42,409 nt of DNA from a virus: positions 1 to 42,409 of the IMG/VR virus record IMGVR_UViG_3300035125_000073; one strand, written 5' to 3'. Made by a program: the position numbers and the translations under genes. Positions within the stretch are counted from its first letter, which is position 1; every line of letters starts with the position of its first letter. Below, in pieces: positions 1-42,409 of this stretch. The notes under the pieces are model-generated. The model saw only the letters and a list, made by a program, of their open reading frames with translations, did not search any database and was not told where the DNA came from.

Positions 1-127
1 GTGCCCGAAGTGCAACCGCAGCTACCGCACCCGGCATGTCTATCGTGCCGAGCAGGTCCACCGCCGCTGCCTGAGTGATCCCCGTCGGCAAATCCCCAAT
101 CCCCAATCCCCAATCCCGAATCCCCAA
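1..127. repeat. Terminal direct repeat, copy 1 (circular overlap)
   Basis: Bases 1-127 are identical to 42283-42409. An exact overlap of 127 bases is what a de Bruijn assembler run at k=127 leaves on a circular contig, so I read it as an assembly overlap on a circular 42,282-bp molecule rather than a biological terminal repeat. The open reading frame that starts at 42242 continues in frame across the join, which supports circularity. Confidence 0.9.
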
Positions 128-394
128 TCCCCAATCCCCAATCCCCAATCCTCTCCGCCTCACCGCTCGCCGCTTCGCGAGCTGTTGCGGGCGGTCAACG
201 CCCGGATCGAGGAGCTGGGCAGTTGCGGGATCGGCACCCGATCGATCCGCGAGGTGGTTCGGCTGCTGAAGGGATGCCGCGGTTGCCAGCACTGGACCGG
301 TGCGAGCTGTCAGCGAATAGGCGGCTGCCGAGGTCGGGCACACTTCATTGCCCGTCTGGCGGGTCCGGCCTGGCGGTGTGATCGATGGCAGTGA
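1..394 (+). CDS. Join-spanning Cys-rich small protein, C-terminal part
   Basis: This is the 3' part of a gene that starts at 42242 and crosses the circular join (144 residues in all). The N-terminal part has CPKC followed by a later Cys, and the C-terminal part has CRGC, C, C and C, so a zinc-binding protein is likely. In between, an array of the 7-bp word CAATCCC (91-151) is read in frame as a heptapeptide repeat of the type IPNPQSP. Seven is not a multiple of three, so every 21 bp gives the same seven residues and the frame stays open. The gene overlaps the 3' end of the convergent gene 345-785 by 50 bases. I do not recognise the family. It lies at the end of the rightward late transcript. 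Confidence 0.65.
   Translation, partial: CPKCNRSYRTRHVYRAEQVHRRCLSDPRRQIPNPQSPIPNPQSPIPNPQSSPPHRSPLRELLRAVNARIEELGSCGIGTRSIREVVRLLKGCRGCQHWTGASCQRIGGCRGRAHFIARLAGPAWRCDRWQ
91..151 (+). repeat. CAATCCC heptanucleotide array inside a coding region
   Basis: About eight head-to-tail copies of a 7-bp word (CAATCCC, with one CGAATCC-type variant). Unlike the other arrays in this genome it lies inside an open reading frame and encodes the in-frame repeat IPNPQSP. The same words start at the right end of the window because of the circular overlap. Confidence 0.9.
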
Positions 395-785
395 GCTTGT
401 CGAGCGGAAGTGTCATCTTCTCCGTCGGCGAGTGACACAACCGCTTTACTCTTGCCAACGCCGTCAGATCGACGCCTCCGTCCTGAAGCATTTGGCGAAA
501 CACATCCTTCGGCTGCCCGATGTATTGGCCGATGCTACGTCCGCAGGCAACGAACCCCTCCGGATGATCGAGTGAGAGCCTGGCGATGTCCATGCTCTCG
601 TCGCTATAGATGACGATTACGTTGCATGGGCAGGGGCAGAAGCCCGTCTCCACAGAATGGCCGCAGAGAACGGCAAAGCCATCGTGCATGGTAAACGCCA
701 GCCTCATCGTGGGATCGACCGGATCGCAGGAAAGGACCAGAAACGAGCGTACGGTCGGTTTTGCGGTTAGGTCCAGATCTCCCAT
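345..785 (-). CDS. Unknown protein, third gene of leftward operon
   Basis: A 146-residue protein preceded by a clear GGAGG seven bases before the ATG; it overlaps the upstream gene (767-1261) by 19 bases. A central segment (about residues 50-85) alternates hydrophobic and acidic residues and contains a short Cys-Pro-Cys-Pro-Cys cluster. No transmembrane segment is obvious. I do not recognise the family. The good ribosome-binding site and tight packing with the two upstream genes argue that it is real. It is encoded opposite to all other phage genes, next to the candidate attachment site, a usual place for lysogenic-conversion cargo. Its 3' end overlaps the convergent gene ending at 394. Confidence 0.6.
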   Translation of the reverse strand: MGDLDLTAKPTVRSFLVLSCDPVDPTMRLAFTMHDGFAVLCGHSVETGFCPCPCNVIVIYSDESMDIARLSLDHPEGFVACGRSIGQYIGQPKDVFRQMLQDGGVDLTALARVKRLCHSPTEKMTLPLDKLTAIDHTARPDPPDGQ

Positions 786-1261
786 GTTACCTCCTTCAGG
801 ACTTCGATGCCTTCAGGGATCGGATAATCCCAATGAGCCAGATCGGCCTCCACGCCGTGGGCTTCATATTTCTTGACCAGCCACAGCCCAAGCGTGATTT
901 GTTTCCAGGCCGCTTCGAGATCGCCGCGAGGCTCACCGCCGGGCCCCTCGCCGGCCGCGTTGAAAAGCTGATCGGATGGATACAAATGCGAACGGTGCAT
1001 CACGTAGACGCCGAAGATCGGCGTCAGCGAACCGACGCCCGGGCCGTTACCTATCAGAGCAATCAGATAACCGTGATCGACGGCCATGTGATCTCGAATC
1101 CAGTCCTCCATGGGCTCCAGGTTCACCCAGTCGCCGTAATCGCAAGCGTATAGAGGGAGGACGACCACCGGCCCCTCGGACACGAACAGCGGCGCGTCGG
1201 CAGAGAACTTGCCGCCCGGCGCGCCAATCTGGGCGATCGTCAGGTGGGCCTCGGCACCCAT
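767..1261 (-). CDS. Unknown protein, second gene of leftward operon
   Basis: A 164-residue soluble protein. I chose the ATG at 1261 because GGAGG lies nine bases upstream and the start is only four bases after the stop of the first operon gene; the frame is open further upstream but that part is antisense to the neighbouring gene's repeat and looks unnatural. The sequence is acidic and aromatic-rich, with a Gly-Pro-Gly-Gly stretch near residue 130. No catalytic signature, signal peptide or membrane segment can be recognised. It is translated with the neighbouring unknown proteins. Confidence 0.6.
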   Translation of the reverse strand: MGAEAHLTIAQIGAPGGKFSADAPLFVSEGPVVVLPLYACDYGDWVNLEPMEDWIRDHMAVDHGYLIALIGNGPGVGSLTPIFGVYVMHRSHLYPSDQLFNAAGEGPGGEPRGDLEAAWKQITLGLWLVKKYEAHGVEADLAHWDYPIPEGIEVLKEVTWEIWT

Positions 1262-1265
1262 GCGT

Positions 1266-1628
1266 CTATTCCTCCATGGGAGGAAATGGGTTCGGCGGTT
1301 TCCAGCCGATCGGTTTTGCGCCTCGCCAGACGAGCATACTGCGGCAATGCTGGCAGAGCTCAACGCCGGTCGGGCCCACGCGACCACCACACCGTGGGCA
1401 CTCGGGCCGGACATCGACGGCCAAGGCGGCCAGGATGCCCAATGGTCCGCCGATAAAGCCCAACAGCATCCCGGGGATGCCACTCCGCCGCGGCAGTCCG
1501 GCGACCCACCCCATGAAGCCGCTCATCAGCCAAGCGTAGAGGAAGATTGCGGTCCAATCGTCCCACCCCATGAAGCCGCTCACCAGCCAAGCGTAGAGGA
1601 AGATTGCGGTCCAATCGTCTGCCGTCAT
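1266..1628 (-). CDS. Small membrane protein with zinc ribbon, first gene of leftward operon
   Basis: A 120-residue protein starting at ATG 1628, with GGGGGT a few bases upstream. The N-terminal half has two near-identical 19-residue hydrophobic units (each ends SGFMGW) followed by a glycine-rich hydrophobic segment, so up to three membrane passes. The C-terminal half has CPRCGG and CQHC, a zinc ribbon, then a proline-rich tail. This architecture (membrane segments plus C-terminal zinc ribbon) is common in small bacterial membrane proteins of unknown function. The internal duplication is a 57-bp tandem repeat in the DNA. A role in envelope modification or superinfection exclusion would fit its place beside the attachment site, but that is inference. 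Confidence 0.65.
   Translation of the reverse strand: MTADDWTAIFLYAWLVSGFMGWDDWTAIFLYAWLMSGFMGWVAGLPRRSGIPGMLLGFIGGPLGILAALAVDVRPECPRCGGRVGPTGVELCQHCRSMLVWRGAKPIGWKPPNPFPPMEE
1505..1618 (-). repeat. 57-bp tandem duplication in the membrane-protein gene
   Basis: Two adjacent 57-bp copies (1505-1561 and 1562-1618) that differ at one base in their middle part. The length is a multiple of three, so the duplication adds exactly 19 residues, one whole hydrophobic segment, to the protein. The near-identity suggests a recent event. Confidence 0.9.
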
Positions 1629-1690
1629 GGTAACCCCCTTTGCTTCGAGCAGGCGCAATTCTCGGGCCCGCAACGGGCCGTTTGGAATCA

Positions 1691-1719
1691 AGTCTAGGCC
1701 CGGGCTCGAGAGTCTGCAA
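1691..1719 (-). promoter_or_regulatory. Predicted promoter for leftward operon
   Basis: Read on the minus strand, TTGCAG (1719-1714), a 17-base spacer and TAGACT (1696-1691). The -35 box resembles the TTGCAA of the two strong promoters at 18336 and 18621. The start of transcription would fall near 1684, giving a leader of about 55 bases before the ATG at 1628. Confidence 0.45.
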
Positions 1720-1780
1720 TCGCCGGTTGTGAGCATAGTAGCAATGTTTCCCCCCCACCGTCGGGCCACCTATCGGCGAC

Positions 1781-1821
1781 TTGCAAATCCGCGACCGTCG
1801 GTTCGATCCCGACCGGCGCCT
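1781..1821 (+). other. Candidate attP: 3' half of a tRNA-Cys(GCA) gene
   Basis: The segment aligns base for base with the 3' half of a bacterial tRNA-Cys: anticodon loop TTGCAAA (anticodon GCA, 1781-1787), 3' anticodon strand TCCGC, a four-base variable loop GACC, T stem GTCGG (1797-1801), T loop TTCGATC, T stem CCGAC (1809-1813), acceptor strand CGGCGCC (1814-1820) and discriminator T (1821), the base characteristic of tRNA-Cys. Upstream of the anticodon loop the match breaks down: the 5' anticodon strand is mismatched and there is no D arm or 5' acceptor strand. A tRNA fragment from anticodon loop to 3' end is the classical attP of tyrosine-integrase phages, and such an integrase is encoded at 4000-4938. 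Confidence 0.7.
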
Positions 1822-1835
1822 CTTGTGGGGGGTAT

Positions 1836-2113
1836 GATAGAGGTGCGGATAGATAGTCCGCTACTAAGACCAAACAGGGGAGCGGTGGCGAGGTTCGGCA
1901 CGTCGCGAGGCGTGCTGGCTTCCCTTTGGTGGTTCTCAGTCGCCAAGGGGGAGTTTTCTCAGTTGTCGACCTCGCCCCGCTCCCTAATCAGCAAAAACTG
2001 AAATCGCCGTCAGGTTCCGGCGGCCGTGAGGCCGTCGGGGGTAACTGCAAAGTGGTCCGGTCCAGTCATCGGGCCCGCTGTTTCGTCGCCCGTTCACCCT
2101 GACGGCGATTTCA
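1836..2113 (+). ncRNA. Candidate structured RNA, two stem-closed domains (strand uncertain)
   Basis: No convincing gene occurs between 1629 and 2487. Domain A is closed by an arm starting at 1877 (GGGAGCGG, one extra T, GGCGAGGT) pairing with ACCTCGCC and CCGCTCCC (about 1969-1984), with an internal hairpin GCACG/CGTGC (1908-1925) and a second imperfect one. Domain B is closed by a perfect 16-bp inverted repeat (1999-2014 with 2098-2113) and contains CGGCC-GTGA-GGCCG. A small hairpin GCGGA/TCCGC lies just upstream (1844-1860). So many long pairings in about 280 bases suggest a structured RNA, or an attachment-site arm region with symmetrical binding sites. I recognise no known RNA family. Confidence 0.4.
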
Positions 2114-2165
2114 TTCTACACCGCAAGGGGGAGCAAATCCAAGATGTAGTGGTGCTAGCTTCCTG

Positions 2166-2193
2166 AAACCCCCACATTTTGATCGGGGGGTTT
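2166..2193 (+). terminator. Hairpin, possible terminator
   Basis: Perfect 8-bp stem AAACCCCC (2166-2173) and GGGGGTTT (2186-2193) with a 12-base loop; the T-tract is part of the stem. It could end transcription from the structured region upstream. TTGACA follows at 2196-2201, but no good -10 box is found at the right distance. Confidence 0.4.
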
Positions 2194-2201
2194 GCTTGAC
2201 A

Positions 2202-2486
2202 GGGTTTCGCGAAAGGCGAAAATCACGCGTGAACATTGACGAAGCAGCTTCTGCCGACTGGAGTCATTCTTGCCCGTAGGCCCTGCGAACCCAATCAACG
2301 CGACGGTCCAGGGATTCTTGCCGGCTTAAGGGTGGCCGCGGCCGTGCGGAAGCGCGGTCGGGCCCAGGAAGCTGGCCTCGTCCGGCCTAACCCTAAGCCA
2401 GCCAGCAGCACACGGCCGCAGGCCGCAGGTCCTTGCGCGCCTGCCGGCCGGTGCTAGCAGTGCGCCTCGGCAATGATGAGGGATGA
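2202..2486. other. Non-coding stretch before the early genes
   Basis: GC-rich DNA with no open frame that has both a start site and natural protein composition. The words GGTGCTAGC occur at its right edge (about 2450) and also at 2151. A small GGATGAA-type heptamer array (2481-2501) ends it and overlaps the start codon of the next gene. Confidence 0.5.
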
Positions 2487-2681
2487 ATGATGAATGATGA
2501 ACGCACGATCGAAGTTCAGGAGTGGCAGGGACCGGACGGCGGGCGGTGGTACCTGATCGAGCGGACCGATGACCCGTTGCTGGCCGCCGGACAGGTGCTC
2601 ACCCGCCAACAGGTCGACCGGTTGAGTCGCGAGCCGAATTGCGACGTCCGGGTTACGACCCTGGAAGTAAGTGAGAACTGA
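2487..2681 (+). CDS. Small unknown early protein
   Basis: A 63-64 residue acidic protein with natural composition, including a Trp-rich segment near residues 13-22 and a QQVDRL helix. Two adjacent ATG codons (2487 and 2490) are possible starts; GAGGG at 2478-2482 is better spaced for 2490. The start codons lie inside a GATGAAT heptamer array, and the stop codon (2679-2681) lies inside the next array (GAGAACT/GACAACT), so repeats border both ends of the gene. Function unknown. It may belong to the early operon that ends with the DUF5131 gene. Confidence 0.55.
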   Translation: MMNDERTIEVQEWQGPDGGRWYLIERTDDPLLAAGQVLTRQQVDRLSREPNCDVRVTTLEVSEN

Positions 2682-2700
2682 CAACTGACTACCGGTAACC

Positions 2701-2979
2701 ATGCTCAAGTTCCGATCGAAACCGCAGATCAAGGACAACGGCTGTGCGATTCGGCACCGCTACATCTCTCGATCCGGCCGCCTGGCGCTGACCCATGTCC
2801 GCAGCACGCTGAGGAGTATCGGCGGTGCTGCCGGCAACTACTGGCTTGCCGAACGGGTCGAGGCCACGCCGACTGGGGAGTGCTGGGAAATCATCAGCCG
2901 ACATCGCAGTCGAAGGGCGGCCGAAGCGGGCTGCGAGAAGTGGCTCGGGCAAACACTGAGGAGGAGCAATGACCGCTGA
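2701..2979 (+). CDS. Small basic unknown protein
   Basis: A 92-residue basic protein rich in Arg, with a C-terminal helix-like part (RRAAEAGCEKWL). The ATG at 2701 directly follows a heptamer array and a GGTAACC stretch; no strong Shine-Dalgarno is visible. The last codons overlap the start of the 27-residue ORF at 2969, so the two are probably translated together. Its charge would suit nucleic-acid binding, but no known domain is recognised. Confidence 0.5.
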   Translation: MLKFRSKPQIKDNGCAIRHRYISRSGRLALTHVRSTLRSIGGAAGNYWLAERVEATPTGECWEIISRHRSRRAAEAGCEKWLGQTLRRSNDR

Positions 2980-3052
2980 GCAGGCCAAGGCTTTGATCGA
3001 AATGCTGGACATTCCGGACGAAGCGAAATCCCAAATCCTAAATCCGAAATGA
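2969..3052 (+). CDS. Micro-protein of 27 residues
   Basis: ATG at 2969 with an excellent ribosome-binding site (GAGGAGG, four bases upstream), overlapping the previous gene by 11 bases. The product is a predicted amphipathic helix (MTAEQAKALIEMLDIPDEAK) followed by residues read from the AAATCC heptamer array; the stop codon is formed at the array's end. The strong start site is the main argument for expression. Function unknown. Confidence 0.45.
   Translation: MTAEQAKALIEMLDIPDEAKSQILNPK
3024..3051 (+). repeat. AAATCCN heptamer array
   Basis: Units AAATCCC, AAATCCT and AAATCCG end in AAATGAT. The array forms the 3' end of the 27-residue ORF. The 25 bases at 3027-3051 recur exactly at 3797-3821, at the end of the DUF5131 gene. 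Confidence 0.85.
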
Positions 3053-3079
3053 TGCCTGAGTGTGGGGAGGTAAATTGCA

Positions 3080-3811
3080 GTGGCGACGAAGATTGAATGG
3101 GCCGCGGAGAGCTGGAATCCGGTGACCGGCTGCACGCCGATCAGCGAGGGATGTGCCAATTGTTACGCGCGGCGGATGGCTCATCGATTGGCGGGGCGCT
3201 TCGGTTACCCAAGCAAGTCGCCTTTTTCGGTGACCACGCATCCAGAGAGGCTCGATGTCCCGCTGCACTGGCGCAAGCCCCGGCGGATCTTCGTCTGCTC
3301 GATGGGCGATCTATTTCACCCACAGGTCCCCGATTCATTCCGCGCCGCAGTGTTTGAAAGAATGCACGACAACGAACGACACACATTCATGGTGCTCACG
3401 AAACGTGAGATGGAGATGGTATGTTGGATCGAGCGGACCCAGCCGCTGGGATGCGCCGAGAATGTATGGTTGGGCGTGTCAGTGGAAAACGAGAAGCAGG
3501 CTCAGTTGCGCCTCCCTGACCTGCTTAGTATCCCGGCGAGCATTCGGTTCGTGAGTTGCGAGCCACTCCTCGGCCCGATTGATCTGGCGCGCTGGATCTA
3601 CGGAATAGGCTGGCTGATCATTGGCTGTGAGAGCGGTCCGAAGCGCCGGCGCTGCAAGCTCAATTGGGTGCGGGCGTTAGTATCTTGGGCCCGCGCCGCT
3701 CGCGTTCCGGTATTCGTCAAGCAACTGGCGATCGACGGCCGAGTCGAACACGACCCGCAGAAATGGCCCGCCGATCTGCGGCTAAGAGAGTTCCCAACTC
3801 CCAAATCCTAA
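3080..3811 (+). CDS. DUF5131 (phage Gp37/Gp68) family protein
   Basis: GTG start at 3080 with GGGGAGG ten bases upstream; 243 residues. The N terminus has the family signature: KIEWAAESWNPVTGC, then GCANCYA, giving a Cys cluster (C-x6-C-x2-C) at about residues 17-27, which suggests a metal or Fe-S site. Further family blocks are FVCSMGDLFH, VLTKRE, WLGVSVEN, FVSCEPLLG and IIGCESGP. The family is frequent in phages, and its biochemical role is not established; a relation to radical-SAM-like three-Cys proteins has been suggested. No partner gene of that class is recognised nearby. The stop codon lies inside a heptamer array (3794-3821). Confidence 0.9.
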   Translation: MATKIEWAAESWNPVTGCTPISEGCANCYARRMAHRLAGRFGYPSKSPFSVTTHPERLDVPLHWRKPRRIFVCSMGDLFHPQVPDSFRAAVFERMHDNERHTFMVLTKREMEMVCWIERTQPLGCAENVWLGVSVENEKQAQLRLPDLLSIPASIRFVSCEPLLGPIDLARWIYGIGWLIIGCESGPKRRRCKLNWVRALVSWARAARVPVFVKQLAIDGRVEHDPQKWPADLRLREFPTPKS

Positions 3812-3821
3812 ATCCGAAATG
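3794..3821 (+). repeat. AAATCCN heptamer array, second copy
   Basis: The array supplies the TAA stop codon (3809-3811) of the DUF5131 gene and shares a 25-base exact match with the array at 3027-3051. Confidence 0.85.
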
Positions 3822-3999
3822 ATCGTTATCATCCGCCCCCCATTCGTCGATTCTCTCGTCCGCTGTGATCGGGTTGCGGGGTCGGCGTGCCGAAAAAAGG
3901 CTACGCTCGGTTGTGGGGGCGCGACGAGCTTTACCAGCGGGCTCGGCACGGTGGCCCGCGACCAGTTGACGGAGGCCCGCGCAGCATGGGAGGTCTCTT

Positions 4000-4938
4000 A
4001 TGTCTACCGACGACAACCGAGACCGGTGGCGCGGATTGCGCCTCTCGGTCTATTGGCAGGAGGTCCACCGGCCGCGGTATCAGGGCGACTGCTCGGTGCG
4101 GACGATCCGGGAGTACCGCGCCACGCTGCGTTATTGGAGAGAAGTGACCCGGAACCCGTTGCTGGCGGAGATCACCGACGAGGATCTCTATCGGTTCCGC
4201 GAGGTGCTACGGGGCGCGCTGTCCCCGGCCACGGTAAACAAGCATCTGCGGCACGTGGCGGCGGTGCTCAACCGGGCCGGGCCGCGGTGGCCCGGATCGA
4301 AGCGGAGCACGCTGCGAATCCTGGACGACGTGCCGGGCTGCGAATCGCTGCGGACCGAGCGGCATCTGCCGCGGGACGTGGACGACGCCACCCTGGCGGC
4401 GATCGTGGCGGCCTGCCGATTCGCCGTGTATCCGCGGATCGCCGGCGTGCAGCCGCGCCGGTGGTGGGAGGCGCTGTTGCTGGCGGCCTTGACCACCGGC
4501 TATCGGCACGCCGGATTGTTGAGCCTCCGCTGGGACGGCATCGATTGGCAGCGGGCGACCGTCCGGCTGGAGGCCTGCGGCGACAAGTGCCGGCGGGAAC
4601 GGATCAAGCCGCTGCGTGCCGAGCTGCTGATACGCTTGCAGGCGATCCAAAACGGCTCGCCGCTGATCTTCGCCTGGCCACATTCATCGGTCACCTGGTA
4701 TCGGCAGTGGCACGCCATCCAAGAGGCGGCGGGACTGCCTCGCTCTGCACACATCACCTTTCACGATCTCAAGCGGGCCTGCCTGACCCGCGTGGCCAGG
4801 GTCGGCGGATCGGCCTGGGCGGTGCAGTTGATGGGCGACCACAGCTCGATCCGGACGTCCGAGGCCTATGTCAACGCCACCAGCGAGGCCCGGGCAATGG
4901 TCGAGCGGTTGCCCTTGCCGCCGGGCTTTGCCGACTGA
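4000..4938 (+). CDS. int: Tyrosine-family site-specific integrase
   Basis: A 312-residue tyrosine recombinase that would integrate and, with a directionality factor, excise the phage. ATG at 4000 has GGGAGG about eight bases upstream. Residues about 10-95 form the SAM-like core-binding domain. The catalytic domain has Arg169 (TTGYRHAGLLSL), a HDLKR motif (His255, Lys258, Arg259), His281 in MGDHSSI and the nucleophile Tyr290 (SEAYV). In the usual HxxR box the Arg position is Lys258 with Arg259 next to it, a small deviation. The candidate attP lies about 2.2 kb upstream. The stretch 3822-3999 contains no convincing gene; a GTG-started frame at 3887 is possible only for its first 30 or so codons. 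Confidence 0.93.
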   Translation: MSTDDNRDRWRGLRLSVYWQEVHRPRYQGDCSVRTIREYRATLRYWREVTRNPLLAEITDEDLYRFREVLRGALSPATVNKHLRHVAAVLNRAGPRWPGSKRSTLRILDDVPGCESLRTERHLPRDVDDATLAAIVAACRFAVYPRIAGVQPRRWWEALLLAALTTGYRHAGLLSLRWDGIDWQRATVRLEACGDKCRRERIKPLRAELLIRLQAIQNGSPLIFAWPHSSVTWYRQWHAIQEAAGLPRSAHITFHDLKRACLTRVARVGGSAWAVQLMGDHSSIRTSEAYVNATSEARAMVERLPLPPGFAD

Positions 4939-4959
4939 CAGAAATACTTTTCAGCGCCA

Positions 4960-5027
4960 GGGCGGGCAGTGGTCGGCGCATCCTAGCGAAAAGTTTGCGG
5001 CCTTGCCGTAGCCTATACTGCCCGCCC
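4960..5027. terminator. Inverted repeat after integrase, probable terminator
   Basis: A perfect 11-bp inverted repeat (GGGCGGGCAGT at 4960-4970, ACTGCCCGCCC at 5017-5027) encloses 46 bases and is followed by GCTTTTG. It may terminate integrase transcription. It could also be a protein-binding site of the recombination system, since it lies right after int. Confidence 0.5.
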
Positions 5028-5092
5028 GCTTTTGTCCGGTTGAGTCTGTGTCTGTTAGTTATACCTTTTTTGTATCAGGAAAGGGATGAAAC

Positions 5093-5413
5093 ATGCCACG
5101 CCAAAACGCCAAGAGGCGAAAGACGATTAACGAAACGGATCTCCTGTGGGACCTGCAATTATATCTCGAAGCAAGAAGGGAAGAACGGGACCCTGTCTTT
5201 TTGAGTAAGCAGATAGATCTCCCATTTGCGCCTTTTCCAGAATTACAGATTAGGATTGATGGCGACGATTTTAAGATCCATTCAGTGCTATGGGACCATG
5301 ATGGCAAGCGATTCCTCGTCTTCCTTGACGAGCCGTTTCGCGGGAGTGCTCTCTGCTTCAGCGCACGAGTAGCATTATTCCGCAAAGAAGGTTGGAAGGA
5401 ACCAACTGAATGA
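5093..5413 (+). CDS. Unknown 106-residue protein in an AT-richer island
   Basis: ATG at 5093 preceded by AGGAAAGGG. The protein has a charged N terminus and a beta-rich C-terminal half (FKIHSVLWDHDGKRFLVFLD). The DNA from about 5040 to 5413 uses AT-rich codons (AAA, GAA, ATT, TTA), unlike the GC-rich neighbours, which suggests recent acquisition from another source. I do not recognise the family. It sits alone between the integrase and csrA, a usual site for accessory genes. Confidence 0.6.
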   Translation: MPRQNAKRRKTINETDLLWDLQLYLEARREERDPVFLSKQIDLPFAPFPELQIRIDGDDFKIHSVLWDHDGKRFLVFLDEPFRGSALCFSARVALFRKEGWKEPTE

Positions 5414-5457
5414 ACTGGCGATCGACTAGACTAGGTATCGTCGTCCGTCGGGTCCAT

Positions 5458-5619
5458 GGATTGGGGTGGTCGCGAGAGTTGGAGCGTGCGGTTTTCAACT
5501 CTCGATCGTCCATCGTCCCGGCGGCGGCGGTTTGGCCTCGACCGGTCGGCGGCAGGAGACGCCGGCCGGCGTTTCTCGTTTTTCTCGGCAGCACGGACGT
5601 ATTGCCCGGAGGCTGTCGG
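5458..5619 (+). promoter_or_regulatory. csrA leader with hairpin and multiple GGA motifs
   Basis: The leader has GGA at 5458, 5481, 5555, 5608 and 5618. The one at 5481-5483 lies at the top of a 9-bp hairpin (5473-5481 with 5496-5504). The one at 5608 is part of the Shine-Dalgarno GGAGG (5608-5612), and the last overlaps the A of the ATG. CsrA binds GGA in loops and represses translation by covering the ribosome-binding site, so autoregulation is predicted. A 14-bp perfect palindrome (5559-5572) followed by T-rich sequence may be an attenuator. Confidence 0.5.
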
Positions 5620-5826
5620 ATGTTGGTGTTGTCGCGCTGTCGCGACCAGGCAATTGTGATTGACACGGATATCGAGGTGCGCGTGTTGGAGATCCGCCGA
5701 GGCTCGGTGCAGTTGGGGATCAAGGCACCCGGCCGGCCGATCGATCGCGAGGAGATCCACCAGGATAAGCTCCGCAACGGTCGGCGCAACGGCCGCCAGC
5801 CAACGGCCCGGCTGAGCATCCCCTGA
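5620..5826 (+). CDS. csrA: CsrA/RsmA-family RNA-binding translational regulator
   Basis: A 68-residue CsrA homologue. The start at 5620 follows GGAGG by seven bases; a longer open frame upstream is not protein-like. CsrA is a small beta-strand-swapped dimer that binds GGA-containing mRNA hairpins and usually blocks translation. Visible conserved features are MLVLSR at the N terminus (Leu4 and Arg6 in strand 1), the central GSVQLGIKAP block and IDREEI near residues 41-46, with the basic residue used in RNA binding. A basic C-terminal tail follows. A phage-borne copy could retune host mRNAs or regulate phage mRNAs whose start sites contain GGA. Confidence 0.93.
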   Translation: MLVLSRCRDQAIVIDTDIEVRVLEIRRGSVQLGIKAPGRPIDREEIHQDKLRNGRRNGRQPTARLSIP

Positions 5827-5843
5827 CGCGAACCACAGGACGC

Positions 5844-6914
5844 ATGAGCGACGGAGCAATGAGTGACGGAGCCTCAACCCCGAACTCCACGCGGTTGGAG
5901 CCTGCGAGGGAGAGCGGGGACTTTCTGCGCGCGATCGACTTGGGTTGTGGGGCCGGCGGATGGGCCGTGGCCGCGCGGGGGCTGCCGATCCGGTTCAGGG
6001 CGGTGATCGATTGGGCAGCCGACTGCCTGGAGACGTGGAAACTGAACCACGCCGCCGATCATCCGGATTGCGAGCTGCTGAAGCTCGATCTGTGCGAGCC
6101 ATCTTCGGTGGAGACGGTCGTCGCGCGGGGCCCCGCGGATTTGATTTTGGGGGGGATACCGTGTGAACCCATAAGCCACCTGCGGACCAGCGGCGGCCCG
6201 AGCGCGTTACCGGGGGACGAAGAGATGGACCGCTGGTATCGACTGTTGGACCACTGCCTCGGGATTACCAGGCGGCTGGCCCCGCGCTGGTGGTCGATCG
6301 AGGACATCGTATCCATCCAGCGTCACATTCACCCGCTGATAGCCGGTTTCCCTGTGCCGATGCGCCGGATTGACGCTAGTGCTTTCGGTCCGCAGAAACG
6401 CATCCGGGCCTTCTTGGGCGAGTTTCCCGATCCGAAGCCGGAGCCCGGGCCGCGCTGCTTGGCCGACTGCCTGCTGCCCGGGCCTCACCTGACGATCGCC
6501 GATCAGGAGCGTTACGAGCGGCGATACATGCGGAATGGTCAATTGAGCATTGGAAATGACCGAGTGCGTATTTGTTCGCCGGACCACCCGTGTCCGACGG
6601 TCGTCGGGGGTTTGTCGCGCGGTTCCAGGCAGCGACGGAGTTGGATGCTGGAATTGCAGAACGGCCAACTCCGGATTCTCGATTGGCGGGAGCTGGCCTT
6701 GGTACAGGGGTTTCCGCCGGACTACGTGTTTGCTGCCGGCCACATGCGCACCGAGAAGATGATCGGCCAGGCGATAGCCATTCAGGTGGGCCGAGCGATC
6801 CTCAAGGCGATTTGCCAACAGAGGAGGCGGCGCCTGAATGGATGTGGGTGCTGGTCGAGCGGCTCCGCGCTGAATTCGCAGATGAGGCCGAGAAGTATCC
6901 ATGCGTCTTTCTGA
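5844..6914 (+). CDS. DNA (cytosine-5) methyltransferase
   Basis: A 356-residue C5-MTase. Motif I is IDLGCGAGG (31-39, SAM binding). Motif IV is GGIPCEPIS with catalytic Cys107. Motif VI is IED (152-154, where ENV is usual). Motif VIII is QKRIRAF (184-190). Motifs IX/X are RELALVQGFP and GQAIAIQVG near the C terminus. It would methylate phage or host DNA, perhaps as protection from host restriction; no partner endonuclease is next to it. The start region is duplicated (MSDGA twice), so 5844 and 5859 are both possible starts, the second having CGGAG upstream. The last 24 codons overlap the next small ORF. Confidence 0.9.
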   Translation: MSDGAMSDGASTPNSTRLEPARESGDFLRAIDLGCGAGGWAVAARGLPIRFRAVIDWAADCLETWKLNHAADHPDCELLKLDLCEPSSVETVVARGPADLILGGIPCEPISHLRTSGGPSALPGDEEMDRWYRLLDHCLGITRRLAPRWWSIEDIVSIQRHIHPLIAGFPVPMRRIDASAFGPQKRIRAFLGEFPDPKPEPGPRCLADCLLPGPHLTIADQERYERRYMRNGQLSIGNDRVRICSPDHPCPTVVGGLSRGSRQRRSWMLELQNGQLRILDWRELALVQGFPPDYVFAAGHMRTEKMIGQAIAIQVGRAILKAICQQRRRRLNGCGCWSSGSALNSQMRPRSIHASF

Positions 6915-6991
6915 CCGATGACTGCCGTTGTGCGGTGCAGGAGATCTACAAACCAGAGGTATGCCGGGAGTTCCTGTGTGCTCCATCCTAG
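6842..6991 (+). CDS. Short YkgJ-like Cys-cluster protein (C-terminal half only)
   Basis: A 49-residue ORF overlapping the end of the methyltransferase gene, with GAGGAGG about 15 bases upstream. Its Cys pattern (CVFLTDDCRC, then IYKPEVCREFLC) matches the C-terminal signature of YkgJ-type zinc/iron-binding proteins, in which the pattern C-x-F-L...C...YE-x-RP-x-x-C-R-x-F is usual. The N-terminal Cys box of that family is missing. It may be a trimmed phage version or the remnant of a longer gene. Metal binding is inferred from the Cys pattern only. Confidence 0.45.
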   Translation: MWVLVERLRAEFADEAEKYPCVFLTDDCRCAVQEIYKPEVCREFLCAPS

Positions 6992-6997
6992 CCAATA

Positions 6998-7066
6998 CCG
7001 CAGCGGGCCGGGCCGACGGCACTCTCTGCTCTCCTGGTGGCCGGTACCAGCCGTGGCCCGCTGCGG
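6998..7066 (+). terminator. Long inverted repeat after the methyltransferase operon
   Basis: A perfect 12-bp inverted repeat (CCGCAGCGGGCC at 6998-7009, its complement at 7055-7066) begins seven bases after the stop codon at 6991 and is followed by GTTTC. Its position suggests an operon-end hairpin, although the loop of about 45 bases is long and the T-tract is weak. Confidence 0.4.
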
Positions 7067-7073
7067 GTTTCAA

Positions 7074-7110
7074 GGCAGAATGCAGAATGGAGATCGCAGA
7101 AGGCAGAAGG
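7074..7110 (+). repeat. GCAGAAN heptamer array
   Basis: Units GCAGAAT, GCAGAAT, then GCAGAAG, GCAGAAG with a variant unit between them. The last unit ends in AGAAGG, ten bases before the GTG start at 7121, and may act as its Shine-Dalgarno. Confidence 0.8.
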
Positions 7111-7120
7111 ACCAATACAG

Positions 7121-7255
7121 GTGATCGCTGTTTCCCAGGACGATTTTGATCGGTGCCCAAGCTGGGCTAAGGTAAAGGGACAAGAAACATCCGATTGCCG
7201 AATCATTTGTCCATGGGGCTGCGTGGAGGGTCCTGTCTATCAGGAGGAGGAGTGA
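7121..7255 (+). CDS. Small Cys-containing unknown protein
   Basis: A 44-residue ORF from GTG 7121, with AGAAGG from the preceding heptamer array as possible ribosome-binding site. Four Cys residues (RC, DC, IIC, WGC) suggest metal binding. The frame is open upstream to 7037, but that part would translate the repeat array. It ends four bases before the MazG-like gene, whose Shine-Dalgarno lies within its last codons, so the two are coupled. Function unknown. Confidence 0.45.
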   Translation: MIAVSQDDFDRCPSWAKVKGQETSDCRIICPWGCVEGPVYQEEE

Positions 7256-7258
7256 GTC

Positions 7259-7507
7259 ATGAATGGGAAAGACGATAATCGGCGAGCCGAACATTTCTTG
7301 ACTGAAGTGCGGAACGAATTCCGCAGGGCTTCGGAGTTGCATAATCCCATACGGACCGCCCACGAGGCGGCTGCGGTGATACGCGAAGAATTTGAAGAAT
7401 TTTGGGAGTTGGTCAAGCAAAAGCATCACAACAAGCGCCGCATGTGCGAGGAGCTCGTGCAAGTGGCGGCGATGTGTACAAGGGCCGTCGTGAATCTGGA
7501 TTTGTAA
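7259..7507 (+). CDS. MazG-like all-alpha NTP-pyrophosphatase-type protein
   Basis: An 82-residue helical protein with a very strong ribosome-binding site (GGAGGAGGAG). The segment IREEFEEFWELV (about residues 40-51) followed by CEELVQVAAMCTR (about 62-74) has the two-helix arrangement of MazG-type NTP pyrophosphohydrolases, with an ExxEE-like Mg-binding box in the first helix. In the second helix the usual ExxD is ELVQ, so one metal ligand appears changed. Phage MazG-like proteins hydrolyse non-canonical nucleotides or modulate alarmones; activity of this one is uncertain. Confidence 0.6.
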   Translation: MNGKDDNRRAEHFLTEVRNEFRRASELHNPIRTAHEAAAVIREEFEEFWELVKQKHHNKRRMCEELVQVAAMCTRAVVNLDL

Positions 7508-7628
7508 CATCACTGCCAGATTTGCGACGGTGTCACACCCGCGTACTCTCTCCATGGGAAAGGAGGTGCACGCCGAGCATTGTGCCATCTTGGCACGTCG
7601 GACATCGATCATCCTTGCGAAAGCGTTG

Positions 7629-7701
7629 CGCGGGGTAGAGCAGTTGGAAGCTCGCCGGGCTCATGCCCCGGAGGTCGCCGGTTCAACTCCGGCCCCCGCC
7701 A
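7629..7701 (+). tRNA. Initiator tRNA-fMet (anticodon CAT)
   Basis: A complete 73-base cloverleaf. Acceptor CGCGGGG/CCCCGCC has a C1-C72 mismatch, D stem is GAGC/GCTC with the pair A11-T24, anticodon stem CCGGG/CCCGG encloses loop CTCATGC, T stem GCCGG/CCGGC encloses TTCAACT, and the discriminator is A (7701). The unpaired 1-72 position, the three G-C pairs flanking the anticodon loop and A11-T24 are the diagnostic marks of a bacterial initiator tRNA, so this is neither elongator Met nor Ile2. CCA is not encoded (CTT follows) and would have to be added by the host enzyme. Confidence 0.92.
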
Positions 7702-7707
7702 CTTGGG

Positions 7708-7745
7708 AAGGATGAAGGGGGAAGGATGAAGGATGAGGGATGAAT
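7708..7745 (+). repeat. GGATGAA heptamer array
   Basis: Units of the type GGATGAA/GGATGAG directly downstream of the tRNA. The same word family overlaps the start codon of the gene at 2487. Confidence 0.85.
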
Positions 7746-7790
7746 CGAGAAGGCTGATACGAGGCCCCGCATCGCCAATGGCAAGGAAAA

Positions 7791-7815
7791 CTGACAACTG
7801 AGTACTGAGTACTGG
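7791..7815 (+). repeat. GACAACT/TGAGTAC heptamer array before the gene at 7817
   Basis: One GACAACT unit followed by TGAGTAC units, ending one base before the ATG at 7817. No AGGAGG-like sequence occurs, so the GAG of the last unit, seven bases upstream of the ATG, is the only Shine-Dalgarno candidate. Confidence 0.85.
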
Positions 7816-7816
7816 A

Positions 7817-8221
7817 ATGTCTCATCCGAAGAAAGCCAGGCTATATTGCCGGCCGGCGGTGGTCGAGCGTGGCAAGCCGCCGCGGCGGCGGGTGGCGCGC
7901 CAGCGGAGAGTGCCGTTGGAGCCGCGGGTCTGCCGGGGCTGCCGATACCAGTTTCACTCGGCGCGACTGTTGGCCGGTCACCTGGAGAGCCGCCGCTATT
8001 GCCTGGAGGCGCATTGCGAGGATCCGGAGGAGCTGATCCTGATGCCGGGCGACGGGCGGCGGCTGGCGGTTCGCTCGACGCTGCACGTAGATCAGGATCG
8101 ACCGAGCGGGTTTGCCGTATTCGGGCTGAGTCCCAGCGGCCAGCGGTGCGCGTTCGCCTGCGATCAGCACAAGCTGCCGATGGTCCGGTGGCTGAGAGGG
8201 ATACTGAGTACTGAGTACTGA
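7817..8221 (+). CDS. Zinc-finger protein, unknown
   Basis: A 134-residue protein with a very basic N terminus (RGKPPRRRVARQRR) and a C2HC-type finger (VCRGCRYQFHSARLLAGHLESRRYC, spread over about residues 38-62), pointing to nucleic-acid binding. The C-terminal half is beta-rich. Its last residues (GILSTEY) and TGA stop are encoded by the following TGAGTAC array (8202-8234), and the start abuts another array, so repeats flank both ends. It precedes the replication-initiator-like gene and may be an early regulator. Confidence 0.65.
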   Translation: MSHPKKARLYCRPAVVERGKPPRRRVARQRRVPLEPRVCRGCRYQFHSARLLAGHLESRRYCLEAHCEDPEELILMPGDGRRLAVRSTLHVDQDRPSGFAVFGLSPSGQRCAFACDQHKLPMVRWLRGILSTEY

Positions 8222-8234
8222 GTACGGAGTACTG
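8202..8234 (+). repeat. TGAGTAC array carrying stop codon and Shine-Dalgarno
   Basis: Four TGAGTAC-type units. The TGA that ends the 7817 gene lies in the array. The last unit reads GGAGTAC, placing GGAG (8226-8229) eight bases before the ATG at 8238. Confidence 0.9.
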
Positions 8235-8237
8235 ATA

Positions 8238-9152
8238 ATGTCGGACGGAGCCGACCTTGCGATCCCGGAGCTTAGCGCCGAGGAGTGGCGGCGGTGGTGG
8301 GAGTCGCTGCGGTGGTTGCGGCGGCACCCGGGGTTGGGAGCGGCGGCGGTCGAGACGTTCGGCGTGCTGTGGCTGCGGTGTGAGGGGCGGGTGACTGAGG
8401 GGCACCGGGTATACCTGCCGGACCTGGTCCGGTGGTCGGGGGTGAAGGAGGATGCGATTCGGGGGCGATTGGACCGGCTTCAGGCGGCCGATATCGTACT
8501 GGTCCGCCGCGATGGGAAGGGCCGTATCGTGGCCCGTGGGGGTTGGCTGGTGATCGATGTGTATCACCCCAATCCGGCAGAGCGCAGCGGACGATGTCGC
8601 AAGAAGGGGCCGCAGATGGAGTTTGGGTTTATGGATGCCGATCCGTCGGAAGAGGGGAAAGGTAAACGCAGCTACGTTTCCGGCTACGTTTGCCGGGGGA
8701 AACGTAGCGACGTTTGCCTGCCGACCGATCGGGAGAAAATTATCGAGCAGTGCGAGGCGTCGCAACTCTCGATGGCCGAGACGTTTAGGCTCGTCTGCGG
8801 CGAGCAGCGGCCGACGCAGCGCGGGCCGCCGGCACGGGATTTGCGAGATATCAGATATCGACATCAGATATCTAAATCAGATATCAGCAAGCCGTGTGCC
8901 AGTGACGAGCAGATCGTCCGGCAGGCGGAGTACGAGCGGCTGATCTTCGAGCGGATGGGGGATCCTCAGTTGCGACCAGTACCGGTCTCCAAGGTGGCGG
9001 CTGCGTTGGCGGCGGGACAGATCGAGTGGAAGACGGTCAGCAAGGTGATCCATCGATCGCTGGAGATCGCTGCCGAGCAGAAGAAGCCGAAGTTCGTCTA
9101 TTTCGTCAAGGCGATGAAGGACCATTTTGGGGAGCGACAGTTGGCGTGGTGA
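8238..9152 (+). CDS. Replication-initiator-like protein (winged-helix N terminus)
   Basis: A 304-residue protein. Residues about 15-95 are helix-rich with a winged-helix pattern (LPDLVRWSG...DAIRGRLDRLQAADIVLV, then a beta hairpin with VRRDGKGRIVARGG), as in lambda O and other phage replication initiators. A variable, Cys-containing middle follows, and then a helical C-terminal domain (residues about 230-304). The middle of the gene holds an iteron cluster and three AT-rich 13-mers (8661-8888), an arrangement like ori-lambda inside gene O. The assignment rests on fold pattern and embedded origin-like DNA, not on a recognised family motif. No helicase loader or helicase gene is evident next to it. 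Confidence 0.6.
   Translation: MSDGADLAIPELSAEEWRRWWESLRWLRRHPGLGAAAVETFGVLWLRCEGRVTEGHRVYLPDLVRWSGVKEDAIRGRLDRLQAADIVLVRRDGKGRIVARGGWLVIDVYHPNPAERSGRCRKKGPQMEFGFMDADPSEEGKGKRSYVSGYVCRGKRSDVCLPTDREKIIEQCEASQLSMAETFRLVCGEQRPTQRGPPARDLRDIRYRHQISKSDISKPCASDEQIVRQAEYERLIFERMGDPQLRPVPVSKVAAALAAGQIEWKTVSKVIHRSLEIAAEQKKPKFVYFVKAMKDHFGERQLAW
8661..8888 (+). other. Candidate replication origin: iterons plus AT-rich 13-mers
   Basis: Five copies of an 11-12 bp word with consensus GCTACGTTTNCC occur at 8661-8718: forward at 8671, 8683 and 8707 (GCGACGTTTGCC), reverse at 8661 (GGTAAACGCAGC) and 8698 (GGAAACGTAGC). About 130 bp further come three tandem 13-bp units, ATCAGATATC plus three variable bases, at 8850, 8863 and 8876, in a locally AT-rich stretch. 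Both lie inside the replication-initiator-like gene. Iterons next to AT-rich repeats in an initiator gene are the hallmark of lambdoid origins. Confidence 0.6.
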
Positions 9153-9162
9153 AGGAGCAGTC

Positions 9163-9351
9163 ATGGTTGATTGGACTTACGTTTGGATCGGGCGGCGCTT
9201 TTTAGCTGAGCGTCACGGCGAACCATGCCGATTGTTGGTCGCCCGACGCGGCAAGTTTCTGCTGGAGTTTGCCGATGGCTTTCGCGTGTCCACCGTCCGG
9301 GGGACGTTTGGTCGACATAAACCATCAAACCGCCGAATCGGCGGGAGGTGA
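9163..9351 (+). CDS. Small unknown protein, early operon
   Basis: A 62-residue protein from ATG 9163 with GAAGGAG six bases upstream. It is basic and beta-rich (WIGRRFLAERHGEPCRLLVA, then GKFLLEFADGFRVSTVRG) and ends with a basic tail RHKPSNRRIGGR. The tail and stop codon are part of a hairpin-plus-ribosome-binding-site element that recurs before the gene at 9616. No family is recognised. Confidence 0.55.
   Translation: MVDWTYVWIGRRFLAERHGEPCRLLVARRGKFLLEFADGFRVSTVRGTFGRHKPSNRRIGGR
9330..9348 (+). promoter_or_regulatory. Hairpin-RBS element, copy 1
   Basis: CCGCC (9330-9334) pairs with GGCGG (9340-9344), directly abutting GGAGG (9344-9348) before the ATG at 9355. The stem shares a base with the Shine-Dalgarno, so folding should limit ribosome access. 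Near-identical elements precede 9616 and 10072. Confidence 0.5.
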
Positions 9352-9354
9352 GTG

Positions 9355-9402
9355 ATGCCAGAACCAGAAACTAAGAGGGTGTGGCAGGAGCAGAGATCAT
9401 GA
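9355..9402 (+). CDS. 15-codon leader ORF
   Basis: ATG at 9355 is preceded by GGGAGGTGAGTG, a strong start site, and the ORF ends in an ATGA overlap with the gene at 9399. The product is MPEPETKRVWQEQRS. Its size and overlap suggest a coupling ORF that delivers ribosomes to the next gene rather than a functional protein. Confidence 0.4.
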   Translation: MPEPETKRVWQEQRS

Positions 9403-9632
9403 AACGACTCGCCGCATTAGCTGGGAAACGTGGCTGCTGTCAGCGAGGGAATTGTATCCATCGCCAAGCGGCGGTTGCGGTAAAGCGCATTGAGGAGCTG
9501 GAGTCCAAGATTGAGCGGCTGCGGGAAGCCTTGTGGGCCGCCGAAGCGGCGGCAGATGACAGACGAAGGAGCAATCATGATCGACATAAGCCGCCGAAGC
9601 GGCGGGAGGTGAGTGATGCGTCGAGCGTTTGA
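9399..9632 (+). CDS. Small coiled-coil protein with Cys motif
   Basis: A 77-residue protein from ATG 9399 with CAGGAG upstream. The N-terminal part has a CCQRGNC Cys cluster and a His, a possible metal site. A predicted coiled coil follows (IEELESKIERLREAL, about residues 30-50), then a basic tail whose residues RHKPPKRR resemble the tail of the 9163 gene because the DNA there is duplicated. It overlaps the next gene (9616) by 17 bases. Function unknown. Confidence 0.55.
   Translation: MKRLAALAGKRGCCQRGNCIHRQAAVAVKRIEELESKIERLREALWAAEAAADDRRRSNHDRHKPPKRREVSDASSV
9577..9612 (+). pseudogene. Internally deleted relic of the 9163 gene start and end
   Basis: Inside the 9399 gene, in another frame, an 11-codon ORF (MIDISRRSGGR) has the upstream sequence AAGGAGCAATCATG, like the AAGGAGCAGTCATG of the 9163 gene, and ends with the same GGCGGGAGGTGA. 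It looks like a copy of the 9163 gene reduced to its two ends. It may now serve only to couple translation to the gene at 9616. Confidence 0.4.
9590..9609 (+). promoter_or_regulatory. Hairpin-RBS element, copy 2
   Basis: GCCGC (9590-9594) pairs with GCGGC (9599-9603) around a CGAA loop, followed at once by GGGAGG (9604-9609) and the ATG at 9616. It is identical to copy 1 from the right arm of the hairpin through the ATG. Confidence 0.5.
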
Positions 9633-10035
9633 CGACCTGACTGATCAGCCCTGTCCGGTCTGCTTGGAGTTGGCGAGCGCCGGTGCAATTCAGGCGCGCG
9701 CTGTGATGCCGCTGCCTGTATTTCCTGGGCGATCACGGCGAGATAATCGTTTGTGTTGCCGAGATTGCCAGGCAACGGACGCCACTATGAGTATGGGGTG
9801 GCAGCATCCAGAGTTTGCCGCCGCAAGATTGACGATAGCCAATGAACGGCTTGAAGGGCTGACGATGCCGCCGGGCATGATGGAGCATTGCGGGCTGTGC
9901 AAGCTGGGGTGGGTTCGGCCATGCTCCTTGGACGATTTGGCAGCGCATGTAGCGTGGCTAAAGCGACACGGGATACCTGATTTCTGTGGCTTCATGCGAT
10001 TTGAGCAACGTGTCCAACCGGGAGAGGATCGATGA
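9616..10035 (+). CDS. Zinc-finger protein, unknown
   Basis: A 139-residue protein starting at ATG 9616 behind the second hairpin-RBS element. The N-terminal region has CPVC (about residue 13) and a later CCRDC; a third Cys pair, CGLC, occurs near residue 97 with a preceding His. Two zinc knuckles are therefore likely. The C-terminal part contains a conserved-looking helix (LDDLAAHVAWLKRHGI). No known domain name can be assigned. The stop overlaps a 17-codon ORF (ATG 10032) that runs over the third hairpin-RBS element. Confidence 0.6.
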   Translation: MRRAFDDLTDQPCPVCLELASAGAIQARAVMPLPVFPGRSRRDNRLCCRDCQATDATMSMGWQHPEFAAARLTIANERLEGLTMPPGMMEHCGLCKLGWVRPCSLDDLAAHVAWLKRHGIPDFCGFMRFEQRVQPGEDR

Positions 10036-10046
10036 GAGAAGTGTTG

Positions 10047-10066
10047 GCCGTGGAAGCGGCGGGGGG
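10047..10066 (+). promoter_or_regulatory. Hairpin-RBS element, copy 3 (diverged)
   Basis: GCCG (10047-10050) pairs with CGGC (10057-10060), directly followed by GGGGGGTGAGT and the GTG start at 10072. The element matches the two earlier copies from GAAGCGGCGG onward, with one A-to-G change in the Shine-Dalgarno. Confidence 0.45.
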
Positions 10067-10071
10067 TGAGT

Positions 10072-10869
10072 GTGGCCGAACGTAATACCGCGGATATCCT
10101 CTACGACTTGTTGGCGGTCCGACATCAGGCGGATGTGGTCGTGCGCGAATGCAAGGATGGACCGACGCAGTCTGGCACTCATCGGCGGATGGACGCCTGG
10201 GTGTTAAAACGATCGTGGGCCCATCCACTGACGATTGGCTACGAGATCAAGGTGGTTCGCTCGGATTTCCTGAAGGACGACAAATGGACAGATTATCTTG
10301 CTCTGTGCAATGAATTCTACTTCGTGTGCCCCAAGAAGATCATCAGACCAGAAGAGTTGCCTGCCGAGGCCGGGTTGCTGGTGGCGACCACGAATCTGCG
10401 CCGTCTCTATATGAAGAAGAAGGCGCCCCGCCGGGACATCGAGATCCCCGATTCGCTCTGGCGATACATCGTGATGTGCCGGTCATGTATTGACCGAAAA
10501 GATGCGATTGAGCAGACCAATACACGGGAATTCTGGCGGGCCTGGCTCGTTGAGCGCCGTCTCGACCGCGAGCTTGGCCGCCGCGTGTCCAGGGCGTTAC
10601 GGAAGGTCATTACCGGGAAGATCTGCGAGGTCAAGACGATCAACGATCGCCTTCAGAAAGAAGTGGAGTCTCTCAAAGAGGTTCGGAGGTTTCTGGAGCG
10701 ACTCGGGTTGTCGCCGCGCTACTGTCCTGAGAATGTTGTCAAACGCCGGTTGGCCGGGAACGAGATTGTTGAAAGCGCACAGTGGAGAGTGAACTCAGCA
10801 CTGAGGAGCCTGCATCGGCTGCGATCGGAACTAAAAACGATCATGGCCGAGGTGGCCGGAAGGGAGTGA
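10072..10869 (+). CDS. MmcB-like PD-(D/E)XK nuclease family protein
   Basis: A 265-residue protein; GTG at 10072 is chosen by comparison with the two other copies of the hairpin-RBS element, although GTG 10066 is also possible. The N-terminal domain (residues about 1-110) matches MmcB-type proteins: RRMDAWVLKRSW, then GYEIKVVRSDFLKDDKW, then CNEFYFVCP. Asp in MDAW and Glu-x-Lys in YEIK form the PD-(D/E)XK active-site pattern. The C-terminal half is a long helical, probably coiled-coil region. Such proteins are linked to DNA repair or processing; here a role in phage DNA metabolism is likely. Confidence 0.75.
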   Translation: MAERNTADILYDLLAVRHQADVVVRECKDGPTQSGTHRRMDAWVLKRSWAHPLTIGYEIKVVRSDFLKDDKWTDYLALCNEFYFVCPKKIIRPEELPAEAGLLVATTNLRRLYMKKKAPRRDIEIPDSLWRYIVMCRSCIDRKDAIEQTNTREFWRAWLVERRLDRELGRRVSRALRKVITGKICEVKTINDRLQKEVESLKEVRRFLERLGLSPRYCPENVVKRRLAGNEIVESAQWRVNSALRSLHRLRSELKTIMAEVAGRE

Positions 10870-10870
10870 G

Positions 10871-10904
10871 TGCTGAGTACTCGCTACTCAGTACTCCGTA
10901 CTCA
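10871..10904 (+). repeat. TGAGTAC/GTACTCA heptamer array
   Basis: One unit in the TGAGTAC direction followed by units in the opposite direction (ACTCAGT-type). It lies between the stop at 10869 and the ATG at 10906. The opposite orientation has no stop codons and therefore leaves the frame open upstream of the next gene. Confidence 0.85.
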
Positions 10905-10905
10905 G

Positions 10906-11142
10906 ATGAGTCAGGACCGATGCGTGATTGAGTTCGATTGCCCCTGCGGGGGGTATCGGCTGCGGGCCACCATCGCCGGTGAGCGAGTCGATTTCCAGTG
11001 GCAGGTCAAGCCGGGGATCTGGGTGTACGTCACCCGGTGTCCGAACCGGACCTGCACGGCCGGCTGGTGGAAGGCGAGCGCGGCACAGATTAAGCAGTAC
11101 GTCTACTCGCAGGCCAAGCGTACGCAGATTCTCGGGGGCTGA
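10906..11142 (+). CDS. Small zinc-ribbon-like protein
   Basis: A 78-residue protein. I start it at ATG 10906, after the heptamer array; starting at GTG 10870 would only add repeat-encoded residues. CPCGG (about residues 12-16) and CPNRTC (about 45-50) are spaced like the two knuckles of a zinc ribbon. Its beta-rich middle and C-terminal helix fit that fold. The stop overlaps the next ATG (TGATG). Function unknown; probably an early nucleic-acid-binding factor. Confidence 0.55.
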   Translation: MSQDRCVIEFDCPCGGYRLRATIAGERVDFQWQVKPGIWVYVTRCPNRTCTAGWWKASAAQIKQYVYSQAKRTQILGG

Positions 11143-11213
11143 TGGAGGTCTGGTTCCCGACCGATGGCCTGTACGCCAAGGCGAACGCGAAGAAGTTGGC
11201 GCAGCAGTCTTAG
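11142..11213 (+). CDS. Micro-protein of 23 residues, coupled
   Basis: ATG at 11142 overlaps the previous stop codon (TGATG) and is preceded by CGGGGG. The product MEVWFPTDGLYAKANAKK plus five residues looks natural, but nothing identifies it. It is the last ORF of the early rightward block. Confidence 0.4.
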   Translation: MEVWFPTDGLYAKANAKKLAQQS

Positions 11214-11221
11214 CGTAGTTC

Positions 11222-11306
11222 TCACTTGGACCACTTGTACCACTTGTACATCCCACTCGTACAACTCGTACATCCCACTCGTACAACTCGTACATCCCAC
11301 TTGTAC
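11222..11306 (+). repeat. Nonamer array (CACTTGTAC type)
   Basis: About nine units of a 9-bp word, CACTTGTAC, alternating with CTCGTACAA- and CATCCCACT-type variants. It is the only array with 9-bp units and the only one far from a start codon. In one frame it encodes alternating Thr-Cys/Ser-Tyr residues, probably without meaning. Confidence 0.8.
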
Positions 11307-11382
11307 GCACTTGGCCCTCACTGTTGCGTCGGCGCGATGGGGCGGCGGGGATTTTTGTCTATGTTGCCAGTCACAATGCCCG

Positions 11383-11388
11383 TATAAT
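11383..11388 (+). promoter_or_regulatory. TATAAT box, possible promoter
   Basis: A perfect -10 hexamer that stands out in GC-rich DNA. The -35 region at 17 bases is poor (TTGCCA occurs only 13 bases upstream), so it may need an activator. The predicted transcript would start near 11395, at the foot of a strong hairpin. Confidence 0.35.
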
Positions 11389-11536
11389 GGGGGAGTGCCG
11401 GCCGGCGGCCGGTCCCCCCGACGCGCGCTGCATGCGTGGGCCACCGGCCGGCCTTCTGCATTCTGCCTTCTTTCCCCGGATTAACCTGGAAATTAGGCCA
11501 GCGGGGATGGTAGATTGGCGGTGATGCAGCGCGCGG
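11389..11536 (+). ncRNA. Candidate structured RNA downstream of the TATAAT box
   Basis: GGGGGA pairs with TCCCCC around a CCGGCC/GGCCGG stem with a three-base loop (about 11389-11418). It is followed by a perfect 12-bp inverted repeat, CGCGCGCTGCAT (11422-11433) with its complement at 11524-11535, which encloses TCCCCG/CGGGGA and a TTCTGCA heptamer array (11452-11472). It could be a long structured leader of the gene at 11752 or a separate RNA. Confidence 0.35.
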
Positions 11537-11751
11537 CAATGGAGCAGAGAGGCCGTGAACGCTGCTGCTTATCTTGGGCCACAACCGCACGTCCCTGCAC
11601 GCTGTGGGGACCAGACTCGACGTCGGACCTACTCTCCTTGCGCTGCACCCGGATCAGGTCTCGTCGAGGGCCCGGCCGGCCGCGGAGCCGATCGTGCCCG
11701 CGGTTGCTCCGCGCCGGCGGGTCAATCGGCCGACTAGAAATCAGTGAGCAG
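11537..11751 (+). other. Gap before the HTH gene
   Basis: No confident gene. The frame of the downstream gene is open here but lacks protein-like composition. Another frame, 11559-11747, looks protein-like (LGHNRTSLHAVGTRLDVG) but has no ATG or GTG near its beginning, so it may be a decayed gene. Confidence 0.4.
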
Positions 11752-12300
11752 ATGTTGAAGCTGGATCAGGTCGAGGAGGTCAAGCGGCTGCTGGGCGCAG
11801 GCCTATCGCAGCGGGGGACGGCGCGGGTCACCGGCGTCAGCCGGGGCTCGGTCGGCAGCATCGCCTCGGGCGAGTGGGATCGGATGTACGCGGCACGTCT
11901 GCGGCGGGCGATCAAAGTGAATGTCCAGACACACGGCGGCCTGCCGGTCCGCTGTCCGGGCTGCGGGGGCAAGGTGTACATGCCGTGCCGAACCTGTCGG
12001 CTGCGGGCCCTGCTCGCGAGCGGGCGACGCAGAAGCGGCGCCAGGCGACTGGTGCGGGACGCAGAGGGCAACGGAGAGCTGGCCATCAAGCTCCGGGAGC
12101 CGGATCAACGGCGGCGCTATCAAGCCCTGCGGCGGCAGAAGGAGGAGGGAATCAAAATGGTCCGCGAAGAGGTGCAGGTAGGCCCCGAGGAGCCGGTGTG
12201 GGACCGGCTGGAGGATCAGCCGCTGGATGACCGGCTGCTGGAGGCGGTCGAGCGGGGTGATCTGTTTGTGATCGACGAGAACGAGCATGAAACGGCGTAA
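11752..12300 (+). CDS. HTH plus zinc-knuckle protein, putative regulator
   Basis: A 182-residue protein from ATG 11752. The N-terminal part is a helix-turn-helix of the resolvase/transposase type (VKRLLGAGLSQRGTARVTG, then VSRGSVGSIASG, residues about 8-40). CPGCGG and CRTC near residues 66-80 form a zinc knuckle. A charged helix and an acidic C-terminal tail follow. It stands at the head of the lysis and late block and could control it, like a late-gene activator. The start is uncertain because the frame is open far upstream and no strong Shine-Dalgarno is present. It overlaps the next gene by 14 bases. Confidence 0.6.
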   Translation: MLKLDQVEEVKRLLGAGLSQRGTARVTGVSRGSVGSIASGEWDRMYAARLRRAIKVNVQTHGGLPVRCPGCGGKVYMPCRTCRLRALLASGRRRSGARRLVRDAEGNGELAIKLREPDQRRRYQALRRQKEEGIKMVREEVQVGPEEPVWDRLEDQPLDDRLLEAVERGDLFVIDENEHETA

Positions 12301-12898
12301 GCTGGCGTGGCCGGAATGGGCGTCTACCGTTCGCGAGGCCGATCTGCTGCTGTTTCGCGGGTGGCGGCTCAATCCGCTGCACCTGCTGATCATGGGGCTT
12401 ACGCGCAGCCCGTACGTCCACGCGGCGATGGTGGCCTTTCATCATGGACACTCTTGCGGGTACGGGGTGTTTGTGCCGACGGTGCTGGAGATGCTCCAGT
12501 TTCGGGGCGGGCGGGAGACGGAGTTGTTCGATCAGGTTCGCCGGTGGCCGGGCAGGTGGGACCTGTACCGCACCAATCCCCATCGGTTGCGGCCGGAGTT
12601 CTGCCGCGTCGAGGCCGTCCGCTGGATGCGGGAACTGATCGGCCGGCGATACGGCTATTGGAGCTTGCTGCGGGTCGGCTGGCGACACCTGCCGATCGTC
12701 CGGCTGCTGGTCCGGCCGGAGACCGACGACCAGATGCTCGACCGCCGCTCGGCGCCGTTCTGCTCGCAGGCGGTGGCCTGGGCGTGTCGGGTAGGCGGCG
12801 TGGATCCGGTGCCCAATCGGCCGGACCGGCTCACCGAGCCGGGCGACTTGGCCCAATCGATCTTCTTTGAATACCTGGGGACACTGACTGACGAGTGA
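12287..12898 (+). CDS. NlpC/P60-type (YiiX-like) cysteine peptidase family protein
   Basis: A 203-residue protein with the permuted NlpC/P60 pattern: ADLLLFRG near residue 18, catalytic His45 in SPYVHAAMV, and catalytic Cys159 in PFCSQAVAWAC followed by a PGDLAQS block. Such enzymes cleave peptide or amide bonds of peptidoglycan or lipoyl-type substrates. No signal peptide is present. Position at the head of the membrane and peptidase cluster suggests a role in lysis or in cell-wall processing. The stop codon is followed by a GAGAACT/AAGAACT array. Confidence 0.7.
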   Translation: MKRRKLAWPEWASTVREADLLLFRGWRLNPLHLLIMGLTRSPYVHAAMVAFHHGHSCGYGVFVPTVLEMLQFRGGRETELFDQVRRWPGRWDLYRTNPHRLRPEFCRVEAVRWMRELIGRRYGYWSLLRVGWRHLPIVRLLVRPETDDQMLDRRSAPFCSQAVAWACRVGGVDPVPNRPDRLTEPGDLAQSIFFEYLGTLTDE

Positions 12899-12917
12899 GA
12901 ACTAAGAACTAAGAACT
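12897..12917 (+). repeat. GAGAACT/AAGAACT heptamer array
   Basis: Three units directly at the stop codon of the 12287 gene, ending 14 bases before the ATG run at 12932, with GCGAGG between them as ribosome-binding site. Confidence 0.8.
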
Positions 12918-12931
12918 TACAAGCGAGGTCG

Positions 12932-13573
12932 ATGATGATGTCCGCCGTTGAAAAGGCGATGTACTGGATCGGGATCCCGGCCTGCCTGCTGACGCTGATC
13001 CTCTGCTGCTCGGGCTGCGAAGTGAGAATCGTCACCTCGGATGGTCGGCAGCGAACCGAGTGGCTTGCGGCAACAGTCCCGCCATCGCCGGCGGTGGCCG
13101 TGGCGTCTCCGTACAAGGGCGTCCCGCCGGTGGACCTGCCGGTGGAGCTGCGGTGTGCCAACTACGCCGGCGGCTCCTGCACCCACGCCAGCCTGATCTC
13201 GCTGTTGCGGTGGCAGGGGCTCGACGAGGTGGCCGACTACTGGCGGCGGCACTACTCGGGCGGGGCGTACGTGACGGACCTGGCGGCGATCGCCGAGCCG
13301 TGGGGACTGCGCTACGCCTACACGACCGACGGGGACGCGGAGTTCCTGGCCTGGTGCTCGCGGACACGCCGGGGGGCGGCAATCTATTACTACACGAATC
13401 ACTCGGTCACCTTCGCCGGTTATCGGGATGGGGAGGCCGTGCTGCTGGACAACAACCGCACCGGGCGGTTGATCCGGATACCAAAGGAAACGTTTCTTGC
13501 CAACTGGCGGAGCTACGGCGGGGGGGCGCTGACGGTCGTCTACTCGCCGAGCCCGCCGAGACCCTGGATCTAG
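12932..13573 (+). CDS. C39-like cysteine peptidase, probable lipoprotein
   Basis: A 213-residue protein with three consecutive ATG codons as possible starts. Residues 10-29 form a signal sequence that ends in LCCSGC, a plausible lipobox, so it is probably exported and lipid-anchored. The mature part has the C39/papain-like order Cys83 (NYAGGSCTHAS), His157 (NHSVTFAGY) and Asp173/Asn174 (LLDNN). In phages such proteins could act as endolysins or virion-release factors. It forms one block with the preceding NlpC-like gene and two membrane proteins downstream. Confidence 0.65.
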   Translation: MMMSAVEKAMYWIGIPACLLTLILCCSGCEVRIVTSDGRQRTEWLAATVPPSPAVAVASPYKGVPPVDLPVELRCANYAGGSCTHASLISLLRWQGLDEVADYWRRHYSGGAYVTDLAAIAEPWGLRYAYTTDGDAEFLAWCSRTRRGAAIYYYTNHSVTFAGYRDGEAVLLDNNRTGRLIRIPKETFLANWRSYGGGALTVVYSPSPPRPWI

Positions 13574-13584
13574 GAGTGGACGTA

Positions 13585-14334
13585 ATGAGAAAGTTGGGAG
13601 CACTGAGGCAGGCCGGCTTGCTGGCCGTGCTGGGCGGGCTGGCCGTTGTCCTGTGGTGGGAGGCCGAGTGGATCGGCCGCACCCAAAGCGCGCTGGTCGA
13701 GACGGAGGGCCGATTGGCGGAGACCCGCGCGGAGGTTGCCCAGGTCACGCGAGAAGACCCGCCGTGTGAGCAGATCGTGCTGTTGCCGGAGGACGGCCAG
13801 GTGTACCACGTGTCGCTGCTGCTGCACGAGGACTGGCGGCGGCGTCCGAGTGAGCGGGCACTGGTGGCCTGGTTCAACGTCGACAGTCGCCTGAGCTCGC
13901 TGCGGGCACAGACGCACTTTCATCTGTACACCCAGAAGAGCTCGATCTATCGGTCGCGACTGCAAGGGGCGGCGCCGGTGCTGCCGGCGGTGCTGATCCA
14001 AGACGGGTCGGGCAAGGTGCACTTCAAGCTCAGCGAGCAACTGCCGGGCACACCGAATGAGCTGTGTGAGCGGATCTCCAAAGAGTTTGGCTGGCGGCCG
14101 ATCTACATCTTCCCCTGGCGACGGCCTGGGCCGTGTCCCGGTCCGCAACCGACACCGGAGCCGAAACCGGAGCCGGTGCCGGATGATGAGCTGATCGTGG
14201 ACGCGGAGATCCCGGATACGTCGGCCTCGATGGCAAGCGGTGAGCCGGAGTTTCCCTGGCTGGTGGCCGTGCTGGTGGTGGCAGCGGCGGCGGGAGTGAC
14301 GCTGTGGGTGAACCTCAAGCGTGAGCTGAAGTAG
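13585..14334 (+). CDS. Membrane protein with N- and C-terminal TM segments
   Basis: A 249-residue protein with AGGAG nine bases upstream of ATG 13585. An N-terminal TM helix (residues about 8-26) is followed by a short coiled coil (QSALVETEGRLAETRAEVAQV), a globular domain, a proline-rich linker of the PTPEPKPEPVP type and a C-terminal TM helix (about 222-243). Two anchors with a periplasmic domain and a Pro-rich spacer resemble envelope-spanning lysis proteins, but no family is recognised. Confidence 0.6.
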   Translation: MRKLGALRQAGLLAVLGGLAVVLWWEAEWIGRTQSALVETEGRLAETRAEVAQVTREDPPCEQIVLLPEDGQVYHVSLLLHEDWRRRPSERALVAWFNVDSRLSSLRAQTHFHLYTQKSSIYRSRLQGAAPVLPAVLIQDGSGKVHFKLSEQLPGTPNELCERISKEFGWRPIYIFPWRRPGPCPGPQPTPEPKPEPVPDDELIVDAEIPDTSASMASGEPEFPWLVAVLVVAAAAGVTLWVNLKRELK

Positions 14335-14380
14335 CGAATCGATAACTCAATCGACAACTATCAATCGAAAGGAAGACATC

Positions 14381-14806
14381 ATGGAATTGTTTGCTGTTGA
14401 ATCGGTGACGCTGCTGGCCAAGGATGTGGCGATCATCCTGCTGGCGGCGTTGGCGGCGGTGGCTGTGATCGGCTGGCGGTTTCGCAAGGACACGCAGATC
14501 GAGGAGCGGCGGAAGGCGGCTATCGAGCTGGCCAGGATGCTGGAGGACCTTGGGCTCGACCGCGCGGCAGACGCGGCCGCCGACTACGCGGTGGGTGACT
14601 ACAGCGGACTGTACGGGTCGCTCAAGACGCTGGCCAAGGAGCTGCTGAATCCGGAGAAGGCGATGGACGTGCTCAGCAAGGCGTTCTTCAAGCAGGTGCC
14701 GCGGCGATTGGAGCGCGAAGGCGATCGAGAAAAGCTGCTGAAAATGGTGGCGGAGTGGCAGAGTCAACATCCTGCTGTGCCGTCAACCGCGAGCAAGGTG
14801 GGTTAG
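14381..14806 (+). CDS. Membrane-anchored small protein, holin candidate
   Basis: A 141-residue protein with AAAGGAAG upstream of ATG 14381. One strong TM helix (about residues 12-32) is followed by a basic turn and an amphipathic helical cytoplasmic domain. It could be a one-TM holin or anchor of the lysis block; nothing more specific is visible. It is the last gene before a terminator. Confidence 0.5.
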   Translation: MELFAVESVTLLAKDVAIILLAALAAVAVIGWRFRKDTQIEERRKAAIELARMLEDLGLDRAADAAADYAVGDYSGLYGSLKTLAKELLNPEKAMDVLSKAFFKQVPRRLEREGDREKLLKMVAEWQSQHPAVPSTASKVG

Positions 14807-14820
14807 GCCGTATTTGGCGG

Positions 14821-14893
14821 CTGGAGATTGCTCGGGGTCCTTCCGTTCGGGGGGGGAACGAGCCTCCGGTGGGTTTTCTAGGGGTGTTTTTTT
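14821..14893 (+). terminator. Terminator of the lysis block
   Basis: CTGGAG (14821-14826) pairs with CTCCGG (14864-14869), and GCTCG (14830-14834) stacks on CGAGC (14859-14863). The stem is followed by TTTT and then seven T at 14887-14893. It separates the lysis genes from the packaging genes. The cos site may also lie between here and 14942, as it precedes the small terminase gene in lambda. Confidence 0.6.
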
Positions 14894-14941
14894 GTGCGCG
14901 GTGCTGATCTGTGACTAACTAACTCATGCGCGCGCTGTGAT

Positions 14942-15565
14942 GTGGCGAAACGCAAGACTAGACGAGCGCCGGACGCGAGCGACGAATCAATCGCGCAGGC
15001 GGCGGACAAGTATCGGCGTGGCGAGAAGCTCAACCGCCAGGAGAAGGCCGCGCTGCGTCGACTGGTCAAGGCCCGCGAGGAGCAACAGCGCGAAGAGCAC
15101 TACCGGACGGTCCCCAAGAAAAAATGGCGCGAATGGTCGGGCCGTCAGGCGACGATCCTCAACGAGCAGGCCGCCCGGTACGGAATTCCGATCGGCTCGG
15201 CCCTAATCGAGCTGCCGGCCGTGGTGCGTTGGCTGCACGATTTTCTGGCGGCCAACGCGCGCAAGCTGGCGGGGATCGACCACGCCGACCCGACGATTGC
15301 CGGCAAGCAGTCGGAGGCCCTGGAGCGGAAACGGCTGGCGGACGCCCAGATCGCCGAGCTGCGCTACAAGCGTGAGCTCGGCGAGTGGATCTCGCGGCGG
15401 AAGGTGCACGAGGGCCTGGCCGTATTCGCCGGCGTGCTCCGACAGGCCAACGAGACCCTACAACGCGAGTTCGGCCGCGAGGCCCACCGGATCCTCGACG
15501 AGGCGTTGGACGATGCGATCACTGCCCTGGAAGCTGACCTTGGTGATGACGGCGCTGATCAGTAG
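14942..15565 (+). CDS. Terminase small subunit (Nu1-like)
   Basis: A 207-residue basic helical protein from GTG 14942, directly upstream of and overlapping the large terminase by 20 bases. The C-terminal half has the pattern common in lambda-type small terminases: ERKRLADAQIAELRYKRELGEWISRRKV, then long amphipathic helices ending in an acidic tail. The basic N-terminal part should bind the packaging site. The function is inferred from position and helical pattern. The start is uncertain, because no strong Shine-Dalgarno is seen. Confidence 0.7.
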   Translation: MAKRKTRRAPDASDESIAQAADKYRRGEKLNRQEKAALRRLVKAREEQQREEHYRTVPKKKWREWSGRQATILNEQAARYGIPIGSALIELPAVVRWLHDFLAANARKLAGIDHADPTIAGKQSEALERKRLADAQIAELRYKRELGEWISRRKVHEGLAVFAGVLRQANETLQREFGREAHRILDEALDDAITALEADLGDDGADQ

Positions 15566-17546
15566 TAATCCGGCGGTGGCCGAGTGGATATGGGCCGCCA
15601 ACCTCTCGCGGACCCCGCGGCTGCGGGCGCTGCGAGAGTTCGCCACCACCGAGATCCGCATCCCCGAGGGTCCCAGCCGGGGCCAGCGGCTGAGGATCCC
15701 CGTCCAGCCCTACGTCGGACTGCTCTACGACGCCATCGATGAGGGGACGTGGCCCCGGGTGGCCGTGCTGGGGTGCGTTCAAGGGGGCAAATCGCTCTGC
15801 GGGTGGGTGATCCCCACGCTCTACCACCTGTTTGAGTACCGCGAGACGGTGATCTGCGGGATGCCGACGATGGATGTGGCCAAGCGGAAATGGGAAAACG
15901 AGCTGTTGCCGGCGATCAGGGCCTCGCGATTCAGGGGTCTGCTGCCAGCCGACGGCGGTGGCAGCCGCGGCGGATGGTCCGAGCAGATCACCTTCACCAA
16001 CGGCGCCCATCTGCGGTTCATGTCCGGCCACGGCGGCGACGAGAAACGGTCCAGCGATACCACCCGGGTGGTGGTCATCACCGAGGCCGACAAGATGGAC
16101 GAGGCGGCCGAGTCGTCACGCGAGACCGATCCGGTGTCACAGCTTGAAGACCGGATGCTCCGTTACGACGAGGATCAGCGGCGATTCTACTGCGAGTGCA
16201 CGGTAAGCATCGCCCGCGGCCGGATCTGGACCGAGTGGACCAACGGCACCGCCAGCCGGATCGCCTGCCCCTGCCACCGCTGCAAGGCCTACGTCACCCC
16301 GGAGCGCGAGCACCTCCACGGCTGGCAGGACGCCGAAACCAAATTCGAGGCCCGCAAGAGGGCCCATTTCTGCTGCCCCGAGTGCGGCTGCCGGATCAAC
16401 GACCGCCAGCGGACCCGGATGAACCGCCGGGCCAAGCTGGTGCACCGCGGCCAGACAATCGACCGCGCCGGACGGATCCGCGGCCAACCGCCGCAGACGG
16501 ATACGCTGGGGTTCAGATGGAATGCGTTTAATAACCTCTTCTGGTCGATCGGCACCATCGCCGCTGCCGAGTGGAAGGCCGCCCGACAACTCGACGAGGA
16601 GGCGGCGGCCCGCGAAATGCAGCAATTCTACTGGGCCATGCCCTACCAATCGCCCGAATGGGACCAGACTCCTTTAGACGCGAACCAGGTCCGTCGCCGG
16701 TTCGCCGGACCACGCTATACGAAGGGCCTGGTGCCCGAGGACGCCCAGGCGCTGACCGTCGGAGTGGACGTGCACAAGCGGCTGCTGTGGTGGGTGGCCA
16801 TCGCCTGGCTGGCCGACGGCAGCGGGCATATCTGCGACTACGGCGCGTGGGATGTGCCCAGCGACGATATGGACCTGGAGCCGGCTCTGCTGAAGGCCCT
16901 GCGGGGGTTCCGCGAGGAGGCGATCCTGCCCGGTTGGGGCGTGCCCGGCGCCGAGCCGCGGGTGCCGGACTACGTCTGGATCGACGCCGGCTGGCAGGGC
17001 GATGTGATCTACGCCTTCTGCCGCGAGTCGGGCAAGCCCTTCCTGCCGGCCCTCGGCTGCGGTGCCGGCAACCAGTATAGCCACCGCTACACCCACCCGC
17101 GGCGGACCGACAACGAGGTGAAGCTGCTGGGGACCGGCTACCACATCCGCTGGTCGCGGCAAAATAAACTCTTCTACGTCCGCTGCGACGCGGATCACTG
17201 GAAAAGCTTCCTGCATCAGCGTCTGGCCACCCCCGAGGATCAGCCCGGCGCGATGCGGTTCTACCACAGCTCCGATCGGAACGAGCACATCCGGATCTCC
17301 AAGCACCTTACGGCCGAGCGGGCCGTGGAGGAGTTCAAGCCGGGCCGCGGCCTGGTCACCCGCTGGCACCGGCAGAGCAAGGCAAACCACATGCTCGACG
17401 CCGCCTACAACGCCTGTGCCGCGGCCCACCTGCACGGCGTCCGCCTGGTCAAGCCGGACACGCCCGCCGCGCCCACCGCACCCCGACCCCGAATCAAGAC
17501 CCGCACGCTGCCCGACGGCAGACCCTACATGGTCACCGAGCGCTAG
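15546..17546 (+). CDS. Terminase large subunit, GpA family
   Basis: A 666-residue packaging motor. The ATPase has Walker A GCVQGGKS (76-83) and a Walker B with VVVITEADKMD. A zinc-binding insert has CPCHRC and CCPEC. The nuclease domain shows its acidic residues in VGVDVHKR, VWIDAGWQGD and NHMLDAAYN. Size and order match lambda gpA, which packages concatemers and cuts at cos. ATG 15546 is chosen because the conserved N-terminal part begins there and it overlaps the small-subunit gene as in related phages. Confidence 0.93.
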   Translation: MTALISSNPAVAEWIWAANLSRTPRLRALREFATTEIRIPEGPSRGQRLRIPVQPYVGLLYDAIDEGTWPRVAVLGCVQGGKSLCGWVIPTLYHLFEYRETVICGMPTMDVAKRKWENELLPAIRASRFRGLLPADGGGSRGGWSEQITFTNGAHLRFMSGHGGDEKRSSDTTRVVVITEADKMDEAAESSRETDPVSQLEDRMLRYDEDQRRFYCECTVSIARGRIWTEWTNGTASRIACPCHRCKAYVTPEREHLHGWQDAETKFEARKRAHFCCPECGCRINDRQRTRMNRRAKLVHRGQTIDRAGRIRGQPPQTDTLGFRWNAFNNLFWSIGTIAAAEWKAARQLDEEAAAREMQQFYWAMPYQSPEWDQTPLDANQVRRRFAGPRYTKGLVPEDAQALTVGVDVHKRLLWWVAIAWLADGSGHICDYGAWDVPSDDMDLEPALLKALRGFREEAILPGWGVPGAEPRVPDYVWIDAGWQGDVIYAFCRESGKPFLPALGCGAGNQYSHRYTHPRRTDNEVKLLGTGYHIRWSRQNKLFYVRCDADHWKSFLHQRLATPEDQPGAMRFYHSSDRNEHIRISKHLTAERAVEEFKPGRGLVTRWHRQSKANHMLDAAYNACAAAHLHGVRLVKPDTPAAPTAPRPRIKTRTLPDGRPYMVTER

Positions 17547-17551
17547 CAGAG

Positions 17552-17598
17552 CTGACAACTGAGAACTGACAACCGAGAACCAACAACCGAGAACCAAC
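17552..17598 (+). repeat. GACAACT/GAGAACC heptamer array before the gene at 17600
   Basis: About seven units of GACAACT, GAGAACT, GACAACC, GAGAACC and CAACAAC type fill the whole gap between the terminase stop and the next ATG. No purine-rich Shine-Dalgarno is present; GAGAACC is the nearest. Confidence 0.85.
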
Positions 17599-17599
17599 C

Positions 17600-17884
17600 A
17601 TGACTACCCGCAAGAAAGCATCCAAGCCCGCACACCCGGCAGTCGGCTCCTGTGCCATCGAGCTCCCCCTGGTCAGGCTCCCGGCCGACTACGACGAGCA
17701 GCGCGACGGCTATCTGCGCCGCCACGTCGAGGTCCGCCTGGACGACCGCCAGGCCCTGGTGATGAAGGCCCTCCTGGAGGGCTGCGACCACGGCAACTGC
17801 CGATTGGCCAAGGGGACCCGGGTGTTGAGCACGGCCGACGTTTTCCGCTACATCCTTGAGCAGATCACCGTAAATGGAAAATGA
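17600..17884 (+). CDS. Unknown small protein after terminase
   Basis: A 94-residue protein. The N terminus is basic and the C-terminal half helical (RLDDRQALVMKALLEG, then TADVFRYILEQI), which could be a ribbon-helix-helix or similar small DNA-binding unit. It overlaps the HNH gene by 11 bases. No known name. Confidence 0.6.
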   Translation: MTTRKKASKPAHPAVGSCAIELPLVRLPADYDEQRDGYLRRHVEVRLDDRQALVMKALLEGCDHGNCRLAKGTRVLSTADVFRYILEQITVNGK

Positions 17885-18245
17885 CCGCTGCGGTTACTGC
17901 GGATCCCGCGATTTAGTCCAGCAGCAAAACGCGCAGGGACCGCACTGGGGCCGGGAGTACTGCGGCTGCTGCCGGCGGTTCTTGCGGTGGCTGCCCAAGC
18001 CGGACAGCGAGCGGAGCAACCGCCCGGCCGCCCACCGGGAGCTGGTCGATCGCTACGGCCGCGGGTTCTGCGAGCTGTGCCTCGCACCGGCCGAGCGTCT
18101 GCCGGCCGATCAGACCCTCGAGGCCCACCACGTGATCGAATACGCCGAGGAGGGCTCGCCGGAGCGGGAAAACATCTGGATCGTCTGCACCCGCTGCGCG
18201 AAGCTGATTCATTGGGTGCGGAAATGGTGTAGGAGTTGTCAGTGA
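17874..18245 (+). CDS. HNH endonuclease with N-terminal zinc ribbon
   Basis: A 123-residue protein. CGYCGS and CGCC near the N terminus form a zinc ribbon. The HNH core has CELC (about residues 67-70), LEAHHVIEYAEEG with the His pair (about 84-96), an Asn in ERENIWIVC and CTRC. HNH enzymes beside the terminase are common in cos-type phages, where they help the motor cut DNA. It overlaps the upstream gene and ends before a promoter region. Confidence 0.85.
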   Translation: MENDRCGYCGSRDLVQQQNAQGPHWGREYCGCCRRFLRWLPKPDSERSNRPAAHRELVDRYGRGFCELCLAPAERLPADQTLEAHHVIEYAEEGSPERENIWIVCTRCAKLIHWVRKWCRSCQ

Positions 18246-18327
18246 TCAGTTCTTATGGAACGCTTGGCCCCAGCCGCCGGGGATGGCGGCGGCGCGGTCG
18301 GCGTGGCCGGCTCCTGGCCGGGCGGTC

Positions 18328-18364
18328 ACTTGTACTTGCAAGTTCTCGGCCACCCAGCTATAAT
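18328..18364 (+). promoter_or_regulatory. Strong promoter with overlapping operator-like palindrome
   Basis: TTGCAA (18336-18341), a 17-base spacer and TATAAT (18359-18364). Transcription should begin at about 18371, the A of the start codon, so the mRNA would be leaderless. A palindrome ACTTG-N6-CAAGT (18328-18343) covers the -35 box and could be the operator for the HTH protein encoded just downstream. Confidence 0.65.
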
Positions 18365-18370
18365 TGTATC

Positions 18371-18580
18371 ATGGCGAAGAAGAAATCACTCGACAAACTG
18401 CTGACTGCCGGCGAGGCCGCTGATCAACTGGGCTGCCACCCCTCCATGATCCGCCGGTTCTGCCGGGGGGGGCGGCTCGGACAGTGGCTCTATGGGCGGT
18501 GGCTGATCGGTGCTCGGGAGCTGCGGGAATTTGATCAGAAACGGCAGCACGGGCCGGGCCGCCCAAAAGTCGCGCCGTAA
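18371..18580 (+). CDS. Small HTH protein, excisionase/MerR-like
   Basis: A 69-residue basic protein with a helix-turn-helix-17 type domain (LLTAGEAADQLGCHPSMIRR, then a wing with GRWLIGARELREFD). Such proteins act as excision directionality factors or small repressors. The start codon lies seven bases after a perfect -10 box, so translation is probably leaderless; no Shine-Dalgarno exists. Isolated inside the packaging block with its own promoter, it may be expressed in the prophage. Xis for the integrase at 4000 or a repressor are both possible. Confidence 0.65.
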   Translation: MAKKKSLDKLLTAGEAADQLGCHPSMIRRFCRGGRLGQWLYGRWLIGARELREFDQKRQHGPGRPKVAP

Positions 18581-18620
18581 CTCCTTATGCCACAAGGGTT
18601 AAAAACTTTCGGAATTCCTA

Positions 18621-18648
18621 TTGCAAAAGGTGTCGTCGGTGCTACAAT
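18621..18648 (+). promoter_or_regulatory. Promoter for the gene at 18680
   Basis: TTGCAA (18621-18626), a 16-base spacer and TACAAT (18643-18648), followed by a short leader with AGGAG (18667-18671). It shares the -35 hexamer of the promoter at 18336. Confidence 0.6.
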
Positions 18649-18679
18649 AGTGGCAGAATCGAATTTAGGAGAAAATCCG

Positions 18680-19165
18680 ATGTCAGGCGGCTACTCCGGA
18701 TCCAGCATGAGCAATCGGGCGCTGAACGCCTACACCAATGGCAGGCGACCGCTCTCACGGTTGAGGATCATGGACCTGAGCAACGCTGGTTGGACCGAGA
18801 CGTTGGCATTTGCTAAATGGCTGGCCAAGCAAGGTGATTGGGAGCCGTCGGAATGGCACCACACAAGCAAGGAGTTCACCATCACAGACTTCTATAATCC
18901 CGTCGAGCTCGTCGACTGGTGGGCCGAACTCGACGGAAAAGAAAAAGCCGCCTTGCTGGAAAAGTATTCTCAGTCCCGCGCCAAACGAGTAGCGGAAGTG
19001 CGTGTCTCCGGCACTTACACGGAATGGTTAGGCACTCGGCGGCATCCCAAGCCAGTAGAACGCCAGTTTACGGGCGTGAAGCGCGGTGATTGGATTTACC
19101 TTGACGGTGGCGGCCGCAAAAAAGCAACCGGAAACTATATCAGGTTCCGGCGAATTTCAGACTGA
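18680..19165 (+). CDS. Unknown protein with own promoter
   Basis: A 161-residue protein from ATG 18680 with AGGAG eight bases upstream. It is rich in aromatic residues, with WLAKQGDWEPSEWHH near residue 50 and a basic beta-rich C-terminal part (VSGTYTEWLGTRRHPKPV). No membrane segment or known motif. Codons are less GC-rich than those of the structural genes around it. Its own promoter and its place between terminase and portal suggest an accessory (moron-type) gene. Confidence 0.6.
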   Translation: MSGGYSGSSMSNRALNAYTNGRRPLSRLRIMDLSNAGWTETLAFAKWLAKQGDWEPSEWHHTSKEFTITDFYNPVELVDWWAELDGKEKAALLEKYSQSRAKRVAEVRVSGTYTEWLGTRRHPKPVERQFTGVKRGDWIYLDGGGRKKATGNYIRFRRISD

Positions 19166-19181
19166 CCGCCAGCGCTGAGAG

Positions 19182-19460
19182 CCTGAGAAGGCTCGCCGAA
19201 TCGCTCACATCGTGACATTCGATTAAGCCCGACGCCTGCCGACTCCAAGAATCCGACCGATCCGACTCCGGATTGGTCGGATTTGCTCGTAATTGGGCCG
19301 GCTCTTCTGCTAGGGTCAAGCGGGTATGGCCACGCTCGACTCGACCAGCACCCTCTCGGAGATCCTGGCGGCCTACGCCGATAACGCCTCCTACGCGGAG
19401 GACGGATCGGCGACCAAGGCCCGGAGCTTCATCACCGCCTGCCGGCTGCTGTTGATCAAT
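19182..19460 (+). repeat. 279-bp direct repeat, copy 1
   Basis: Copy 1 of a nearly identical block repeated at 19488-19766 (offset 306), separated by an AT-richer 27-bp spacer. Each copy contains an 11-bp palindrome TCACATCGTGA, a 15-bp hairpin, and the first 45 codons of the small head gene. Confidence 0.9.
19250..19283 (+). terminator. 15-bp hairpin, copy 1
   Basis: AATCCGACCGATCCG (19250-19264) pairs with CGGATTGGTCGGATT (19269-19283) with one G-T pair and a four-base loop. It follows the gene ending at 19165 and may terminate its transcript. The near-perfect symmetry would also suit an operator. Confidence 0.55.
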
Positions 19461-19532
19461 TTATATTTCCCGGACAGCACCTACGAACCTCAGAAGGCTG
19501 GTCGAATCCCTCACATCGTGACATTCGATTAA
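19326..19532 (+). pseudogene. Truncated duplicate of the small head gene
   Basis: The first 45 codons match those of the intact gene at 19632, including start site and spacing, then the frame runs into the spacer and the second repeat copy and stops after 68 codons. It could produce a truncated protein, but the duplication pattern suggests a remnant. Confidence 0.7.
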
Positions 19533-19766
19533 GCCCGACGCCTGCCGGCTCCAAGAATCCGACCGATCCGACTCCGGATTGGTCGGATTTGCTCGTAATT
19601 GGGCCACCTGCTTTGCTAGGGTCAAGCGGGTATGGCTACGCTCGACTCGACCAGCACCCTCTCGGAGATCCTGGCGGCCTACGCCGATAACGCCTCCTAC
19701 GCGGAGGATGGATCGGCGACCAAGGCCCGGAGCTTCATCACCGCCTGCCGGCTGCTGTTGATCAAT
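19488..19766 (+). repeat. 279-bp direct repeat, copy 2
   Basis: The intact downstream copy that continues into the full-length gene 19632-19940. The two copies differ at only a few positions, mainly at their left ends and just before the start codon. Confidence 0.9.
19556..19589 (+). terminator. 15-bp hairpin, copy 2
   Basis: The same hairpin as at 19250, in the second repeat copy, 42 bases upstream of the ATG at 19632. Confidence 0.55.
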
Positions 19767-19940
19767 CTGCCGCGGCGGACCAGCGCGGGGGGCAAGGGTG
19801 GCGAGGAGATCGAGCTCGACCCGCGCATGATCCAAGAGGAGATGCAGGCCGCCCAGCGGTGGCTGGTCACCGATCCGGTGGCCACGTCGGCCGACGGCGG
19901 CGGTTTGCGGTTCGCCTCCTTCCAGGACTTCCGCGACTGA
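19632..19940 (+). CDS. Small head protein in the gpW position
   Basis: A 102-residue protein with a helical N-terminal part (TLSEILAAYADNASYAEDGS) and a C-terminal part rich in charged residues. It lies between large terminase and portal, the position of lambda W, which encodes the head-completion protein; the sequence similarity itself is not obvious to me. The upstream 306 bp is duplicated. Its stop codon is followed directly by a TGAGTAC array leading to the portal gene. Confidence 0.6.
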   Translation: MATLDSTSTLSEILAAYADNASYAEDGSATKARSFITACRLLLINLPRRTSAGGKGGEEIELDPRMIQEEMQAAQRWLVTDPVATSADGGGLRFASFQDFRD

Positions 19941-19982
19941 CAACTGAGTACTGAGTACTCAGTACTCAGTACCGAGTACTGA
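19938..19982 (+). repeat. TGAGTAC/ACTCAGT heptamer array before portal
   Basis: The array includes the TGA stop of the 19632 gene and runs to within four bases of the portal ATG at 19986. Units change orientation in the middle, making a palindromic stretch (TGAGTACTCA). Confidence 0.88.
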
Positions 19983-19985
19983 CCT

Positions 19986-21578
19986 ATGTCCCGACGCCAA
20001 CGCCGGATTGAGAACGCCAGCACGGCCGAGCTGTTCGACTCGATGCGCGCCGAGTACACAGCGGCCAAGACCAGCCGTTACCGGCGGCTGCCCGGTGGCG
20101 TGGCGTCGATGGGCAGCGGCGGCGACTATCACTACCGCAACGAGGCCGACTACCTGCGGATGATGGAGCTGGCCCGGCACTTCTTCCGCAACAACTGCGT
20201 GGTGGCCCAGGGCGTGCGGCGGCTGATCGACTCGGTGCTCCAGGACGGTTTCACGTTGGATGTACAGACGGGCCACGACAAGGCCGACGAGCACCTGGCC
20301 GTCAGGTGGAAGGAGTGGGCCGAGGATGAACGGCAGTGCGAGCTATCCGGCCGGCTGGACTTTCATCAGATCGAGCGGCTAATCCTCCAGCAGGTGATCG
20401 TCGACGGGGATATCCTCGTGCTGCCACTTCAAAGCGGCGAGCTGCAACTGGTCGAGGCCCACCGGCTGCGGACACCGACCAACGCCAAAAGGAAGCGAGC
20501 AGACAACCAGGCGCTGGTCCACGGAGTGCTGATCGACGAGTACCGCCGGCCGCGGGAGTATTGGATCACCAAGGACGACATCGATCCGACGCGGGCCATC
20601 CGCAAGGTGAGCGAGATGCGGCGGTACGCCGCCCGCGACGCCGAGGGCAACCGGGCGGTGCTGCACATCTTTCGGCCCGACCGGGTCAGTCAGACCCGCG
20701 GAGTGACGGCGTTTGCCCCGTCGGTCGAGCAACTGTCAATGGGGGACGACCTTTTTTTCGCCAAGCTCGTCCAAGCACAACACGCCAGCGTGTTTACCCT
20801 GATCCATGAGTTTCGTGAGGAATTCATGGGCAGCGGGGCCGTGCAGCGGGGGGAACGCGAAACGGAGACCCTCGGCGACGGCTCCACGCGGGTGATCGAG
20901 GGCGTCGCGCCCGGGATGGAGGTATTCGCTCAACCAGGTGAGACTATCAAAGGCTGGACCCCGAACATCCCGCAGCCCGGGTTTTTTGAGCATGCGAAAC
21001 TCATCCTCACGTTCATCGCCATCAACCTCGGTCTACCGCTGCACGTGTTTTTGCTCGATCCGGAGCGGACCAACTTCAGCGGTTGGCGTGGGGCCATCGA
21101 CCAAGCACGATTGGGGTTTCGCCAGTTGCAGCGGTGGTTGATCAGCTCGTTTCACCGACCGGTCTACCAGTGGAAGGTCCGCCAGTGGCTGGCCGAGGAC
21201 GCCGTGTTGCAGCGGATCGGCCAGGAGAATCCCAAGCTCAATCTGCTGGGCCACCGCTGGCAGCCGCGGGCCTGGAAGTATATCGAGCCGTTGAAGGACA
21301 GCGGTGATCACCTGCTGCAATGGCGCAACGCGATGACCCCCGGCCGGCGGATTGCGGCCGAGCGGGGTCTGGGCGACTACGCCGACCTGGTCAGGGAGAT
21401 CACCGAGGACAACGCCCGACTGATCCGGTCGGCCAAGCAGACGGCCGACCAGCTCAATAAGGAGTTTCCGGACCTGAACGTCAGTTGGCGTGAAGTGGCG
21501 TGCCTGCCCACACCGGATGGCGTGAAGCTCGTCTTAAAGCCGGGGGCCGGGGCGGAGGCCGCGGAGGAGGAGTCATGA
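19986..21578 (+). CDS. Portal protein, lambda gpB family
   Basis: A 530-residue protein forming the dodecameric ring through which DNA enters the capsid. Recognisable blocks include the N-terminal helical part with ARHFFRNNCVVAQGVRRLIDS, VDGDILVL, QLVEAHRL, VLHIFRPDRVSQTRGV and LGLPLHVFLLDPERTNFSGWRGAIDQAR, the last being typical of lambda-type portals. The C terminus is low-complexity Ala/Glu. No AGGAGG precedes the start; the heptamer array abuts it. It overlaps the protease gene by ATGA. Confidence 0.92.
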   Translation: MSRRQRRIENASTAELFDSMRAEYTAAKTSRYRRLPGGVASMGSGGDYHYRNEADYLRMMELARHFFRNNCVVAQGVRRLIDSVLQDGFTLDVQTGHDKADEHLAVRWKEWAEDERQCELSGRLDFHQIERLILQQVIVDGDILVLPLQSGELQLVEAHRLRTPTNAKRKRADNQALVHGVLIDEYRRPREYWITKDDIDPTRAIRKVSEMRRYAARDAEGNRAVLHIFRPDRVSQTRGVTAFAPSVEQLSMGDDLFFAKLVQAQHASVFTLIHEFREEFMGSGAVQRGERETETLGDGSTRVIEGVAPGMEVFAQPGETIKGWTPNIPQPGFFEHAKLILTFIAINLGLPLHVFLLDPERTNFSGWRGAIDQARLGFRQLQRWLISSFHRPVYQWKVRQWLAEDAVLQRIGQENPKLNLLGHRWQPRAWKYIEPLKDSGDHLLQWRNAMTPGRRIAAERGLGDYADLVREITEDNARLIRSAKQTADQLNKEFPDLNVSWREVACLPTPDGVKLVLKPGAGAEAAEEES

Positions 21579-22963
21579 GAAGCGAAGCTCCCTCGATTGA
21601 CATCGATCTGCGGCCGATCGCCGGGCTGAGTCTCGATCTGGATCAGTATTTCGGCCTGTGGGCGGTTGAGGATTCGCGCTTCCTGGGGCTGCTAAGCCAC
21701 ATTCAAGCGCTCGATCTGGTCCAGCACATCGAGTGCCGGACATCGGCCGCGGAGGTGAGCCAGGCCCGGGTGCGTCAAGAGCAGGCCGCCGAGGCCCGTA
21801 TTGCCGTGATCCAGATCGACGGCACGATGACCAAGCGAGGCAGCAGCCTCAGTACGGCCGGCGCCACCGTGGCCATCCGCAAGGCGGTCCGCGCGGCGGC
21901 CCGCGATGAGGCGATCGGCGGGATCCTGTTGCAGATCGACTCACCGGGCGGGACGGTGGCCGGGACTGCGGACCTGGCCAATGAGGTCTATCGGGCCAAC
22001 CAGCAAAAGCCGGTGTGGGGCTTCGCCGAGGATCTTACCGCCTCGGCCGCCTATTGGGTGGCCTCGCAGGCGGGGCGGGTGGTGGCCAACGATCGCACGG
22101 CGATGATCGGCAGCATCGGCACCTATGCGGCCCTGTATGACTATTCGGGGCTGGCCGGCCGGGAGGGGATTCGGGCGGTGGTGATTCGGGCGGGTCGGTT
22201 CAAGGGGGCGGGCTTTCCCGGGAGCCGGATCACCGAGGAGCAAGAGGCCTATTGGCAGGAGCTGATCGACAAGACCCAGGCCGAATTCTCAGAGGCGATC
22301 GCCCGCGGCCGCGGATTATCGCTGGAGAAGGTAAAAGAGGAGTTGGCCGACGGGCGGGTCCACATGGCGGCCGACGCCCAAGCGCTCGGTCTGATCGACG
22401 GGATTCAGACGTTTGAGGAAACACTCGGTCAACTGCGTGGGCAGTTGAAACAAACAGGCAATTCCAAACCACGTAACACGAGGTCGATGATGACCCAACA
22501 AAGCAATTCCGAGGGCGGCAATGTGCAGTTGCCGCCGGTACAACCGCTGCCCTCTTCCGCGGCCAGTTTCGAGGAGCTGGTAAGCGCCCTGCCGGGCGCG
22601 GATGAAAAGTTCATTTTCGCCCAACAGAAGGCCAAGGCCACCGTCGAGCAGGCCCGGCAGGCCTGGATGACTGAGCAGGCGGCCCGGATCGAGGCCGCCC
22701 AGAAGCGGGCCGAAGAGGCCGAGCAGGCCGCCGCGGCGGCGAAGAAGAAGCCCGGCGTGAAGCCCCTGGGCGGGGCCGGTGAAGGCTCCAGCTACGACGG
22801 CGATCCGGTGGCCGAGTGGAATGCCGCCATCAAAGAGAAGATCGCCGGGGGGATGTCCCGGCAGCGGGCGGCCTCGGCGGTGAACCGCGAGAATCCCGGG
22901 CTGCGGGAGAGTTACGTGGCGGCCTACAACGCGGAACACGCTGGCCGGCCAATCAACAAGTGA
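21575..22963 (+). CDS. S49 (SppA-like) head maturation protease with C-terminal scaffold
   Basis: A 462-residue protein, lambda gpC-like. The protease domain (about 70-300) shows IAVIQIDGTMTKRGS, IDSPGGTV, catalytic Ser157 in DLTASAAYW and Lys210 in RAGRFKGAG. Residues about 305-462 are a Gln/Ala/Glu-rich coiled-coil region (QQKAKATVEQARQAW, then AEEAEQAAAAAKKK), as expected for an internal scaffold. Its ATG overlaps the portal stop and is preceded by GGAGGAGG. As in lambda, the scaffold part appears to have its own in-frame start at 22487. Confidence 0.9.
   Translation: MRSEAPSIDIDLRPIAGLSLDLDQYFGLWAVEDSRFLGLLSHIQALDLVQHIECRTSAAEVSQARVRQEQAAEARIAVIQIDGTMTKRGSSLSTAGATVAIRKAVRAAARDEAIGGILLQIDSPGGTVAGTADLANEVYRANQQKPVWGFAEDLTASAAYWVASQAGRVVANDRTAMIGSIGTYAALYDYSGLAGREGIRAVVIRAGRFKGAGFPGSRITEEQEAYWQELIDKTQAEFSEAIARGRGLSLEKVKEELADGRVHMAADAQALGLIDGIQTFEETLGQLRGQLKQTGNSKPRNTRSMMTQQSNSEGGNVQLPPVQPLPSSAASFEELVSALPGADEKFIFAQQKAKATVEQARQAWMTEQAARIEAAQKRAEEAEQAAAAAKKKPGVKPLGGAGEGSSYDGDPVAEWNAAIKEKIAGGMSRQRAASAVNRENPGLRESYVAAYNAEHAGRPINK
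22487..22963 (+). CDS. Internal in-frame scaffold protein (Nu3-like)
   Basis: Two tandem ATG codons (22487 and 22490) lie in frame inside the protease gene, preceded by ACGAGGTCG, the same start context as the gene at 12932 (GCGAGGTCG before its ATG run). Starting here gives a 158-residue Gln/Ala/Glu-rich helical protein, matching lambda Nu3, which is translated from within gene C. Separate expression is inferred. Confidence 0.55.
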   Translation: MMTQQSNSEGGNVQLPPVQPLPSSAASFEELVSALPGADEKFIFAQQKAKATVEQARQAWMTEQAARIEAAQKRAEEAEQAAAAAKKKPGVKPLGGAGEGSSYDGDPVAEWNAAIKEKIAGGMSRQRAASAVNRENPGLRESYVAAYNAEHAGRPINK

Positions 22964-22972
22964 GTTTGAGCG

Positions 22973-22994
22973 CTGGGCACTGAGTGCTGAGTGC
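22973..22994 (+). repeat. TGAGTGC heptamer array (variant)
   Basis: Units GGGCACT, GAGTGCT and GAGTGC, a diverged TGAGTAC family member, between the protease and decoration genes. It is followed by a normal AAAGGAG. Confidence 0.75.
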
Positions 22995-23013
22995 AAAACC
23001 AAAGGAGAAAGAC

Positions 23014-23715
23014 ATGAGTCAATACGTGGAAACCCCCACCAAGGCGTTTTCATGCAGCGGGGCCATCGCCCAGTATTTGCGGGTGAAGACCCCCTCGTCG
23101 CTGGCCATCGCGGGGGCGACCGATGTGGAACTGGGGACCATCGAGGCGGCGGCCTTTGCCGCCGGCGAGATCCGTAGCGTCCGGCTGCGGACCGCACAGG
23201 GTACCTGCAAGATGGTGGCCGCGGGGGCCTTCTCCGCAGCGGCCACGGTGTACGGTGCCGCGGGCGGTAAGATCGATGACGTGGACAACGGCAACCGGAT
23301 CGGCATCGCGCTGGAGGCGGCTACCGCTGCCAACGACATCGTCGAGGTGATGCGGCTGCCCGGCCCGTTCGGATCGGGAACCAAGAGCGTGGAGGCCCAC
23401 ACGGCTGACGATACGCTGACCGCGGCCGAAAGCGGCACTGTGCACACCACCGTGGGTGCCAGCGGGACGGTGACCTTCACCTTGCCCGCCGCTACCGTGG
23501 GCCTGGAATACTTCTTCCGCGTCGGCGCGGCGCAAGAGCTGCGGATCGATCCGGATGGCACCGAGACCATCGCCCTGCCGTCAACCGGCGTGCAAGGGGC
23601 GGCCGGCAAGTATCTTACGGCCAATGCCGACGGCGAGACGGTGCACATCCTCTGCGACAACGCCGGGGAGTGGAGCTGCTACGGATACACCGGCACCTGG
23701 ACCGCCGAGAGCTAA
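23014..23715 (+). CDS. Capsid decoration protein, DUF2190-like N terminus
   Basis: A 233-residue protein from ATG 23014 with AAAGGAG upstream. The N-terminal 110 residues resemble DUF2190/gpD-like cement proteins: a short start, ITAIA-like beta strands, AAGGKIDDVDNGNRIGIALEA near the middle and VEVMRLPGPFG at the end. Residues about 130-233 form a second, beta-rich domain with YFFRVGAAQELRIDPDG, perhaps exposed on the capsid. The place just before the major capsid gene is that of lambda D. Confidence 0.75.
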   Translation: MSQYVETPTKAFSCSGAIAQYLRVKTPSSLAIAGATDVELGTIEAAAFAAGEIRSVRLRTAQGTCKMVAAGAFSAAATVYGAAGGKIDDVDNGNRIGIALEAATAANDIVEVMRLPGPFGSGTKSVEAHTADDTLTAAESGTVHTTVGASGTVTFTLPAATVGLEYFFRVGAAQELRIDPDGTETIALPSTGVQGAAGKYLTANADGETVHILCDNAGEWSCYGYTGTWTAES

Positions 23716-23738
23716 CCATACTGACAACAAGGACCAGG

Positions 23739-23800
23739 GCCGCCGTCTTCGGCGGCTCGCTAGGGCAACACACGGGAGTCATGCCCCGTTGAGACTGCCC
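23739..23800 (+). promoter_or_regulatory. Structured leader before the capsid gene
   Basis: Hairpin 1 is GCCGCCG-TCTT-CGGCGGC (23739-23756). Hairpin 2 is closed by GGGCA (23763-23767) and TGCCC (23796-23800) around ACGGG/CCCGT. Together with the terminator-like hairpin that follows, they fill the gap between the decoration and capsid genes. Confidence 0.45.
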
Positions 23801-23819
23801 GAACAGTTGCTGCCTTCGG

Positions 23820-23851
23820 GGGCCGCGCTGAGACGTGCGGCCCACTTTTTT
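23820..23851 (+). terminator. Intrinsic terminator or attenuator before the capsid gene
   Basis: Perfect 7-bp stem GGGCCGC (23820-23826) and GCGGCCC (23837-23843) followed by AC and six T (23846-23851). It lies only 13 bases before the capsid ATG, so complete termination here would silence the capsid gene unless it is antiterminated or the hairpin only stabilises a processed mRNA 5' end. Confidence 0.65.
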
Positions 23852-23864
23852 GGGAGACAGCAAC

Positions 23865-24836
23865 ATGCCATCCCCTTCGAGTGCCTTATCGACACTCCGA
23901 CCCGATCTGGCCAGCAGCCTGGAAGAGTTCGATCTGGCCGCCGATCGGCAGAACTTCATCGGCCTGCGGGCCGCGCCGGTGATCGAAGTGGCCAAGTCCA
24001 GCGGCAACTTCGGCAAGATCCCGGTCGAACAGCTATTGCAGACCAGGGACACCAAGCGCGCGCCCGGCGCCGGTTACGCCCGCGGAACCTGGACCTTTGA
24101 GCCGGCAAATTTCCGAACAGATGAGCACGGCGAAGAACAACCAGTTGACGACAGGGAAGCCACCATGTACGCCGAGTACTTCGACGCCGAGCTGTTGGCC
24201 ACCGCCCGTGCCCGGGACGCGGTACTACGCAACCTGGAGATCCGCCTGGCGGCCCTGCTGTTCAACGCGACCACCTGGAGCAGTTACACCACGTCGATTA
24301 CCCACGAGTGGGATGATGCTACGAATGCCGTTCCGCTAACCGACGTGAAGGCGGCCAAGCAGAGCGTCTGGGACCAGTGCGGGATGTGGCCGAACGCCCT
24401 GCTGATCAACCGCAAGGTGTTCAACAACGTGCGGGCCTGCGATTCGGTGATCGACCTGATCAAGTACTGCGGTCTGATCGACCCCCGGCAGGGGCGGATC
24501 ACCGCGCAGGTTTTGGCCGAGGCGTTTGCCCTGGACTACGTCCTGGTGGGCGGCGGGGCCAAGAACGCGGCCACCGAAGGCCAATCGGTGAGTATCTCAC
24601 CAATCTGGTCGGATGAGTATGCCATGGTGGCCAAGGTAGCCAGTACCTCCGACCCGCGTGAACCCTGCGTGGCTCGTGTCTTCCATTGGGGCGAAGATGG
24701 ATCGACGATCGGCGCCACCATCGAAAGCTATCGCGACGAGCCGAAGCGGTCGGACGTGGTGCGCAGCCGGATGGACACTGACGAAGTGGTGATGTACGTC
24801 GAGGCCGCCCACTTGCTGGACAACGTCACGACGTAA
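23865..24836 (+). CDS. Major capsid protein
   Basis: A 323-residue protein from ATG 23865 with GGGAG eight bases upstream. It begins with low-complexity residues and continues with DLASSLEEFDLAADRQNFIGLRAAPV, a start often seen in phage capsid proteins of the E family, then GTWTFEPANFRTDEHGEEQP, the long helix region with YFDAELLATARARDAVLRNLE, and NALLINRKVFNNVR near residue 185. Size and gene order (after protease and decoration genes) fit a HK97-fold capsid subunit. Confidence 0.85.
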   Translation: MPSPSSALSTLRPDLASSLEEFDLAADRQNFIGLRAAPVIEVAKSSGNFGKIPVEQLLQTRDTKRAPGAGYARGTWTFEPANFRTDEHGEEQPVDDREATMYAEYFDAELLATARARDAVLRNLEIRLAALLFNATTWSSYTTSITHEWDDATNAVPLTDVKAAKQSVWDQCGMWPNALLINRKVFNNVRACDSVIDLIKYCGLIDPRQGRITAQVLAEAFALDYVLVGGGAKNAATEGQSVSISPIWSDEYAMVAKVASTSDPREPCVARVFHWGEDGSTIGATIESYRDEPKRSDVVRSRMDTDEVVMYVEAAHLLDNVTT

Positions 24837-24876
24837 GGCCGGTTGCCAACCGACACTCAAAACCAAGGAGAAAGCC

Positions 24877-25473
24877 ATGAGGGTAGACCCTGACTTGGCG
24901 GCATTGGGGCTGGAGGGTCGGCCGCGAAAGGCCCTGGAGGCGGCTGGCCTGACTACGCGCTCGGCGATTGAGGCGTATATCGACCAGCACGGGGACCTGA
25001 TGCCCCTGGCCGACATCGACGAGATTCACCAGCAGGTGATCGTCGACGCCCTGGCCACGTCGCGAGAAGTTGCCGCCGAGGAGGCGGCCGATCACGAGCC
25101 GGAGATCGCCGAGGACGGCGGCCCGCTTCCGGCTGGAGAACTGGCCGAGCAACAGCTTGAAGAACTGGCCAAGAAACAGCTCCTGGCGGCCGCCGATGAG
25201 CTGGTCTACGAGGCGGCCGCCGAAATGCAAAAAACGGCCCATCAGTTGGGCGCGGCCGTGAAGCAGTGGCAAGCGCAGTTTGCCCAGGACATTCCCGACG
25301 ATCCCGGCCAGCGGATGGTGATCGCCCTGACCCGCGACAAGGTGATCAACCACGTGCCCAAGGGGATCGGCACGCGACTGGCCACGATCCATCTGGAGCC
25401 GGGGATGACGCTCGATCTGCTGCTGCTGCTGCTGAATCAGGGCATCGCCGGCCAGCGGAGGACTCAGGACTGA
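24877..25473 (+). CDS. Head protein of unknown role with HhH-like N terminus
   Basis: A 198-residue acidic protein with AAGGAG upstream. Residues about 5-35 resemble a helix-hairpin-helix (LGLEGRPRKALEAAGLTTRS). An acidic Glu/Ala helical section follows, and a C-terminal part ends in the hydrophobic LDLLLLLL stretch. It occupies the slot between capsid and connector genes, where lambda-type phages encode head-tail joining or head-completion proteins. The family is not recognised. The stop codon falls in the heptamer array. Confidence 0.6.
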   Translation: MRVDPDLAALGLEGRPRKALEAAGLTTRSAIEAYIDQHGDLMPLADIDEIHQQVIVDALATSREVAAEEAADHEPEIAEDGGPLPAGELAEQQLEELAKKQLLAAADELVYEAAAEMQKTAHQLGAAVKQWQAQFAQDIPDDPGQRMVIALTRDKVINHVPKGIGTRLATIHLEPGMTLDLLLLLLNQGIAGQRRTQD

Positions 25474-25522
25474 GTACTGAGTACTGAGTACCGAGTACTG
25501 AGTACTGAGTATGGAGTACTGG
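25461..25522 (+). repeat. TGAGTAC array carrying stop codon and Shine-Dalgarno
   Basis: Eight units, the longest TGAGTAC array. It contains the TGA stop of the 24877 gene. The last unit is GGAGTAC, placing GGAG (25513-25516) eight bases before the ATG at 25525. Confidence 0.92.
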
Positions 25523-25524
25523 CA

Positions 25525-25896
25525 ATGTCGCGCTTCGACACGCTGTACGGGCGGTTCGGTCGGCCGTGGCTGTTGCGCGAGCACGGCCGAGCCTCGGTCG
25601 CCACCTACACGGCGCCCGACGAGAGCCAGACCGAGCTGGCGGAGGCCATCGTGGGGCCGATATGGACCGAAGAGCAGACCAATCGCGAGGGGATCACCGG
25701 CCGGAAGCAGCAGCGGCGGGAACTGAGCTTCTCGACCGCCGAGCTGGCCGGCGTGGCACTCACCGGGACGTTTACCATCGATAGCGAGCAGTGGGCAATT
25801 GAAAAGATCGTGGCGCGGACCGCCAACACGATCCGCGTCCAGTTGAGACGGGCCGGGGTGATGGAGCGGTCGCGCCCGCAGTTGCGGAGTAAATGA
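25525..25896 (+). CDS. Head-tail connector-type protein
   Basis: A 123-residue protein, beta-rich (ELSFSTAELAGVALTGTFTIDSEQWAIEKI), in the place of lambda FII or similar connectors, followed by other small connector and tail-completion genes. No family signature is certain. Translation appears to start from the repeat-encoded GGAG. It overlaps the next ATG. Confidence 0.55.
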   Translation: MSRFDTLYGRFGRPWLLREHGRASVATYTAPDESQTELAEAIVGPIWTEEQTNREGITGRKQQRRELSFSTAELAGVALTGTFTIDSEQWAIEKIVARTANTIRVQLRRAGVMERSRPQLRSK

Positions 25897-26093
25897 TGCC
25901 GGAGAGCGCCCAGCTTACCAACGGGCTAAAAAAACACCTATGGGGCGGCACCAGCACCGTGCTGGTGGCCCTGCTGGGTCAGACGATCGCCGGCGTGTGG
26001 TGGGCCAGCTCGATCACCACGCGATTGGAGCGGGCCGAGCGGGACCTGGTCCGCGTCGAGCAGCGGCTGCACACCGTGGAGATCAAGAGATGA
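25893..26093 (+). CDS. Single-TM coiled-coil protein, XhlA-like
   Basis: A 66-residue protein with one TM helix (about 18-37) followed by a short coiled coil (ITTRLERAERDLVRVEQRL). Small TM plus coiled-coil proteins of XhlA type assist phage lysis or sit in virion tails. Its location inside the head-tail genes is unusual for a lysis protein. It overlaps both neighbours by four bases. Confidence 0.5.
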   Translation: MMPESAQLTNGLKKHLWGGTSTVLVALLGQTIAGVWWASSITTRLERAERDLVRVEQRLHTVEIKR

Positions 26094-26617
26094 CCACGCC
26101 GGCCGGCTGCATTTCGCTCACCCAGGACCGACTGCGGCACACCCTGGCCAGTTGCGCCAAATTCCGGACGTTTTGCGGGGCGGCCGATTACGCGGAGGCC
26201 CTTGAGCACATTCACCACGACATGCTGCCGGCGCCGGCCAACGGCGAGGTGTACACCCTGACGGAAATCGGAAGCTACCGGCCGTACGCCATCGTGAGTA
26301 CCGCCTTGCGAAGCGCGTTTGGCAAGACGGCCGATGCGATGAGCGATCATTACGAGTTCGCCGAGTCGGGCCGGCTGTGGCTGTATCTGGTCCGTGAAGT
26401 GCCGGCCGAAGAGGACAACCCGGAGCTGGATTTTAAGAACCATATCGGGCAGATCATCGACGAGCTGTGCGATTACGCCGGCCAGGCGGGCTATCTGGCA
26501 TTGGAGCGGATCACGCTGATGCACGGGCCGGTCCGCGGCCATCACGACTTTAATCCCACCGAGGGTGAGGAGCAGATGTGCCACCTGGAGATCGCCTTTG
26601 ATCAGGGGGGCGGCTGA
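26090..26617 (+). CDS. Tail-completion protein, unknown
   Basis: A 175-residue protein from ATG 26090 (ATGA overlap). It is rich in acidic and aromatic residues, with YAEALEHIHHDMLP near residue 35 and LDFKNHIGQIIDELCDYAG near 120, and ends CHLEIAFDQGGG. In order it matches lambda-type Z/U or HK97 gp9-10 tail-completion genes. No motif confirms this. Confidence 0.5.
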   Translation: MTTPAGCISLTQDRLRHTLASCAKFRTFCGAADYAEALEHIHHDMLPAPANGEVYTLTEIGSYRPYAIVSTALRSAFGKTADAMSDHYEFAESGRLWLYLVREVPAEEDNPELDFKNHIGQIIDELCDYAGQAGYLALERITLMHGPVRGHHDFNPTEGEEQMCHLEIAFDQGGG

Positions 26618-27105
26618 TGGTCGAGATCAGCGGGCTGGCGATCAAGTACGAGGGGCCGGTGCCCGGGTCGGTCAATCTGCGGGCCCGCACGTGGCGGAGA
26701 TTGCAGAAGTGGTGCTGGCAGGAGACCGGCCGGTACTGGCACGAGCACTTCCGCGAAAAACACTTTACGCACCGGGGGGCCACTGAGTACGGCTACACGA
26801 AGCGGGACCCCGAATATGAGCGGCGGAAGTTTCACGAGCATGGTCACACCTACCCGCTGGTCTTGACCGGCGAATCGAAAGAGCGGACCGAGCGGGAGGA
26901 CGTGCGGGCCACGTTCCGTAAGGTACGGGTCGTGCTGCACGCGCCGACGCTGAGCTTCATCCCGGCGGGCAGCGAGGTCAAGATGAGCGAAGAGATACGG
27001 ACGATCTCCGAGCGGGAGGCCAAGGAGTTGACCAAAGTGTGGGACACCCGGATGGAGCGGCAGTTGCGGCGGATCAAGAAGAGAACGGTCAAAAAACTGG
27101 GCTAA
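26617..27105 (+). CDS. Tail-completion or neck protein
   Basis: A 162-residue basic protein overlapping the previous gene by one base. It has a helical N-terminal part with WCWQETGRYWHEHFREKHFT, a GYTKRDPEYERRK stretch and a Lys/Arg-rich C terminus. The KRDPEYERRK region and general design resemble phage virion-morphogenesis or HK97 gp10-like proteins. Function is inferred from position before the tail tube gene. Confidence 0.5.
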   Translation: MVEISGLAIKYEGPVPGSVNLRARTWRRLQKWCWQETGRYWHEHFREKHFTHRGATEYGYTKRDPEYERRKFHEHGHTYPLVLTGESKERTEREDVRATFRKVRVVLHAPTLSFIPAGSEVKMSEEIRTISEREAKELTKVWDTRMERQLRRIKKRTVKKLG

Positions 27106-27121
27106 CAACAGGACTTACACT

Positions 27122-28039
27122 ATGACTATGGCAGTCAAACACGGTCTGTACGGGGTGAAGGTCAACACGACTGCGATCGGCGGGGTGACTGCGCAGAACC
27201 TCGGTCTCGATGACGATGTCAACCCCGAGGCGTTAAGCGGCGAGGTCTACGCACGGTTCCTTTCCTTGGTCCGCCAGGGGCTGACCCCCGCATTTTCCAC
27301 CAAGGCGATTGCCACCGCGCTGGGTGTCTGCGGGGTGGTCGGCGTGGACCTATCGAGCAGCGCGCTCGTCCTCTTCGCCCAGAAATGGGCGGCCGGCAGC
27401 ACCCGTGCCAGCGGCTTGGTGCACCGGAGCTTTACCTACCAGCACGGGATCCTCGCCCCGCGGACGTTGAGCTGCGACTTCCGCGGCGACGCGGTGATCA
27501 ACTATGAGGCCCTGGTGGGCTACGACGGGGTAAACGACCCGGTGGTGCTCTCCGACACGGAGGCCGTGCCGGAGGTCACCGACACCGAGCGGTTTTCCTT
27601 GGGGCCGGTCAAGCTGGGGAACATTACGCTGGATCAGGTGACCAACATCAGCATCGACTTCGGCCTGGACCTGGTGGGCGAGGGCACTGACGCCGACTAC
27701 TGGGACACCTACGTCTCAATTCGGGAAATTAAGCCAACCTTGCGTTTCACTGGCAACGCCGCCGCCGCCTGGTTCGCCGCCGCGGGGATCCCCCTGCTGG
27801 GCAAGGTGGGCACCCACGCCAACTCGGTCTTCTTTCTCCGCAAGCGGGCGGCTGGGGCCACGTTTGTGGCCGACGGGACCGCCGAGCATCTCAAATTCAC
27901 GGCCGCGGGTCTGGCCAGAATCGAGGAGGGATTCCAGGCGGCCGGCAACGAGACGGGCACGGTGACGGTGGTAATGGACCTCAGCTATGACGGGACCAAC
28001 GCTCCGCTGACGTTTACGGCCGACCAGATGATCACCTGA
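27122..28039 (+). CDS. Major tail tube protein
   Basis: A 305-residue beta-rich protein with repeating Thr/Val/Asp strands (VKLGNITLDQVTNISIDFGLDLVGEG, interrupted here) and a C-terminal segment (NETGTVTVVMDLSYDG). It precedes the frameshifted chaperone and the tape measure genes, the invariant position of the tail tube gene in siphoviruses. ATG 27122 follows a short gap without strong Shine-Dalgarno; ATG at 27128 is an alternative. Confidence 0.7.
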   Translation: MTMAVKHGLYGVKVNTTAIGGVTAQNLGLDDDVNPEALSGEVYARFLSLVRQGLTPAFSTKAIATALGVCGVVGVDLSSSALVLFAQKWAAGSTRASGLVHRSFTYQHGILAPRTLSCDFRGDAVINYEALVGYDGVNDPVVLSDTEAVPEVTDTERFSLGPVKLGNITLDQVTNISIDFGLDLVGEGTDADYWDTYVSIREIKPTLRFTGNAAAAWFAAAGIPLLGKVGTHANSVFFLRKRAAGATFVADGTAEHLKFTAAGLARIEEGFQAAGNETGTVTVVMDLSYDGTNAPLTFTADQMIT

Positions 28040-28053
28040 TCGGGAGGGCAATT

Positions 28054-28815
28054 ATGCTGTTGTACTTCGTGCCCGGCGGAACACTGGGCGTTGACCGGCC
28101 GCAGTTGATCGAGGCGGGAATCGGTTACGCCTTTGAGGGGCCGACCATTGGCCGACGACAGGTTACGTGCGGACCGAGCGGCAACCCGGGCCTGATCATG
28201 GCGGCCGACCCGCCGGAGGATGCGGCCGTGGGTTACTATCCGGATCGCCAACGCTGGCAGGCAATCGCCGGATCTGCGGCATGGGTCGGTCTGGAAACCG
28301 AGCGGCCGCCCACACCTGATGAGCTCAGCAGGGCGCAGCCGCTGCGGGGCCACTGGATCGGCCTGGCGGACGATCAGCAGTACCTGGTGCCCACCGCCCG
28401 CTGTTGGGTGGAGGAGGACGGCGAGCTGCGTTGGGTCCACGGCCTGCCACGTACCAGCCAGCTTGATGCGGAGGGCCGCTGGTCGGCCGGCGAGATCCTG
28501 CCCCGCTACGCGACGCTGTGGCAATATGCGGTGCGGTGGGAAGAGGCCCGTTTCGGCGTGTCGCTGGATGAGCCGACCAAGCCGATCAAGGACGCCCAGG
28601 AGCTGAGCTTCCAGGACGCCCACCAGGCGGCGGTGGTTGCCTTGGCCGCCAACTATCGCCTGGGCCCCACGGAGGTCTCGCTTTTGGGGCTGCTGACCGC
28701 CGAGCTGGCGGTGACTGTGCTCGATGCGCTGATCGACCTGCCTACCCGCGAGGCCTGGGTGAAAAAAAAACTGGCCCGCGATGGTACGAGCACCGCCGTT
28801 GGACCAGCGGACTAG
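28054..28815 (+). CDS. Tail assembly chaperone, unshifted product (gpG-like)
   Basis: A 253-residue protein with GGGAGG upstream of ATG 28054. The C-terminal 100 residues are helical (FQDAHQAAVVALAANYRLG, LGLLTAELAVTVLDALIDLPT), as in G-type chaperones that coat the tape measure. The zero-frame product reads through nine A and ends at TAG 28815. It lies between tail tube and tape measure genes, as expected. Confidence 0.75.
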   Translation: MLLYFVPGGTLGVDRPQLIEAGIGYAFEGPTIGRRQVTCGPSGNPGLIMAADPPEDAAVGYYPDRQRWQAIAGSAAWVGLETERPPTPDELSRAQPLRGHWIGLADDQQYLVPTARCWVEEDGELRWVHGLPRTSQLDAEGRWSAGEILPRYATLWQYAVRWEEARFGVSLDEPTKPIKDAQELSFQDAHQAAVVALAANYRLGPTEVSLLGLLTAELAVTVLDALIDLPTREAWVKKKLARDGTSTAVGPAD

Positions 28816-28892
28816 ATCCCGGTTACCGACCGACGTTGGCCGATCTGTGGGCCCTGGCACTGGGTTTCGACGTGCTGACGACTGAGGACTGA
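28054..28892 (+). CDS. Tail assembly chaperone, -1 frameshift product (gpGT-like)
   Basis: A run of nine A (28762-28770) inside the chaperone gene allows the ribosome to slip back one base. The -1 frame then encodes 40 further residues (including WYEHRRWTSGLDPGYRP and LADLWALALGFDVL) and stops at 28890-28892. The extension is protein-like, and without it 28816-28929 would be an unusually long gap. Fusion proteins of this type are conserved in long-tailed phages. Total length would be about 279 residues. Confidence 0.7.
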
Positions 28893-28926
28893 GTACTGAG
28901 TACTGAGTACTGAGTACGGAGTACTG
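28881..28926 (+). repeat. TGAGTAC array carrying stop codon and Shine-Dalgarno
   Basis: Six units between the -1 frame chaperone end and the tape measure gene. The stop of the frameshift product (28890-28892) is in the array, and the final GGAGTAC unit puts GGAG (28918-28921) eight bases before the ATG at 28930. Confidence 0.92.
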
Positions 28927-28929
28927 GAA

Positions 28930-30654
28930 ATGCCGAAGACGAAGCTTGAAGTCGCGATGGGCGGGAAGAGCGCCGGGCTGGAGAGCAGCTTGAAGCGGGT
29001 CCGCGCGCTGGAGGAGCGGCTGGAGAAGAAGCTGAAGGACGTGGGCGGTGCCAGCCGGCAGGCGGCGAAAGAGCAGACCAAGTTTTGCCGCGACGGGCAA
29101 CGGCTGGTGCAACGCCTCGGCACGCCGTACGACAAGCACCTGGACCGGGTGAAGCGGCTGGGCCGCGCGCTGAAGGCCGGGGGGATCAGCCAAGCCGAGT
29201 ACAACAGGGCCGTCGGCCAATCAGAAGAGAAATTCCGCCGGGCCAGCGAGGCGGGCAGAAAGGCTTTCGGCGGCCCGGCGGTGTCGGACCTGGCGAAGTT
29301 CACCGCCGGATTCGCCAGCCTCTCGACGGTCATCGGAACCATCACGTCCGGGCTCAACGAAATGGCGGCTGCCCGTCGCGAAGCCGCCGAACAAGCGCGT
29401 ACCTCGCGAATGTCAGCAGGCGCCTTGGCCCAGGTCGCGAGATCGCCGGAGGACTTCCGCTACCTCAAACGGAAAGGCGACGAGCTGTTTGCGGCGGCCG
29501 GGGCCGGTTCGCCGGAAGAGGCGTACGCAACGATTTTCTCCCTCCGCTCCGCCGGCGCGATGAAACACTTCAACCTCTTCAAACGACTGCGAGCAAGCGG
29601 GCTGATTGCGGAGCCGGGCCAAATGGTGACATCCGCTCAAACGATGATCGCCAGCATGGGAATCAAGGAAACGGGCGACGTGAGAGCCCTGCTCAGCAAG
29701 GCATTCGGAGCGGCGGCGCCGGTAAGCGGCGTGTCAGCGGAAAGCATCCTCCGAGCGGCGGCGCGGGCCGGAACGGGAGCGGCTGCTCTGAAAATCTCCG
29801 ATGAACAACTACTCGCAGCGACGGGCATTGTGAGCGAAGCGACGGGAGGTGCGGACCTGGGTGGCACACAAGTCGCCAGCCTGATGAAGTCACTACAAAA
29901 GATCGGGGCACCCGGAGGCGGCTTCAATCTGAAGGGCAAGAGCTTGCTCCAAATGCTCGAAACGGTCGAATCGCGCGGGCTCGATGACGCGGCGTTAATG
30001 CAACTGTTCGGCCGACAAGAGGCGGTCAACGCGTACCGCGTTATCCTTCAGAACCGCCAGAAGCTTGCGACCAGACCCGGCGGGATTGCCCGGGCTCAGG
30101 CAGAAAATCTTGTAGACAGGCTCCTGGGGTTTCACAAAATCGATCCGTCGCTTGTCGCTGCTCGCAAGGCGGAGGAAGCTACCGCGGCCGAAGCCGTGTC
30201 ACGTCAACGGCTCGGAAGCTGGGAGAACTTCGCAGAAGCGCAGTGGAAACGGAAGCAAACGTGGCTGCGGAAAGAGGGTGCGTCCGAATGGGAAATTTGG
30301 GGGCAAGGCGTAGAAAACCGCCTTGCCCGGTGGATCGGCGGACCGGAACGACAAGTGCGCGGGACAATGACGGCTGAATCCATGCGAGCGGTTGACCTCA
30401 TGGAAGGCCGGATGCGCAAGCGTCTGCCGCCACCTCCACCGTCGCCATTCAGCCCGAACTACCCGGGCGGACCGGTCCGGCAGTGGCAGGAAAGGAATCC
30501 AGAAACGGGGGAGTGGCGGGAAGTGATCGATGGGCAACGACAGGCCAATCGTGAGCTACAAACCGCAGCCCAGAAGCTCGGCGCGGTTGCCGACCAACTG
30601 CAACGCAACCAACGGCCGCACGCCACGCTGGTACCACCGAATCAGGATCGATGA
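28930..30654 (+). CDS. Tape measure protein
   Basis: A 574-residue helical protein. The N terminus has coiled-coil character (GLESSLKRVRALEERLEKKLKD, split here by a Gly), followed by an Ala/Gly-rich hydrophobic segment (FASLSTVIGTITSG, about 135-150), long helices, and a Pro-rich stretch near residue 500. Gene order identifies it. At about 0.15 nm per residue the tail would be near 86 nm, so a short siphovirus tail. Translation starts from the repeat-borne GGAG. Confidence 0.75.
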   Translation: MPKTKLEVAMGGKSAGLESSLKRVRALEERLEKKLKDVGGASRQAAKEQTKFCRDGQRLVQRLGTPYDKHLDRVKRLGRALKAGGISQAEYNRAVGQSEEKFRRASEAGRKAFGGPAVSDLAKFTAGFASLSTVIGTITSGLNEMAAARREAAEQARTSRMSAGALAQVARSPEDFRYLKRKGDELFAAAGAGSPEEAYATIFSLRSAGAMKHFNLFKRLRASGLIAEPGQMVTSAQTMIASMGIKETGDVRALLSKAFGAAAPVSGVSAESILRAAARAGTGAAALKISDEQLLAATGIVSEATGGADLGGTQVASLMKSLQKIGAPGGGFNLKGKSLLQMLETVESRGLDDAALMQLFGRQEAVNAYRVILQNRQKLATRPGGIARAQAENLVDRLLGFHKIDPSLVAARKAEEATAAEAVSRQRLGSWENFAEAQWKRKQTWLRKEGASEWEIWGQGVENRLARWIGGPERQVRGTMTAESMRAVDLMEGRMRKRLPPPPPSPFSPNYPGGPVRQWQERNPETGEWREVIDGQRQANRELQTAAQKLGAVADQLQRNQRPHATLVPPNQDR

Positions 30655-30655
30655 G

Positions 30656-31033
30656 ATGGCCGCCATCGGAGCCGTAAGCTGTACTTGCGTGCACGATCGG
30701 GAGGAGGGCTCGATCCCCAGCGAGCTGCGCGAGCGGTCGGCCCAGTGGCACGTGCCGGGGCTGGACGGCTACGGGATCGCCGTGCTGGGAAAGGGGGAAG
30801 GAGAGTTCGCCGTGGTGGCCGTGCTCTATAGCACCAACGCGGGAGTAAACCTGTGGGCCGACTCGCTGCAAGCCCTACAAGGCACGCTGGTCTCAATCAC
30901 CGATGACCACGGCGACACGTACACCGGCTGCTTCCTGAAGCGGGTGGGCAACGTGAGGAAGCGGCCGGCCTTGATGCCGGGCAGCGGAATCACTACCCGC
31001 GGCGAGGTGCTGATCGAGGGGATGACCACATGA
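30656..31033 (+). CDS. Tail tip protein, small
   Basis: A 125-residue protein whose ATG 30656 follows the tape measure stop by one base. It is beta-rich (AVVAVLYSTNAGVNLWADSL, then LVSITDDHGDTYTGCFLKRV), like small distal-tail proteins that follow the tape measure in many siphoviruses. The family is not certain. It overlaps the next gene by four bases. Confidence 0.5.
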   Translation: MAAIGAVSCTCVHDREEGSIPSELRERSAQWHVPGLDGYGIAVLGKGEGEFAVVAVLYSTNAGVNLWADSLQALQGTLVSITDDHGDTYTGCFLKRVGNVRKRPALMPGSGITTRGEVLIEGMTT

Positions 31034-31749
31034 TCACCAGCTACCAGACGACCCGCTTGCAGAACGTCACCACGGTGCGGGTGACCACCAGCCTGACGGG
31101 CACGGTCTACTTCCACTGGTACCTCGACGGTCGGCCGGTGGGCAGCGGAACATCGTCGGTGCGGTCGTTCTATCTGGCCCAGGGCGTCCAGGTGCGGATC
31201 GACGTGCTCGACACCACCGATCCGGCCTTCGATGCGGCGGCCAACGCCCCGGCCGCCTATCCGGCGCGGCGAACGCTGTGGTGGCTCTCGGCGGCGGAGA
31301 CCGGTCCCAACCAGTTGGTGCTGGCCGAGTTGAGTCTGCATGAGTTGGCAACGCTCAGCCTCGACGAGCTGGCCGGAGTGCCGTTGCAGCGGGACGAAAT
31401 CGCCCGCTACCGGATCGAGCAGAGCCGGGGGGACATGTGGTCGCTGAGCCTCGATGAGTTGGCCGAGATGAGCCTGGATGAACTGGCCGAACTGAACTTC
31501 TGGTCCGAGTGGTCGACGTTGGGCAATATCTTCCACCGTGACGACCAGTGGACCTATCAATACCTGACCGACGCGCTGGACGACCTGACGGTGTATCGGT
31601 GGCGGATCGTCCCGGTGGACCGGGCGGGCAATGACGGCACCCCGGTGGACATCGGCCCCGAGAAGCTGATCCGCACGCCCGATGCGCCCAACTACACGAT
31701 CAGCTTTGACCCAGGCAGCTCCACGGTCACCTTCACGGCGGCCGGTTAA
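31030..31749 (+). CDS. Tail protein with SLDELA repeats and Fn3-like region
   Basis: A 239-residue protein. The N-terminal part is a beta-sandwich-like domain (TVYFHWYLDGRPVGSG). The middle holds repeats of the type LSLDELA/MSLDELA (about residues 95-155), interrupted by a 20-residue insert. The C-terminal part has DLTVYRWRIVPVDRAGN and ends as a fibronectin-type strand pattern. A surface or tip role is likely. ATG overlaps the previous stop. Confidence 0.5.
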   Translation: MITSYQTTRLQNVTTVRVTTSLTGTVYFHWYLDGRPVGSGTSSVRSFYLAQGVQVRIDVLDTTDPAFDAAANAPAAYPARRTLWWLSAAETGPNQLVLAELSLHELATLSLDELAGVPLQRDEIARYRIEQSRGDMWSLSLDELAEMSLDELAELNFWSEWSTLGNIFHRDDQWTYQYLTDALDDLTVYRWRIVPVDRAGNDGTPVDIGPEKLIRTPDAPNYTISFDPGSSTVTFTAAG

Positions 31750-31754
31750 GACTC

Positions 31755-31808
31755 ACGCAAAGACGCGAAGACGGAAAGACTGACAACTGAGAACCGACAA
31801 CTGAGAGC
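31755..31808 (+). repeat. CGCAAAGA octamers followed by GACAACT/GAGAACC heptamers
   Basis: Three 8-bp units (CGCAAAGA, CGCGAAGA, CGGAAAGA) directly followed by four heptamers of the GACAACT family, ending five bases before the ATG at 31814. Two different word families are joined in one junction. Confidence 0.8.
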
Positions 31809-31813
31809 CGATC

Positions 31814-33073
31814 ATGTCTTACGACACCACCGACTATCACGGGATCACCGTGTGGGCACCCGATTCGACCGGCTCGGGTGGCTTGCTCGTGCAGAACGCC
31901 TTCAAGGAGCTGGCCGATCGCATCGGCCCGTCGCACAGTCACGCCGGCCCGCCGGACGCCGACGACGATGAGGTGGACACCGGTGGCAACGGGGCGTGTT
32001 TCGTCAACAGCCTGTGGCACGATACCACGGCCGACAAGTGGTACGTGTGCACCGATTCCAGTGAAGGGGCGGCGGTGTGGTCATGTCTCCAGGAGTGCGA
32101 TGGACCGATCGACGCCACCAAGTACCAGCTCGCCGGGAATGACTTCATCCGATCCCTCGGCACGGGCGATGTCCAAATCGGCCAGGATGTGCATGGAGAC
32201 GGCAATTATAACCCGGGGACTTCGGGGACGAATGTCTACCTCGGATATATGTCCGGCTACGAAGCTGGTGGCGCCCAAAGCCAAAACGTCTGTATCGGCG
32301 CGTTGAGCGGAGTGGGCCTGAACGGGCAGGGAATGGTGTGCATCGGTTACCAGGCAGGTTACTGCGACATCGATGTAAATCAGATCTCTGATTGTACCTA
32401 CATCGGCCATGACGCGGGCCGCCACACCAACGACTGCACTGATTCGGTGTGCGTGGGTGCCTATGCCGGCAAGGGGGCGGCCACGGGATTCGTCTGCGAT
32501 CGCAACGTGATCATCGGTGCGTGGGCGGGACCAGTGGGTACAACCTTCGTGGATTGCGTGATTATCGGCGAGGCGGCGGGATACGAATTGACCGAGGGAT
32601 ACAGCAACGTATTCATCGGCGCATCAGCCGGTCACGACACGACGGATGGTTATGGCAACGTGGCAATCGGGAAGGACGCGGGAGAATCACTTACTGGTGG
32701 CTACGCCAACGTCATTCTCGGCCTCGATGCCGGTGATTCATTGACGACTGGATACGGCAACGTCATCATCGGCCCCTACGCGGCGTCCGGCCAACTTACC
32801 ACGGAGTGCCAACGACTGTGGATTCAAAATACTTCGGCGGGCACGCCTCTGATCGGCGGCGATTTTGATGCCCGCGAGGTGACGATTGACGGGTCGTTTC
32901 ATCTGTTGGAACGCAGTAGCGATCCGGCCGAGCCGGCCGAGGGCGAAGCCGTCATCTGGATGTCCGACGGCACGGGCAAGGGCGACGACGGCGACGTGCT
33001 GATCGCCAGCAAGGCCGGCGGTGCCACGAAGTGGAGTACGCTGTTTGACCATTCGGCCGGCGCAGCGTGGTAA
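31814..33073 (+). CDS. Tail fibre with YadA-head-like repeats
   Basis: A 419-residue protein. An N-terminal domain (1-130) is followed by about nine repeats with consensus NVxIGxxAGxxxTxGY (residues about 140-335), such as NVFIGASAGHDTTDGYG and NVAIGKDAGESLTGGYA. Such 18-20 residue units form trimeric left-handed beta-rolls in YadA-type heads and phage fibres. The C terminus carries a chaperone- or tip-like domain. It is the likely receptor-binding fibre. No Shine-Dalgarno; the heptamer array abuts the start. Confidence 0.7.
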   Translation: MSYDTTDYHGITVWAPDSTGSGGLLVQNAFKELADRIGPSHSHAGPPDADDDEVDTGGNGACFVNSLWHDTTADKWYVCTDSSEGAAVWSCLQECDGPIDATKYQLAGNDFIRSLGTGDVQIGQDVHGDGNYNPGTSGTNVYLGYMSGYEAGGAQSQNVCIGALSGVGLNGQGMVCIGYQAGYCDIDVNQISDCTYIGHDAGRHTNDCTDSVCVGAYAGKGAATGFVCDRNVIIGAWAGPVGTTFVDCVIIGEAAGYELTEGYSNVFIGASAGHDTTDGYGNVAIGKDAGESLTGGYANVILGLDAGDSLTTGYGNVIIGPYAASGQLTTECQRLWIQNTSAGTPLIGGDFDAREVTIDGSFHLLERSSDPAEPAEGEAVIWMSDGTGKGDDGDVLIASKAGGATKWSTLFDHSAGAAW

Positions 33074-33111
33074 GGGAGTACTGGGTACTGAGTACTGAGT
33101 ACGGTGTATTG
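33074..33111 (+). repeat. TGAGTAC array with GGTG at the start site
   Basis: Five units directly after the TAA of the fibre gene. The final unit is GGTGTAT, with GGTG (33103-33106) seven bases before the ATG at 33114. Confidence 0.88.
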
Positions 33112-33113
33112 AC

Positions 33114-33779
33114 ATGCCTGCGGTGGGAACCAGAGCGGACAGCCTGCGGCTGAAGGTCGACTCGACGGAGATCGAGCAGTTGGCGCGGATCGGGACCATC
33201 CCCGGGGTGGTCGTCGAGCGGGCGGCGGCCCGTAACGGTCCGGGCTACGGGCGGTTGCGGAGCACGATCCTCGGTCGGCACCTCCGCTGGCAGGCCCCCG
33301 GGTCGACCAGCTTTGGCCAGCCGATTGACGTGTCGCTGGGCGGGGACTTTTTGGTCGAGGACGGCGACGATCCGAACAAGTTCCTCCGGCTCACCGTCAC
33401 CCTGTGCCACCTGTTCGGACCGACCGAAAGCCGCGTTCTGCTGGGTGATCTGTATGAAAACGAGGTGGGACACGACGACGTGCTGGCCGACGAGGCGGCG
33501 GCCGGCGACGTGACGATCTATTCGATCACCCTGGAGAACGCCAACAATGTGGTACTTTCGCACTTGAAAGCCTGGCTGGACGCGGCCACCGAAAACCTGG
33601 AGATTTCGGACGACCAGATCAGTTGGGTTGCCCCGACCAGCGAGGCGGCGGCGCTCAAATTGCCCGATCTGGGGGCGGGAGCCAGCGACGTCCTCTACCT
33701 GCGGCGGACGATCGGCGCCGGAACCGACTGTGATCCGGACGTCCTCACCCATCTGCACTTTAGCTTTTGCGCTCTGTGA
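33114..33779 (+). CDS. Structural protein of unknown role
   Basis: A 221-residue acidic beta-rich protein (HLRWQAPGSTSFGQPIDVSL, then FLRLTVTLCHLFGPTESRVL). It is followed by other virion-type genes and probably belongs to the tail tip or surface. No known motif. The stop is followed by a GACAACT unit and an AAGGAG. Confidence 0.5.
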   Translation: MPAVGTRADSLRLKVDSTEIEQLARIGTIPGVVVERAAARNGPGYGRLRSTILGRHLRWQAPGSTSFGQPIDVSLGGDFLVEDGDDPNKFLRLTVTLCHLFGPTESRVLLGDLYENEVGHDDVLADEAAAGDVTIYSITLENANNVVLSHLKAWLDAATENLEISDDQISWVAPTSEAAALKLPDLGAGASDVLYLRRTIGAGTDCDPDVLTHLHFSFCAL

Positions 33780-33801
33780 ACTGACAACTGAAGGAGAAAT
33801 C

Positions 33802-34278
33802 ATGCGTTTTACGGTTCCCTTTGAGGAAGTGGCCACCGGGGCGGTGGCCAACACCTACAAGACGATCGCGGCGATCCGCGCCGCCGACACGGCCGGCTAC
33901 CGGTTTCGGCTACGCCGGCTGCAATTGGGCAACTCGGAGGATACGCCGCAGGACCTGGCGGTGGGAATCGCCTTGAAACGGGTCGACGATGTATCGGCCG
34001 GCGGGGCCGGGACATCTACCGCCGTGACTCCCCTGCAGGTCGATTCCCTTTCGCGGGCCGCAGTGTGCACGGCCGGCAAGAACTACACCGTCGAGCCGAC
34101 CACCTACGGCAATCCGCTGTGGGAGATGGAGCTGAACTGCCGCAACTCGCTGGATATCGTGTGGACCGAGGAGGAGGCCCCGGTGGTCAACCGCGACCAG
34201 CTCTTGGGGCTGTTGATCTGTCCGCGGACGGCCGTGGCCCGTACGTTTTCCGGTTGCCTTGAATTCGAGGAGTTTTGA
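33802..34278 (+). CDS. Structural protein of unknown role
   Basis: A 158-residue protein from ATG 33802 with GAAGGAG upstream. It is beta-rich, with TVPFEEVATGAVANTYKTI at the N terminus and FRLRRLQLGNSEDTPQD near residue 35. Compact single-domain proteins of this kind decorate heads or tails. The frame is open upstream, but the Shine-Dalgarno decides the start. No family assigned. Confidence 0.5.
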   Translation: MRFTVPFEEVATGAVANTYKTIAAIRAADTAGYRFRLRRLQLGNSEDTPQDLAVGIALKRVDDVSAGGAGTSTAVTPLQVDSLSRAAVCTAGKNYTVEPTTYGNPLWEMELNCRNSLDIVWTEEEAPVVNRDQLLGLLICPRTAVARTFSGCLEFEEF

Positions 34279-34279
34279 T

Positions 34280-34600
34280 ATGGCGATCATCACGATTGAA
34301 GAGCCAACCCCCGATCAACAGCAGCAGATCATCTACAACAAGCGGATGCGGGGGACGAACATCGTTGCCGTGGATCCGGATCAGAAGTTCGCCGTTACGC
34401 TGATCAAGCTGGCAGCGGGGGTGAACCAGCCGGGCGACTACCCGGCGCTGAAGACGGCGATTGAGGCCATCGCCGGAATTCAGGAAATCTCGCTGCTGAT
34501 CGATGGTCAGACGCCATCGACGATCCCCGCGGAGACTGAGCTGCGAGTGCTCGTCGAGGGGCAGATCAGGATTGACGATCTGGGGCCACCGGAGCCATAA
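34280..34600 (+). CDS. Small structural protein
   Basis: A 106-residue protein from ATG 34280 with GAGGAG upstream, one base after the previous stop. It has an ITIEEPTPDQQQQIIYNKR start, a helical middle and a beta-rich C-terminal part (ETELRVLVEGQIRIDDLGP). No family recognised. It belongs to the tail-surface operon. Confidence 0.5.
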   Translation: MAIITIEEPTPDQQQQIIYNKRMRGTNIVAVDPDQKFAVTLIKLAAGVNQPGDYPALKTAIEAIAGIQEISLLIDGQTPSTIPAETELRVLVEGQIRIDDLGPPEP

Positions 34601-34632
34601 GATTGTTGGCCCGAATATTTGAAAGAACTCCC

Positions 34633-35703
34633 ATGTCCAGAACAGGAATCAAGCTGAAGCCCCGTCGAGATGACCTTGGCGTGCAGTTCGCTCGGGCGCT
34701 CGAGAAACTGCCGCAGAGCGGTGGCACGATCAAGCTGCCGGCGGGGGTCCATCGTTTTCAGACGCCGCTAGATTTCGGCAGCCGGTGTTGCGTTCGCCTG
34801 GAGGGCACCGGGTATTATTGCCGCGAGAACTGGCTGCCGGCGGCCACGGAGCTGATTTACGAGGGGCAGGGTGACGCGATCGTAATCGGCGACGGCGTGC
34901 ACGACTCCGGCGGGATCCATCTGCGTGACTTCGGCCTGAGATATCCGGAGCTGGACGCCAGCGCGATTCGCGTCCGCGGGCGGAACGCGGATGGAATCAT
35001 GGAAAGACTACGCCTGGTAGGCCCCAGCGCCCAACCGGAAGTGAGCAAGGGGATCGTGATCGACTACGTCGGCAGCAACTACCATTGGCGGCTTACGTCC
35101 GTCCACTGCGAGCGGTTTCATACGTCGCTGGAGCTCTGCGGCGGCGCGCACAATACGAGCCTGTATCACTGCTCGTTCTTCCGCAACGTTTATGGCCCGC
35201 GGATCGGCACCCAGGGCCTGTGTCGCGGGGTGGGATTCTACGGCTGCGATACGCAACTGAGCCTGATCGGGCTGGACCTGCTGAACGTGCACGGGTTGCT
35301 CTGGGAGGGCCTCTATACCGAGGCCCTAGGGCGGGGGCCTGACTCGCGGATCATCCGCCTGGGGCATGATGGCACCACGCCGGTTTCGGTAAGCATATTA
35401 CATACCGCCTTCAGTACCGGAGCGCCGATTATCGCACCTGACCGGGCTGAGCACGCCATCAGCATCGAGCGCGCTGTAGACCTGACGATCGAAGGGAACG
35501 TGTTTAGTGACGGTTTCGCCCATTCGGCGGTGGAGAACCTGGGCAATTACGTCAAGGGTGTGCGGCTGAAGAGCAACCGGCGGGGCAGCAATAGGCTGAT
35601 CGACGACTATACTGGCGTGGATGAGGTAAGCGAGCAAGGACGCAGCGACTTTTTCTGCAAAACGATCCAGCACGATCCATCGCCTGCGGCGGGCCAGGAT
35701 TGA
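34633..35703 (+). CDS. Tailspike-like beta-helix protein (pectate-lyase-3 type)
   Basis: A 356-residue protein. The N-terminal part (ALEKLPQSGGTIKLPAGVHRF) is the signature start of pectate-lyase-3 type right-handed beta-helices. Rungs follow with GIHLRDFGLR, NADGIMERLRLVG, WRLTSVHCERF and TSLYHCSFFRN. Phage proteins of this fold are tailspikes that bind and often cleave surface polysaccharide. Catalytic residues cannot be assigned by eye. A TTG at 34603 is an alternative start. Confidence 0.7.
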   Translation: MSRTGIKLKPRRDDLGVQFARALEKLPQSGGTIKLPAGVHRFQTPLDFGSRCCVRLEGTGYYCRENWLPAATELIYEGQGDAIVIGDGVHDSGGIHLRDFGLRYPELDASAIRVRGRNADGIMERLRLVGPSAQPEVSKGIVIDYVGSNYHWRLTSVHCERFHTSLELCGGAHNTSLYHCSFFRNVYGPRIGTQGLCRGVGFYGCDTQLSLIGLDLLNVHGLLWEGLYTEALGRGPDSRIIRLGHDGTTPVSVSILHTAFSTGAPIIAPDRAEHAISIERAVDLTIEGNVFSDGFAHSAVENLGNYVKGVRLKSNRRGSNRLIDDYTGVDEVSEQGRSDFFCKTIQHDPSPAAGQD

Positions 35704-35709
35704 TACCCT

Positions 35710-37995
35710 ATGGCCAACAATATCTGGGACAACTCGGACGCCGACAACGACGCGAACAACCCCAATAACTGGTCGCTGGGCTGGGTGCCGAAGGCCGGCG
35801 ACACAATGTACTTCGACGATACGTCGGACGCCAACTGCCAGCTCAAGTCGGCGAACATCTCCTGCGACGCGGTCAACCTGACCGCGGCCTACGACGGCGA
35901 GCTGGATCTGAACGATTACAATCTCTCCGCCGGCGACATGACCTTCGCCGGGGCGGGCGAGGTGAAGTGCGGCTCGGGCACCCATACCTGCTCGGGAGAT
36001 CTATCGATCAGCCAAGGGACCTGGACCCGCGAGAACTCCGAATTCGTCCTCTCCGGCAGCGGCAAGACGTGGTCGATCAACGGGGCGAAGTACATGTACA
36101 AGGTGACCGTCACCGGCAGTGTGACCTACACCGGACCGTCGACGGCCTACGTCCGCGACATCGGCGGCGCGCTGAGCGTCTCCGGCACGCTGACGATCGA
36201 TTCGGCGCTGAACGTTTACAACGGAGCTACCTGTCTGATTCAGACCGGTGGCCAGATCACCGTCAACGCCGGTAAGTACCTGTACGTCTATGGCTCAGCC
36301 GACCTACAGATCCAGAGCGGGGCCACTTTGAGCGGCTCCGGAACGCTGATCGTCAAGCACAACTCCAGTTGCACTCAACAGGATGGGACGTTTTCGATCG
36401 CCAACGTTCTCTCACAGCGGAGCAATTCCTTCGTGGGAGCCATCTATGGCGGGGATTGGACGATCGAAAACGAGCAGGCGGGGACCGGCCATACATGCAC
36501 TTTGGGCACCGGTGCCAGTCAGGCGTTTGTGTTTACGGGCGATGTGACCTTCGACGCCGACACGGCCGACACGTTCACGATCGATCTGTCGACCTACGAT
36601 CCAGACCTGGAGTTCCGCGGCGATGTGATCCACAGCGAGACGGGCGGCGGGACACTCGACCGGCAGAAGGGCGACGGGACGATGAGTTTTACCGGGCCGG
36701 GCGATCAGGACATTGATCTGAATGATGAGACGGTGGAAGACATGGTGATCGACAAGTCGGCGGGCACGGTCACCTTCACCGACTCGTGGAGCGCCGACTC
36801 CTTCGATTGCCAGGCCGGCACGGTGGACTTCAACGGCGACGCCTTTGACACCATAGGCAATTTCACGATCGGCGCCGGTGGCCAGATCATCTCCGACGCC
36901 GACGCCATGAACGGCGTGGACATTACCGTGGGCGAGGATCTGTCGCTCAGCGGCCAGTCGGGCGATCTGCTCACATTCAACGCCACGGCGGCCTGGACCC
37001 TTAGCGTCACCGGCACGGCCACCGCCAGCTACGTGGCCGTGGCCCACTGCGACGCCTCGGGCGGGACTACGGTCCTGGCCATGGACCACTGCACCAACAA
37101 TGGCGACAACCTGAATTGGCTGTTCTCGGCCGTCTCGATGGTCCGACCCCGGCGGAGGGAAGTCGCTCAGCGATTGCGGCGCGATCCACGGCGGCCGTCG
37201 ATCTACCCAGCTCCCCGTGGTCTGCCGCCGCTGGCCAGGCACGTATCGGCGGTGAAGCGCCGCCGAATCAGCAGGCCAGCTCGCCGGCCGGTGGTCCTGG
37301 ACCACGCCGGCCGGCGCGGAAAGTTTTATTTCGACGCCCGGGGCAAGTACAGGATTTTTAACGCCGGGCCGATCTATCGGTTCTACCGATCCCAGAGCGC
37401 ACCGCCGGCGGAAGGCGACACGCCGTTTGCTACCAGCCAGACGCTTCCGTATACCACGGCGGTCACCTTCGGCGACGGGACATGGTACCTCTCGGTGTCG
37501 CGGTTCGACGGCGTGCTCGACAGCGGGTTTCTGCCGATCGGACCGGAGGGCGAAACCTACCTGCGGCTGGAGATCTCCGGCGGACAAGCGAGCGGCCTGC
37601 CTCCGCTGGCTCCGCAGTGGTGGCACCTGGACCAGGAGGCCGGCGGAGTGGTCCGCGTGCTGGCGACTTACTATCAAGTCGACGACGATCGGGCCGACCA
37701 GTGGGCGATCACCTACACGACCGACGGCAGCGACCCGCCGGCCAATAGCCCCGACCTGACGCCGACCCTCGGCGACAGTCCGCTGGCCATCCTGGATTAC
37801 GATCTACCAAGCCAATCGCACGGGACGGTGGTTCGGGTGAGATTGCAGACCCGGCGCAACGACGGCAGCGAGGTGTCGCCCGTGTGGGTCTATTCGGAGG
37901 GATCGACGATTGAGACGGCGGTGGCCGACGCCCAGGGCCCGGCCGCCCCGGCCGCCGCAGAGCGCTGGCCCGGGCAGCTACCGGAGGATCTCTGA
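35710..37995 (+). CDS. Large adhesin-like protein, possibly a two-part fusion
   Basis: A 761-residue protein. Residues 1-470 form a beta-solenoid-like domain rich in Gly, Thr, Ser and Asp (GTLTIDSALNVYNGATCLI, LQIQSGATLSGSGTLIV), starting with the MANNIWDNSDADNDANNPNNW block. At about 478 the composition changes abruptly to a basic Arg/Pro-rich stretch (RPRRREVAQRLRRDPRRPS), followed by a beta-sandwich domain. ATG 37138 at the border suggests two genes fused in frame, or an internal start. It is probably a receptor-binding or host-attachment protein. Confidence 0.6.
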   Translation: MANNIWDNSDADNDANNPNNWSLGWVPKAGDTMYFDDTSDANCQLKSANISCDAVNLTAAYDGELDLNDYNLSAGDMTFAGAGEVKCGSGTHTCSGDLSISQGTWTRENSEFVLSGSGKTWSINGAKYMYKVTVTGSVTYTGPSTAYVRDIGGALSVSGTLTIDSALNVYNGATCLIQTGGQITVNAGKYLYVYGSADLQIQSGATLSGSGTLIVKHNSSCTQQDGTFSIANVLSQRSNSFVGAIYGGDWTIENEQAGTGHTCTLGTGASQAFVFTGDVTFDADTADTFTIDLSTYDPDLEFRGDVIHSETGGGTLDRQKGDGTMSFTGPGDQDIDLNDETVEDMVIDKSAGTVTFTDSWSADSFDCQAGTVDFNGDAFDTIGNFTIGAGGQIISDADAMNGVDITVGEDLSLSGQSGDLLTFNATAAWTLSVTGTATASYVAVAHCDASGGTTVLAMDHCTNNGDNLNWLFSAVSMVRPRRREVAQRLRRDPRRPSIYPAPRGLPPLARHVSAVKRRRISRPARRPVVLDHAGRRGKFYFDARGKYRIFNAGPIYRFYRSQSAPPAEGDTPFATSQTLPYTTAVTFGDGTWYLSVSRFDGVLDSGFLPIGPEGETYLRLEISGGQASGLPPLAPQWWHLDQEAGGVVRVLATYYQVDDDRADQWAITYTTDGSDPPANSPDLTPTLGDSPLAILDYDLPSQSHGTVVRVRLQTRRNDGSEVSPVWVYSEGSTIETAVADAQGPAAPAAAERWPGQLPEDL

Positions 37996-40121
37996 TGGGA
38001 GTTACGCTGATCGGTCCCACCTCGGCCGAGCTGCCGAAGAAAATCTTGCCGGCGCTGATCGATCTGAAGGCCCAGTGGTCGGACAACTGGAGCTTCTCTG
38101 CGGAGCTGCGACTGGTTGAGGCTCGTTGCTGTAGCTCGGGTCAGGACCTTGACCGGTGCACGTTCAAGCGCCGTTACGGGCTGACGAAGGAGGTCTACGA
38201 GCCCGCCTTCAGCACCAAGATCCCCTGGGACAATCTCTCCGGCTGGTGGGTGCGGGTGCGGATGTTCGGCGCCCAGGGACCGCAAGGGGTGTGGTACGGC
38301 AAGATCTACGGCGTGGCCCGCGATGTGCACGGCAGCACGGCCCACGGCCCCAGCGGCCAGCAGACCTATCAGGCCTATGGGCCCCTGCGGATCCTCCAGA
38401 AAATCTCGGTGAGCACCTCGTTTTGGGATTGCGGCGGCGGGCAGCAGGAGATCGGCTGGATGCCGAGCATCAACGATCGTGAGGGGCGGGCTCTGATCCG
38501 CGGTAACCGCACCGCGAACAAGGACACCGACGATGACTGCTACCTGTACGGCGGTGAGGAGGTGTGGACGCACTACGACTACGCCGAATACGTCCTCAAG
38601 AAATTCGTCGACGAAGAGGACACCGACGGGCCGACTTGGAAGCTGGCCGGATCGGACGAGGTGCTGGAGGCCCTGAAGGAGCTGAAGGAGATCATCCGCT
38701 TAGGTGATACCCAGACGGTTGCCGATATTCTCCGGCGGCTAATCCCCACCCGACTAGGCCTGGATTTCGTGGTCCGGCCGACGTTCAAGCCGGGCAACCC
38801 CGACGAGGAGGCGGGCTTTGAGATCTACGTGTACGCCCTCTCCGCACTGGAGTACTCCTTCGGCGGCAAGACGCTGCCCAAAAACCCCAACACGGTGATC
38901 ATCCAATCGGCCCAGACCGCCGATAATATCCGCACCCAGGTGCATCAGACGGACGACCAGGGGGTCAAGACGCTGCGGGTGCTGGGCAAGCGGATGGTGG
39001 TCTGCACCTCGCTGGCCGGCTCGGAGGTGCTTAGCCCGGTCACCGACAGCTTGCAGGCCGCCTGGTCGACGGAACTACAGACCGAATACGAGCAGGCCGC
39101 CGGCGATGAGTTCACCGACCCCTGGATCCACGATCACGAGCGGCGGAAGGACAAGTATCTGCCGGTGTTTCAGCTCTACACGATCCCGGACGATTGGGAT
39201 TTTCATAACGGCTGGGCGGCGCCCAAGCTGGACAACGAGGGCCAACTGGTGATGACCGGCGAGGCGGAGCAGATGACTGCCGATCACCAGAGCCAGGTGC
39301 ATCGCATCCTGGATTGGCTGCCGTTGCGTGAAGGCGTGGATTACACCAAGAACCCGCCGGAGGAGGGCGACGAGGTGGGCGAGTTTCTCCCGCCGATGGT
39401 CTGGATCGGGTACGAGGGCATCGATTGGGAGGCCATCGCCCAGCAGGCCTACGAGGGCAAGGAGAATCTGTCCGGCGGCGTGGAGGCCTACTGCTATGCC
39501 CCGGTCGAGAAGCTGATCCAGCCGTGGGGCGTCAGCCTCTCGCAGACCGATTGCGGGATCCTGCTTAACGTCGCACCGATCAACCACGCGGCGGCAAAGG
39601 GACACATCAACTGGAACACGGCCAAGCCCAGCGATTACCACTGCATCTATGACTACCGCTACCTGGCCTGCACGATCGCCTTGGAGAGCGACCAGCGGCT
39701 GGCCCTGGTCTACGAGGTGCCCGGGGCGGGGCCCAGTGACGGCGTGCGAGACATCATGGTGGACGACGCCGAGTGTTGGATCTTGGCCACCTTTACATTT
39801 GTCGCCACCGACGACCAGTATCACCTCCAGCTCAGCCCGCCTTACTCGGTAGTGCTGCGCAATGACGCCGATCACCTGGCCCAGGTGATGGCCGGGGCCA
39901 TCTCTCGTTACGTCTACGGCCGCTCGCGGGCGGAGATCGTGATCCAGGGCCTGGCCCCGTTCTGCGGATTGCTGTTGGGGCAAATCCTGATGGTGATCGA
40001 AGAGGCGGGTAGCACCCAGGAAATTCACACGCCGATTACGGCCATCACCTGGCAGGTCTCGGACGACGGAGACGAGATACCTACGACCACGATCCACGCG
40101 GGGTTTGCCGGTAATGAGTGA
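37995..40121 (+). CDS. Tail hub or tip protein, large
   Basis: A 708-residue protein overlapping the previous stop by one base. It contains WWVRVRMFGAQGPQG near residue 90, then a helical segment with EVLEALKELKEIIRLGDTQ, RLGLDFVVRPTFKPGN, and a C-terminal domain (YVYGRSRAEIVIQGLAPFCG). The mixed domain content, size and position late in the tail block resemble siphoviral hub or J-type tip proteins, in which a ring of domains opens at the tape measure. No unambiguous motif. Confidence 0.55.
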   Translation: MGVTLIGPTSAELPKKILPALIDLKAQWSDNWSFSAELRLVEARCCSSGQDLDRCTFKRRYGLTKEVYEPAFSTKIPWDNLSGWWVRVRMFGAQGPQGVWYGKIYGVARDVHGSTAHGPSGQQTYQAYGPLRILQKISVSTSFWDCGGGQQEIGWMPSINDREGRALIRGNRTANKDTDDDCYLYGGEEVWTHYDYAEYVLKKFVDEEDTDGPTWKLAGSDEVLEALKELKEIIRLGDTQTVADILRRLIPTRLGLDFVVRPTFKPGNPDEEAGFEIYVYALSALEYSFGGKTLPKNPNTVIIQSAQTADNIRTQVHQTDDQGVKTLRVLGKRMVVCTSLAGSEVLSPVTDSLQAAWSTELQTEYEQAAGDEFTDPWIHDHERRKDKYLPVFQLYTIPDDWDFHNGWAAPKLDNEGQLVMTGEAEQMTADHQSQVHRILDWLPLREGVDYTKNPPEEGDEVGEFLPPMVWIGYEGIDWEAIAQQAYEGKENLSGGVEAYCYAPVEKLIQPWGVSLSQTDCGILLNVAPINHAAAKGHINWNTAKPSDYHCIYDYRYLACTIALESDQRLALVYEVPGAGPSDGVRDIMVDDAECWILATFTFVATDDQYHLQLSPPYSVVLRNDADHLAQVMAGAISRYVYGRSRAEIVIQGLAPFCGLLLGQILMVIEEAGSTQEIHTPITAITWQVSDDGDEIPTTTIHAGFAGNE

Positions 40122-40446
40122 GCGACCGCAGAAACCGTTCGATGTGACCCGCCGGAGCTTTCGCGAGGTCCGACCGGCCAAACCCCAGCCGGAGGTCTAT
40201 CGGGCGTTTCGGCTTAAGGAAATCCTCGCTTTGGGATCTGAGACAGGTGCCGAGGCCTACATGGATCGTTGGGACCCCGACATGAACTCCGGCGAGGGCG
40301 GCTACCAGGAGACGGACATCGTGTTTACGGTCAAGGATACCCGCCAGGTCGGCTATTACGGCCCGGCCGGCCGTCACGGGGTGGCCCTGATGAAGATCTG
40401 CAAGAATGGCCTGATCGGCGAGATCGTGGACCTGGAATGCCCCTAG
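40114..40446 (+). CDS. Small tail-associated protein
   Basis: A 110-residue protein from ATG 40114, overlapping the hub gene by eight bases. It is beta-rich with ETDIVFTVKDTRQVGYYGP and has a Met/Asn/Gly-rich middle. Small proteins after the hub often cap fibres or bind the tip. No family recognised. A heptamer array follows its stop. Confidence 0.5.
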   Translation: MSERPQKPFDVTRRSFREVRPAKPQPEVYRAFRLKEILALGSETGAEAYMDRWDPDMNSGEGGYQETDIVFTVKDTRQVGYYGPAGRHGVALMKICKNGLIGEIVDLECP

Positions 40447-40490
40447 ACTCGAACCGGTACTCGGTACTCGGTACTCAGTACTCATACTCC
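40447..40490 (+). repeat. GTACTCG/GTACTCA heptamer array (reverse orientation)
   Basis: Six units in the orientation opposite to most arrays, between the stop at 40446 and the ATG at 40492. In this orientation no unit contains a stop codon or a purine-rich Shine-Dalgarno. Confidence 0.88.
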
Positions 40491-40491
40491 C

Positions 40492-42237
40492 ATGTCCCAC
40501 TGGTGGTGTTGCTGTGACGGCTGTGTGCTGCGGGCCGAGGATTTCGGCGACTGTGAATACTCGCCCGAAATACCCGAGCGGTTCGATGTGACCGGGAGCT
40601 GGTCGCTCGAGCAGCGGGAAGGTGATCCGGGCAGTGTGACCTATCAGTGGTCGGAGGCCCAGCAGCAGTGGAATCTGATCAGCGATCCCTGCCAATCCCT
40701 TCCGCCGTTCTATCCGACCGCCTGTGAGTCGCCGGTACCCGAAGATCCCGGCAGCTACGACGGCGAGCAGACTACCTTGGACTGCCCGCCGCTCTGGTTT
40801 GCCAAAACCTCCGACGACAACGCGCGGCTGATTGACACCGAGGGGGTGTGGCTGCACGACGTGCGGCTGATATTCACCTTCTGGGGACACGTGGAAGGTG
40901 ACCAGATCCGGCTCTATTTCGATTGGACCGACGCCGACAACTGCAAGTACGCCGAGGCGCTGGTCGGCCCCACCGCGGCCAGTGATCCAGTCGGCTACGG
41001 CACGCTGACGCTCTACGAGATCAGCGGCGGGGTCACGACGGCCATCTCGTCCACGGCGCGGCTGGAGCTCCGCGAGCGGACCGATCCGGCTGACGAGGGC
41101 AGCTATGATTTCCTGGCGGTGTGCATCACCCAGGACGACGAGCTGGAAGACGACGAGGGCAATCCCCGGCTGTTGATCACCGCGGCCGCCAGTCGCTGGA
41201 CCACCTTCTGCACGTCGAGCACGGCCACCTACGCCAAGATACAAAGCTCCCAGATCGGCCTCGGCGTGGGGTCGATCGGCGGGACGATCCGGGTGGATGA
41301 TTTCGAGGTTGAGCGATACTACGATCCGGACCACGACACGTATCAGTATTGTCCGAGGTGCACGCTGGTAAGCCAGGCTGCCTGCTGCGAAGCGGCAGAG
41401 GCCGATCAGCTTGAGGTAACCGTCGGGACACAGACCAATGACCTGACCGACACTTACACCTGGTTTGCCGGCGAGGAGGAAGACAACCAATCGCTGCAAA
41501 TCGCCTGCACCGCCGAGGGCCTGGACGTGGAGTTTCAATTCTCCCTGGCCGCGCCGCACAATCCGCTGAACATCCGGTTGCGGGGCCGCTGGCAGACGGG
41601 CGCCTCCAGCGCGCTGAGCTGCGAAGTCTACAACGCCGTGCTCCAGCAGTGGGAGCTGCCACCGTGGCTGAACATCCGCGACGCGTTGGGCTCGGGCCTC
41701 TATTCGCAGCATCTTCGCACGGCGCTGCTTCCCACCGAGGAGAATGCCCAAAGCTGGTTTATCGGGGTCCACAACCACCACGTCGACGGCAGCGGGGTGG
41801 TACGGCTGCGGTTCCGCTCCGAAGAGACCAGTGGGACTCTCTACGTCTCGTGTGTGCGGGCGGGGTTCAGCTATTCGGTGCCAACCACGATGGGCGTCGA
41901 TCTCACGTGCAGCACGTACCCGGAGCTCGACGGGCACTACGTCCTGGACCGAGACTACGACGCCGCTTACTGCGCCTACTGGATTTACGAGTGGACGGAG
42001 AGTGAGACCGACTGGACGTTGATTGCCTGTTTGCAGAGTTTCTATTCCTCTCCGTTGGACCACACCAACATTCTGGGGGTAGTGCTATACGGGGATACGG
42101 GTTCCGGTCCGGTTGCGATCGGCAGTTGCAGCGATCAGCTTGCGGCGCCGCAGCCGCCGAGTGACTGCTGGTACGACGATTACGCGATGATCACCTGTCC
42201 GGGTGTGATCACGGCCACGCTCAACGCCGGGGGTTAA
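40492..42237 (+). CDS. Large Cys-rich virion protein, unknown
   Basis: A 581-residue protein, beginning with MSHWWCCCDGC and containing many Cys (CPRCTLVSQAACC near residue 285). It is beta-rich and acidic, with two similar-looking halves that contain lectin-like patterns such as DVRLIFTFWGHVEGDQIRLY. It may be an adhesin or carbohydrate-binding tail protein. No Shine-Dalgarno; the array abuts the start. It ends four bases before the GTG of the join-spanning gene, with which it is translationally coupled. Confidence 0.55.
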   Translation: MSHWWCCCDGCVLRAEDFGDCEYSPEIPERFDVTGSWSLEQREGDPGSVTYQWSEAQQQWNLISDPCQSLPPFYPTACESPVPEDPGSYDGEQTTLDCPPLWFAKTSDDNARLIDTEGVWLHDVRLIFTFWGHVEGDQIRLYFDWTDADNCKYAEALVGPTAASDPVGYGTLTLYEISGGVTTAISSTARLELRERTDPADEGSYDFLAVCITQDDELEDDEGNPRLLITAAASRWTTFCTSSTATYAKIQSSQIGLGVGSIGGTIRVDDFEVERYYDPDHDTYQYCPRCTLVSQAACCEAAEADQLEVTVGTQTNDLTDTYTWFAGEEEDNQSLQIACTAEGLDVEFQFSLAAPHNPLNIRLRGRWQTGASSALSCEVYNAVLQQWELPPWLNIRDALGSGLYSQHLRTALLPTEENAQSWFIGVHNHHVDGSGVVRLRFRSEETSGTLYVSCVRAGFSYSVPTTMGVDLTCSTYPELDGHYVLDRDYDAAYCAYWIYEWTESETDWTLIACLQSFYSSPLDHTNILGVVLYGDTGSGPVAIGSCSDQLAAPQPPSDCWYDDYAMITCPGVITATLNAGG

Positions 42238-42241
42238 GGCA

Positions 42242-42409
42242 GTGCCCTGTCAATTTACCACCACTGATGGCCTGGAGTTTTTGTGCCCGAAGTGCAACCG
42301 CAGCTACCGCACCCGGCATGTCTATCGTGCCGAGCAGGTCCACCGCCGCTGCCTGAGTGATCCCCGTCGGCAAATCCCCAATCCCCAATCCCCAATCCCG
42401 AATCCCCAA
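42242..42409 (+). CDS. Join-spanning Cys-rich small protein, N-terminal part
   Basis: GTG start at 42242, four bases after the stop of the 40492-42237 gene, so translation is probably coupled; a run of G just upstream could serve as ribosome-binding site. The first residues are a short acidic stretch and then a CPKC knuckle. The only nearby ATG (42267) is out of frame. The window ends inside the CAATCCC array, and the gene continues at position 1. Confidence 0.65.
   Translation, partial: MPCQFTTTDGLEFLCPKCNRSYRTRHVYRAEQVHRRCLSDPRRQIPNPQSPIPNPQ
42283..42409. repeat. Terminal direct repeat, copy 2 (circular overlap)
   Basis: This is the second copy of the 127-base overlap. It holds the first third of the join-spanning gene and the start of its in-frame CAATCCC array. 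Confidence 0.9.

Follow-up and report, generated by a model that had tools for sequence, protein, structure and literature searches.

An intact initiator-type tRNA-Met(CAT) gene, confirmed by the features of its sequence, lies at positions 7629-7701 of the window, a viral record of 42,409 bases. The anticodon loop of the encoded tRNA is altered at positions 37 and 38, at or beside the site at which an anticodon nuclease reportedly cuts bacterial tRNA-fMet. Our preferred reading, tentative and a little short of evenly balanced, is that this is a working phage initiator tRNA whose loop would have been selected for resistance to anticodon nucleases of the host. Elongation is the step that phage tRNAs are usually said to assist.

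The gene was called by ARAGORN as tRNA-Met(cat) (7629-7702) and matched the Rfam tRNA covariance model RF00005 over its full length (7629-7701; 59.6 bits, E 1.5e-10), in agreement with the initial annotation, which had described a complete initiator tRNA gene in a phage and proposed a covariance check. In the acceptor stem (CGCGGGG/CCCCGC+C), positions 2-7 pair with 66-71 and C1 faces C72. T8 and A9 are followed by a D-stem (GAGC/GCTC) containing A11-U24, and because the D-loop has eight bases, the linear numbers of this tRNA are also the standard ones. The anticodon stem is CCGGG/CCCGG, the variable loop AGGTC and the T-arm GCCGG-TTCAACT-CCGGC. At the 3' end, A73 is followed by the bases CTT, and CCA is not encoded. 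The C1-C72 mismatch, A11-T24 and the three G-C pairs below the anticodon loop, on which the initial annotation had based the initiator assignment, could all be read in the sequence (Table 1).

Table 1. Coordinates of the phage tRNA gene and of its diagnostic positions in the window
Feature	Position	Strand	Basis
Initiator tRNA-Met(CAU) gene, 73 nt, positions 1-73, no encoded CCA	7629..7701	+	ARAGORN; Rfam RF00005; metZ identity
C1, unpaired with C72 (7700), initiator mark	7629..7629	+	sequence; non-standard pair in Rfam alignment
C72, mismatch partner of C1	7700..7700	+	sequence; Rfam alignment
A11, paired with U24 (7652), bacterial initiator mark	7639..7639	+	sequence
G29-G31, paired with C39-C41 (7667-7669), three initiator G-C pairs	7657..7659	+	sequence
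Anticodon loop CTCATGC, positions 32-38	7660..7666	+	sequence; bacterial counterpart CTCATAA
Anticodon CAT	7662..7664	+	ARAGORN
Positions 37-38, GC and not AA; flank the reported VapC cut (linear count)	7665..7666	+	sequence; PMC4105405; metZ

Compared with annotated tRNAs of E. coli K-12, the phage tRNA was identical to the initiator metZ at 63 of 74 aligned positions; the elongator Met genes metT/metU agreed with it at 43 of 74 positions and the Ile2 gene ileX at 42 of 73. The marks of an elongator, a paired 1-72 and a pyrimidine at 11 with a purine at 24, were absent. Given the initiator marks and the higher identity to metZ, the gene therefore encodes neither an elongator tRNA-Met nor a tRNA-Ile2, the two other identities that had been considered for it. 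With bacterial tRNA-fMet (E. coli metZWV/metY type) it shares the CAU anticodon, the mismatch of C1 with 72, A11-U24, the three G-C pairs and A73; unlike bacterial tRNA-fMet, it is phage-borne, has no encoded CCA and has CTCATGC instead of CTCATAA in the anticodon loop. The loop CUCAUAA, replaced here by CUCAUGC, is a usual mark of bacterial initiators and not a defining functional one. This change at 37-38 was absent from the initial annotation. Among 294 genomes of one phylum (Planctomycetota, going by the title of the central record), the nearest match (66/73) was also an initiator, with the loop CTCATAA, and no exact copy of the 73-mer was found in 84,980 prokaryote genomes.

Relative to the near-universal bacterial loop, the phage loop carries the substitutions A37G and A38C. 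We surveyed initiator tRNAs with a pattern in which parts of the D, variable and T arms were fixed and the anticodon arm was left free except for CAT; such patterns fix parts of the tRNA, and variation is measured only in the parts left free. In Pseudomonadota, 135 of 200 genomes matched the pattern, and among the matches listed the loop was CTCATAA in all but one (TTCATAC). In Planctomycetota, 134 of 199 genomes matched, all with CTCATAA save one with TTCATAA. A changed loop was found, then, in 2 of 269 matching genomes from the two phyla sampled (for Pseudomonadota, among the matches listed). As a host-side comparison, positions 37-38 were nearly always AA in the bacterial genomes sampled, from phyla that may not include the host of this phage.

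In uncurated viral contigs, by contrast, 31 of 155 distinct CCA-less initiator tRNAs (about 20%; window excluded, among the matches listed) had a changed loop, and in 21 of these 31 the bases at 37-38 were other than AA (same set of 155, among the matches listed). The set of 155 consists of pattern matches joined with loci from scans that left 37-38 free. CTCATAA was kept in 124 of the 155 distinct initiator-type tRNAs among the matches listed. Fisher tests of viral against bacterial sequences gave p values of about 1e-12 for any loop change and 4e-9 for a change at 37-38, which should be taken as indicative, since the tests set tRNAs against genomes and ignore shared ancestry and pseudo-replication. 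The contrast between viruses and bacteria is conservative, because the viral sample may contain host tRNAs.

Scans that fixed G29-31:C39-41 and C32 detected in viral contigs at least 52 stretches with a base other than A at position 37 and at least 72 with A at 37 and a base other than A at 38. In the genome collection, which is much larger than the viral one, at least 34 stretches with a base other than A at 37 were detected by comparison. At least 87 distinct viral tRNAs had bases other than AA at 37-38, and 71 of these were altered at position 38; the forms observed were AT (45), AC (11), TA (11), TC (8), GC (6), GA (5) and GT (1), numbers that count distinct sequences and are not equal to counts of independent events. 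When 84 of the viral variants were laid out, 82 had a weak or mismatched pair at 1-72 and 2 a strong G-C pair, 65 had A11-U24 and 74 had A73; the T-stem was fully paired in 82 of the 87. Stems and initiator marks were intact in nearly all variants, which therefore appear to have been kept as initiator tRNAs and not to have decayed.

At three viral loci with the GC loop (L171, L174 and L184), the neighbouring genes included those for terminase, portal or protease, and a replication-O-like gene was located near the variant tRNA in viral contig L010. In the bacterial collection, position-38 variants (TC, TT and GC) were largely phage-borne. At L015, L024, L030, L033, L035, L036 and L044, several of which are of the Mu type, the tRNA was surrounded by terminase, portal, head-protease, major-head or tail-sheath genes. 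Besides two initiator genes of the canonical type, Bordetella genomosp. 4 had one CTCATGC copy in its genome, and this variant tRNA together with its flanks was also present in the IMG/VR contig L010.

Mu-like prophages in gut assemblies carried a lone initiator-type tRNA, with CTCATTC or CTCATTT, beside a head-protease gene (L015, L024, L030, L032, L033, L035, L036, L039, L043 and L044; gene content was checked in seven). Those at L015, L030 and L033, and their relatives, resemble the gene in the window in being a single tRNA changed at 37-38 (to TC or TT) and differ from it in their position beside the head protease gene, in belonging to an unrelated phage type and in their loop bases.

Initiator-type tRNAs in phages are already known, for instance from cluster C mycobacteriophages, and loop changes are confined to some of them. 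Among isolates with known hosts, changed loops are found in PaMx74 of P. aeruginosa (TTCATAC) and Asterius of M. smegmatis (CTCATGA); QDWS359, VBv52 and SCTP-2 have TTCATAA, and AP1, NTR1, Pan5, PHB04, Myrna, Bohxovirus and Lak-A2 have CTCATAA. Because most viral initiator-type tRNAs and several isolates keep CTCATAA, the loop change is not required. The gene in the window is similar to those of the Stenotrophomonas phage QDWS359, the Pseudomonas phage PaMx74 and the cluster C mycobacteriophages Myrna and Asterius in being an initiator-type gene of a tailed phage, a group in which some loops are changed. Compared to these, it has both 37 and 38 changed and other stems, and it is the lone tRNA of a 42-kb phage.

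VapC of Shigella and Salmonella reportedly cuts tRNA-fMet between nucleotides 38 and 39 (PMC4105405). Linear bases 38 and 39 of the 77-nt E. coli initiator tRNA (metZ) correspond to A37 and A38 in standard numbering; had standard numbering been used in that report, the cut would lie one base further, and it touches the changed bases either way. According to a review (PMC7180214), the cuts made by all tRNA-targeting VapCs fall in the anticodon arm, either inside the anticodon or immediately 3' to it, and escape of phage tRNAs via changes in the anticodon loop has been proposed for mycobacteriophages (PMC10264068). From the VapC cut site at the changed bases and this published proposal, we judged nuclease escape to be the most likely reading. 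The change at 37-38 would cause host anticodon nucleases that cut canonical tRNA-fMet to spare the phage copy, VapC-type PIN toxins being the best-known candidates. During infection, a host enzyme would destroy the host initiator tRNA and initiation would halt, while the phage copy, its CAU anticodon unchanged, would receive Met, be formylated and enter the P site, and synthesis of phage proteins could still begin. We infer that the phage tRNA is expressed, charged, functional in initiation and nuclease-resistant, and likewise which nuclease it would resist.

In the anticodon-nuclease-resistant phage tRNAs described by van den Berg et al. (2023; PMC10264068), a loop change likewise lies beside a reported cut site; other tRNAs were treated in that study, and for the tRNA in the window resistance is a candidate property. 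Nuclease escape by a phage initiator tRNA is an extension of the published idea on phage tRNAs. PIN-domain genes were present in 3 of 4 genomes holding variant tRNAs and were not found in the Bordetella genome, a distribution that neither supports nor excludes nuclease escape.

More doubtful, and offered as a conjecture, is the general form of this proposal: many unrelated phages may carry a private initiator tRNA, rewritten at 37-38 and spared by host nucleases directed at tRNA-fMet, which would give the phage a monopoly on protein starts after the host pool has been cut. If true, nuclease escape would be extended to the initiation step, in contrast to a published statement (PMC10264068) that, where VapC-LT2 is present or acts, a tRNA-fMet gene is generally avoided by phages; this statement also counts against the preferred reading. 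Toxins that cut tRNA-fMet would then be hinted at as phage defences in hosts not yet looked at for such a role, and initiation itself would be a battlefield between phage and bacterium.

Weaker constraint is a serious alternative, given the variety of the loop changes and the retention of AA in most viral copies. According to this explanation, which we consider possible and on balance doubtful, the tRNA is an ordinary supplement that raises initiation capacity, and 37-38 have drifted under weaker constraint than in the host copy. The existence of isolate phages with the ordinary initiator loop, the abundance of viral copies with CTCATAA and the diversity of the changes, which extend from 37-38 to positions 32 and 33, are all consistent with it, and the change at position 38 could reflect relaxed constraint. 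However, the stems, 1-72, A11-U24 and A73 are intact in nearly all variants, and constraint on the variants is therefore not generally relaxed. Changes at position 38 also recur across unrelated phage types, which argues against drift in an ordinary supplement.

A second alternative concerns the choice of mRNA. Heptads, (ACTGAGT)n, are located 20-50 bases upstream of the starts at 7817, 8238, 19986, 25525, 28930 and 33114, in many cases with a GGAG-like variant close to the ATG, and the related heptads ACTGACA/ACCGAGA precede the starts at 17600 and 31814. In line with the repeat-derived ribosome-binding sites pointed out in the initial annotation, heptad repeats directly precede many gene starts. 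A search of 199 Planctomycetota and 200 Pseudomonadota genomes did not find this heptad in any of them. Since position 37 stacks on the codon-anticodon helix and decoding is tuned by the 32-38 pair, a role in mRNA choice is conceivable: G37 and C38 would alter P-site binding or codon preference in favour of phage mRNAs that have GTG starts and leaders that are weak or derived from repeats. The initial annotation had put forward that the tRNA may favour phage mRNAs after host shutdown. We consider such tuning unlikely. Variant initiators are spread over many unrelated phages, and no link was seen between the tRNA and the heptad-led genes or any mRNA class. The altered 37-38 points to escape from anticodon nucleases at least as much as to a preference for certain mRNAs.

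It is more improbable still that the gene is a non-initiating decoy, a sponge or a decayed gene, in which a C32-G37 pair would leave a four-base loop that hides the anticodon. G37 permits this alternative pair, which might weaken the tRNA; for the naked anticodon arm, the predicted energy slightly favoured the slipped hairpin over the seven-base loop (best fold -8.4 kcal/mol, versus -7.4 kcal/mol for the AA version). Modification and the ribosome may override the slipped fold. The slip is not common to the variants, because the TC variant was predicted to fold with a normal seven-base loop. Furthermore, all stems and initiator marks of the phage tRNA are intact, and the GC loop at 37-38 occurs in seven distinct tRNAs (that of the window and six others) with different backbones; both observations count against this reading.

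tRNA genes commonly serve as attachment sites, and the initial annotation had allowed for a copy identical to a host gene and acting only in that way; an attachment site or integration relic at a host tRNA-fMet gene is nevertheless very improbable here, as the gene is complete and carries differences of its own (its nearest match, in one Planctomycetota genome, being the 66/73 given above), exact bacterial copies were not found, no integrase was recognised in the window ORFs scanned, and comparable lone tRNAs adjoin head genes in Mu-like prophages, the relatives of which use transposition to integrate.

The window has identical direct terminal repeats of 127 bases (1-127 and 42283-42409), which include an (AATCCCC)n array; because of these repeats at both ends, it probably represents a complete phage genome. 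Its ORFs include recognisable terminase, portal, head protease, and major head and tail proteins. The tRNA gene is positioned between an ORF ending at 7507 and an ORF starting at 7817, and no sigma-70-type promoter was found upstream of it, a result that counts against the preferred reading. No relatives were found for the 304-aa ORF adjoining the tRNA, and no DNA relatives of the whole region were found in the phage collection. Relatives of the terminase (L002-L007) showed 38-51% identity; the stretches examined in these, which lie outside the equivalent region, contained no tRNA.

Other features were observed in passing. At loci L340-L426, many CCA-less viral initiator-type tRNAs have another pair in place of the first G-C pair of the three (AGG/CCT, TGG/CCA), and some viral initiator-type tRNAs have C33 for T33 (CCCATAA). 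In the window, the region 5410-5826 encodes a protein of 138 aa that has a CsrA domain at its C-terminus and some 70 extra residues at the N-terminus, and its gene is adjoined by that of a C5 cytosine methyltransferase (5844-6914). A tRNA-Leu called by ARAGORN on the minus strand (6025-6108) lies inside the methyltransferase gene, had no Rfam support and was rejected. A DUF5131 protein (3080-3811; PHROG, function unassigned) also matches the PADLOC candidate defence models PDC-M41B and PDC-M30B. The region 19179-19766 contains a tandem duplication of about 282-306 bases, the copies of which are 95% identical.
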